A DNA stretch of 64,000 nucleotides from Liolophura sinensis (Eukaryota > Mollusca > Polyplacophora > Chitonida > Chitonidae), in assembly GCF_032854445.1 (NCBI RefSeq), contig NC_088301.1:43767116-43831115 (forward strand), written 5' to 3'. A program made the translations under genes and the position numbers. Every line of letters begins with the position of its first letter. Positions within the stretch are counted from its first letter, which is position 1. This document shows, one piece after another, positions 1-64,000 of this stretch. Under the pieces are notes generated by a model. The model was not told where the DNA came from. It did no database searches and saw only the letters and a program-made list of their open reading frames with translations.

Positions 1-197
1 TCGACATCTTTTTCATCCTGATCCTAGCATGTGCGGTAGGGAAAAAATTGATAAAATCACTGAGATATTATATAAATGTTGCAATTTTATTTCAAGCTTT
101 TCACCACATCACAACACCAGATACCTTGGCATAATATTAAATGCACATAAAGGCACATAAATATATGCATAAATACTGATTTTAATGATATTCTCAA

Positions 198-3041
198 TTA
201 ATGTGAATGTTCGTGATGACAAAAGACAACAGGAACTGGCGAATGGTGGAGAATGTAGTCTGCAACAGATTCAGATGGACTTTTTCGACGACCCCCAATG
301 CCACTTGATCCAACGACAATCATTGCTGCGTTTTCCTCTTTAGCTGCCTGGATGACCATTTCCGCCGGATTTCCGCTCAGGCTTCGGACTTTATCCACAA
401 TCTTTGAACAGAAAATACGTCAACTTTCGGAATTTGGAGAGTTTTTATTCTAAAAGAGCTTCACTGTAAAATTTACAGGGAGCGTTGGGCACGCTTATAT
501 ACCGCTGACACAGGATTCCCATGAAAACACTGATAACAATATGGGAAATTATTTAAAATCATTTAAAACTTGTTTACTATTATTTCTTACATATAATGTT
601 TGACATATGCCTGATTCCATATTATGAATAGCTTTTTGATGGCCACTGCATGTTTGGTCGCAGGCCACCATCAAAATCTCTTTTTACGAAAAAATTCACT
701 ACTAATGATCTTCAATCTATAAATTCCACTTAAAAAGAGTCCTTGCAAATTTCTAAATTTAAACAAAACAGTTAAGTTTGACTCCGGTTCCACTGTAACC
801 ATTCGCTGTGTAATGTATTATAAACAGATGCGTACATCCTTTGTTTCTTGAAACCTTAGATATACGGAGAACCATGCACTGTGGGCGTATTTGTTGTTCT
901 TTCCATACTGAGGGAAAACCACTACATACTGTGCCAGAGTTTACTCTACAGACCTATCTCCATACTGTGATGGAGTTTATTGTACAGACCTACCCAGCTC
1001 TCTCCATGCTGTGCTTGAGTTGAGTGTACAGACCTATCCAGCTCTCTCCATGCTGTGCTAGAGTTGAGTGTACAGACCTATCCAGCTCTCTCCATACTGT
1101 GCCAGAGTTTACTGTACAGACCTATCCAGCTCTCTCCATACTGTGCCAGAGTTTACTGTACAGACTTATCTCCATACTGTGCCAGAGTTTACTGTACAGA
1201 CCTATCCAGCTCTCTCCATACTGTGCCAGAGTTTACTGTACAGACCTATCCAGCTCTCTCCATACTGTGCCAGAGTATACTGTACAGACTTATCCAACTC
1301 TCTCCATACTGTGCCAGAGTTTACTGTACAGACTTATCCAACTCTCTCCATACTGTGCCAGAGTTTACTGTACAGACCTATCCAACTCTCTTCATACTTC
1401 ATGTGCCAGAGTTTACTGTACAGACTTATCCAACTCTCTCCATACTGTGCCAGAGTTTACTGTACAGACTTATCCAACTCTCTCCATACTGTGCCAGTGT
1501 TTACTGTATATGCCTATCCAACTCTCTTCATACTTCATGTGCCAGAGTTTACTGTATAGACCTTTCCAACTCTCTTCATACTTCATGTGCCAGAGTTTAC
1601 TGTACAGACTTATCCAATTCTCTCTATACTGTGCCAGAGTTTACTGTACAGATTTATCTAATTTTCCCCATACTGGTCCAGTGTTTACTGTATATGCTTA
1701 TCCAACTCTCTTCATACTTCATGTGCTAGAGTTTACTGTACAGACTTATCCAACTTTCTTCATACTGTGCCAGAGTTTTACTGTGCAGACTTATCCAACT
1801 TTCTCGATACTGTGCCAGTGTTTACTGTATATGCTTATCCAACTCTCTTCATACTTCATGTGCCAGAGTTTACTGTACAGACCTATCCAACTCTCTTACC
1901 CCGTGAGGCTTAGCCTTTTCCTTCGCCATATGCATGAGGGCTCTGAAATGCGTCCTATCGTCGTCTGTTATACCATCCGCGGTGTTACTCCCGCTAAAAA
2001 TTATTGCTGTGAAACAAAGAATCCTGTTTAATACTTGGACACATTTGAATGGTAAAAACACATTTATAACATTACTTGTACATACACCTTCTTTTGAATG
2101 AATTAATGTCTGCCGTCTAAAAAATATGGTTTCACACAAAAAATTAAACTTGGGTCAGTTTTCGAACCTAAAGGTATACAATTTTTACTGTCCGAACCAG
2201 GATTATACGATCGGTGCCTGATGCTTAGACAGCGAATATTGACCTGGAAACCCATGGTAATTAAGAGGTATGTAATTTTTATTCTTAATATATATGCTAA
2301 TGTAAGACTAACCTCTGTGCGACTGATGAGATAATACTTGAGATAATGTTTTTATTATACTCAGTTTTAAGGCGTTCAAAAACATTGGGTTGTCCAGGTT
2401 TTTATTTGAAATATAAAATCAACTGATTAAGCAGGTACAGACATAAAATCAACAGAAGAAATGCGAATATATCGTTACTTCTCGTTTTCACCACAAAGCT
2501 CCAGTTTGTCTTCAAGATATTATAGGCTTTAAAGGCCAAAAGGATCAAAACGAATTTAAAGGCGTTCAACAATGTTAGTGCACATCCATGGCATAAATGC
2601 TAATGCTAAAGCTTATTGAAAATTTGTCAAGTTATACATTTATATAAACATTTCTATCTTAGAAGTTTACATCATTCTAACTCTTACAGATACTACTCAC
2701 GTGACTGTAATATAGCGCCATCTTCTGGACAATGGATAAGGATAACTCTGTCATCCTCACGTCCAAGATGATTTAAATACCCTGAAAGTTCAATGTTGTG
2801 TAGATGAAAACATTTAGCAAATGGAATATAATACATCTGGGAATGTGTAGTTTTGGCTGCTTTCACAGGCGAACAAACCTTAACTTGTATTAATACAAGT
2901 TATTAAAATAGTGGGATTCAAAACCGAAATGTCATCAATCTATGACTCACACGTGTATGACTCCTCTGAGAGTTTGCTGTCGTCCATCGCCACAACAACC
3001 ACTCTCTGTTTGTTACCTGGACGTTTCTGTCGTACCTCCAT
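198..3041 (-). CDS. Universal stress protein, copy A (4 exons)
   Basis: A small cytosolic protein of the UspA fold (Rossmann-like, ATP-binding in many members). Read on the minus strand the exons are 3041-2951, 2781-2697, 1993-1900 and 401-198. Phases agree and give 157 residues, normal for an animal USP. Exon 1 carries the beta-1 strand RVVVVAMDDS, exon 2 DRVILIHCPE, and exon 4 the end of the fold with AAMIVVGSSG and a His-rich tail. The usual ATP loop is G-x2-G-x9-G-S/T. Here the last glycine position is glutamate (GSSG, nine residues, ES), so binding may be altered. The exon 2 donor used here (phase 2) differs from copy B (phase 1), because exon 3 would meet a stop in the B-like phase. Copy B lies next in the same orientation, so this is a tandem duplicate. 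Fold assignment is strong; the exon 2/3 junction is inferred. Confidence 0.82.
907..1897. repeat. 44-bp minisatellite in intron 3 of USP copy A
   Basis: About 20 tandem units of roughly 44 bp, with the core actgtgccagagtttactgt followed by acagacctatccagctctct. Some units are shortened (about 30 bp) and others lengthened by a cttcat insert. The left end is more diverged, and the right end runs to within a few bases of the USP-A exon 3 splice donor (1900/1899). It produces several long open frames on the plus strand with the peptide word CARVYCTDLS or similar; these are repeat artefacts, not genes. Confidence 0.93.
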
Positions 3042-4698
3042 AATTTACAATCCGCGAAAGTAACATTCCATCCACAGGCTTATGTACACGCATGGGACGT
3101 GTGGCATGCTACACCCGGCGTTGCGCGGTGAACTAGAGATGAATACACATTGAAATACAGGCCTGCCCATGAAGACATGAAAAAGCCTTTCGCTCACAAC
3201 TTTTCTTTCGTGTATTTAAATTTATGTTTTTACAACATTTGACTCATTCGTGTTAAGAGGGTGATAAAGGTATGTGCTATATTTGACTGCGCGACAAAGA
3301 TTTGAGTGTCACTGTATTTGCATTTTTTTTTAACTGGCGGTATATATACATTTGATGACGGTAGTGTCGTTAAGCTCTGCAAACTTCATACATACGAAAT
3401 TGTATATCCTGAATGGTTGCATACATGTATAAACCTTCTATATTACGCGCACTTCTAAGATCAGATACCCACTAAAGTACGCCAATTTACTCTATATGTG
3501 ACAACTCATTGAAAGCCCTGTAAGCTAAAATAAAGAACCTATAAACGTCATATAAACACCAATCTCTCCGCTTTTCCCCGTGTGTTTGAAATGTTTACTG
3601 CCGCTGTTAAACCTGCTTAAACCACCAGCTCGCTTAATTACGTCACCACAATATAAGAGCCTGCATCTGTAAAGCGGGTTCAAGGGGCAAGATTGATTTT
3701 TTTGTTGGTAAAAAGTTTTTGTTACAGTTTGCATTGTGAAACTTAACAAACGCGTGTTTTAAATCTATAAAAATCACCATCAGATTTTCATTTAAGAACC
3801 GGTCAGGTCAATAACCCAGTATTCACATAAAACTTACCTGGAAAATTATTATTAATTACTATTAATTCAGTCTTGAGATGGCTATATCTGAGTCGACTTA
3901 GAAGTAACTTGCAAGTCTACAAATGTCGACTTGAATACATTTGATCATAAATATGTTCCTAGACAAGTACATATTACTGACAGTGCAAGTGACTGAATGT
4001 ATATCATGGACATATGATCATACTTGCGGGGTTCTTCTATAACTACCTATACCTTCTGTAACTAGAAATATAACTATGTTGTTTTATATAGGGATTTACC
4101 GTGGGTTATTCTTCAGCATACTCCTTACAGCGCATTTACTTACCTTACCCCTCACTTTACATCACTGTCACCAATTCACAAGCTTGATCACTGGAGCCTG
4201 CACGGTGTACGTAGGCTTGTTTAGGCTCAGCCTCGTCACTTATCCTCGCGCGGAAGTACTTGATCAGCATTCTTTAATAATCGTTTCATGTGTTGGTCAG
4301 AACATGAAGGTATATATACCTCGATGGTTAAAACGATATTGTGTATACTTCAGATAAAGTGAATGCGTGTGTTCCAAAGGTTGAGCTTTTGTGTTTTCTG
4401 ACAGCAGTTCGTGTGTCATCACCATGACCCCAGTGACCTCAAAGTTGTAGATTTCTGTTCAAAATTTGCTACTGGTGGCAGTGATGTAAAGCAAACGTAG
4501 AGATCGGCCCATGTGCTGTTAGACTGCATAGCTCTGCCTTCACCCATGTATCTTTTCCATGCCATACCCTTTAACTGATTTCTCTTAGTCTCAGCACAAA
4601 CGAAACCAGACTGACATTTACAGTCATCTGCTATACATATACACGGCAAAGCTACTAACCGCTGTGTGACACTAACCACAGGTAGTCAGCACTCCTTC
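3042..4698. other. Intergenic stretch, nothing recognised
   Basis: This is the upstream side of USP copy A. Only short open frames are present (for example at 3525-3749 minus and 4076-4357 plus), without recognisable domains or paired splice signals. It should include the USP-A promoter, but no motif stands out. Confidence 0.5.
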
Positions 4699-4915
4699 AT
4701 TTATTTATTTATTTGATCGGTGTTTTACGTTTCACGTTTACGACGGCCAGCAATATGGTAAGACGAAAAGTGGGCAGAGCCTGGGGGAAACCATCGACCA
4801 TCTGCAGGTTGCGAGGAGAGCTTCTCAAGTACGTCCAGAGAGAAAGCTGGATTTGAACTCACAGCGACTCTAGTACTGAGAGGCTCCTGGGTCGTTGGGC
4901 AGCGCTGGAAACACG
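4699..4915 (-). mobile_element. tRNA-derived SINE, family 1 (nearly full)
   Basis: It reads from the tail (tttatttatttatttgat, tgttttacg) on the left to the tRNA-like head on the right. It contains the family's central block, seen here as gggcagagcctgggggaaacc, and then a B-box-like stretch around gatttgaactcacagcgac. The same consensus recurs at least ten times in the window, which is the main support. Confidence 0.85.
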
Positions 4916-5146
4916 AAGGAAAACGCTCATCATATTAACGAAAGTAAATATGCATTTGGTGTCACCAAAAAACACTCCCACCCAAAGACGCGAGGCCTCA
5001 GGTATCGTATGTATGTTCACTCGATAATATTGGTTCATGGGTAAGAGACAGTTCAAGTTTGCGGCAATATTCGATCAATTCTTGTTTATTTGTTTTCACA
5101 ACGCCAACAAAGCGTATCAGTTGTATTAATTCTGTACACAATGTAC

Positions 5147-5640
5147 TTAGTTCAGTTGAAAGCTAACTGGAGAGGGAACAGGCGCCGCAGATATTTGATG
5201 GTAAGGGTAAACAGTCGTATGTGAAGATATTTTTGCGTTGTTACGCCTCCGGCATATCTCGTACATTATGTATAAAACCATTATGTATATCAGAGCTCTT
5301 ATCAGAACGACACGTAAACAAGGCATGACACAGGAACGATCTATATGGATGGGATCAGTATAGATCGACATGAGGAACGCCGGAATTGTCAGAAACAAAT
5401 CGATAGCAAGCAACTTGATCCAAATCCTTTCCAGAAATAGATGCCTGATCTGAAAGTAACCTCTTCGGCTTGATAAACTAATTACAAGGGAAATGTATAC
5501 CCTCCTTTCCCGAAACACACTTAATTTCGCCATCGTGCATAAAAGGGTTTCTCCGAATCTTGTGGCCATAAATAGGTGTTCCGGTTTATCTTTTGATGCG
5601 CATGTGTAGATCATGCAGCAGTCTTTGAACTCTTTGATAG
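5147..5640 (-). CDS. Terminal exon of an unrecognised membrane protein
   Basis: An open frame of at least 155 residues ends at 5147. It remains open upstream of its first methionine to a possible acceptor near 5641 (a pyrimidine-containing run ending in CAG), so it is probably a last exon rather than a whole gene. Two hydrophobic segments are visible, LLAIDLFLTIPAFLMSIY and VVLIRALIYIMVLYIMYEI, followed by the basic CRRRNN. The tail is polar and Pro/Ser-rich. That is the layout of a multipass membrane protein with a cytosolic C-terminus. I do not recognise the family. No matching upstream exon was found with confidence, so the gene model is partial. It could also be a chance frame, but the ordered hydrophobic pattern argues against that. 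Confidence 0.4.
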
Positions 5641-5964
5641 CTGGTAGAACATGATCTTGGTGGATTAGGTTATCTCATACAAACTGAATACCTCTAAGAC
5701 TGTGTAAGACAACTATTCAAAGATGTATTCTAAAATAATACAAAACAAGAGCGAGAATTTTTTTCTGAAAATTATGTGTATTCACTGTTTGACGTACAAA
5801 TGTGCTCGATACTGTCTTTCAAAATTCAACGAGTTACACAAAGATACATCAAAACATTTCCCTTCCGAATAATACACCAGTTATACAACTTCCCTAATTA
5901 CCATGTGTGCCTCTAACACTCGTTTTGGTGGACTGTCGAACAGGTAAAAACTTTTATTCACCAG

Positions 5965-6154
5965 AGAAGATCAAAAAGTGTGCTGCATGAAAACTATGAA
6001 CCATACTGCCATAATGCTGAGCGGAGGCCTGTACCCCCACTGGATTCACCAAACAGTAAATTGCGTTCCATACCAGTTCAAACTGTCCAAGGAGGCAGTT
6101 TATCTTCGGGCTTCTCGAGTATTTATGAACAGAATCTCTATAATTCGCCAGGGG
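5965..6154 (+). CDS. Candidate internal exon, function unknown
   Basis: A segment bounded by a plausible acceptor (caccag/aga) and a donor (g/gtaaaa) stays open and encodes a polar stretch rich in Pro, Ser, Asn and Tyr, including ENYEPYCHNAERRPVPPLDS. It resembles a cytoplasmic tail with tyrosine motifs (NYEPY, SIYEQNLY). An overlapping frame on the same strand is also open, so frame choice is uncertain. No partner exon was identified. This is a low-confidence suggestion only. Confidence 0.2.
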
Positions 6155-6593
6155 GTAAAACCACAGGACAAATGCTACTGTTCTTTAGTTGCATCTTTGC
6201 TCCTTATCATGAAATTTCAATACAAACAACATGAGGATAAATTTTTGAATGAGAAAAACTCAATAATGATATCTTTGGACCATACTGAGTAGTTTTAACC
6301 TTGTTAATGTTCCATATTTTTTTTTATTTCTCACGAACCATTTATAGTGTACCTGATACATGTATGTAAAATCTAATGCTCTTGGTATCAAAGCGCTATT
6401 CTAATAATACATTGAAACAGTTTATTCGTCTCCATTGTTTCTACTGTACCTTTGGCTTAATATGATACTTCCGACAAGTCAACACAACTTTATTTCATCG
6501 TGACCACAACTGGTGGTATTGCAACAAACGAAGAATCTAACAGAACCTTTTAGAAACATTCTACTTCACGGAAAATACCTTCCAGGTTGAGCG

Positions 6594-9500
6594 TTAGTGG
6601 TGGTGGGGATCTTTATGACGACACACAACCACAGGAATGTGTGAATGGTGAAGAATGTAATCGCTCACGCTGCCCACCAATGTCCGTCTCACGGCTCCCA
6701 TACCACGCGACCCTACAACAATAAACGCTGCATTCTCTTCTTTAGCAGCATCCACAATAGCTTCACCTGGTTTGCCGCCTACACTCTTCACTTTCCCACC
6801 AATCTGAAACATAAAAGAAAACGTCATAGGTACGGAAAGTACTCAAGAGTTTTAGACACAACTAGATGTTACATCTCACACATTTACTTCGTTATGAAAT
6901 ATGAATACACATCACTAGCATCAGATCTCCTTTGGAGTTTGTTCAAACTTGAGACAGGCGCAGCTCTCAAAACTTCCCCTTACTCCTAACCCAACTTGAC
7001 CAACAGTATCCTGAGCTCAACCGGCGCCCGTTTATTTTTCCAGCTGTTTTCCTATCTTTTTTTTCTTCCATTGCTTGTTATCTACATGAAATCTTTTCCA
7101 GTAAACCCTAGTCAAATGGGGAACCTTTCTTGCCTAAAGTAATTGAGGGCAAAGGTAATGTTGTCTAACGTTCTTTCTTGTCTTTGACGATTTCTTGACA
7201 AATGGTAACCTAATGGTGTTATAGGAAAACAATGGTATTTACCCAGGTCATTAATGTGCAGGAAAAGAATAATCCTTTCTCACTGACAAAATTTTTAGCA
7301 TAAATATAAACAAGGGTTTTACTCACGCCATGGTGCTTCAGTTTCTCTCCGAACTTGTGGAGAAGATTTTTAACACGAGCCTCCTCCTCATGCATTAGAC
7401 TGGTCATGACAGTAATGTCCGTCAACACAACCGCTACAACAAACATACAGAAGTCAATTACACCTAATATATTACATTCTGACCAGTTAAAACTACTTTG
7501 TTAAACCGGAGATTGCTAGAAACAATCACCATCACACATGTTAAGAACAGCACGAGGACATATAAATAGCAATGAATTACAAACTGCTTTAATATGATCT
7601 CAGATGCACTGTGAACTTTACAGGACACCCTTGCATAACTGACAGGCACTACAACGAAAGAGCATTGTCCAAGTATTCATATTTATTTATTTCACTGGTG
7701 TTAAATAAAGCTATGCAGATACTGATATAACATAGGGTCAGGTTTATGAGTGGCAGAAAGCAGAGTGACAGAAGTAAACGATGGACTCTTGTCAGGTGTC
7801 TGACAATCCTTATGACCTTAGGTTGCAACAAGAGCTGTATTACAGCCTGTGGTCTCACTGGCCATGGTAATACAGACAGGATTTGCCCTCTCCTTAACCA
7901 ATCACTTTCATCTTCTCCTGGTGTGCATAAAGTAATTAGCAGGCACGAGATCTTTGGATTTCCTAAATTATCAGGGAACAGACGGTCCTCCAGTCCAGTG
8001 AGCAATGCCTATTTTTGTTTAACAGCAAACAGGTTGAACTATATATTTTCTTTGCTAATAGCAAGCATCTGTATGTACCTTTTCCAGGTCAAGAGATAAA
8101 GGTAGGGCTACCACTTATCCAACTGACCTTTGATTATACCTTACTATCTGGAGTCAGCAGAACTTTTATTGTGTAACTATGTGTCTTATCTTAAACACTT
8201 TGAATCAACCACAGGTACAGACAGTTTGCAACGTAGTTGAACCCAACCTGCCCACTTAAAGTTTTAACATACCAACTCACTAAACATGTAGTTCTTAAAG
8301 TGAAAATTACAATGCTGTAAGTGTTTCAAAAAGATTGAAAAGTTACAAATTAATTTTGTGAAAACTTAAGTGCACATTTCCTTACAATGAGAGACAAATA
8401 CCTACGTGATTGGATAACAGCATGATACTCTGGGCAGTGAACAAGTATCACTCGGTCATTGGCTCGATACATGTTCTTCATGTACCCTGAAAAGAGAGAT
8501 ACATAACTGAATAAATTATGTAACATAACGGAATAAATTATGTAACATAACTGAACAAATTATGTAACATAACAGAATAAATTGTGTAACATATCTACCA
8601 TTAATCCTAAATTTGGCAACATCAAGTAACAAAATACAAGTTATTAACTGACTCCATTATCTTAACCATATCACACAGAAATGCAAAATATCTATCTGTA
8701 ACAGATTAGTCACCAAACAATGCATTTTGTTTAATAAAGAGTAAAAATATGACAACATATCAGGTGAGCTTTGAGTTTGAATTCTTTTGTTGTTGAAAGT
8801 ACAAGCAGACCTACTGAATTATCTACCTGGTGAAATATGTTAGGCAACCTTTCCTGACAGGAATTTACCGATCACCTGTCTCATCCTGTTCCAGAGGAAC
8901 AAATGACACCTCTTTCAGAAACTTCTCAAGTTCACAAAAGTTCAGCTCCTCAATTTTCTCCCTCTTTCATCTACACTAAATTACCTTGCCTAAAACTTTT
9001 TCCAGATGCCCTTGTTACAGTAAATGTGACCAAAAACATTTCTGAAAGGTCACATGATAGAGTAGGACTTCTATTTATCTAGTAGGTCAAAGTGTTCGAA
9101 CTTGAAAGTCACCTATATTCTGATGTCCAAGTTACGTCTTTATTCACACAAAATGTTACCGAGACATTAGATGCAAGTGACGTAAATTTGCTATTCACTG
9201 GGCACAACAGCAGAAGAAAAACATTTAAAGGTTGTTAATTAAATCTATAGAATAGTTATCAATAGAACTTATTTTCGATAAGACAATTACTCATGTTCAA
9301 CGATTCTTAATGTGGCTGCTGTAAAGAATAACCTGAAATAGTGATTTTAGTTTTAAATGTTACATAGTTCTTGTTCTTGTGCAGTGGTTAAAAATATATG
9401 ATCTTCCTTAACATACCTGGACAGATTTACATCAATATTAATTATCTACCTGGGTGTAACATTCCATGTTAATCTACTCTGATAACTGACATACATTATC

Positions 9501-12500
9501 ATTTCACCACGACTCAAACATCAGCTCATGTCACTGTCCCTCAGTGAACAGCAAGTCTGTGATGAACAAAGCTTCTTAAATCATGCACAATCATGATATT
9601 AATAAATTAGCCCTAGATGTGAATATTAACATGCATGTGTTACTTATGTCTTAGCCATCAAGATTCCTAAGGGGTGGGCTTCCAATTGACCACCTGAATT
9701 AATATCATCTGTCCCTAATGCTGTATTCTCACACCTTAGGTATGAGAAGAGTAACACCTTTTAACCAAAGATTCAATGCTGCCTCCCCACTCGCGTATTC
9801 AAGTTATAAATAAAAGTAATGTGAGTTACACTGAAGGACATACCATCAGTACTATCTAGTGTAATAACAGACATCTGTTGGGACTCCTTCCATGCTGAGA
9901 TGGTTACAGCACTGTCACTACTACTGTGACGGCAGACAGGCCCTTCGCCATCTAGGTCACAATTTCAAATTCATCTCTGTGTGATTTGACAGCAGCTTAA
10001 GCCAGGTGGCACTGGTTTTACTCTGGCTCTCCTAGGTTTTTACACTGTTATATAAGCGTAAAGTTCTTGATTATGGCATGAAACACCAATAAATATATAT
10101 ATATTTAAATGGATATCTGTACATAAATAACTCATAAGGACTGTTCACATTTAAATTTCCATCTGGATAGTTTTCTAACACTGTTTACACTTTAGCACTG
10201 TGCACCATGTCTTACACAGAAAAAAGTCAACACCAAAAGTGTCAATTATATTTCAGACATGTTGCACAGAAAACAAGTTATATAACAACTCTACTCCAAC
10301 AAACAAGCCAAAAAGACCATACAAACACGTGTATAAAAAGACATCAACCACACAAGAAAATTAGTGCGCAAAAATTGCATCTAGCACATATCTACCATAC
10401 CTTAAGCACCTGCGAGACACCAGTATGAACATTTTCATACCCAAACCTAGCATACACTCTCTTTTCCTTAACCTTACATGTAGCATTAAGCATTAAGTTG
10501 TACAGAGCAAGACATAGTTGTATAAAATATATCAGGGACCATAGCTTCAACATGTCTCCATGAAGGGCAAGGTGATGCAGCGTTTACTCTGGCTCTCTAA
10601 CGTCAAAGGTATTTTCTGTATAATGGTGCAAGCAGTAGCCTATGACAGATTTCATGCTTTTATTTTGTGGCTTCTAAAATGACAAGAATGCTGACCTAGT
10701 TATCACGGATGTCCGAGAAAGCACCTTGGACTGAGCACAACATTTCCATAATTTTATGAAATTTTATGAAAACAGAAAACAGAAAAAAAACATTGTATCA
10801 TATAGCTAATTAATTTTAAGCGTAATTTTAATTAGTTTTAAGTGTTGTCCTGTGAGATGGCGTCCTCTCATTTCCATAAACCTTTGGAGTTTCTAATGAA
10901 TTTTGTACTGACTCTGATATCTGTTATTTATAAACTGCTGACTAAACGCTAAATGAATGACAAGAAATGTATTTGGGGAGACGAATGCAGTTTGGACAGA
11001 GACGGTATGCTACTGTCTATGTAAGAAAGAATGAAAATGTATATGAACATTATGAGACACTCTCACTTTAAAATCTGGCTAAAATTATGGTGCAACACTT
11101 TTCCATGGACTTAATGTTTCAAACAGAGAACATATCCCAGTACTGTTTGTTTCCAAATCATTTATTGTTTTGTACACATAAATCTTAATGAACCCAACAA
11201 AGTGAAAAACACTTCACCAGTCTTGTTTTTTGTTCTTTTCCCTAATTAGAAATCAGATCTTTCAGAGGGAGAACTGCCTTATAACTGGATAATTTTCATT
11301 AAATCCTGATTTGAAATTGAACACATCTAGTGTACAGGTACTGTACCTGTGTATACAAATGACATTACAGCTAACATCTGCACATTTCGGATGTCCTATT
11401 GAATATGTACAGGTACACAGAAAAGCTATGACCAAGATCGACTAGCACCTGTGCTCATGCTAGCTATACACATCTCATACCTGTTTTTAAATCTAGGTCT
11501 ATCTGCAGGTCACATCATGGTGCACTTCTAGCAGGATGTTTAAATTTAGAACACTTCATTAACAGACCTCATAACAATGAAATGTAAATGATTTGAAGCC
11601 TATAACTACTTTATTAAACACAGGTATGTCAAAGCATACATCACTTCATAAGCAAAATATATACTGATCAGGTTTTTCTTATCTACTGGGTAGTATTAAC
11701 AGGATTCCTTATAGCTCATGTTATGCACACATATACAACTGCATTCACTTGTTTAAACATGGAGGCCTATCACCAAAGCCTTGCACCCAGTGTCCATCCA
11801 TGCATATAATGTCATGACATGGAGTATTCTGTTCTATACACAGGAGTTCTTTCATACCTGCCTTGCTGATTTTAATATGTTTAAGGGACTTGACTACAAT
11901 AATATACTGTTAATAATAACATTGGTTAAGATATCTGGCAACATGATTATTAATTTATAGACACTAAAGTTTGAAATACTACAAATCATGTCATAAATTT
12001 CTTTGATAGTGACCGATTCACTCTTTAAACAAACTACCTGTACATGTAACAGCATTTTCACTGTTGGGTGCAGACGTATGCATGTACCTGCTAACATCTA
12101 CTGCAAACAAAAGATTCATGCTGGTACATGTCTAGATCTACATGTATATTCAAGTATATGTTTATCTTACTGTAGTTTACTTTGGTTATTTATTCATTTA
12201 TTCATTTTATTGTTGTTCTAACACGATAACCAAGGTTGTTTCACTAGTTTCCTAGTGTTTGAAAGAACAGTGTTTATGACCAATTTATTTGCATATGACC
12301 AAATTTACATCTGGTACTCATTAAAATAGCTCCCATGGTGTACCGTGTGGTTTTGATAAACTTTGTTATTGTTTTTTTTTCCATCAGGTTTTTTTCGGTT
12401 TTATATCAAGTATACAACAGATTATGTTACAAAATGTTACACAGGCCCTTCTTACATGTAGCACTATGATTAATACCTGGGCTAAGGTATTAAGGTATTT

Positions 12501-14268
12501 ATTATTAACATTCTTTCAGCCAACGAAATGCTCAAATATGTCTATGCTCTCTTGACAGTTGACAGACCAAGGCATGGAAAGTGTAACAGGAGGTAAGTAA
12601 TTTATTTATTTATTTGATTGATGTTTTACACCGTAGTCAAGAATATCTCGCTTATATGACGGCGGCCAGCATTATGGTGGGAAGAAACCGGGCAGAGCCC
12701 GGGGGAAACCTGTTACCATCCGCAGGTTGCTGGCAGACCTTCCCATGTACGGCCAAAGAGGAAGCCAGCATGAGCTGGATTTGAACTCAAGGCGACCGGG
12801 AGGTATGTAAGGTCCTAAACATGTACCACAACTTGGTTTCTGAACCTTGACAGTGAAGTCAGACATAGCAAATTAGAAGTGAAATGCAGCTTCAAAGAAA
12901 CATGGGAATTACTGTATTCACTCTAAAAAATTCAACCCAAGAGTGCATTTTTAGACAAAAGAAAAAGGAATTATGAAACATAACTTTTGATGCTAAACTT
13001 TACATTCTTCCAGTAGACTGTCCTTATCCTGCCACCCAAAATAAACCCCACAACAGCCATCAGAATCAGAATCAGAATGATTAATTCAGTCTTTGATGAA
13101 AGTTTAGGTCAAATATGAAATACACTGGGACATCTGTAAGTTATTATCTCTCTAGAAGGTCTCATATCTTAACCTACTGTTAAAAAACTAGACACTTCAC
13201 TAGAGTAAATATGCAAACCAAACATTCATATTGACCTCCATTGCCAATTCTTACATGTGAAACAAATTAAATCCACTAACAGAACTGATCTTACAGCAGA
13301 TGGGATTATGTGTCACCACCCTCTCTGTTCTTGACTTTCTAGTCTATACACAGGAGCAGCAGAACCATTTCCGCAGTGAGAGAGCTAAGTATCAGATTAG
13401 CCCAGGATCCAGGAGCCTGTCTTAAACGAATGGCTGTGCTCTACACAAAAAAAAAACAAACAAACAAAAAAAACCTTCCCTCCAACACCCTTTGGGCCCC
13501 AACCACAGGACTCCATAACACATAGCCAAGGCATTCAAAAACTTTGCTCTACTGTAGAATATACCAACTTTACTTATTGGAATGTAAATCAAATGGCAAA
13601 TCTAATAATGGCACAGTAGCTAGCAGTATGCCTCGTGAAGCGCATGTTAAAAGAGATTGTCAACAATTTGACAGACAGACAGACAAAAAGCCAACTCATG
13701 GACCTCAGGTGCACCAATCTACTTTCTAATGACTAGAGGTAGTGTATTACAATAACACAAGCGGAAGCCACAGGCACACCTGATTCAATGTGGTTATTTA
13801 TTTGAATACTTAACATGATATTTAAGAATTTTTCACTAACACGATGATTACATAACAATGTGCCTTTGTTTACAATTAGAGAACATTGTGGTGCCCGGAG
13901 TAAACCAACACCCAGTCCCTTCTCCAGGTACCTGATCTAAGCCTGCAGTCAAACTATCACGAGATGGATTTGAACCTGTGACATATTAAGGCTGGGACTG
14001 ATCTGGTTAAATTAAGTCAGAATGAACGAGTTAATTAAATCGTGCACACCGGATTATTTTCTAGTTTGAGGTTGATTGAAAAAAGCGAATGAGATTTTTT
14101 TTAAACGGAGAGAAAATATTTAACTATACTGGTATATAAATGAACGACAAAAGGAGAGATCAGTTGACTATACTTACATTCATAAGCCCAGTCAGAGTTT
14201 TCACTTTCGTCGATGGCGACAACCACCACTCTCTGACCTGCATGTGTATCTTTCTTCTGATCCGCCAT
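6594..14268 (-). CDS. Universal stress protein, copy B (4 exons)
   Basis: Minus-strand exons 14268-14178, 8486-8406, 7433-7327 and 6803-6594 join in phase to 162 residues. Exon 1 begins MADQKKDTHAGQRVVVVAID (UspA beta-1 with the adenine-contacting Asp). Exon 2 has WYMKN and DRVILVHCPEYH. Exon 3 gives SPVVLTDITVM and a charged helix. Exon 4 has VVGSRGMGAVRRTLVGSVSD, a complete G-x2-G-x9-G-S ATP loop, and then ILHHSHIPVVV. It therefore has every feature expected of an ATP-binding USP, unlike copy A. The gene is stretched by an intron 1 of about 5.7 kb carrying SINE fragments. Exons 1 and 4 are close in length to those of copy A, confirming a tandem duplication of the whole gene. A role in stress response is inferred from the family. 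Confidence 0.9.
8502..8590. repeat. 22-bp tandem repeat, four units
   Basis: Four units of about 22 bp (cataactgaataaattatgtaa and variants). They sit 16 bases upstream, in transcript sense, of the acceptor of USP-B exon 2 (8486), which is where the branch point would be expected. Confidence 0.85.
9985..10100 (+). mobile_element. Diverged SINE family 1 tail fragment
   Basis: The end of the family consensus is recognisable: tataagcgtaaagttcttga followed by tatggcatgaaacaccaata. The upstream half is heavily diverged. Only the tail is convincing. Confidence 0.55.
12598..12802 (-). mobile_element. tRNA-derived SINE, family 1
   Basis: Tail tttatttatttatttgattg, then tgacggcggccagcattatg, the block gggcagagcccgggggaaacc, and the B-box-like gatttgaactcaaggcgacc. 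The tRNA head is truncated on the right. It lies inside intron 1 of USP copy B. Confidence 0.92.
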
Positions 14269-15830
14269 TTCCTGTTAGTGAAACAAATGCAAAATAAGAG
14301 AGCTACAAACAGTGAAAACGGTCGCCGATGCTGAGCCCTGTTACACCACGCGCTGTACTGCTATGCTAGCCTGCATATAACTCAGGTTCATATATCAGAA
14401 CATCCAGCAGTGTCAGCCAGATGGGATATCTATGTAGTACATGCACAGACTATATGGCACAAGTATGTCGGCAGCGAGACTTACGTTGCGACGTTCAAGC
14501 CTGTGGTTTACAGCGATTCAGAGCTGGTTGTGACAGAGGTGTTGTATTAGCTGGTTACTGGACAGATATAGAATCTGCATGCATTAGAGATAAGGGTCAC
14601 GTTCCCTTTGCGGCTAACAATCACGAGCGGTAACTGACCTCTTGCTATCAAAACAGCGGCCTATTTCACTGTGACCTAGATGTGATGCGTTAGCAGCGTG
14701 TCATGTGACCCAAAAGCCGCAGCATAAACGATTCGCGACTGAGTGTGTGAACTGCACGTTGTGTAGAGGGTGTAGCCAACCTCTTGTTGACGACTGTTCC
14801 TGCTGTCACAGATTTGCTGGCCTTAAATACATCTGTTTAAATCCAAATTAGCCTTATATTTGTAGCTGGAAAATGTTAACGTGTTAAAAGCTTAAATGTC
14901 AAGGCCTCTGCATCTGAGACCAAATATAATATATGCGGGATTATCAGATGCACGTGACACATGGGGCATGAGTTCGTGTGATCTCAATAAATATTTAGAC
15001 GCCCGAAACAACGTACCTATAGTCTTACCTAAAGGAAATTAGCAGTCTGTTTACCGTCGGAACGACACATCGTAACTTCTATCTTGTCTGTAATGGACAA
15101 AATGTCACATAGGTCTATTATATGTACCTGGTATAAGTCTATTTCTGATAGTATACAAACGGACAAGGACAAATTTATGTGATGCAAGACACATTCAATC
15201 GTCATCTCTACATTTGCTGATATTTTGTCAAAGGAAATTATTTGAGCGACTGGTATTCTAAAACAGCAACAGAAATTTGACTGAATTTGCGCTTTTTCCA
15301 AAATATCTGGAAGGGCCTATTTAAAACACGCAAAGCAGCTGGTGCTGGTGCCGGACTTGGACAGACAAAAAGGCAGACAAAATCGCGACCCTCGGAAAGT
15401 CTAGCGTAAAAAGGTGGCCTGAAAAACAGCACATTCCAAGCGATACCTGGACCTAATGCATGACATAATATCCCGTGATCCATTTACGGTTTCCTTCCGG
15501 TCCTTAACCCAGTAACTAAATTCAGCTATTGCCAACCTCTTAGATCTAAACTTCCCAGTGCAAAATGAAGTTCAGCAGTATTAAAGTATCAATCACTAGG
15601 CCTAAACGTACGTTGCCCTCCTTTGGGCTTCAAGCGCTGGCGAGTGAATGAGAAAAGCGCTATCGACGATGCCAAAAGAAAAGGGCCAGACGCATATGTG
15701 TGTAAGCCGTGCACTTACCGCTTCGAATTCAAAGTGGAATTAGACCCTATAATATAAGGGTGTTTCAAAACTGATAGAGCCATCATGACTTCAGCCTTAG
15801 TTCTTATGGCAGCTCTTATATCAACTTGTG
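14269..15830. other. Upstream of USP-B; nothing recognised
   Basis: This contains the USP-B promoter side and short open frames (14421-14633 plus, 15029-15301 and 15238-15483 minus) that lack domains. No repeat family was recognised. Confidence 0.45.
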
Positions 15831-15839
15831 CATTTTACA

Positions 15840-17073
15840 AATCTGTACGTCGACACAGACATTCGTATATCAAAACAACGTTCAAATTCCACCAAAGAAC
15901 TAAGAACATATATGGAGTAAGTATACCTAGTTGAAAGTTGAGAATAACCCAAGTGCGACATGGAGAGGCTATGTTTCATCTCAGGCTCACGGTTAGACTC
16001 TGTTATATATGAACTCCACAGAAGGAACCAACACTGTTTTACATGAGCTCCAAAGAAGTAGCCGTCACCTCGGTATACCACTCGATGTTCCAGGTCAATA
16101 ATCGCAATTAAGGCCAATTCCTCGAAACGACGTATAATACAAACCACTAAAGTACATCAACTAAAAAAAGTATATAAAGTACGAAAATAGCATGGAATCA
16201 TGCAAAGAGAAGCAGTCAACAGTTTTCAATGATGTTGGAAAGACGCAAGGTAACCCATGTTCTCGGCGACTGAGTGAAATCTGTATTCAAATCGTGTACC
16301 ATGCATGCTAGACTATCAGCTATCGATAACAAAATATGTATATCAGTTGCGCTTTGATTGGAACTGTTCATATATCCAACGTGGCGATCTAATTAAACAC
16401 GATGAATATACAGACACTACAAAGAAAGGAAACCGTTTTGGTCTTTGTACAGATATGGGTAGAGATATAAGATGTATCATCTGGAGAGTCTGCGTGGGGT
16501 TTCCTTTAATTCCAGCGAGGGTGGGTCAGCGTCACAAGTTAATGCAGCTAGTGTGTCACGGTCATTCCACCAAACACTTCTAAGTTCTTTAAGTTTTACA
16601 ACGACCATATACAATTCACGTGTATAAGTAAATATGGGCAGAGCGTCCAGAATCTCTAGCGTTCTGCATCAAGAATGTGTCTTACTCCCCTTAACCCGGG
16701 GCTATAGGAGCTGTATATTCATCGTGTTGAATTAGATCGCCACGTTGGATATATGAACAGTTGCAATCAAAGCACAACTTAGATACATACTTTGTTATCG
16801 ATCACTGATATTCTAGCATTGTACGATTTGAATACCGATTTCACTCGATCAGAACATCGGCCTACCCTACGTCTTTCCAGCATCACTGAAAACTGCTGAC
16901 TGCTTCTCTTTGCATGATTCCATCCTATTTTCGATCTTTACATACTTTATTAGTTCTTTGGTGGTTTGTGTTATACGTCGTTTTTGGGAATTGGCCTTGC
17001 GATTATTGACCTGGAATGTCCTTATTGGTTGACGGCTGGTTTACGAATGTCTATTTCCACTCATAGATTTCCA
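15840..17073. repeat. Large imperfect inverted repeat built from retroelement tails
   Basis: The left arm (about 16083-16416, with an outlying piece at 15840-15885) is the reverse complement of the right arm (about 16716-17022, continuing to 17073). Paired words include tggatatatgaacagttgca against its complement near 16370, and tttgcatgattcca near 16908 against tggaatcatgcaaa near 16195. The spacer is about 300 bp. The left arm carries an extra block of about 190 bp. The right arm matches the 3' region of the retroelement copy ending near 24100, so both arms look like element tails facing each other. Confidence 0.85.
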
Positions 17074-17084
17074 GCATCTTTTAA

Positions 17085-18425
17085 AACTGCTAATTCTCTT
17101 TGCATGATTCCGTTCTAATTTCGTACTTTAGGATATATACTGTCTTACTTCTTTTAGCGTTTGTGTTCAACGTCGTTTTGGGAATTGGCCTGGAAAGTCG
17201 ATCTTAGTTAACGGCTGGTATACGAATGTATGTTTTGTCCCAAAGATATACAGGCCTGTAGGTGTGACCATTTATCAATTGTTACACTTCGTCGCTGTTC
17301 CGGTTATTCTCTCTAGGCACTGTTATTTCAAGTATACATGGACGCAAACTTAAACCAGTGTTCTGCTCGTAAACTGGGAGTTCCCGAGGATTAGTCCCCT
17401 TGCATTGTTTTTATGTTATTGTTTATTAAATGTGATGACTACACTTTGAGTATACTTGTCCTATAGCTATGCCCTAAAGACACAAAACTAGGGGAAAGGC
17501 AATGCTGCCATTAATTTTGAAATGTCTTAGGAAACCATTTTTCTACCTACTACCCTGCTGGGACCACTTCAGCATTCGAATAATAGACATGATTTATCCC
17601 TCTTCAAAGGATACTGTTTCCGATGTCGAACGGAAAATCCTTGATCGAGAGGTATTTTTTTTTTTAATGCTGGAGCTTGGTTTAGTTTTTCCTAATGGCT
17701 TAAATGACAATGTTATGGAGATTGGCAATGTAACATCCACACGATTCTATAACATAACACAACTGTTAAAGAGCCATCAAAGACATCCTAGCAGCCATGG
17801 TAATAGGAACTTTATTGGGAATGGTAATTAACCATTAACGTCAGAGGCAACTTCAGTTCCACTACATACAAGGGTTACCATTAATGTTCATTGAGTTGCT
17901 TAAATTTTTCAATAATAACATCTGTGTGAAATTCCGAGAAACCATATATCAACAGTGTATTGTAATTGGATGGGTAAAAATAGGCTGACCTATACCTGTT
18001 CTTAGATGAATACGACTATATGCAGAAACTATCAACGAACAATCCTCGCCAGGCCCGATCTTTCGCATTCAATAGACGGTATATTGATGATCTGCTAGCT
18101 TTAACAATCCATACATGTATAAAGCAAAGGCTGTGAAAGATATTTACCAACCTTCACTTAAATTTAAAGGTAACCAAAATCCCCAGATTGTACATCTTAC
18201 CTGGACGAAGACCAAAACGGTAACTCGGGGGCTCCGCTTCATGATTGTGTCTGCTTCTTTTTGCATGATTCCGTCACAATGTAATACTTTATATACATTT
18301 TAAATCTTTGGTGGTTTGTGTTAAACGTAGTTTTGGGAATTGGCACTGCAGTCATTGACCTGGAACGTACATTTTGGTTGACGGCTGGTATGCGAATGTC
18401 TATTTCGACGCATAGATTCACCTCG
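17085..18425 (+). mobile_element. Degraded retroelement copy 1 (reverse transcriptase remnant and tail repeats)
   Basis: Between about 17500 and 18240 the DNA matches the reverse transcriptase region of the fuller copy at 22.6-23.3 kb, including the catalytic palm word encoding RYIDDLLA. A tail block of about 150 bp (tttgcatgattcc to tacgaatgtct) occurs at 17098-17245 and again at 18255-18425, a third time counting the inverted-repeat arm. The copy is broken in many places and old. The family is probably Penelope-like or another non-LTR element; no LTRs are seen. Confidence 0.7.
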
Positions 18426-18729
18426 ATGGATAGTGGCCGACTACCATTTAATTTCGCTGAAGTGATAAGCTTATATATACCACAGATCATGGATTTAATC
18501 AGGAGAAAAAATGCCCTGTGGAGGATTGGTTATTTTCTCTTCTCAAGCGTCTCCGTCTTTCGGAATTGAAGAGCTTCTTCGTGCCATATACAGGATTCAA
18601 ACAATCGCAGATATCAGACCACTGCTCTTTGAGGCAGCTTTTAGACCCATCAGACACGAGATTTTATCCTCCATTTTTCTGCCGTCGTGTGTACATCGTG
18701 TGAAGTATTTAGCCACGCGTTAAATCAAT

Positions 18730-20890
18730 GAGTCACCAGCTGTAGACTCTTTATGTGTTTTTGACATCCGGTAATAAATAAGCTGTGACCGATGACATTT
18801 TTACTTTATGCATTATTTAACATTGACTGGATTTGTTTCTCTGCATTCCGTCGGCTCAGTATATGCGAATCTCACATAGTGCATATATTTAATATATATT
18901 TATGTACCTATTTATGCAACCGTTCATATACGTAAGACTACACCCAAATCAAACCTTCAGTATAGTATTATTGTAACATTGTAAACTCTGCTTCCACCAG
19001 AGTTTATGTTGGTAATAGTATTAGGGGCCTACTGTATATGTTATATTCCGTGATTTTATATTATATTTCGATACCTTGACAGTCGCCAAGGGTGGGTATA
19101 TTTTAATCACATTCAGGCTATACCCTAGATGAGAAGACAACATCCATAGTCATATGAACGAAATGAACACGTTGTATGACAGTGCCAGATGCGTTATGCA
19201 CTGTGAGACTGTAATCTAAATGAAAATGACTGATTATATAGAATTATGAAAAAATACCTGCAAATTAAGTGCCAAAATGATCCATACTTATTTAAGCCAT
19301 GTTATTAGCCCTATATATGTAGTGAAAGACTCCAAGACCGTGGTGATCACAGAAATATCAGACAGGACATATTGCCCATGGCATGTAAACACATACAGAA
19401 AAAAGCTATAATGTTTAATTGACAATCAGTCGAAAACGGCAGGAAACAACATGAAGTGCTTATAATGCTTTCCCTGCATATCGAGCGGATCAGCTCGGAT
19501 ACAGCCACAAAATTTCATGTGAACAAGGGGACTTCACTCTCATCTCATATACCATTTGGTATATGAGAAATGGTCACACGTGACCGGTGAAATACGGCCT
19601 CTTAACTATTTACCTCAGTTATGATTTTATTCTAACTGTTCATGTAAATGCAGAAATAGTAGCAAATTACACGCCCTTAAGCACCATGGTTTAAGCAGAC
19701 TTAGGTAAAAAATATGCAGTGATGTTAATTGCAATTTAATAGACGTCAGTGGTCTAGAATTACTCAAAATGCCGTGTCGTCATCACATTTAACATACTGT
19801 CACATCAAAACAATGCAAAGGGACCGGACTGTAGAGTTCAGTAAATGATTAAACAACCCTTCGAATAAGGTACAAGTTATATCACATATATTTGTTTTAT
19901 AAACATTTAATTAATATGTAAATATGGTTGACCTGCAATCGATCGCTGCTGTCATTACTCGTATATGACTTAGCTTGTATTTATACCCCAGGCACAGACA
20001 CGCCTGTCTTCTTGAACACCAGAGAAAAAAGTTTTTCTGATTTAAAAAGAAAAGCTTGTGACATTCAAAACATCATTCTTTGTGATCACTCGAATCTGGT
20101 CCAAAATCTTAATAAAGACTGCTATTTAACTTTGAAAATATAAACAACATGAGAAATGGTTCCATTTATTTGGAATTAAAAACTCGATTACATACCACGT
20201 GATTCAATTCACAAAAAGACAAGGAATTGTGGCCTGGGTATAACAAGTACAGCGGTATATTTAAAATCACAAAAAATTCTGAACGGCTCGTTTGTGAGCT
20301 TCTGCGGGAGCTGTGACTGATCTAAAGTGGATTATACCTCCATGCCTGTATTTACCCTGTGTTGTGCTCTGCGGGTGTGACGTCATTCAAAGGCTTGACT
20401 GTTCCAGTTCTGTGTAACCTGTGTACTGTGTTCGCGTTCGCTATCCTGGCGAAGTACCTGTCTAGGACAATTTGTGAATTGTGTGTTTATCCCATGGTCT
20501 TTACGTTGGATCTCCTGGAACACGTTCCTTGGGATGAAAAGGTGAACTGGAAACTTTTAAGGACCGGTAATACTGATGTGTATGTTTTTTATGTTGTTGT
20601 TGTTGAACTGTCTGTAAAACTGTACGTCTCATTTTATATATATAAAGCATTGTTTACATTGTAATATTGAGTCACTGAGTCTGTTTTCTGTTGCCGTTTT
20701 CAATACCGTAACAATATAGCTTTCACTTTCCTGTAGAAATAAATTCCACCAGAGCAGAGAAAAACGTTTGACAAAAGGGGAATGGGAAGAAATTTGACCG
20801 TAGCCAGCGTTTTAACATTGTAGCAACGGTCTACTGCTGCCGATAGAGCGGTTGGTAACCGTTTAGCTTTTACAGTATTTCTTCCCGGTA
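18730..20890. other. Intergenic; contains one copy of a duplicated flank
   Basis: Positions 19560-19825 match 24405-24615, sharing gtggtctagaattactcaaa and atacggcctctt in the same order and orientation. The rest shows no gene with support. An open frame at 20359-20664 plus is hydrophobic but lacks a recognisable domain. Confidence 0.7.
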
Positions 20891-20897
20891 GACCTTA

Positions 20898-21006
20898 TTT
20901 ATTTATTTAAAAGTTTTAATTTATTTGATTGATGTTTTATGCTGTACTCAAGAATAATTCACTTTACGACAGCGGTCAGCATTATGTTGGGAGGGAACCA
21001 GGTAAC
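20898..21006 (-). mobile_element. Truncated SINE family 1
   Basis: Tail and central part only: tttatttgattgatgtttta, a stretch matching tactcaagaata, then cagcattatgttgggaggga. The copy ends before the central G-rich block. It is diverged from the intact copies. Confidence 0.8.
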
Positions 21007-21338
21007 CCACAATTTCTCAAAAGTTATATATAATTATTATGCAGTATACGAAAATTTGAAAAGTGTTTGTATTAGTTAAAATGTCAAAAGTAACTCAAAC
21101 CGGTTGCTGGTGGAAGCACTAAATTAAAACATATCTAACAAAGAAAGACCTTTACTGACAGTTGTTTACCCGCAATCTTCGCTCGTCATGTATCAATTCT
21201 TACTGCGGATTTAGTGGCATTTGTGTCGCACACTTGAGCAGACAGAAACATGAAGAGTCGCCATGCATGTTGTTTACACGCACTAGTGCTTCAAGCACAT
21301 AGTTTGATGAGACTCCATAGGCTGTTATTCCGTTTTCA

Positions 21339-24110
21339 GTGTCCTCATTGGCGGAGGGCTTCCACAATTCAAATATCACTTGTGCTGGCGACTATGAAAT
21401 ATCTGACGAAGTTTTAAACGAGAACTTTGTCCCTGATGATATTTACATCCAACTGATTATTAATGATCTGTTATGTTATATGGCTGACAAACTTGACATA
21501 CTTCCAGTCGACACAATTGTAATGTTGTGTGAAGATGTTTTTAGTGATATAGAGGTACAAGATGGCAAAGATATCCTTTCCAAGACGTTTAGTCATTTGT
21601 GGTCAGGCGTTTGTCGGAAAAGAACTGGCCACAATAAACGTAACAAGACGTTTCACGATATTGTGAGAATGCTCCAGGAAATTGATATCGACGACCTGTA
21701 GTGTTTTGTGGCGAAGAAACTGAGCATACTCACACCGGTATCTACCAACTATATTGATGTCACGCCCCTGTTGAGAAAACTAAATGGTGATAAATTACAA
21801 ATGTCATACATTGTGAATAGAATGGATAATATCCAAACTAATGTACAGAAGAAGAAAAAAACTTGATAAAATGAGCAATAAAATTAATGCCTCTCCCAAA
21901 GCCAAAGCGACTTTCTCGGCTGGCAGTAGAATGTTTAAAAATATCGTGGCTGATGCCTCTACTCAGTCCTCAAATGAAATACCATGAATACTGATGTGAT
22001 CATCTGTGTGATGTCGGGAAAAACCGTAGAAACCTTTCCAGTATCTCAGAACGTAACCATTCATAAAAATGAGCAACTGATACCAAGTCAAAAATCAGCT
22101 GATGGCTTGTTTGAGGAAGATTATCTTCCTTCTGATGCTGTTCTCTGTACTGAGCCTGGGTGTAGGAAACATTCTGATGTTCTTCGTAAATAGTATAACG
22201 ATATTGTTTTGGATTTGCTATCTGCTGGTAATGATCATCTTGCTGAGCGTGATGAAAACCGCCATTGTTCCTGGTTGGAATGACGGTGTCAGTGATCTTG
22301 GTGCGCATCCCTGCATCACGTTTTTGTTGTGGCGTAAACACGGCAGTCCTCGACATGGGCCGGCCCATCGCTGAATACATGCAAAACACACGCCGGCAGT
22401 TTAAATATTCGCTCAGAGCTTGTAAAAAGCACGAGGCCTCCATTAGAGCTGATAACATAGCAAAGTCATACTGTGATGACAATAATAATGACTTTTGGAA
22501 AGAAGTTTAAACTTCCAATTCTAAGTAAAGGCCTTTGCCTTTTATGGGGATTAGCAATCCCCATACAAGGCCCGATTTATTGCGGGTTCAAGAAGTTGTA
22601 CCACCAAACTCTTGTCAACCCTACTTACGAGAGCGTTACAAGAAGTAAAGTCATTTTGGAATAAGTATTGTTGTGCCATAACAAAAAATTCAGGTGTCAA
22701 CTGCATGTGGATTCTTAACAACTCAAAATGTCTTACAGAAGAACTTGATGCTCATATGCATATACCGTACAAAGACGTATCACATGGGATTTTTCTACTC
22801 TCTATACCACGATTCCTCACAAAGATTTTATTGAAAGAATATCGTCGTTAATTGTCTCGGTATTTACTAAAACAGGTCATCGTTACATTAACGTCAGATT
22901 CAATAAGGCTTTCTTTAGTTCTACTATTTATAAAGGTTACCATTCATGGGATGTTACATTATTTATTGAATTATTTGAATTTCTCATTAATAACATCTAT
23001 GTGAAATTCGGGGATACCATTTACCAACAGTGCATTGTTATTCCAGTGGGTACCAATTGTGCGCCTTTTTGGCAGACCTATACCAGTTTTCATATGAATA
23101 CGACTATATGCAGAAATTACTTAAAAGTAATATCTTTAAAGTTCGATCCTTTTCATTTACCAAGCGGTATATTGATGATCTACTGGTGTTAAATAACCCC
23201 CATATTGCTCAAGCGGTGAAAGAAATCTATCCGCCTTCATTGGATTTAAAGGAGACAACAGATAGTCCTGATGGTACACCTTATTTGGACGAACAAGGTC
23301 TCCTTTCACGCTGCCTTTAAGACAAAAGGGATAATTTCAATTTTGATATTGTAAATTATCCTTATTTGGATAGCAATATACCAAAGGGTCCTGCATATGG
23401 CGTATACATATCTCGTCTTGTAGCATTTGTCAGACCTTGCATTCATTGTGATGACTTTAATCCGCGTCACATGTTGCGTCATAAAACTTCATTCTAAGTT
23501 TTTCAAATTTTACAAAGAGTATAACACTCTCGTTGGCAGGTATGGACAGACCGTTCAGAATCTCAGGTGATCTGCGTTGTGATCAACCACATAGACGGCG
23601 CTGTTATCCCTATGTACATATCTATCAACATGTATTTAACAACATAGATGGCGCTGGTTGCCGAATGTAACCGTATATCTTGTAGACAGCTTTTATACAG
23701 ACCAGCATGTCGTGTGTAACATCATAGATGGCGCCTCTTGTAGTATGAGATCCTTAAATATTAACGGGAAGGACGTAATCGTCCGTTACTTTTGAATTAC
23801 GAACTGTTCGGCGAAGGTCTGTAACGCTCGTCATTTTCGAACTGCATCTAATACCGCTTAACCTGGGGCTAGGGGCCGTAAAGGTAGCCATGCTCATTAA
23901 ATCTGCATGATGCTTTCATGAACAGTTCCATTCAAAGCGCGACTGAGATACTTGTTTAATTGTTATTTGACCTGGAACTCATTCATGGACTACGAATCTG
24001 AACTTTGATATAGAATTCATGCCTGGAATGTCCACTGTCTGCCCGGCATCTTTGAAAACTGATGACCTGATCACGTTCTGCTTCATCACCAGTTTCAAAG
24101 TTTTTGAAGA
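21339..24110 (+). mobile_element. Degraded retroelement copy 2 (probably Penelope-like)
   Basis: It starts with an open frame of 120 residues (21339-21701) of the acidic, helical kind found before reverse transcriptases in many invertebrate elements. About 22600-23320 then encodes reverse transcriptase pieces, with CAPF/LADLY, a palm YIDD box and SLDLKETTDS. Near 23490-23570 the frame that ends such proteins is recognisable (FKFYK, VGRYGQ). The tail (23580-24110) matches 16585-17070. The element is clearly dead, with several breaks. No LTR, capsid or envelope part is seen. Family placement rests on motif memory and is uncertain between Penelope-like and other non-LTR types. Confidence 0.7.
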
Positions 24111-24134
24111 AGGATTAAATAATAAGCATCTGCG

Positions 24135-24345
24135 GTCGCTGTGAGTTCAAGTCCAGCTCATGCTGGCTTCCTCTTCGGCCGTAAGTGGGAAGGTCTGCAG
24201 CAACTTGCGGATGGTCGTGTTTTTCCCCCGGGCTGTGCCCGGTTTCCTCCCACCATAATGCTGGCCGCCGTTGTATAAGTGAAATATTCTTGAGTATGGC
24301 GTAAAACACCAATCAAATAAATAAATCAAATAAATAAAGTAATAA
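24135..24345 (+). mobile_element. tRNA-derived SINE, family 1 (plus orientation)
   Basis: It begins at the B box ctgtgagttcaagtccagct, runs through the reverse complement of the central block (cccccgggctgtgcccgg), and ends with the tail taaaacaccaatcaaataaa plus extra aaataaat units. The upstream half of the tRNA head is missing. Confidence 0.92.
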
Positions 24346-24404
24346 GCATCGAGATCATAAGTATATAAGAGTATAAAACCAGAGCGGTGACTACATTATG
24401 ATAA

Positions 24405-24615
24405 TGGTAACATGGTCACATGTGATCTTTACGGTTGACAATACGGCCTCTTGTCAATTTAACGTACTGAGGGTTTTCTTCCAACTTCTCATGCATAGAT
24501 GCCCCTTAGAACCATGGCTTAAGACCAAGAAGGCGTCACTGGTCTAGAATTACTCAAAATGCTGTGTTGTCATCACATTTAATGTTCAAATCACTTGACA
24601 ACAGCGCAAAGTTAC
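24405..24615 (+). repeat. Second copy of the duplicated retroelement flank
   Basis: Same order and sense as 19560-19825 (tacggcctctt, accatggcttaag, gtggtctagaattactcaaa in related forms, then atcacattta). Each copy lies downstream of a retroelement copy. Confidence 0.8.
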
Positions 24616-25088
24616 CAAAACGAAATATTGTGTCATAGACAACGCAAGACCCCCTGGCACCAAGACATACATTCTACTGGAATAACAGTACAAGTCTATT
24701 ACATTCAATATAACAGTTTGTAGCAATGACATAATCTATTTATAATCTAAGAAACCATTATTGCGGTTCTTTCATATTATACATCATTTTGAACTATAGT
24801 GACAGCTCTCATCTGTAACGCATCCTCTCCATCCTAAAAAAAATTAATCTAGTTTTCCCTGAATTGGGTACGACTTAATAGGCCTATATCGGAGTTCATA
24901 TAAATCTATGAGGGTGTAGTATAGACCTTACGATGTCTGCAACATGTTTTATATGGCGTAAATTTAACAAGCAGATATAGAGATACGTATAAATATATAG
25001 GGGCCTTCTGTCGAACAAATAGCCTACATAGTCACATACAATTTAAAAAAATATCGTTTTACGTAGTACTTTCAAGTGAGCAAAAATG

Positions 25089-28071
25089 CTAAATATTTCT
25101 AATGTATTCGTCCAGTACACCAACAAAACTGTCAATATCTCTATTGTCCAGGTCCTTCGTCAGGTTGACGGAAGTTAAGAAGTAGTGAACCAGTTTTTTC
25201 TCTTTAAGAACCCTCTGAAGTTGTGGAATACAGTGGTGGAGGCGTGTTCGTAACATCGTATGACACCAGCTCTCATCTGCGGGGAACCCGTCATATTGAT
25301 ATAACATGAACGTTTTAATATGATAGGACGATAAGCCTCGTATGTTGTATTTTTCCTTGGCTTTCTCCAGTATGTACTTTAAGACTCTGAAAACCAGCTT
25401 ACGGCACGACTTCTGGCCGCTGTTAGCGTGCAAAATTATTTCCTTCTCAATATTTGAGAATGAGAGGCGCCATAGTTTATCCCTATTAGGACCAAGCTGC
25501 ATTTCTATAATAAATAAAAACATCACAAAATGATAATTTTACATGCTCTGTCTTACACTCGTGGAGACAAATTAGATCTTTTATATAAGGATGAGTGAAA
25601 TAGCTGTGAAATGGTTTCTGAATTATAAAATTCTGTGGTCAGCTTGAGGGTCAGTCTCGAGACACGTCCATCGAGACCAGAGTCAGCCTTAAAAGAATGT
25701 TAGGTGTATATTAGGCATACTCATGCGAAGGAAGGTGATTTACAAACTCCTAGATATGAAATAAGCACCACATTCGTAGATTTCATTTTCCTTGAAACCA
25801 CGGTATGAAACACCTCATTTTTGTGTCGCTAAACACGCAGCATCTGTAGTTCATGAACGCTGTATACAAAACAATTTTATCTATATCTTAAACCTTACCT
25901 GTGGGAAAAAAACTTGATTTGACTGGCATTTTACGCCGTCCTCAACAATATGGAGGAAAACCGGGTAGAGCCCGGAAAAAACCCACTACTATCCGCAGAT
26001 TGCTGACAGGCCTCCTCACGTACGGCCGGAGAGGACGCGAAATCATAGCGACCGCATTGGTGGGAGGCTCCTTGGTCATAAACTGTTCATTCTGAATATA
26101 TATGTATATGTTATTGTCTCCGCATGGACGTGTAAGTTGAATGGGTGCAATGTGAAGACAAATCAGTGCTTATATTAGTTTTACCTTGTGCTGCAGTCTT
26201 GGCAACCACATGCGTCTTTGCGTCTTGGTATTTCTTCTTGTGTGCTGCGAAGGGAGGAAATTTAGGAAGTTCCATACTTGGCACCAGATCAACGTCGTAG
26301 GTTACGGGACTGGCCACTTCTCTGGGGTAAGCCTGTCTTGTGCAACGGAGATTAAGCGCTGGACTTTTTCTACTTTGTACCACTTCTAACTCTGTAACGG
26401 ACAATAATAGTTTTCATATACACGTGTAGTACCACAACATCAATATTAACTGTTCCTGAAGGAAAATCAGGGGAAACATGACAACATGAAAATTTACACC
26501 AATGAAGTCAAAATAACTTAAAGTCAATGGACTTTCTAAGCACATTTATCTGACAGATTATATAACACTTATTCACATTACATGCATTTATTCGCATTAC
26601 AGGCACTAAAACACTGAGCTTACCAATCTGTCTCGATAAGCGAAATTGTTCCAATGCCTTGGGAAGCAATTTCAAAACATGTGCTTTCAAAGCTTTGGGG
26701 CTCAACCATTTTCCATCGGTTAATAATTCCGACATCGCCGATCGCTTGGGCTCAGGAATTTCAAGAGAACAGTAGTCTGGGCTGGAGGGTGCATAATGAG
26801 CTTCACAGGGAGGCGTGGCGACCATCATCAGATCGAATTCATTTGGCTTGCACACCTGTACGCCGAAGGAAAAGAAAACAACCAACAATCAAAAACAAAT
26901 GACCCAAACAAATGCATCCGAGATGGTCTATATTGATCATGTTCATATTAATTTAGCTGAAAAAAATTTAATCCACAGGGCAACAACCTATAGGTTGATT
27001 ATTTCGAATTTTTATTTTATAGTACAGCTCCTTACTATACAAACTAATACTCACCTTAACTTTTTCATAATACGATCCTGATGTCAGAATTTTCCACTGA
27101 AAATGTGTGTCAATCTTATTTAGATCTTCCACGAAATTTTTCGATATGTCTTTAATAAATTCCGCTCCGTGTTTGATATCCCCTTTGTCCAACTTAACCT
27201 CCTGAATGATTTGGTCTAACGCAGCTTTGGGATCTGGGTTATAGATCGGATCATGTGACATTTCTGGCAGACGCGTGGGCTGGGGTTTACAATTGTGACT
27301 GCCCTGTGTAATCTTTTTACACGTTTCACAGCGCTCGGCAAAAGACAGGTCTTCTCTACCTTTGCATTTGTGTGCCCCAAGACGGTTAAAACTTTTACCA
27401 CATCCTGGGCATTTGTCCTTGGGCTTATCGTCGTCCTTAGATGATTGTTTACCATCGCATTTGTGTGCCCCAAGCCGCACAAAACTTTTACCACATCCTG
27501 GGCATTTGTCCTTGGGCTTATCGTCGTCCTTATGGGATTGTTTACCATCGCATTTGTGTGCCCCAAGCCGCACAAAACTTTTACCACATCCTGGGCATTT
27601 GTCCTTGGGCTTATCGTCGTCCTTAAGGGATTGTTTACCATCGCATTTGTGTGCCCCAAGCCGCACAAAACTTTTACCACATCCTGGGCATTTGTCCTTG
27701 GGCTTATCGTCGTCCTTAGGGGATTGTTTACCATCGCATTTGTGTGCCGCAAGCCGCACAAAACTTTTACCACATCCTGGACATTTGTCCTTGGGCTTAT
27801 CGTCGTCCTTATGGGATTGTTTACCATCGCATTTGTGTGCCGCAAGCCGCACAAAACTTTTACCACATCCTGGGCATTTGTCCTTGGGCTTATCGTCGTC
27901 CTTAAGGGATTGTTTACCATCGCATTTGTGTGCCCCAAGCCGCACAAAACTTTTACCACATCCTGGGCATTTGTCCTTGGGCTTATCGTCGTCCTTATGG
28001 GATTGTTTACCATCGCATTTGTGTGCCGCAAGCCGCACAAAACTTTTACCACATCCTGGGCATTTCTCCAT
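25089..28071 (-). CDS. cGAS-like receptor (Mab-21 nucleotidyltransferase) with N-terminal zinc-finger array
   Basis: Exons 28071-27055, 26855-26624, 26391-26185 and 25504-25089 join in phase to 623 residues. Residues 4-236 are eight C-x2-C-x9-H-x-C fingers (CPGCGKSFVRLAAHKC type) on a 31-residue period with linker KDDDKPKD. A ninth shorter variant (CETC to HNC) lies at 248-261. The catalytic core follows: GSYYEKVK at 332-339 is the nucleotide-gripping GS motif, NEFDLM at 344-349 supplies E345 and D347, and YDVDLVP supplies the third acid (D451). The C-lobe contains WRLSFSNIEKEI (from W497) and LSSYHIKT, closely resembling vertebrate cGAS. The cGAS zinc ribbon (H-x5-CC-x6-C) is absent; only CRK remains there. 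The family makes cyclic dinucleotides on sensing nucleic acid and signals to STING. This member's ligand and product are unknown. The start is the first in-frame ATG; a GTG upstream was not used. An N-terminus this regular is unusual. Confidence 0.93.
25905..26090 (-). mobile_element. Diverged SINE family 1 in intron 3 of the cGLR gene
   Basis: Recognisable blocks are cattttacgccgtcctcaac, accgggtagagcccgg, atccgcagattgctgacagg, ctcacgtacggccggagagg and gcgaccgcattggtgggagg. The tail end is degraded. Confidence 0.85.
27364..28065 (-). repeat. Coding 93-bp tandem repeat (zinc-finger units of cGLR)
   Basis: Units of 93 bp are nearly identical at the DNA level, with seven full units and an eighth that diverges after its finger. 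Variable sites are few: AAH or GAH in the finger, and His, Leu, Pro or Ser in the linker after QS. Linkers run H, L, H, P, L, H, S from the N-terminus, so neighbouring units are shuffled copies and the array was homogenised recently. Because 93 is divisible by three and the unit has few stops, several spurious frames are open on both strands. Confidence 0.97.
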
Positions 28072-28149
28072 TTTCGCGAACAGTTCGTTCGCTGTGAATA
28101 AATGAGCAATTCTTGATACAAAATAGGTTATACTTCCACAGGTAGTCAC

Positions 28150-30640
28150 AAATCATGTCATATAACATCAAGTCATTTGAAATCCAAGCAAACAAGTACC
28201 TTTTACTACTAGTCGTACTTTTTGAAATGCAAACAAGGAAGTTGTGACAACAAATATGACCTGATCAAATGCAAACAAGTCTTGACAAGTAAATCATACT
28301 GTATAAAATATAAGCAAACATGCAGTGCAAGCATTTATGCAATAATCATGAAAACAAGCTGTAACTACTATACATCAACAATGTAATATCCGAGCTGTAG
28401 CTACCAATCATGCGTTTAATCATGTGAAATCCAAGCATGCAGGGTGTATCTACAAATCACATGACTTAAAATCCAAGCAAGCGGGTTGTATCTACAAATC
28501 ACACCATGTAAAATCTAAGCAAGCAGGATATATCTGCAAATCACATGTAAAATCTAAGCAAGCAGGTTGTATCTACAAATCACATCATGTGAAATCTAAA
28601 CAAGCAGGTTATAGCTACAAATCATATCATGCAAAATCTGAGCAAGCAAGTTGTATCTATAAATCACATCATGTGAAATCTAAGCTAGCAGGATGTACCT
28701 ACAATTCACATCATGTGAAATCTAGGAGGCAGGTTGTATCTACAAATCATATGTGAAATCTAAGCAAACTGGTTGTATCTACAAACCACATGTAAAATCT
28801 AAACAAGCAGGTTGTATCTACAATTCACATCATGTCAAATCTAAAAGCAAGTTGTATCTATAAATGACATCATGTGAAATCTAAGCAAACTGGTTGTATC
28901 TACAAATCACATCATGTGAAAGCTAAGCAAGCAAGTAGTATCTACAAATCGCATCATGTGAAATTTAAGTCGGTAGGTATCTACAAATCACGTGAAATCT
29001 AAGCAAGCAGGCTGTATCTACAAACCACATCATGTGAAATCTAAGCAAGCAAGTAGTATCTACAAATCACATCATGTGAAATTTAAGTAGGTAGGTTGTA
29101 TGTACAATTCACATCATGTGAAATCTAAGAGCAAGTTGTATCTATAAATGACATCATGTGAAATCTAAGCTAGCAGGTTATATCTACCAGTCACATCATG
29201 TGAAAGCTAAGTAGCAGGTTGTATCTACAATTCACATCATGTGAAATCTAAGCAAGCGGGTAGTAGCTACAAATCACATCATGTAAAATCTGAGCAAGTG
29301 GGTTGTAGCTACAAATTACATCATGTAAAATCTGAGCAAGCAAGTTGTATCTACAAATCACATCATGTGAAATATAAGCTAGCAGGCTGTATCTACAATT
29401 CACATCATGTGAAATCTAAGCTCGCAGGTTGTATCTACAAATCATATGTGAAATCTAAGCAAACTGGTTAAAGTTTCTATAAATATCACATGTGAAATCC
29501 AAGCAAGCAAGTAGTATCTACAAATCACATCATGTGAAATCTAAGCAAGCAAGTAGTATCTACAGATCACATCATGTGAAATCTAAGCAAAAGGGTTGTA
29601 TCTACAAATCGCTTCATATGAAATCTAAGCAAGCGGGCTGTATCTACAGTTGACATCATGTAAAATCTAAGCAAGCAGGTTGTATCTACAAATCACATGA
29701 TGTAAAATGTATTCAAGCAGGTTGTATCTACAAATCCCATGTTAAATCTAAGCAAGCTGTATATACAAATCGCATCATGTGAAATCTAAGCAAGCAGGTT
29801 TTATCTACAAATCACATCATGTAAAATGTATTCAAGCAGGTTGTGTCGACAAATCGCATCATGTGAAATCTAAGCAAGCAGGTTGTATCTACAGATCACA
29901 TCATGTAAAATCTAAGCAAGCAGGTTTCATCTACAAATCACATGTGAAATCTAAGCAAACAGTTTGTATCTACAAATCACATCATGTAAAATCTAAGCAA
30001 GCAAGTTGTATCTACAATTCACATCTTGTGAAATCTAAGCTAGCAGGTTGTATCTACAATTCACATCGTGTGAAATCTAAGCCAGCGGGTTGTATCTACA
30101 AATCACATAGTATGAAAACTAAGCTAGCAGGTTGTATCTACAATTCACATCATGTGACATCTAAGCAAACAAGTTGTATCTATAGAACTCATATCATGTA
30201 AAATTTAAGCTAACAGGTTGTATCTATAATTCGCATCACGTAAGATCTAAGCCAGCAGGATGTACCTCCAAATCACATTATGGGAAATCTAAGTAGCAGG
30301 TTGTATCTACAAATCACATGTGAAATCTAAGCAAGCAGGCTGTATCTACAAATCGCACCATGTGAAATCTAAGCAAGCAGGTTGTATCTACAAATCACAT
30401 CATGTAAACTCTAAAAAGCAGGTTTGTATCTATGCATATCACATCATGTGAAATCTGAGCAAACAACTTTCGGGAATAAAACTATACCGAGTGAAATCCA
30501 AGCAACCACGTTGTCTTGTGAAATCCATGAAAGTAAGTTCTGGCTACTAATCATATCAAATGAAATTCAAGGACATCATGTAAATTTCAGACAAGTTGTG
30601 ACTGTTAACCATACATATTAAACCCTAGAAAGCTTGTGAA
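28150..30640. repeat. 42-bp minisatellite abutting the cGLR 5' end
   Basis: Around fifty tandem units of about 42 bp, with the core aaatctaagcaagcaggttg followed by tatctacaaatcacatcatg. Shorter units lack the catcat piece. The middle (about 28420-30460) is homogeneous and the two edges are decayed, with recognisable traces (tgaaatccaagcaaacaagt) starting some 80 bases upstream of the cGLR start codon. Open plus-strand frames reading KSKQAGCIYKSHHV are artefacts of this array. Confidence 0.95.
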
Positions 30641-30775
30641 AGTTGTGATGACAAAGCATGTCACGTGAAATCCACGTGGAAGAACTTTAACGACTTGGAG
30701 ATTGTCTCAAAATGTAACATGAGGGTCGTTGACCGCGCGTGAGTGTATAGATATTGTCTGTGTGCGTCACCTGGT

Positions 30776-31035
30776 ATTTATTTATTTGGTTGGTGTTTTA
30801 CGCCGTACACAGAATATTTCACATATACGGCGCTGGTCAGCCTTATGGTGGGAGGAAACCTGGCACAGCTCGTGGGAAAACCACCACTATCCACACGTTG
30901 CTGGTAGACCTTCCCTCGTACAGCAGGAGAGGAAGTCAGCATGAGCTGAACTCACAGCGAGTGTATTGGTGAGCGGCTCCTGTGTCATAACGCTGCGCCA
31001 GCGCGATAACCAACTGAGCCACGGAGGCGTCTGTC
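30776..31035 (-). mobile_element. Full-length SINE family 1
   Basis: Tail tatttatttatttggttggt, body with atggtgggaggaaacc, B-box part gagctgaactcacagcgag, and head with gcgataaccaactgagccac followed by ggaggcg. In the reverse sense this gives an A-box-like tggctcagttgg. Confidence 0.93.
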
Positions 31036-31159
31036 ACCTGGTACCCTTATTGTATTTTCACAAGTACAGTCAGAGTTAAAGGATTACCTATCATGCTTGT
31101 GATAATACAAATGAATACAGTTCGTAAATGTATGCTTCATATAACTATGGCTATACTGA

Positions 31160-31265
31160 CTGATTGATTGATTTATTGATTTGATTGACGTTTTACACTG
31201 TTCTCACTTCTGTACGAAGGCGGCCAGCACTATGTGGTTGGCGGATACCTGGCAGAGCCGATTGC
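31160..31265 (-). mobile_element. SINE family 1 fragment
   Basis: A second copy just after the full-length one: gattgatttattgatttgat, ttgacgttttacactgttct, ggcggccagcactatg and ctggcagagcc, then lost. Confidence 0.85.
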
Positions 31266-34200
31266 ATTGGCTAGACTTTCCACTATCCTCATAAAATAGT
31301 CGGCCTTTAGTGATTAAATATTTTCTTATAAACTTGCAACTAAGAATACATAAAACACAGTGCCAAAAACCCGGATTTTATGGATTAGATGCAGAAAGTT
31401 ATCTTTTTAGCTGGTCAGTATACGACGTCATGGTGATTAGGCAGGCGTAACGTTACAACCTCTTTGAGAAACAGACAGATTTATACTAAATATAACTTGT
31501 TACCATGTACTTGTAAGTAAAATTTAGATGTTGTTAGACCCCATATAACGTATATACACATATGTACTTCTTCACTCATCTGTTAATGACCATTTTCACT
31601 ATCACTATTACGATCACTATTATAGAATTTCACTCTAAGGATTAGCCCATAGCTTAGCCCAAATGCCTATACCTGTCTTTTTTTCGAGGCAAAAACTCAA
31701 CGTGAATTATCACTATATTTGTACAGGTTGTAGAGTACTTACCTAGCTAGATTAACTGTTATGTACCTTTGTGGCTTACAGTTACTCTCTTATAAAGCTT
31801 TACCATGTGTCTTCTGTATAAAAACATCACACTGTAGGTACAAAGCCCATATGTATTTTCACTCACGCACTAGCCCACATGTGTATGTGGGCTACCGTAC
31901 TCACAATATGTAACTGGAATCCAAACCGAAAGTAAAACAAACGGCGTCAAAATTGACTCATGCAAAGTTTTTTGAAGTGGGACGGGCTTGTGTTCCAGGG
32001 CTGTATACGCGTGAAGCAAAAAGATGAAACAAGATATGATACTTTACCATGCATGGCTCAACACACGTAATGAAATTTTCCAAGCTGATTCACAAAGGCC
32101 CACACGATTGACACAACAATAGGGTCATGCTCAGAGGTTGGCCCTGTATGAAGAAACATCTAACCATGTCCTTGGAGTTACCTTCCCATTAATTGGTTCC
32201 CAGCCATAAGCCGAATGGATGAACCAATTCTCTGTATGGGTAGGTCTGGTGCATAATTATTATACACAATGATTACACGGCAGCTAAACCGTCCACGAAT
32301 GTTGTGACAGATAGTTGAATAAGGTAAATTGCTGTGAATATGGTAACAGGTAACGAATTACCCCAAAAGGGTATAGTACACTGAACTTGGAACCAGGTAT
32401 TCATAATAATAACAGTGTGACTAATAGGGCAATAGTGATGAAAATAGCATAGGTAGCACAGAAAAAAAGACAGAAAGACCAAAATATGTCAATGGCGGGG
32501 TGAACCAGATATATAGTGAGTTGAACACAATGACGAATAATGAATTGGTGGTTTGAGTAGCGTTACGGGTATTTAGTGGACCCGAAAGGGTAATGGGATC
32601 GAATGAGAGACAGGTATATAGTGGTGAGTTGAATGGGATGAAAAGCTCCAGAAGAAGGTAATGTTGCAACTCTTATTAAAATAAATTACCCCTATTGAAA
32701 TATTTTTTTTCAACGTTTCAATAAGCATTACATTGGAACTCTTAATGGAATAATTATTTCAATACGCCTTGCAATGGCAATCTTTATTGAAATATTTCTG
32801 ACTTCATTTCACTAAAACACATTTATACGCATTGTTGAAGATTATTGAAATAGTTTCAGAACGATTATGTGAAAAAATTAAATCATTCCAAGATAGCACA
32901 GCAAACAGTTTAAAACGAAAATAACTGAACCATGACATGTGTTTGCATGCATAATTTTCGCTTCATTTCACTTTTGTCACTGGTTGTATTTGTGGGTGAA
33001 TGGATGTTTTTGTATTGCCTTACCCTTTATTTATTAGTCCCAAACCCGTATCCGGGGAATTATATGTTTCCATACCATCAGTCAGTCTGTCTGTCCGACA
33101 GTCTATCACAAAAGCTTTCCAAACATTATTTCAAAATGTACACGGTACGGATTTTGAAATTATGTTCGAGTTTCCAACACCCATGTCATAACTGAACACA
33201 TTATGGAATATTTCCGGAAATTTTTGAGTACCCATCATAATACTGAATTGCAACTAAGATTGAGTTTCAAAAACCTATGTCTAATGTGGACATCATTATA
33301 GAAATTTTTATGCAAACAGTTTTAATTTAATTTTATTAAAAAGACCATTATTTCAGTACATGTGGCATGAACATTTGTACTTCAAAAACAGCCTACGCTA
33401 AGTAACTCTCATAAAAAGAAAGGAAAACAATAAAATGAACTATATGTCAAACTCCATGAAAAATGTTCAGGTGGTTGGATTTATTTTAAAGTTGAACTCG
33501 ACGAAGTTTGTCAGGCGGCTCCATTTCAATCAATTGACCAGTCCCATCTAAGAGAGCTAACTCATAAACAGATATAAATATGTATGACCAAGGACAGACA
33601 AAAACATGCCGAAAAAAATTGTAGTTTACCGTGTTTAGTTTACCGAGAAAATATATTTGCAGTAGTGTGATGTTTTATTCGGCGAAGGGGCCTGTTTGTG
33701 TTATAAGTACATATAATTTCCGAAACCTGAAAAATGGAGGGGGGAGAGAGATATGCTCCCCACCCCACTTCAAAAGTGAGGGGGCAACATGGCCTCCTTG
33801 TACTCTGCAATGAAAGCTTTAGCTGAAGCGTTTTCATTTCTCTCAGAGATCACGTCGTTCATATTTACGGACAAACGGACATATGTATAGTGATGACATG
33901 ATGTCCCGATGGTAAAAAAAAAAATGAGGCTTTGTCTATGACCATCCTGCTTGTATAAAACGGTGCCCTTTCTCGTGGCAATCAGCGATAATGATTGTAG
34001 TCTTATGGGTGGGTATAATCGTATGGTATAAAAGCACCAGTTGTGACACCTACATGTACAGATTACACCTAGTTGGTTATGCATTCTATATCCATGAGTA
34101 CGTATTAGGCGTCTCACTCAATCCCAGCTACTACATAACCGGTATTTATGTCTATATATGGCCGTGTTTACCACATCTATTTATCTCTCACTACTGCCTC

Positions 34201-34555
34201 CCGGAAACGGGACTAATCGCGTGCGTGTGAGATCTTCTATATGTTGGTCACCTATTCAACTGCAGATTCAAATTATTACAAAACCCCTCATCCGCTTTAA
34301 TTACTAGGCTACCATTATAGGCCTGTAGATACCGGTAGGAGTATGTACCTCTGCACATATAGAGCACTTACAAGTACAACCATGTTTGTCACCTGCAATC
34401 GTGTAACTGAGATGCAGAATATCACACGCCGAATACACATAAAATTTCACACAACATGTCTGCAAGATACCCATCCAGCCGTAGTTTTGAACATCAGGCC
34501 TAGTCCATCTCTGCGGTTTTGGGCTCATTTGTTCAAAGGTGTATTAGTAGTAGTA
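31266..34555. other. Gene-free AT-rich stretch
   Basis: No open frame with a domain and no strong repeat was found. Two loosely similar stretches around 32500 and 32610 (atatatagtgagttgaa against tatatagtggtgagttgaat) suggest a decayed short duplication. Confidence 0.5.
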
Positions 34556-34795
34556 CGGGGGCCTCCGTGGTTAGCGTGCCAGCAGCCTCTCGCCAGTGTG
34601 GTCGATGTGACTTCAAGTTCAGCTCATGCTGGCTTCCTCTCCGACCGTATATGTGAAGGTCTCTCAGCAACCTGCGGGTGGCCATACGCTCCTCCAGGCT
34701 CTGATCGGTTTCCTCTCACCATAATGCTGACCGCCGTCGTATAAGTGAAATATTCTTGAGTATGGCGTAAAACACCAATCAAATAAACAAATAAA
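34556..34795 (+). mobile_element. SINE family 1 (plus orientation)
   Basis: The head starts at ggggcctccgtggttagcgt, then the B-box zone cttcaagttcagctcatgct, the central part ctctgatcggtttcctctca, and the tail gtaaaacaccaatcaaataa. The head is shorter than in other copies. Confidence 0.9.
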
Positions 34796-35789
34796 TTTAA
34801 TTAAGCTGGGGATAATGATACGCTTTAAGATTTAAGCCTAACTTAATACCCAGTTCATGTAAACTTTTAATACATTTTTCAACATCAGGGTTCTACCGCA
34901 TGGAAGAAAATGCGATTCACCCCAGTAAACCCTGACTTTTGGCAAGTTAAACCAACCGATCTTCGCTGGCCACAAATCAGTTAACCGATATTCAACGGCT
35001 CCATGGTGTCTTCAGTAAAGGATATTAGTCAGGTTACTGGGCGATCCCAGGAAGAGCCATGCACTTAAATAGGAAACCGTCACCTCTGAATGTACTGTAT
35101 ATGTAGGCCTAAATGTACATACATGTATATCTACAGGCCTGATGCTCATTGAAGAAAACAATTTTTAGGCCATGATTCACATGACATTAAACTTTTGTTT
35201 ACACCTGTACCCACAAAAAGACCTTTTCTTAGAGATAAACAAACATTGGCATAGTGAATCAGCGAATAGCCTTTACTCTTTCTTTCAAATACAATAGTAG
35301 AATACATATCACAGACACACATACCACCATTAAAATCAGTCTCATCTAGATATTTTTCAGACATCCAATGATGTGAGAATGTAAAATTTCAAATATAACT
35401 AGATTTACAGCTGACAACTAACATCTGTTATAATCCCCTTGCCAGATAACCGTCGACATGACAACATAGCATTGTACTGCGAAGGGCATATCAAGAGCTA
35501 ACCTTTCAAGACTGCCAAAAAACATACACCTATTATTTCTAAACAAGTCAGTATCAGGTGTGATTTTAATCAGACTCAGACACATTACATATATATGTTT
35601 GCCTTCATCGTGAAGGCTGTGTGTTGTTATAAAAATAAAGGACAGATTTTCTTTATGAAGGCTTCAACCATCAATTTATATGGTAAACCATCTACTGGTT
35701 TGTATCAACACATAGTGTATAAGGCATTTTAATATTAATGTACGAGTATTCAGCTACATGACTATGTGTTTGACTGTGGCATTATGTCG
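34796..35789. other. Gene-free stretch
   Basis: Nothing recognisable on either strand. The short minus frame at 35146-35364 has no domain. Confidence 0.45.
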
Positions 35790-35895
35790 TACTTACAAAT
35801 ATTTCACTTATACTTTCACTTACTGATGCCAGCATTATGGTGGGAGGAAACTGAGCAGAGCCCACGGAAAACCCATGACAATCCACATGGTTTAC
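35790..35895 (-). mobile_element. SINE family 1 fragment
   Basis: The central part is visible: atttcacttata, ccagcattatggtgggagga, gagcagagcccacgg and aaacccatgacaatccac. Both ends are lost. Confidence 0.8.
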
Positions 35896-36185
35896 ATAAC
35901 TATTCCTTGTACATACATTTTTGCCTTGCTTTGTATGAGAATTGCACAATATCTGTAGGGAGACAATTTATGATCATGCCACACGAGTATGTGTGTGTAG
36001 ATCTGCTAAAAACCGCAATACACCTTAAAATTTTACATGTTAATACAATAGTCAGAAAACAACATTACTTCTACATTCGAATTTTCTTTTTTTTTTTTTT
36101 TTTTTTCATTTTTTTTAAAGAACTCATTGCCACAGTCCCAGACTTAATACTAGTGACCCGAGGCTAACTGGCTCCACGTCCAATT

Positions 36186-36437
36186 ATGATTGATTGATTG
36201 TTGTTTTACGCCGTACTCAAGAATATTTCACTTATACGACGGCGGCCAGCATTATGGTGGGTGGAAACCGGGCAGAGCCCGGGGGAAACCCACGACCATC
36301 CGCAGGTTGCTGCCAGGCCTTCTCACGTACGGCCGCCAGCATGAGCTGGACTTGAACTCAGAGCGACCGCATTGGTGAGAGACTCCTGGGTCATTACGCT
36401 GCGCTAGCGCTTTAACCGACTGAGCCACGGAGGCCCC
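36186..36437 (-). mobile_element. Full-length SINE family 1 (best-preserved copy)
   Basis: Tail gattgattgattgttgtttt, body gacggcggccagcattatgg, gggcagagcccgggggaaacc, atccgcaggttgctgccagg, B-box region gacttgaactcagagcgacc and head ctttaaccgactgagccacg. Read in reverse, the head is a good tRNA-like promoter (A box tggctcagtcgg, B box gagttcaagtcc). A 20-T run at 36087-36106 lies just outside. Confidence 0.95.
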
Positions 36438-37837
36438 TCGTCCAATTATGGTTCTGTTTCAAACTAAGAGCCATGGGATTGTGTAAAGGTGTATACTAAG
36501 ATCATTAAGTATGAATCAAAAGCTTACAATACTGGTGATAAACATGCACTATTCAAAAGTAATCACAGATAAAGAAGTAGATAAGAAGTATTGAAAAATA
36601 TTCTGGGTGATTGATGTGTGACAGCTTTAAAATAATTTGATCGTCCACTGTATACTCCCGTGGAATCAAGTGAGATTAAAAATCATCTGGTCCTACAGTT
36701 ATGAATCACCGAGTAAAATATGATGTTAAGTCTAAACCCATATCTAACCAAAAATATAAGTGTTAAACACATAAGTGTCTAAAGAGGTGGGGAAATACGC
36801 ATGGATGTTGGCAAATCTGCCTATCACAACTGTATCATATCTCATGCAACATGATTCTTACACTATAATGACACAAATCTCTTTCAGATAAGCAGAGTTT
36901 ACAACCAGTCAATTAAAAACTTAAAATTGCAAACCACGCACACAATCACACATATAATACAGTGAAATGAAAAAATAAAATAAAAGAAAAAAATACAAAA
37001 ATTACACATCATTAAAACCAGCATAAAATTGGTGCTGAAATCTTCTTTATGTAAAACACCAGCAAAATATTTCAATATCTGTGTCTATAAGCTAAATATA
37101 AATTTAAAACTGTTTCTTAAAGCATATTTTACTACATTTAAATACAAATTAAATGCATCTGTCTGCTCCTTAAAAGTTTAGTTTTTGCTTAACTAACTTC
37201 ATAGCTATTAAAATTTAGGCTATGTCATCGTAAAAAAAAAGTGATTTTTCCTGTTTTCATGCCGGTATGGAACGTGTAAAATCATACCTTACGCGCGTAC
37301 AAATATATCTTTTTTGATTGACTCCCACACATGATAAATGCATTTTTAAAATAAAGTTTTAAAGACTCATCTGGCTAAAATTGAATAAAAATAAAATTGA
37401 GGCATGTTGTATCAGTATTAAAACTTTCAGAATTTTATACAAGACAAGAACAGAGGAATATTAAATATGTATATGTTAATTTTACAAAATATTAAATTAA
37501 GAAGTAATGCACTCAATAAGAATTACATATTCAAAACACAGTCATCAAACCATCGATCTTCAGATATTTTGAATTCAAAAATGTTAACTTTGAATGTTTT
37601 TACCTTTTCAAATGTAGGCTACATTGCTACTGATTTATCACACAATAAAGTGGAATAAAAGAAGTTGCTTGTACCCTTTATGTAGTTTAAGATACATTTT
37701 CATCCAGCAAGGAGTAATATGAGATTATTTAAGTACCAAAATTTTGACATTTCTTGACAACATGTATAACAGCCACCATATATACAAGTGTTTATAATAT
37801 TATTATTCCTCTTAGTTTCCATGACTTTATGGTCCTT
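36438..37837. other. Very AT-rich region downstream of EBP
   Basis: This probably includes the EBP 3' untranslated region next to 37838. The only open frames are short and low in complexity. Confidence 0.5.
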
Positions 37838-39667
37838 TCAGCAATGTTTCTTGTATCCCTGAGCATTAGAAGAATGTTTGTCATTGGCCTCCTGGACTTT
37901 ACTTATTTCAGCCACAGCTTGAAACACAAGATACAGCGGGATCACTATCCACAACATATTCATGAACACAAAATAAAACCAAAAATACTGTAGACTCCAT
38001 TTTTCACTGTGGCTGAAGTCATCTCTAACCTCAGTCATGAAGTAGAGGATGCATCCGTACAGTTGACATATGGACACTATTAGCTGCAATGGGTAACGAT
38101 AAGAGCTTCTTCTGAAGAAAGCAATGATAGTCAGGAAGCACAGTGGTCCATCGATCACTGCTGTTATACTCTCCATGCACACAGTAAAATTGTCAGAGCT
38201 GCAAACAAAAATGACAACTCAGTAAGTTACAGACCAGACCAGATCACTTATAACAAGACACATTTAATGGACTTGTCAAATTTGATGAGTAGTTTGAAAA
38301 TAGGTAAAATTTCAAAAGCTGCTTTCACATGGTGCGATTTCTGAAAGTCTATAAGACATAGGAAATGGAGTTTGTCCTATTTTCATCTGAATAGTACAAT
38401 TTGATGAGCCAATTCAACAAATCACACAGTGTGACACAGCTTTAAATGGCCAACAAAATGAACCAAGATGCAGGATTCACATTTTGGGAAGAGTTATCAA
38501 AGTCAAGTGATCATCTTACCTCATATACCTGCTGTCACCTTTACCATACTCTTTCCCTGGAACAGAAATACAACAAACATTAAATGATGGAATTAGATCT
38601 CATCTACATTATATTAATCAAAATGTTTTAACACATATGTTTACAGATACAGAACTGCAGCTCTTTCTTTATACACTGATGGACAGAGAGCTAATGCCTG
38701 TACCTCTACATCTATCAACATATAAAACTAAGATTTATTCTTTTATTTGATTTATTTGGTGGGAGGAATCCTAGTGCAGGTTGCTGACAGTTCTCAAGTA
38801 CAATAAAAAGGGAGAAAGAAGAGTAGAGCTGCAGTTAGCACCATGTAGCTTGAAACTTGTGTCAAGCTGGGCAGTGTATATTAGATGGAGAAAAACTGTC
38901 CAAAATGTTGTAACAGGGTACCGGTAACTCTGGTTTTCTGCAGAGGACCACATCGCTAAACCAAGAGACTGAACGTTTTTTAAAAATAAAAATAAAAAGT
39001 GTTATAGCAAGTTCAAACGGATTATACACACATATCACCGTCAACGCTAATTCTAATGCTAATGCTGAACATAACACCACTGCTTATCTATAGAGCTACA
39101 GTAATGTATCCACTGAGTGTGCTAAAATTCTGACATTCAAGACTGCAAACACTGATAAATGTCAGAAGTATAAAATAACAAGCCGGGTCCATAATAGCGC
39201 AAGTTGTTTGAGTGTCTTTTTACAAAGATACCGCAATAGAAAACGTAAGCTTATTTCATGATTAGTTTTGAATGTCTCTATCTCTGCCTACACTTCGGAG
39301 TGTACTAAGCAACAGAGAAAATTCGTGATAATGTTTGTTTAGAAGAAGTGACCATCAACGTACATATCTGAGCGAGGTAGGATTGTCTCCCGGCTATGGT
39401 GGCATGATAAATACTGAAATAGCCCTCCAGAACCGTGTGAATGACAGCGCACATCGTGAACCAGCAAACCTTCACACGATCTCCCAAAGAGAACCTCCAT
39501 GTCTGCTTCCCTGAATAAACCCACACCACTAACGCCAGGCCAACCACCAGGCCGAAAAACGTTATCGGAACCAAAAATATATCGTTTTCGTTAGGTACAT
39601 AATGGGGCAATTCCAAATCCAGTGGGTAATACGGGTGCTTCATATTTTCTGGTGTCTGGGTTGCCAT
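37838..39667 (-). CDS. EBP: EBP, 3-beta-hydroxysteroid delta8-delta7 isomerase (3 exons)
   Basis: An ER membrane enzyme that shifts the sterol B-ring double bond from position 8 to 7 late in sterol synthesis and also binds emopamil-type drugs. Exons 39667-39364, 38556-38520 and 38198-37838 join in phase to 233 residues (human EBP about 230). HPYYPLDLELPHYVPN matches the family N-terminus. Catalytic residues described for human EBP are all here, shifted by one: H77 and E81 in CAVIHTVLEGYF, E123 and T126 in VCMESITA, and N194 and W197 in FVFMNMLWIV. WKEYGKGDSRYM is spliced across the tiny middle exon. Hydrophobic segments are at about 31-51, 66-88, 122-142, 150-169 and 185-208. Nothing suggests decay. 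It stands apart from KLHDC10 and is read in the same direction. Confidence 0.96.
38735..38800 (-). mobile_element. Short SINE family 1 remnant in EBP intron 1
   Basis: Tail-like tttatttgatttatttggtg and gggaggaatcc, followed by gcaggttgctgacag. It is internally deleted. Confidence 0.55.
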
Positions 39668-42136
39668 TTCGGGTGGTTAACGTTTAAATGTGAATATCTG
39701 CTAGCAAGTCTGAGCTGGTTTACAACACCAACATCGCTCGATACACGTGATACGTCACAAGTAATCGAGCTCCGCAAGGTTTTGTCGAATTTAAGTCTTA
39801 CATGTTTAAGGCGTCCATATATACAGCGTTTGATGAAAAAGGGGAATGTAATACATGTATATACTTTTAAATGACTATAAATACCATTTGTTTGGAGGCA
39901 TTTTCTATGAGCACGTCATGGGACAAATTTAATATTTTGTTTCGGAGTCGGTACTCTCAGGCATTAAAGAGAACCCATACGACACAGGTTGTAGGTGATT
40001 TAGCCAAAAACAGTAACCACGTGCGCGTGGAATACAAGTACGAGTGTCCCCACTATTTCCCCCCTGTTTACCATATAACAAGGCATATTTGCATAGGTGA
40101 CCGTACTACTGGTGAAGGAAAATATGGAAAACTCAAGTTAGGTTTTATATCAATACAGAACTTTAATTTATTCTGAACAACATGTACAACGTGCACATAT
40201 AAAAAATATTTCGAAACACTTTTTGATAGTTTTCGTGGAAAACATTACACTGAAAAAAAGATACGATAAAAAGAAATGGTTTAAACTGGGTTTTTTTTTT
40301 TTTACTTTTAAAAGTAATCAAAGTGGAGATCAATAAAATTCCATGTGTACTGTAGCCAAGAAATTTGGAGAGTTCAAAACTTCGCACAAACCAAAATAGT
40401 CGTTCAAACATTTAATTTCTGAGAGTGAAATAATTTCCTAATACACAAAGTAAGAATTCAAATACTGGCAAGTGTTTCTTCAGATACAGCTAACAAAACG
40501 TCAGTATTGATAGCGATATCAGATGACTATGTCAGCTGTAAGAGCACAACCCTGTGCTTTCTAGCATAAGATAGAGGCATATTCATAATTCAACAATGTC
40601 AAACAGTCTGACACAGACAGGGGCTGAACTACATGTATTAAAACATTCTAAACTATAAATCTCAGTACAGGTGGAATGAAACAAGATCCACATGAAAAAC
40701 TGAAATTTAAGAAAAGAAATAAAAAGATGAAACTAATAAAATATACAAACAAAAATCCATATCATAACTACTTGCATTACTGTTTTTATGCATGAAACTG
40801 AAAGGATAAAACACAAATGGCTTCATGTCTTTCAAAATTGGCACATAGTGTAGGAAGACAAATTGTGTTTTCTACCCAGTGCATGCATTTTATTAATATA
40901 CATGTTTTAGTATAAATATTGTCCAATTAGGATCAGTTTATAAACATGTGGGTCAAGTTTTTATGGTTTCAAAGTTTTGATGAACCTCAGCTGTATTTAC
41001 AATGTTGCATATTTCATGTACCAAAGAATTATAGACAAATAATATATTGCACAATACCTTATTTCAATACCCTCAGGTTTCAACTATTTTCTCATGACTA
41101 GAATGTAAATGTGATTGCATGACAAGGTCGTCTGAAATTTTTTACATTAGCCAGTATATGTACATATATTATGACGTGCTTTATGGGAGTATTTTAATAA
41201 GGCTACCAAAGAGCTCATCTGTAGTACTTCAGTTCAATACATTTTTGAGATATCACCTTTAACAATTACATCAACAACTGGATTCTAATACACATAAGAC
41301 TCATACATGGAGAGTATAAATGATAGAACATCATGTTATTAGGCTTCACATGTATGAAAAATCTGAGATGAATGCACGCAATACATTCTGAATGAATCAT
41401 TACTAAATAACCCCCGGTACTTTGTGAGAAAACACCCTGAACATTTACCTTAACACATGGATTATACTACATAGGGGTAACCAAGTCTTGAATGTTGTAA
41501 ATTGGGCTCTATTTAGTAAGGGCAGAAGCGTGTTACAAGTGGCCGAATTGTGTATAGGTAATACATGGATAATTCGGTTAAAGTAATTTAACAGTCTCAG
41601 GACACCAATGGGGTATGACATAACCTCTCACTGTGTTTTTTTTACATACGAGCTAAAAGGCACACTTTGCCTACTTGAGCAAATTCTGAGATGAATGTAC
41701 AAGTAATAGTTCAGTCTTATGTTAAATTCCATAGAACAAATGGTGAGATAATGTTGTTCCACACAAACTGGCAATGAATTATTCATTATTTTACTCCCCA
41801 CTCAATTTAAAAGTGTGGTAAAACCACTTTAAAGTAAAAATTGTGTGTTTTTTCCCCCACAATTTCACATCTGGAAAAACAAGGATGAATCTTACAATAA
41901 CATCATTTGTGCCATTCAAATACAAATCATATTTTAAAGGAATAAAAGGCATAACCACGGCAGCTTAATTTCAATAAATTAACCTGGTAAATCTCCTAAA
42001 CTTGCTTTCAGATGCTGTCCTGTTAAAGAACTGTGAACAATCACCAAATCATCAAGGCTTTACATCACAGCATAAAGTGGAACAGAATAACACAAGGCAA
42101 ACATGTGAGTTTGACTATTAATGTTAATAAACTATG
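39668..42136. other. EBP promoter side and intergenic stretch to KLHDC10
   Basis: No gene is recognised. Sequence just 5' of 42137 should be the KLHDC10 3' untranslated region. Long AT-rich runs, no clear repeat. Confidence 0.5.
39744..39757. promoter_or_regulatory. E-box and CRE-like pair upstream of EBP
   Basis: CACGTG (39744-39749) is followed by TACGTCA (39751-39757), about 80 bases upstream of the EBP start codon. These are bZIP/bHLH-type sites by consensus. Function is only inferred from position. Confidence 0.35.
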
Positions 42137-45100
42137 CTAAGAAATTCTGTCAAGAAATTCTGATGGGACTCCTAGTCCATACAACTCTTTCCGTGAAAAA
42201 TGTTGAATAAGAGATGTAGATCTACAAATTGTCTGCCAACACATCTCCTTCAACGAAGGTACGTCAAGCCATATTTGGAAAATTTCGTTTGAGCGTTCAT
42301 TGTCAATGCAAATCACTCCACCAAACACCGTTAGGCATCCCTCCTGCAAAAGTTAAAATATATACATATATAAAACAGAAAGGCATAGCACACATGATCA
42401 ATATGTATGTATGTATGATTGGGGTTTTACGTTGTACTTAAGGGGTTTTCAGTGATATCACAACAAGGAGTCATTAGGTGTGTGTATGTACATATACTGC
42501 GTCTTCTTGTTGCAAAACGAGTCCATGCCACCAAAGTGCTGCAGTCACTGAGGTATCATGCCAAATGACATCCCATATTTTCATATTACACTGACACTGG
42601 GGCAAATAATCTTGTTCATAACCTTCTATAAAACTCTCAGTGCTGAACACCAAGCAAACCAGTAACAAGTACCATTTTCGAAGTCTTTAGTATGACACGA
42701 CCCGGGTGGATCCCGAGACTTCCAACTTTACCTGGCAGACCCTCTTACCATTAGCCCAACACTTCTATAAAACTCTCAGTGCTGAACACCAAGCAATCTA
42801 GTAACAAGTACCAGTTTCAAAATCTTTGGTATGACACGGCCCGGATTGATCCCGAGACTTCCAACTTTTCCTGGCAGACCCTCTTACCATTAGCCCAACA
42901 CTTCTATAAAACTCTCAGTGCTGAACACCAAGCAATCTAGTAACAAGTACCATTTTCAAAGTCTTTGGTATGACACGACCCGGGTGGATCCCGAGACTTC
43001 CAACTTTTCCTGGTAGACCCTCTTACCATTAGCCCAACACTTCTATAAAACTCTCAGTGCTGAACACCAAGCAAACCAGTAACAAGTACCATTTTCGAAG
43101 TCTTTGGTATGACACGACCCGGGTGGATCCCGAGACTTCCAACTTTTCCTGGCAGACCCTCTTACCATTAGCCCAACACTTCTATAAAACTCTCAGTGCT
43201 GAACACCAAGCAATCTAGTAACAAGTACCAGTTTCAAAGTCTTTGGTATGACACGACCCGGATTGATCCCGAGACTTCCAACTTTTCCTGGCAGACCCTC
43301 TTACCATTAGCCCAACACTTCTATAAAACTCTCAGTGCTGAACACCAAGCAATCTAGTAACAAGTACCAGTTTCAAAGTCTTTGGTATGACACGGCCCGG
43401 ATTGATCCCGAGACTTCCAACTTTTCCTGGCAGACCCTCTTACCATTAGCCCAACACTTCTATAAAACTCAGTGCTGAACACCAAGCAATCTAGTAACAA
43501 GTACCATTTTCAAAGTCTTTGGTATGATACGACCCGGGTGGATCCCGAGACTTCCAACTTTTCCTGGTAGACCCTCTTACCATTAGCCCAACACTTCTAT
43601 AAAACTCTCAGTGCTGAACACCAAGCAATCTAGTAACAAGTACCATTTTCGAAGTCTTTGGTATGACACGACCTGGATTGATCCCGAGACTGCTAACTTT
43701 TCCTGGCAGACCCTCTTACCATTAGCCCAACACTTCTACAAAACTCTCAGTGCTGAACACCAAGCAATCTAGTAACAAGTACCATTAGCTAATTACCATT
43801 AGCCCAACACAGCAATCACACACATGACAGAAGATGTGACAGACCTGCTTTAATGTAACACCCATTTTTCATGCAATATGAGTTACTGTTCTGACTGAGA
43901 GAGAGGGCATGTAGCACATTTAAGTTTAAAGTTTATAACAAATACCAAGACAAATGGTTTTCAGCAATGTGCACGTGACCTAAAATTTAACCCATTTTGA
44001 AGATCTTCCTTCATTATATCTTTATCCAGTGAATTATTTATTTCATTGGCTTTCTTCTAATCCAACATTACTTGAAGTAATATTTTCACCATTGCACAAT
44101 AGTGACTCACATGGTGATAACATTTACTGTATATTCTTCAACCTTTTCACATGTTTTCAAGGTGTTTATATAAGCATATTCTTACAGCATTGTTTTGTGT
44201 AGACTCAAAAGAATAATTTTTGTGAAGCCCTGAAATTGGCCAAGTGAACAAATGTAGTTTTGTCCTCAAAATCACATTACAAAGGTGTATAAATTGCACT
44301 GAAAGTTGCTCTTTCATCCACAAAACAGTGTAGGAATTCGAGTAGCATTCTCCCTCCTTGTTCATAATTCTGAAGACACTAGTCACAGTACACTGAGCTT
44401 GTACTTTCCAAACTGTTATCTTCAAACAAGACAAGTCCAAATAACAATTTTTAGCATGGTGTTGGTAAACTATCAAAAACTCTTGAATTTTGTAAGAGCC
44501 TGCATGAAGTGCTGATGTGACTGAAATGGGCTGTGACCTACCTTTGAAACTCCAACTGAGTGAAAATATGCAGGGCAGGGCATGGAGGCAGGATGTTTGA
44601 ACCATTTGAGTCGTTTGAGACAAAAACCCCACAGGTCTCCCAAAATAGAGCCTTCATTTAGTCCACCAATAATGTATGCCACTAGGAACAAAACAAAAGT
44701 CATAGACAGGATGGTGAAAAGCCTTAAGAGGAGTGAAAATTTCAGTGTACAACATTTCACTTCACAACAGGATTAGTGCCTTCAGCGATTTAACAGCCCA
44801 CCTTGATGTAACATGATCCTTTTGTTGAAGATGAGAAATCTTTATCAAACTGTTCTCTGTGTAGGCTATTTTGATCTAAATATGCAGCATCTAGTAGAAG
44901 TTATATTTCTAGATGATTAGTTAAATTGATTATTTATGTAAGAACAGTCACTGGTAACTGAATTAAATATTCATAGATAATAGTCCAGTTGAACCAGTGC
45001 TTGTTTAGCTACTGGCCTCTGCGGAGAATACCAATAATTTGACAAAATACATCATGAGTTACTTTTTTCTAGAAATACAGACAGAAGGATAAAATTTATT

Positions 45101-48100
45101 TGGTAATGAAATGGATACCCCGCTTCGAGGCAAACATGTTCTGCTCAAGTCAACGCCAAAAATATTTTTGCCTATATTTCTTACCTAGCTATTAACATTC
45201 ATTCCACAGATATTTGCTGTAGCCTATATAGAATAATACTTCAATTTCTTACCAATTTACTAGTATATAGGCCTATTTAGACATGTTCTGTTATGTGAAC
45301 CATTCCAAAACATTCCGTGTTATGTAGCCATTGTTAGCCATCCAGTTGAAGATGGCGTGTTTCACAGAACTCCCTCTCTTGAATCGTACCGCGCAGGCAG
45401 CATTAGCCATTTCTGTCTGGTGGACAAGGCAGCTGCCGCAATTTTACTTGTACTGTTTGTAACTCTGGAACCCATGACAATAAATACTATATATTCAGGG
45501 ACAGCCTGTTTTCAACCCCACCTAAGCTGAATGTGAAAATGAATGTGTACACATTGGCCAAATCTGCATTCGAAACACTTCAAAATCACTCAGAGTCTCT
45601 CTCCGGCAATGTAATATCCCGGAGCTTCCGGGGACTAGGCGGCCTCTGGACCCTCGCCTAATGGATTGTGATAGTCACTCTGCTCTTGTCAAATCCGCAT
45701 ACCACCCCCCCACCAGTGTAGATCCACACTACGCCTGTAAGGAGACTACCAAGCATGAACAATCCTCACCATTACTATATTGCACACATCCATGACATCG
45801 TCTAGGAGCAGGAAAGCCTGCAAAATACAAATAATCTGTTTTATCTTTGGTGTGTATCTCGTTCTAGCCAATGGGTACATATACAAGCAGTGATGACTAT
45901 GGACTTTAAGGATTCATAAAATGTTTTTATTTTTTTAACATGCAGTTTAAAATGAGTCCTAATATAAGAATAGCCTTTCTGAACCTTTCCCAATGGAATA
46001 TCGTGCAGCCTGCTGGCTGACAAAACAGGACATTTAATGATGGCTTTTTTCCGTCCATTTTCTGTCACAAGAGGTGCATAAAATTATAGAACCAATGTTG
46101 TATAGATCGTCAACATGCTGCTAATGTCTAACCTGAATGCACCGTTACATTTGTACAATACTTCAATGTTTTCATAAACCAGTAGTAAATTCCTGTATAT
46201 TTCCTAAAAGCCCATAGCTAGATAACATTCTCTGATCGTGTCACTAAGCATTCATTGAAGGATAAACATGATGTGTTTAGTAAATACACCTTAAATAATG
46301 CCTGACGCATATGGACAGGATATTACATACTGTAATATAGATAGATTTGAAATGATCCAGACCTAAATGTAGTACATGCAAATCTTTACATGAAATTCTG
46401 AGAACTACATTGTTGTAACAGTTGTCGGAGTATTTTTTTAATGAGACTGTCTCCATACCAATGAAACTTAAAAGCAGAGTTATACTATAGTGTGCTTAAC
46501 TATTGTTCATTTTTTTAACGCGTTCATTTTGTGTTCCTTATTAAATAGGATTAATGCATAAATGCAACATTTGAATGGAAAGAATTACACAGACTGTGCT
46601 CATGGCTGATTTATAGTGCAAGTAGTAGTAAAGTGTGTTAAACTGGGAACACATTGATTTCTGAAGATTTTTTTTCAATAATAATAATAATTGTTAGTTG
46701 TTTTTATTGGTTTAATCCTTTGTATTTTTTATTAATAAAAGTTTAAGGACATAATTTGCATTTGTTGGCTGGCTAGCCTTTAATATGGATTAATGGTGAC
46801 TGGTCATTGTGTTTACTTTAAAATGTTACCATAAAAGACACAAGATTATTCTAAGCCTGAAATTGTGTTGAGAACCATTTTACCCTGATGTGTTAACACT
46901 TAGCCTTGTAGAAGTCAAATTTTATGATGTTTGAAATGGGAAAAATACAGTTTGTTTTAATCTTGGCTTTTTAGGTATCCGAAAGAGTTGAAATGAATTG
47001 ATGGCTAAGGGTGACTGACTTTCATCATCTGGTGACAGTGTATAACCCCCCTTGTACCAACTGCACCAAATTGTGAAGAACCTGGGTTACATGTAGTTTA
47101 GCATGTAGCTCATCACCATACAAAAGAAAATATCTACCAGGACATGATGAAGTGTCATGTTAATAAAACGTAGAGAAAGGTAAACATTTAACTACCGTGC
47201 TGAGGATCAGGTTGAGCTCGAATGATCTTCCACTTCTCTTCCTTCAGGTCAAATACAGGTATCTTGAAAAAAAGAAAAAATAAAATTAAAAGGTTTTTCT
47301 GTATCTACCCAAACAAACTGGGATTTAATTTCATCATATCAATTTAGACAGAGGCTTGGCTGCACTTGTTGTTTGGCATGGTTTTGTTTGTCTTTTAGAT
47401 TTTCCAACATCCTGTGCTATACTATCATTTATACAGTGAATAATTACACTAATTTGTTGATTTAGTACTCTGATAGAGGCAAAGAAAATAATCTCCACTG
47501 ACTTCCTAATACAACTTATGACAACAAATTCTCATAAGCCAAAAGTCGGAACATTATCTGTGCTGTCTACACAACTTACACATTCACCCAGTATGAAAAG
47601 TGGACAAGCTTTTTAGGCAGGCCAACAATAATCCTTGGGAAAAGCAGTACTGATAGAACTATACTTTTGCAAGAGAAGCAAAAACTCTAAACTTGCTTCC
47701 TTTTTGATAAGTCCATGCAGCTTGGTGGATAAGAATACCATCTGGTACCCCCAAAATAATGAGACAAAAGCCTCATAAATGACAAGTCACTATACCTCGC
47801 TGAATCCAGAAACAGTCACAGCAGTCCCCCCACCGAGCATATAGAAGTACTTGCCATCACAAACCACCTCATGTCTGTATCTGAAAGAAGGAAACATTTA
47901 GCAATTGATTCCGAAGTGATATAGCCTCATCACTGCCAAAATGTTGACTCTCAAAACAAAGAAAGATAAATATGAAGTAAGGTTAATTATACAGACAACT
48001 GAAAATTATGCATAAAAATACATTCATTTATTTTTTCAGATTGTTTTTAAGAGTAGTGAAAGGCATTCAAATATTTGAATACTATGGCCAGCTATATGAG

Positions 48101-51100
48101 CCATATTGGTGGTATCTTGGAACTGACGTCACATCACCTTTTTATCCTGATGTTTACTAGAAGGCAGAAATTTTTGGGAACATTATTTAAGTAATCCTTT
48201 ACTCATGGGTAAAAAGAGTTATTCCAGCATTCAGTGTCGTGATTAGAGTATAAAAACCTTCCTGTGACGTCAGAGTTCCTAAACTCTGATGGTATGGCCC
48301 TTAAAGCCCACCTCAAAATTCAAATGTTTGAACGTCCATAAATCTTTTCACAAAAATTAAAAAAAAAAATATGTATATTTATGCATACTTTTAAGTGCTC
48401 TATTTTGTGATGCCTACTTCGATTTTCAGAGGTCTTTTTCTTTAAGGCTACTGGTTTTGTTGGTATCTTTAAATCTATAGAATTTTTGGAAAACCAGTAA
48501 CTATTCACTAAACACTGTTATGCCCACATATTAGGCTGAAATGCACAACCTAGTCAAATAATAAATTGGAAGATCTACATCTTCAGTGCCTGGAGGTAAT
48601 ATTGTATACCCTGCATTCAACAACAGGAATTCTAGGGCTGACCCTTAAAGTGAACATAAAGTCTGTCACTATATATACATAGGAAAAATTATTTAGGACA
48701 CAGTTATCACAGAAAAATATGTAAAAATTTCTATTAAGTTTTGAAACCTGAGAAGATGAAATTCAGCAATGGGGATATGGCACTGACAAACAATTCACTC
48801 CGAGTAGTCATGTTGAAGAAGCCCTTTATAATATGAACTTGGCCAATCAATAGCAACGAAAGCATCATGTGATCATTGGCCATCACGTCAAAAAACCTAT
48901 TAATTCTCAATTGTCACTCTGGTTTCTTATAGTGGATAGACAGATATCCATGCAATAAATTGGACTCTGTAGCTAGTTAAAGTGTTGAACTGACCACAGA
49001 TTTAAGAGCAGGGAACTGAGAATGGCTGCCGTGTTACAATGTGTAAATGTTGGGCAGGATACTGCAGTAACTTGTCAGGGTAAGCTGGCAAGAAAACCAC
49101 CTTTGGAGAGTCATTGCTTTAAGAAAAATATTGTGACTTTGCATTTTTACTTTCCCAAAATCTGAATGAAAGAGTCAATTTTCAATTAGAAGGTCTTGCT
49201 ATGTTCGGTAAATTTCCTGAAGTCAGCCAAATGCTTACACTCATGCAGGATGATGATGAACAGGATAGCTAAAACATGACGCTTGTGTCCAAAAATATCG
49301 CCCTGACCGAGTGCCAAACTAAAAGAAACATCACCCCTTTGAACACAGAACAGAGCTGATACTCTTTGGTTGGATATCAGGCATTTTTGTTTGTATTTTC
49401 TCACTGTTACATTGTTTAATACCTATGGTACAGGAGAGATCCTAGGTTTTGTGACGTCACTCTAGATAGCTATAACATGGCAAAATGGCATGACCAAATG
49501 AGTGGCTAGGCATTGACGATTTTTTGCTATTTATTTTGTTGATAAGCAGTGTAGAATTTAAAAAAAAAAATTTTTTAGAACATTTCTTGTATAATATATT
49601 AATTAATTCACCTTTAGTGGCTGACTTTATGTTCACTTTAACAAAACATTAAGGTGGAGATTTTCTCCTTCCTTATAGGCACGCCATCCTGATGCCATAC
49701 AAGTTGTCTTTAACACAAGCTAAACACCCAACAGAGCACTGACATTCCCTTAATGTCATCAAGGCTCCAAGGACAATGAGAGCAAGGAATCCAAAAATCA
49801 AAGAAATATATGCTTGAAGTCTACCCCCCAAAAGTGACAACCATCTGTGGCAACCCACAGGGTGGTCTAATGTCCTGAAGCCACCTGTACTGGACTCAGC
49901 CAGGTGGAAAGCTGGGAATGGCCAGGCTGGTGTAGCTAATCTGCATCATTCCCCATATTCAGAATTTTTGCCCCAGATGAAAACTGTCTCAATACCTGCA
50001 TAAAATGTTCATGGAAAGTTAAGCCTCAAGTTTCAGTCTCTTTATGAAAAATGGCATAAACTTGAATCGAAACAACTGTACCGTAATCAGATATTTTATA
50101 ACAAACCCCAAGGAAAGCTTTTATGGGTGTTTAAATTGACATTTCTTCAACAATATACGTATCTTTGTTTTCATCGTCCTCATCATGAATAGTATTTTAC
50201 ATTATATCTGAATACACTACTGAATACGCCAAGCTAACCATTACAGTCAAAACATAATGATGAAAATATAATGCAATCTATTCCTTTATAATGTACATGG
50301 CTTACCTTCCTTTCGGCACTTTCTCTAGGTCAGGACTTCGCCACACACAGGTATCAAGATCTAATATGTGAACAGATGCGTTGTATACATAGCCAGTTGT
50401 CCCACCAACAATATACAAAAAGTTCCCATGGAGCACCATTGCCTGCAATTAATGTGAAATCTGTTGTAGAGCTCAGTAAGTTTTCATTAGAAAACAATTG
50501 GAGATATACTAGTTTGGGCAGACAGATACAATTTCCGTAACATAATACACTCCGTCTAATGGTAAGCGTTCAAAAAAAATCATAAAAATATGGAGATCGG
50601 ACATAAAAAAAGTGGATTTGCAATTTTATTTTATTCCAATTTTGGATTTTTTACAGTTGGCTCGCCCTGAAACACAAAATTTGAGATCACATACAACTGA
50701 ATTTTGGGTTTAGTAATGAAAATAATGTGTACTTCTCAGCTATCATAAGCATGTGTGCCTTGACATTGTCACTTTACAGCAAGGAGGGCAAATCAGATTT
50801 AACCATGAGTGGTTATCTACCACATTGAAAATTAGCTACACTGAATTACCAACAAATCCTCTATACTAAACATTTTCAGGAAATAAAAGTAATGAATTCA
50901 TTGATAACACTAATTATTGCATATACCCGCCCAAGTTAAAATACACTCATTATTGCAATTCTTCAACCTTTTTACATGTTTGCAAGGTGTTTATTCAAGC
51001 ATATTGTTAAGGCATTATTATTTGTAAACTAATAAAATTGTATGATTTGTGAAGTCCTGAAATTGGTCAATCCACCCAATGTGTCCAAAATCAAAATCAA

Positions 51101-54096
51101 AATGTGCATAAATTGCACTGAAAGTTTTTCTTTCATATGTGAAAAGGTTATAAATTAGGGTAGTACTCCCTTGGCGCAAATTTATGTCACTGCACATACA
51201 TGTAGGAACGTCGTCATGATGATTTCATGTCAAAGCTTGTGATTCCCATATCAGATCACTCTTTATGATAAAGTCAAGGCATGACCAACCTTGGAGTTAT
51301 TTTATTGAAGGCATACTTTAACATGTTTGTATGATGTTAACATACATGACCATACTTCTTCTGTGGAAGGTCCCCAATGCACTCAATGGATCGCAATGCT
51401 TGGTATCCAAGCAATATTCATGCAAATCATTACTACTCTTCTCCCCAAACGGGACACCTGTTCCTCCAAACACCAAGATTTTACGTCCCACCAGGATTGC
51501 TGTCGGCAAAGAAAACAATGAAATTAGGGTAAATCACCCATTAAATTCATGGACTGTAACAACTAATAACCATGTTGTACTAATTTTTAAAATACAGTAG
51601 AATATTTTGAAATTTACAGTAAATCACAAATAACTTCACATAATTTTTCAGCAATGTTTTTACCCTTTTCTACTACTGAAAATACCTGTAAAATAGTACA
51701 TAGGTAAATGAATCAAAATTTTGCCATCAAGTATGTTGAACAGTTTACTGGATTCAGAGAGCTCTTAGAAAGGTGTTTTGAAGTTGGCATGGAACCAAAG
51801 AGGATATCATACTGAAAAAGTATAAGTTTTATCGCCAAAGGTAATATTTGATTACTTCATTTGCCTTTAAAAATGCACTTTTAAGAGCGCAATATTAGGC
51901 CAGTGACAACTGGGATTTACTTATAATCAAATGAAATTGCACCTGAATGTGATGCCAAATCACAAGGCATGTTGCCCTCACACTTTTCTTTTACCCATCT
52001 TCGAGTGGCAAAGTTAAATCTCCATAACTAAAATGAAAAAACAAGTGAGCATGAACAGCAAACATGGCTTAGACACTGGTTATTGTCACCATTACACAGA
52101 ATAATTCACTTGTATGATGGCAGTCGTTTAATGGGTGGAAGACGCAACTGGGGTAAACCACCGACCTGTGTGAAGTTACGGACATACTTTCACATTTGTG
52201 ATACACAGACTTTAACGAAACCACATTAACAAAAGAATTAAGTAGAGGTCTTTATTCCATGAACATATAAAGACGTCTGGGCAAATAAATCTACACAAGC
52301 ACCTTCCACCACCTGTTGTCAACAAGGCCTCTACAGTCTGTGAGAGCCACGTATCTACACAGGGAATTTGCAACTCATGTGCTTCATTGTTAAAGATACA
52401 GGAACCTTATTCACTGAAGTACATTTATATCATGCTACTTCATACCATAATGCATGTATGTATACTTGGGTTTTTTCATTGTACTTAAAGAGCTATTTCA
52501 GTGTCAAGGCTGGTATGTCTTGAAGGCAGGGATAAATGATTCAAATCAAGATGGTCTAAATTGCTTGACTAAATCTTCAAAAAGTCGCATGTATTAAAAC
52601 CCCCGTTGGTAGCTTTGGAGAATAATACAGATACAAAATTTTTCTATCATTTACAATTTTGCCTGGTGTGACGTCATGCAGGAACACTTGGCCTCACCCA
52701 TCGCACAAATGACAACATACTTTCAAATGCGCATGATGTCAGTAAAGCATAACTGCCTTAGTCGATATCATATCTGCCTAATTCATCATCACATAAGTAA
52801 TATTATCACGTCACAACAGGAAAATTTTATGGAAACTGACGAAGGTTTTGTTCTGGAGGACTTTTCATTTACAGGGGTTAAATAGAGCTTAAATTTTTTT
52901 GAACTGTGGCATTAGCTCTGTTCCAAAGGTACCCTTCATATCATTGTAATTTCTGCCTGGTTTCTCTTGGTACTGAATTAGCCCTTTAACAATTTTTCCA
53001 TGAGAGAACCATCTCACAGAGATGCCTATAAAGCATGACTGCTAACCTCCCTAAATAATGGGTAATAGGTGTCCTCTGTATTTTCTACCGCCCAAAACAG
53101 TGGATTGTAACCTCCAATACTGTAAAGATTGCTGTCATCCACTACCAGTCTGTGGCCGCTCCTTGGCTCTGGTAAATGCTCTCCTTCTGAAAAATGAAGT
53201 TGTTGTTCATCACTGATGGATGATTAATGCTAATCGCCATCCATCAGTTTTATGACCACTAAGGGTCTAAACACTAATCCACTGACCTTTGACATGTCAC
53301 TGATCACTGGAAATAAATCATGTTGGTACAAGTAAAACTGAGGTCTCAAATAGTCAGAGTACTCATGCAGACTATTCTATTAATCCAGTCCAAAAACTCT
53401 GTACGTTAGCACATTAATGTAGCTGTTTGAGCTAGACTGAATTCTTTCTTTGTCAGGATAAAGATAAATATGTATATGCTGATTTTGCTCGAACCCTGTA
53501 CTAGTATAGGCACATGGGTTGGGAATTTAAACTTGAGGGTGGTGTCACATGGTAAAGTGACGCCTATTCACTGATGAGGCAGCTTTTCACAATGAACATA
53601 TGAGAATTAAGGAGCTCACTGACTAACAATAGGATCACCCCAGTCTTTATAACTGCCTATAGCTAGGTGGCTGTAAATCTGAGATTGCTGTCCACTGTTA
53701 GTCGCTGACACCTTTTCAGACGTTCAATGTAAGACAAGCTATTACAGACTTTAATCACAAACTGAACTTTTGAAGTACGACAAATAACTGAACGTCATGA
53801 AGTTTTTAATTCTGACTTGTATGAAAGATGAGCAATTGGTCCCTGATCATGACTACCTGTCACTCATCAGCGTGTGATCATATATATATATATATGTGTG
53901 TGTCAATCGCCAAAATGGTGTGATGTAGCGGTTGGTATCACTATCAGTTACAAATAACTGTCATTGAAGTTATTTTCAACGCTGTTGGACGTAAAGCAGA
54001 CCAAAACAGAGGAACAAAGCCGACAAAAAAGTTACCAGTCTCTGAACTACAGGGTTCTATCTTCTCAAAATAGCCAAGCCGCAGCGGGGCTGCCAT
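42137..54096 (-). CDS. KLHDC10: KLHDC10-like kelch-repeat CUL2 substrate receptor (10 exons)
   Basis: Exons 54096-54036, 53186-53047, 52027-51943, 51499-51351, 50442-50306, 47880-47796, 47262-47196, 45817-45770, 44681-44542 and 42343-42137 join in phase to 372 residues. Kelch blades show as SGHRLVVDDSNLYSIGGYNP, KILVFGGTGVPFG, NFLYIVGGTTGYVY, RYRHEVV with YFYMLGGGTA, RRCHGCVQ with AYIIGGLNEGS, and LTVFGGV. All align with vertebrate KLHDC10. A BC box, SLKEMCWQTI (334-343), recruits Elongin B/C; in the family this links to CUL2 to destroy proteins with particular C-terminal degrons, including Ala-tailed stalled chains. The N-terminus is about 20 residues before the first blade, shorter than the long Gly-rich human one. 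The exon 4 donor (ATG/GTCATG) is weak and could be misplaced. It is head-to-head with ZC3HC1. Confidence 0.95.
42400..42762 (-). mobile_element. tRNA-derived SINE, family 2
   Basis: Different from family 1. The tail on the left is tatgtatgattggggtttta then cgttgtacttaa and ggagtcattagg. The head on the right, read in reverse, has gttgggctaatggtaagagg (A-box-like) and gtctcgggatcc (B-box-like). It lies in the last KLHDC10 intron and runs straight into the tandem array. Confidence 0.75.
42623..43800. repeat. 139-bp tandem array made from the family 2 SINE head
   Basis: Nine unit starts (cttctataaaactctcagtg) occur at 42623, 42762, 42901, 43040, 43179, 43318, 43457, 43594 and 43733. Spacing is 139 except one step of 137. 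Units carry the tRNA-like head of the adjacent SINE, including gacccgggtggatcccgaga. Variants cccgggtgg and cccggattg alternate without strict order. The last unit breaks up near 43800. Confidence 0.97.
43801..44541. other. Remainder of KLHDC10 last intron with an interspersed repeat
   Basis: About 44085-44345 matches 50950-51170 (attcttcaacctt, caaggtgtttat, tgaaattggc/tca, ataaattgcactgaaagtt) at moderate divergence. Confidence 0.75.
48644..49642. mobile_element. About 1-kb nonautonomous DNA transposon with terminal inverted repeats
   Basis: The left end ttaaagtgaacataaagtct and the right end gactttatgttcactttaa are inverted repeats of roughly 28 bp (extending to gtcactat and tagtggctgac). 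The interior has no transposase that I can recognise. It lies in the KLHDC10 intron between exons 5 and 6. The target duplication is not clear. Confidence 0.7.
50950..51170. repeat. Second copy of the KLHDC10 intronic repeat
   Basis: Same orientation as 44085-44345. Shared words include attcttcaaccttt, aaggtgtttat, cctgaaattgg and cataaattgcactgaaagtt. Family unknown. Confidence 0.75.
52085..52190 (-). mobile_element. Decayed SINE family 1 fragment
   Basis: Recognisable only from cttgtatgatggcagtcg, atgggtggaag and ggggtaaaccaccgacc, in consensus order. Confidence 0.45.
52450..52515 (-). mobile_element. SINE family 2 tail fragment
   Basis: Tail-like tgtatgtatacttgggtttt, then ttgtacttaaagagctattt, matching the left end of the element at 42400. 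Confidence 0.5.
53881..53903. repeat. (TA)n(TG)n microsatellite
   Basis: About seven TA dinucleotides followed by four TG units in KLHDC10 intron 1. Confidence 0.9.
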
Positions 54097-54977
54097 TTTC
54101 TCGTGCAACGAGTCGGGAGATTCACCCGTGCCTGAGGATTGTGGGTAGTCTTGTAGAAGTGTGCAAACCCATATGGTCTGTCGACGTCAAAATCAAGCAG
54201 AGTGGATAACGAGGCTAGCCTTCCCCATCACATGAAGTTTTCGACAAAAATCACTCGGTGATTGGTTGTCCCTAGCTGGGGACACCCGTTCAAAATTAGC
54301 AGCAACTCAACCAATGTCATTTCCAAAGATTAGTTCAGGTGAAACCTGAGAGTGCGAGAAATCAGTTTATTAACGCACAATATAATGGGAAATACCCGTG
54401 TGTCACTTAAAAAACACAATACAAAAGACGCTGTTATGTTTCAATTTAAGGTTAATTTTCCATCAAATATTTGTACACTCTCATGACCAAAATAAGGAAA
54501 AATACAAAGTAAAGATTAAGTGTTCTGAACTTCAAGAGTGCATATAGGTCTGACTATGCAAAACACTTCATGTACCGTACCGGTGGTGCTTTTTCCCTCT
54601 CTTGATTTAGAAAGCTAATTTTGATAACACATTTGTAGAATAACAGTTTTGTATAGAACTTAGCTTTTTAGTAAAATGACAGTAGACTACGCGCGTACAC
54701 TTCTTTTTTATGTGTGTGAGTGAAAACTTGACATGACAGAGACAAGCTTCAGTTTGTATTATTATTGTTATTTTTAACATATGGTTTAAGTGTATTGTTT
54801 TATTCCTACATTCTTTTCGGTAAATATATCGCTATATACAATCTCCAATCAGCTTGGAGAGGATTTTATTTCAATGAGGTTGAAAAATGTGTTCGCGAGA
54901 CGGTCTGACACTTTATGATCGTATTTTATTGGTTGCTCTCACCTTTGACGCTTTACCGGAAGCTAGAAAACTGGAAA
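54097..54977. promoter_or_regulatory. Shared (bidirectional) promoter interval of KLHDC10 and ZC3HC1
   Basis: Start codons at 54096 (minus) and 54978 (plus) are 881 bases apart. ATTGG (a CCAAT box on the opposite strand) occurs at 54261-54265 near KLHDC10 and 54928-54932 near ZC3HC1. No TATA box is obvious at either end. Confidence 0.6.
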
Positions 54978-57900
54978 ATGGCGGTGCACGAAAAACCGCC
55001 GCAACGTGTGAAGAACATCTTGTCATCATTTTTGGTACCCGCTTTAGAAAAAAGAATTCAGAAAGGGTAATGCTGTTAGTCAATATACTACTAATAGACT
55101 GAGTACCGATTGTAACTATTAATCTTCAAATGTGCCGTGTAAACATAAGAAAAGTACTCCACGCTTTACGAAAATTGCGCACTCGTTGATTCATTTTTAT
55201 AATATCATTTATGTAGCGTGTTATAATTTATAGTTGTCAGACTTGACACAGAGTCAAATGCCAAAAAGTTAATTTTGATATTTCATCTGTCCGCGGCCTA
55301 TGATTTTTTAGCAGAACTCGTGAAACCCTAGTCCATGTAGGGCTTTGATTACATGTACTATCACAGCCCTGTCCTGTTACATTAGCTTACCTTGAACGCC
55401 TCTGTACTTCCCTTGCTGGCTTTAGTATGTTACTGCTGGATACCAAATGATTTGTCTGTCCATAGTCGTAGTCTTTTGGGCTATTAATTCCAGATAGATG
55501 TTTCCACAAGTAAATCCACACAAGGATGAAACAAGTGGAAACTGGAATAAGTTCCAACTCCAGTCGCCATATTTGAATGCTATCAGGTTGCGTGGCATAA
55601 GCTGTGACATAGCCTAAACCCATTCACTCAGTGAAGCGACATATGATAACACAGAACTGCTCATAAGACATTATTTTGAGATAATAATTAAGTCTTATGC
55701 TATAATTTTTTTTCTCTGAATTTATTAGAATGGAAGAATTTAAATTTTACGTTTTGTCTTTCTCAAAAATAAGGGTTTTCTGTTATAAAATACAGTAAAA
55801 TTATTGAAACGCCATGTTTAAGCCAAGGGTGCTTCTCTGACGTCTGCAATAACTAGGTCAGTGCCACAAAACTAAAGCATAAAGTTCATCAACAGTCAGA
55901 TGCCTAGATCAGCCTGAGTAGTGCTTAGATTTATTTCCACTTTTGTCAGAATTGAACAGGAATCAAGTTGTACAACAATCCTAGCGTAAGTTTGTAAACA
56001 TTTGATAGGTGTCAAAATCACCAGCACAACCCCTCCGGAGGCTACGAACTGAGCTAGTTCACTGGCCAGGGCATCCGCAGGCTAATCCTAAACTGTATAA
56101 ATGATATACCAGGCCTACTGTATGAACAGTTCAAGCAATGAAAGAAATATCCGTCGAGTATGTCTAATTGCCGAGAAAGCTACTTATGGCCTGGTCCTTC
56201 ATCGCTGAAGTCCACGACTTTAATCTGCCATATGCTATGCGGTTTATACTGGTATACGGGAAATAGCTTTGAAGTTAGAGTGCTAGAGTAAACATGACAT
56301 CACCTTGCAGCTGATAATGGAGATGGGCTGAAGCAGTGACGACGAAGTTTCACTAAACGTTTACTGGGTTAGAAAAAATTGAAAAAAATATTTAATGCCA
56401 GTTTAAGATACTTTAAATGGTAGTCTTTCATTGGACATAAACATTAGAAAGGTGCTGTCTTTAAACATTGGGCCTCTAAAGCACTTTTATCAGTGTAGTG
56501 TGTGCATACAATTATTATGAAAAACTCTTAAATGATTTATTCAGTCACTAAAGATTTAAACTGCATAGAATTGTTCAAAAATATTCCTCTGCATCCCATA
56601 GTTTTCTAGGAATGATTCAAAGTATTGGTGGTCAGAGGTGGTGGAAAAGGCTGAAGAAGAAAGGGGGTTATACCTGTTCATAAACCACCTACATGTACCT
56701 CTCTACAACAACAACAGTAAAAGCCCATGATATAATACCATAAATTTGGTACCAGGGTCTGACTTTGGTAAAATTTTGTGTAACCTCTAATAAAGTATGA
56801 AAACCTGAAAAAAAAGCAAAAAATGATTTCTTTGATTTGGATTAGCCATTTATTAGCGTGCATTTAATGCGTGATAATATTGTCCAATTTTGCGATATGT
56901 GAGGTCTTTGTGGTTGCTGTTGGGGTAGTGTACTACCAGTATATCTTTAAGTTTTGGGCTGGTAAACATTTAAAATTTTTGCATACCACTGTCTGAATAT
57001 ACCTGAGTATACATGTATGATATGTTGTACACAGAAAGTAACATTATGTATAATTACAAAAGCAGGGTTGGAGGTCATTGATACTTGTTTATTATAACTT
57101 ATCTTGTTCTTAATGCACTTAATCTAGATATCTGATGTCAAATTATGGGCGTAAATCCAATTGTTGTTAAATTGAGAACTTTTCTAGACTTTGAGTTTAC
57201 GATCTGTACTTTTGGTTATTTTCATGCCTCTAACTGGTTTCACATCATAATCTTATTGTTACAGAAATAGTGTCAATCCATCCAAGACAAGTGACAGTGA
57301 ATCTTTGTTGTCGGATCACTGGGACAAGGACGCCTTTGACAGGCGAGTGGAAACGTTCACCATATCCTTTTGATGAAATTGCAAAATTGACCTATTTATC
57401 AAGCCCTCAGCAGTAGCTCGGGTTGGTTCAATTCAGATGTCATGATGAAATGTATGGCCACATAATTTTAGGACATTTGTTTCACTAATGCTACCTACTG
57501 AATTGTGCCAGAGTGAAAGTAAAATAATTTATAGTGCAGCTACATTTACATCCAGAGAGTTAATTCATCATTATTAGGTGTGTAAGCACAGACCATGATG
57601 CAAAATAGGAAGTGGACCCTGATCTAAAAGTTGGTTATTGAAATAATGTAAAATCAATCATGAAGAATGTGCCTTCATTTTTAGCAAATTGAATGAAGGT
57701 GTTACCTAGATTCTCTACCAGCAACATCTTTACCTGCAGACAGATTCAGTCTTTTATTGGATAGGCTGCTTTTCCATCTCTCATAATATACTAACAATTA
57801 TTAAGACCATTAGCATGAGTCCTTAACTTAACTCAAACCGTGAACTGGCTGGCCAAACCTGCAGATGTCTCCCCTCTTGAGTGCGCCCGCTATGGTTGGG

Positions 57901-60900
57901 AAAACACAGGAGCTGACATGATGAAATGTGTAAGCTGCAAGGCAATTTTGTGTGGACAGCTTCCAAAGTGGAAGAGTCCAGACTTATGTAAGTATTAGCG
58001 TACATCATGTGTGGACCACTTATGTTTTTTTTTTGTAAATTACTGTGATTTATGTATCAGTATTCTATTCCAAAATTCATGGATTGTCATTAGTATATGC
58101 ACAGTTTACCCTAGGGACTCCACAAATACTGCTAACTGCCAGACTCTTGGGTGCAGTGTAAACCAATCAAATAAATAATTATTATTACATGCTTGTCATG
58201 ATGATGATTCTAAAACCAAACTATCTTGTGAAAGGTAGATTTTGTGGCTTAGCCTTTTTTGATCTTTTATTGCAGACAGAGATTGTCACAGGAAGTTGAG
58301 AACATCTCTGGTGGAAACCCACAAAGATGCCTGTCCTTGGAGAAATAACCCCTCTCCAGGTATCATCTGCCAAAAACTTTTGTTTACGAAATGATCCAAA
58401 TTTATAGCCTGAATAAGGTGTGGGTAAGGATTGTGCAGTTAGTTCAAAAGGGTGCAGATATAACACTGGCAAAAATGATGCCTTGGTATCTCAGTAGTGT
58501 AATCAAAGAGAACACCTACACCTGTAAATGCACAGATTCTGATTGGTTTAGTATGTACATCTGATTCTCTATCAGTGTCAGTCTGTATGCATAATATATT
58601 CAGTTCAAAGGAAAATGTGTGGATTGGGACAAATGATTTCTACCCTTAATTTATAGAATTAGTAGTTTATTCCACACATTGTGTGATACAAGCCATCTTC
58701 AGACATATTACACTATTTTTTAGTACATACACTCCAGCTGTTTCTCCATGACGTTGTCTTTAGACTACAGTGTCATAAGTTGACGTCATTCCCAAGGAAA
58801 GTCACAAAAATTTTGTGAAGCTGGGTGAAAGTGTTTCCAGGCTGTTCATCAACCCTGCGTCCATTTATAAATCATAAGTTACATTGGCGTCTGTTATTAG
58901 CACGCCCAAATTATGTTTCATGAGTGTGAAGGTGTGGGAGCGTAATAGCAGGCTTCAAAATCGAAGGCCTGAGATTCACACCGTTCTGTCTGAATAGGTG
59001 TGTTGTACTTTGCGAATGTGTATTCATTTTGTATGCAGGCTTCCACTGAACATTATTGCTATTTAACATTGCCCTCCTCAATAGGAATGTAAGGTCTTAT
59101 AATGTTCTTTATTTACAGCATCATTCTTGACCATATGTTTTGAAAACAGAGAAGAAACCCTTCAGTTAATCCAAGAAACATATGATGACTTTGTGACCAG
59201 CAATATGCAGCTCCCTGTCCTGTCCTTTGAGACTCTGGATGGAATCGTAAGTCTTGTAATGTGTCTTGTAGTGTGTTTTCAGTAAGCTGTGTGGTGAGTA
59301 CTGAAGAGGCCTACACTGAATTACTTCCCTTGTCACACAACAGGTTACATGTAGCTCCTAACACAAGAATAGAATTGTGACCTCAACTGTATTGAAGGAT
59401 CTAGCCTACAATTGTTATAATACCTATTTTCTAGGGAACAGAAAATGTTGAGAGAACTTGTCTTTCAGCCATTTATTGATATGGGGGTGTTACCTTAAGT
59501 GAGGTAATTTGTTGGTGCCCTGTTGGTTTTCAGTGAAGACAAAGAAATTAAAATTAAAGTACTAATATGTCATCTGTTGGATTGTTAAATCTTTATGAAA
59601 TTCTGCTAGTGTATACTGTACATACTGAGTGGCTGTATTATTTGAAATGAGGCATTACAAAGAAATAAAAAATTCATTTTACAGTAAAGGAGGTTTTTGT
59701 CACGAAAATTTTTTAAACCTACATGTTAAAGGATATAAAATTGTGTTCTAACCATAGTTTTGTTCTCATAACTGTTATCATACTTCACTTGTGTGGGAGA
59801 TGATAAGTTTGACACCTGCAGTGTCATGCACAGTGAATCACATCATCTCTTTGGGTTAAAATGAGCTATTCAAATGTGAAAATGTTTGTGTGTAGTTCTG
59901 TTGTACTGTAAGTATGAATTTGCTTGATATGATTTTTAAGGGTCTTGAAGAAATCACCTTTCATGATCGGGCGATGCAAGTTTATCAGACAATGGGAAAA
60001 CAGACTGACTTCAATTTTTCTGCGTTCTCTCTGGCTTTGTTTGGATGGAAAAGGAGGTATAGATTCTAAAAGAATTATTAAACTCCATGGTTATGAAGGC
60101 ATGTAGCTTAGTGATGCACTGATCAGTATTTCACTGTTTCCATTTTTGTAGAATCATTACATAGTGGATTTAGTGAAAAACGAGATAAAAAATGTTTTTT
60201 TATAGAAATACATATTTTTTATTAAACTGTAAAATGATGAAAGATCATTCCTGGAGACTTTTAAACATTTCACTTCCAGCTGTTTTGTTCTTATTAAGAT
60301 TGCAATGTACATGACTAGATATGAGAAGGATAGGAACTTACCTGTATTGTCAGCACACAACTTAAGTTGTGGGGATGTATTGTGTTTGTGCTGTCCAGTG
60401 CACACCATAACCATGCATCTGCACAACATCTCCAGAACTGAAGGCTAATGTTTGATCAGATTTTCTTGAAGCTTGATAATTATGACAAAAAATTGCAATA
60501 TGACTAAATTGTAGGGTATGTCTGTCTGCTGTCTCATCTATTCACCAGTATTTTGACATTGTAGCAAGCAGTAATCTTGTCTGAGATATTTCCAGAACTG
60601 CTGAGCTGAAATTGGCACTTGCCATGCTTTTGGCAGGTGGGGACATTTTTTGGTTTCATAGGCTTTTTTTAGTTTACTGGTTCACCAATCTAATTTTTCT
60701 CAAACTATACACTTTTTACTTGCAGCCTGTTGCAGCCTCAGGTGATAGTCTGCGAGCGTTGCAGGAGGCAGGTAGGCCTGTGGAGCTTCAGGTGTGCCAT
60801 ATCCAGACTGAATGGTAACTCAGGTGATACAGTTCTTCCTCATTCACCTGATAGGGAAACAAATGGCAGTACAGACTGTGACACTACCTCTGGAGAATAC

Positions 60901-63546
60901 AGTACCCCAAAAGCCAAGAAAATCAAACTGGTAACCAAGCAACATTGCATCTATCCCTGTTGCAACGGTCATGGAAAAAAGAAAATGAATATTCATGCAA
61001 TTTCCTTGAGCATCTAGATGCGTAAATACATGTACTGATTTTATTGTCATATCATACGTTCTTCAAGCAAACTGTAAAAGGATTTTTTTTTTTATACCGA
61101 TCTGATAGTGGAACTCCAGTATGGAGTTATTACATTGACAGCAGAGAACAGTGTATTGAAATGCCAAAAATAGCAAGTGTACAGGTTTGTTGGTTTTGGT
61201 AAGCATTCAGATGTTTGATTATTAAAGAGATAAGGAATCATCACTGATTGACGATTGAGACAGGCAAGACCATGATATGATTCCAGTCAAAGATGATTTA
61301 TAGATACGGAACATTTTTTCAAGCTTGAACAAGATTACAGTTTACCCAGGAATTTTTATCTGCACAGCCAGCCAATCAGTGTTGATTCTTAATTCCATGT
61401 AAGGTGTTGGATTTGTCAGGTTCATATTTGTGTTACTGTGTATGTTTGTGCTGCTGACATAAAAAGGAAGATGTTTTAAGTTTTGTGGGCTTTTTTGCTA
61501 TTTCTCTTTTTATTAAAAGATTTTAAGTGAACTGTGTTGTTTTTTTACCTCAAGGCAGACATCACAACATTAGTGTTATTTTTATTCAATAAGAATACTT
61601 ATGGTCAAGCAATTGACACACTTTCTCACATGATATTGCGTTTCCTTTCAGTCTATGAAGGAGGGATTAGACCTGATATCTGAACACAGGGTATGGTGTC
61701 CTTGGGTGATTATTCCAGGAAATCAAGCACAACAGTTCTCCCCTACCCTGCAGAGGACACAAATGGCAGACATGACCCAGAGCACAGAGATATCAACTTC
61801 TTCCTCAGCTGGTAATTCCAACAGACTGTTGCCAGCACAACACCAAGCAACAAATGCGGTGTCCTCTGATGGAACACTTAACTCCCCCAACAACTTGCTC
61901 AATGAATCAGACAGTGGTGTGACTATGTTAAATGCGTCATTTGTTTCTGAGGACTCAAATCACTCTCTCCAGAACAGCCAGTTCTCCTCAAGTTCACCAG
62001 GACACCAGTTGTGTGACTTCAGTCCAGGTCAGAAAGGCAACTTCATGGCAACTTCACATGCTCAGTTACGTGAAGCTACACAACTTCCTCCTTGGCAGAT
62101 GCTTCTGCTTCTCTTACATTTATGGAAACCAGAGAACAGACTATCTGGACAACAAGTTCAAGAATTGAAGTCTGTGAGTTGTAATTAATGAAACTTATTG
62201 AAGTGTAAAATTTGGCATCAAAGGGGTGAACTGGAATTTCTTTGTTTTTTTTTGTTGTTTTTTTTTTAGAGATTATACAGTATCTTTTTGTCTTTTCTTT
62301 TTAATGCATGTAGGTGTGTATATTTATTTCCGTCCACATGCAGAGTGGTAGTGTATTATTTCTGATGTTGGGCTATTTGTAGAATTGTGGTGGACAGGTT
62401 CACGAGTGACAGTGAGCAACTTGTAGAGTGGAGGTGGAGTGCAGCCATGTAACTGAACCCCTGCCTGCATGCCAAATGCAGGCAAAAATCGCTGCCTGCC
62501 CAATCAGTCAGCCACTATTTCTCGTTAACCATTTTCTCCTTTACAAATAAATTCAACTTGCGATGTCTGATGGATGTCACTCTTATGTTGTTAACTGGAC
62601 AAAATGTGGTTTTGCCACACAAGGGTTCCGCCAATGGGTGAGGAAGCTTTCTGTGTTCTCCGTGACTCGGTTCGTTGTGGTACGGTAACCATGATGCATA
62701 CATTCAATACGAGAAGCCTGGCACAGAAGAGTTTGTATTTTTAACATCAAATTCGTTGCTAACGAGAAGCTGCAGTTTTGTGGTGTGCACTGTTGTCTAA
62801 TGAACATTGCTTTGAAAAATCCAAGCAAAGGTAAAGCAAGTCGTTCAATAGGTTGTTGCAATAGGTTGTTGCAATAGGTTGTATGACTATAGTTCAATTA
62901 AATTGAACCTTGAGGCTTGTTTTCAACCATTTCTGATATTCGTAATGTAGGAATTTGGCCAATTAATCCACTCCAAAACCGTGGCACACGCCGATTTCTG
63001 GTGTGGACTGAGAAGAGATGAGTCTTTTCGATCACTCCAGAAAGTTTGTCAATTTCAGACTAGTTACGTGCAGAAAACCGGATAAACTGTTGATTTTTTT
63101 CTTTTCAATATCACGGTGTGCACAAGCGACAGATTGGGTGCTTCCAAAACCCGGATTGAGGCCACAGTAAGAAAACATGGATAATGAAGCAGATGTGCAC
63201 ATGATATCTGCAAGCTTTGACTGAATCCTCAGCAAATTGTTCTTTCTATTCTAAATCCATGATGACCGATGAAATTATCACTAGTTGTCATTTAAGACTT
63301 CTTGTCGTCTTTTTTTGTTAGGTTGATTTCCGTATTTTTTGGCACGTGGTTCTGAGATTTAAGTACACTCGACTTGCCATGACATTGCAAAGGTATTTGG
63401 ATGAGGGAGTAGGAAATACTTCTGTGGATTTCAACAACATTTCGACTTGGGAACAGATTTATACTTGCAGGAGTGGTAATAAAGGTCATATTCCCTTTAA
63501 TACACACCAGAAATTGGCGCATGCAGCCGTTTCAAAGTGGATTTAA
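54978..63546 (+). CDS. ZC3HC1: ZC3HC1 / NIPA-like nuclear basket protein (9 exons)
   Basis: Exons 54978-55066, 57265-57361, 57846-57987, 58276-58359, 59119-59246, 59941-60056, 60726-60930, 61652-62173 and 63322-63546 join in phase to 535 residues (human about 502). Residues 57-131 are the first BIR-like module: RVETFT, KPADVSPLECARYGWEN, C90-x2-C93 and H125-x3-C129-PW. The second module has C228-x2-C231 and EHRVWCPW (H299, C303), separated by a long loop ending in a basic patch KAKKIKL. Both zinc sets are complete. The family binds TPR at the nuclear basket and was first described as an F-box-like cyclin B1 ligase factor. Residues 310-440 are Ser/Asn/Gln-rich and likely disordered. Intron 2 looks U12-type. 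The last exon keeps FRIF like human, but its tail of some 65 residues is unfamiliar. Confidence 0.94.
57362..57845 (+). other. Probable U12-type AT-AC intron of ZC3HC1
   Basis: After ...acgttcacc the intron begins atatcctttt, the exact minor-spliceosome 5' site. Near its end is tccttaactt (57820-57829), the U12 branch consensus, and an AC at 57844-57845 precedes TGG CTG GCC. This joins ETFT to WLAKP in phase. No usable GT donor fits the reading frame here. Confidence 0.85.
62174..63321 (+). other. Last intron of ZC3HC1
   Basis: It is bounded by tct/gtgagt and a T-rich acceptor ending gttag. It contains three copies of ttgcaataggttg near 62857-62884 and a short gtagagtggaggtgga stretch at 62430 that resembles the array at the window end. 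No gene is seen inside. Confidence 0.7.
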
Positions 63547-64000
63547 ATGCCCACTTCCGTTCGGCAAAGTGCTTTATGGCATGAACCTACCGGGCTTTTT
63601 AATTCAATGATTAAACGTTGAGGCAGGTAAATATTAGAAATTGTTGAAAATTATAGACCTCAGCGTTTAATTTTACCAAGAAAGGAGAATGATCAATTTA
63701 TATAATATATGTTATACTTGTGCTTCATTGTGTCATACCTTCTGTCGAAGGCATTTTATTTGGTAATATTTGGTCCTGCCCTTTTGGCAGGCCCTTCCCA
63801 CTGAGGGCAGGCTCACTTGAGGTGCAAGCTGCCCTGATGGCAAGCACTAAAAAACAAATTGTTACTTCACTGGAGTGTGTGTAGAGTGGAGGTGGACTGC
63901 ATGTAGAGCGGAGGTGAAGTGGCAGACTGTGTGTTTAGTGGCCCTGGACTGTGTGTAGACTGGAGGTGGATTGTTTTTAGAGTGGAGGTGGACTGCATGT
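63547..64000. repeat. ZC3HC1 3' flank ending in a degenerate minisatellite
   Basis: From about 63876 a roughly 30-35 bp unit (tgtgtagagtggaggtggac and variants) repeats four to five times and runs off the window edge. Before it there is only the likely 3' untranslated region. Confidence 0.75.

Follow-up and report, generated by a model that had tools for sequence, protein, structure and literature searches.

Vertebrate cGAS carries a basic N-terminal extension, and the residues of its zinc ribbon are H-x-CC-x-C. This zinc-ribbon region has been placed at 390-405 (PMC10855445). In the oyster Crassostrea virginica, dsDNA is reported to activate Cv-cGLR1, which then produces 2'3'-cUA (PMC9980059), and a full-length CgcGAS of 590 aa with Mab-21 and three zinc-finger domains has been cloned from Crassostrea gigas (PMC8218723, 2021). 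For the binding of CgcGAS to dsDNA and to poly(I:C), apparent Kd values of 1.6e-8 and 2.01e-7, respectively, are reported; the authors propose a contribution of the zinc fingers to this binding and conclude that neither CgSTING nor CgTBK1 acts downstream of the protein (PMC8218723). C17orf80 of jawed vertebrates, which is associated with mitochondrial DNA nucleoids, bears one CCHC finger (Cys-X2-Cys-X9-His-X3-Cys) at its N-terminus and has been proposed to bind DNA (PMC10445727).

Here we describe a gene of the chiton Liolophura sinensis from the window C7:43767116-43831115 of the 609 Mb genome; the window is the whole stretch of DNA that was analysed (64,000 nucleotides). Splice model and structure prediction together show a single predicted gene that encodes an N-terminal array of compact CCHC finger motifs and a complete cGAS-fold nucleotidyltransferase. 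The protein has the core fold and catalytic residues of vertebrate cGAS, which differs in having a zinc ribbon in the core and in having no such finger (the motif precedes the core in 0 of the 36 vertebrate proteins returned by our searches). It shares an N-terminal CCHC finger with C17orf80, which, as described in PMC10445727, has one finger only and no Mab-21 core. Like CgcGAS, it is a mollusc protein that combines Mab-21 with consecutive zinc-finger domains, but three such domains are reported for CgcGAS (compared here by its description in PMC8218723 and not by finger sequence), against 8 and 28 finger units in two chiton genes.

The first-pass annotation of this DNA had read the locus as a fusion of core and fingers in which the array could be a multivalent arm, and had held the layout to be undescribed. 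We found the cGAS-like core and the finger array in one gene, and the arm is plausible; the layout, however, is in print for oyster CgcGAS, although PMC8218723 does not treat it as an array, and arrays of 8 or 28 units were not found elsewhere. Searches of the open-licence literature, with cGLR surveys covered by their main texts, yielded no description of arrays this size, and they yielded no paper on Liolophura cGAS or on chiton cGAS/STING; the main texts of PMC9980059, PMC10732462 and PMC12424679 are free of the word 'zinc'. What is new is the length and turnover of the array (8 and 28 units), and the surprising part is the 28-unit paralogue together with the separate expansions.

Results

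The splice model gives four exons with GT-AG borders and 623 aa without a stop (Table 1). The public NCBI/UniRef protein 'cyclic GMP-AMP synthase-like [Liolophura sinensis]', itself a prediction, is 100% identical across all 623 aa, so the 27055/26855 join of exons 1 and 2 is also that of the public predicted model. The gene and the coordinates given in the first-pass annotation hold, its eight to nine fingers are eight C-x2-C-x9-H-x1-C motifs in a 31-aa period plus a ninth, shorter CCHC site, and the residues of its catalytic core are all present (GS332-333, E345, D347 and D451).

Table 1. Positions of the receptor gene and its parts within the window
Feature	Position	Strand	Remarks
Whole coding region, finger-array cGAS-like receptor	25089..28071	minus	splice model and identical public protein; 4 exons, 623 aa
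Exon 1, residues 1-339: finger array, ninth CCHC site, start of nucleotidyltransferase core with GS motif	27055..28071	minus	1017 nt
Eight C-x2-C-x9-H-x1-C fingers, 31-aa (93-bp) repeat, residues 4-236	27364..28062	minus	
Ninth, shorter site CETCKKITQGSHNC (C-x2-C-x7-H-x1-C), residues 248-261	27289..27330	minus	kept in paralogue
GS332-333, nucleotide-binding loop (TSGSYYE)	27073..27078	minus	
Exon 2: catalytic E345 and D347 (NEFD)	26624..26855	minus	232 nt
E345-F346-D347 codons	26832..26840	minus	
Exon 3: third catalytic residue D451 (YDVDLVP)	26185..26391	minus	207 nt
D451 codon	26288..26290	minus	
Exon 4: C-terminal helical domain (Mab-21_C, residues 519-613); zinc-ribbon position is HANSGQKSCRK	25089..25504	minus	416 nt including stop

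Since the splice sites were chosen by reading frame, the finger exon might be a separate zinc-finger gene or repeat joined in silico to a Mab-21 gene. This is highly improbable: the NCBI model is identical, an oyster full-length cDNA of the same layout has been cloned (PMC8218723), exon 1 by itself encodes, in one open frame, both the fingers and the beginning of the core as far as GSYYEKVK, and a paralogue on C8 repeats exons 2-4 at the identical lengths of 232, 207 and 416 nt. On the last two grounds, we rejected it.

Both parts of the enzyme have homologs in Pfam, as the nucleotidyltransferase core and the C-terminal helix bundle match PF03281 and PF20266 above cut-off, and GS332-333, E345, D347 and D451 are invariant across a five-protein alignment. 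The structure prediction that the first-pass annotation had proposed as a check is cGAS-like, with Foldseek and VIA matches that span residues ~281-623 (the VIA matches are Foldseek's own and nearly all cGAS, and they carry no information about the fold of the fingers); the best solved match of the core, by sequence as well as by Foldseek, is oyster Cv-cGLR1, and much of the array is of low confidence. The GS loop and the catalytic acidic triad by which PMC9980059 recognizes cGAS-like receptors (cGLRs) are present. The residue before GS is S, against Q/T in the motif printed there, and Cv-cGLR1 likewise has S. By our own pattern, the second and third acidic elements are 101 residues apart, against a printed range of 50-90, and vertebrate cGAS rows give 89-102 by the same pattern; either the counting differs from that of PMC9980059 or the range is not strict. 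By its sequence and predicted fold, the protein is a putative cGLR, a class that is also defined by cyclic dinucleotide synthesis in response to a ligand.

A vertebrate-type zinc ribbon was not found in the chiton core, in which HANSGQKSCRK has one cysteine only, against HGKSKTCCENKEEKCCRK in 6edc. The ribbon is likewise not apparent in Cv-cGLR1 (PDB 8gjw; HANEKEKGCRK), the core of which is 26% identical to that of the chiton and the solved chain of which (355 aa) is without most of the N-terminus. The numbering of that entry is 288-632, compared with 279-623 in the chiton, which suggests that the native oyster protein is extended at its N-terminus by about as much.

The core matches Mab-21-like 1 weakly (5eog, 6.2e-8), and this family has members without known cyclic-dinucleotide synthesis. 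A developmental or structural role as a Mab-21-like protein without catalytic activity is conceivable for the chiton protein, but we consider it improbable, as its matches to cGAS and Cv-cGLR1 are far stronger and its catalytic residues are the invariant ones given above.

In the array, the unit CPGCGKSF(V/N)RL(A/G)AHKC occurs eight times and is followed by the shorter CETCKKITQGSHNC before the core. Read in six frames, the window has 8 matches to the pattern C-x2-C-x9-H-x1-C, every one of them within the array, compared with a mean of 0.42 and a maximum of 2 after residue shuffles of the six frames (n = 50). The repeat is present at the DNA level with a period of 93 bp, i.e. the copies are tandem duplicates, and the eight fingers are therefore not independent evidence. 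Similarly, the open frame alone is little proof, since three further frames across the array are open as well (303, 268 and 218 aa). The real support for the array is the diverged paralogue and the finger-bearing relatives in other species. Copies 1-7 differ from each other at 0-4 of 93 bases and copy 8 differs from them at 33-36, which points to recent expansion or homogenization. A 42-bp satellite of ~50 copies (28419-30462) ends ~350 bp upstream of the receptor start codon.

Classical C2H2 fingers have the spacing C-x2-C-x12-H-x3-H and read bases by the fingertip and the start of the helix. In contrast, the chiton spacing is C-x2-C-x9-H-x1-C in 8/8 fingers, and the stretch that matches the classical fingertip and helix start is three residues shorter; a classical DNA-reading C2H2 array was rejected on ligand spacing. 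The summed score for Pfam zf-C2H2 (PF00096) is significant (2.5e-20), although in the best stretch the match is limited to positions 2-13 of the 23 in the profile. Searching the PDB with the finger profile returned classical finger proteins, with Aart (2i13) first at 4.6e-12; these matches run through the C-x2-C half and the KP linker and are a sign of resemblance, not function. An AF2 model of two fingers was poor (pLDDT 49.5), and much of the array is below 50 in the full-length model. The window gene protein is basic (pI 9.19).

By protein search, the genome has one close relative of this gene, on C8 (exons 11603261-11606209, 11606659-11606890, 11607212-11607418 and 11608030-11608445), which encodes 1267 aa. 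The two cores align without gaps at 305/381 identities with dS of 0.700 and dN of 0.109 (ratio 0.156). Both cores are under purifying selection (dN/dS 0.16). The first exon of the paralogue retains an open frame of 1020 codons and holds 28 finger units, 24 of which have all four ligands; the first cysteine is lost in 3 units, and the first and last in 1. Across the 28 units, the four ligand columns are thereby retained in 24, 28, 28 and 27; of the 1820 possible sets of four columns, only 17 are as well conserved. The ninth site is retained as CEICKNITQGSHEC. The units end in KPKE ahead of the next C, which is reminiscent of TGEKP, the linker between classical fingers.

In the paralogue, units of a basic type (CKGCGKSFVRISRHKC) and of an acidic type (CEGCGESIVENGAHKC, 1 K+R and 3 D+E) alternate in part, and the array is net acidic (166 K+R, 178 D+E, pI 6.24; whole protein pI 6.67). 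This array combines basic fingers (90 K+R, 34 D+E) with acidic linkers (74 K+R, 142 D+E; pI 4.24). The charge evidence from these sequences is mixed: basic in the window gene and near neutral to acidic in the paralogue.

Searching the genome with the whole protein gave at least 28 matches (71 of 102 candidates scored), 12 rows of which are the window gene and the paralogue; the other 16 are 19-37% identical and comprise several cGLR cores and some charged or classical zinc-finger stretches. There are at least 17 Mab-21 loci, a lower bound because the Mab-21 search listed neither finger gene. The tight finger motif is absent from the 22 loci fetched with ~1.5 kb flanks (17 Mab-21 and 5 STING matches), and distant exons could still carry fingers. 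Five STING ligand-binding-domain pieces above the Pfam cut-off lie on both strands of C12:21312077-21371282, which suggests more than one STING-like gene there. At C6:11092861-11195189, five Mab-21 matches fall within ~100 kb, at least three being close copies with intact GS and acidic motifs and without the finger motif in the fetched flanks; this is a putative tandem group of other cGLRs.

Database searches covering protein lengths of 0.55-1.75 times the query, a range that excludes giant arrays and proteins of the size of the 1267-aa paralogue, returned 47 proteins: 36 from vertebrates, 8 with a finger before the core, the window protein among them, and 3 others without. The motif is absent in these last, namely P0002 (from a 1436-base contig), the cnidarian P0043 and P0047 (a fragment of 270 aa from Littorina, the first residues of which already belong to the core). 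The relatives search proposed in the first-pass annotation thus turned up finger-plus-core proteins in abalones, a periwinkle and a tubeworm (P0009-P0013 and P0003), along with P0004; in all of these, as in the chiton, C-x2-C-x9-H-x1-3-C lies N-terminal of the Mab-21 core. Unlike the chiton, they have 1-4 intact fingers, other units and linkers, and cores only ~24-31% identical. Intact fingers number 4 in Haliotis rufescens, 1 each in H. rubra, H. asinina and Lamellibrachia satsuma, and 3 and 4 in two proteins of Littorina saxatilis; P0004 has 1 intact and 1 damaged, and in P0012 overlapping hits of slightly different spacing at residues 30 and 33 were taken as one. The spacing in Littorina P0013 (CPTCGKQFKQLSRHKC) is exactly that of the chiton. 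The mollusc and tubeworm fingers are mostly basic, with no acidic residue in 10/13 representatives. The four units of H. rufescens are near-identical (52 aa each, pairwise protein identity 0.90-1.0), and its two congeners have one; hence, arrays grew separately in abalone and chiton.

A tree was built from 16 of the 47 database proteins, 3 of the 17 Mab-21 loci of the genome, the paralogue and the stretch of Cv-cGLR1 (21 rows in all). In it, the finger proteins, Cv-cGLR1 and P0002 fall on one side of a branch with support of 86/91. Vertebrate cGAS is apart (99/98), and so is a group in which a sea anemone protein joins two further cGLRs of the chiton (96/98). A clade made up of the finger proteins alone was rejected (AU p 0.00074), with P0002 and Cv-cGLR1 scored, perhaps wrongly, as fingerless. 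This speaks against a single, never-lost origin of the finger as scored; both sequences may be truncated, P0002 at the limits of its contig and Cv-cGLR1 in its construct, the entry being numbered from about 288.

The near-identical copies of the window gene could also be a young neutral minisatellite. By this account, one ancestral finger is useful, copy number drifts by replication slippage and sensing is unaffected. Copies 1-7 and the wide variation in unit number among Haliotis species fit it, and the adjoining upstream satellite marks the region as slippage-prone. We nevertheless find it doubtful: the old, diverged 28-unit array holds its metal-ligand positions while most others change, its long open frame persists, and arrays have expanded in at least two separate genera (chiton and abalone).

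Elsewhere in the window, a Pfam scan of 10 of the 138 open frames of at least 70 codons gave an EXPERA (EBP/TMEM97-type) domain at 37841-38218 on the minus strand (PF05241, E 2.8e-24), which is probably an exon of an unrelated gene, and a weak NuBaID_C match at 61634-62185 on the plus strand (PF08600, 21.1 bits, cut-off 20.2). Open frames at 22749-23320 (plus) resemble, by eye, pieces of a retroelement reverse transcriptase; a 147-aa frame among them has no Pfam match.

Discussion

On balance, we lean towards the chiton cGLR being a nucleic-acid sensor that makes a cyclic dinucleotide and has its mostly basic fingers as a multivalent arm in place of the disordered N-terminus of cGAS. The ligand would be double-stranded nucleic acid, which the core may bind directly, given that Cv-cGLR1 is reported to respond to dsDNA and has no obvious zinc ribbon. 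The fingers would bind zinc, and the array, on charged flexible linkers, would grip the same polymer at many points and so raise affinity, length-dependence and clustering, the role of the disordered basic N-terminus in vertebrate cGAS. Because the fingers are without the base-reading stretch of classical C2H2 fingers, this binding should be by backbone or shape, not sequence. The active enzyme would then make a cyclic dinucleotide read by the STING-like proteins of the same genome; given how CgSTING and CgTBK1 were judged in oyster (PMC8218723), the STING step may not hold in molluscs. Array length would change via tandem duplication of 93-96-bp units inside exon 1.

Counting against a nucleic-acid arm are, as far as the sequences indicate, the acidic array and linkers of the paralogue, its acidic finger type CEGCGESIVENGAHKC and the 4 of 28 units with a lost ligand, along with the poor two-finger model and the low-scoring array in the full prediction. 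The array might instead read proteins, or polyubiquitin or poly(ADP-ribose)-type chains; its fingers would then recruit such partners and position or gate the enzyme, with nucleic-acid sensing left to the core alone. Among CCHC fingers, those of the UBZ type bind ubiquitin and have the spacing C-x2-C-x11-H-x3-C. Such a reader, which we regard as possible but unlikely, would suit the acidic fingers and linkers of the paralogue and the missing base-reading part (zf-C2H2 positions 2-13 of 23), and small CCHC fingers bind DNA or protein alike (PMC10445727); but x9 and x1 in the chiton are unlike the x11 and x3 of UBZ, and mollusc and tubeworm fingers are mostly basic.

Returning to the multivalent arm, we put forward, as a speculation that we hold to be rather unlikely, that molluscs run expandable-array sensing. 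The finger exon would be a coding minisatellite of fast turnover, enlarged separately in chitons (8, 28) and abalone (4); the number of fingers and the way basic and acidic ones are mixed, more than the conserved enzyme, would set the polymer sensed and the strength of clustering. If so, the 28-unit receptor would be an extreme case of multivalent sensing, directed at long or at protein-bound nucleic acid. Paralogues with the same core and exon plan and 8 versus 28 fingers, plus abalones with 1 and 4, are a natural dose series, which makes finger number testable as the setter of affinity, length threshold, clustering or ligand choice. This would also reveal a modular solution to a task for which vertebrate cGAS relies on a disordered basic tail and a zinc ribbon.
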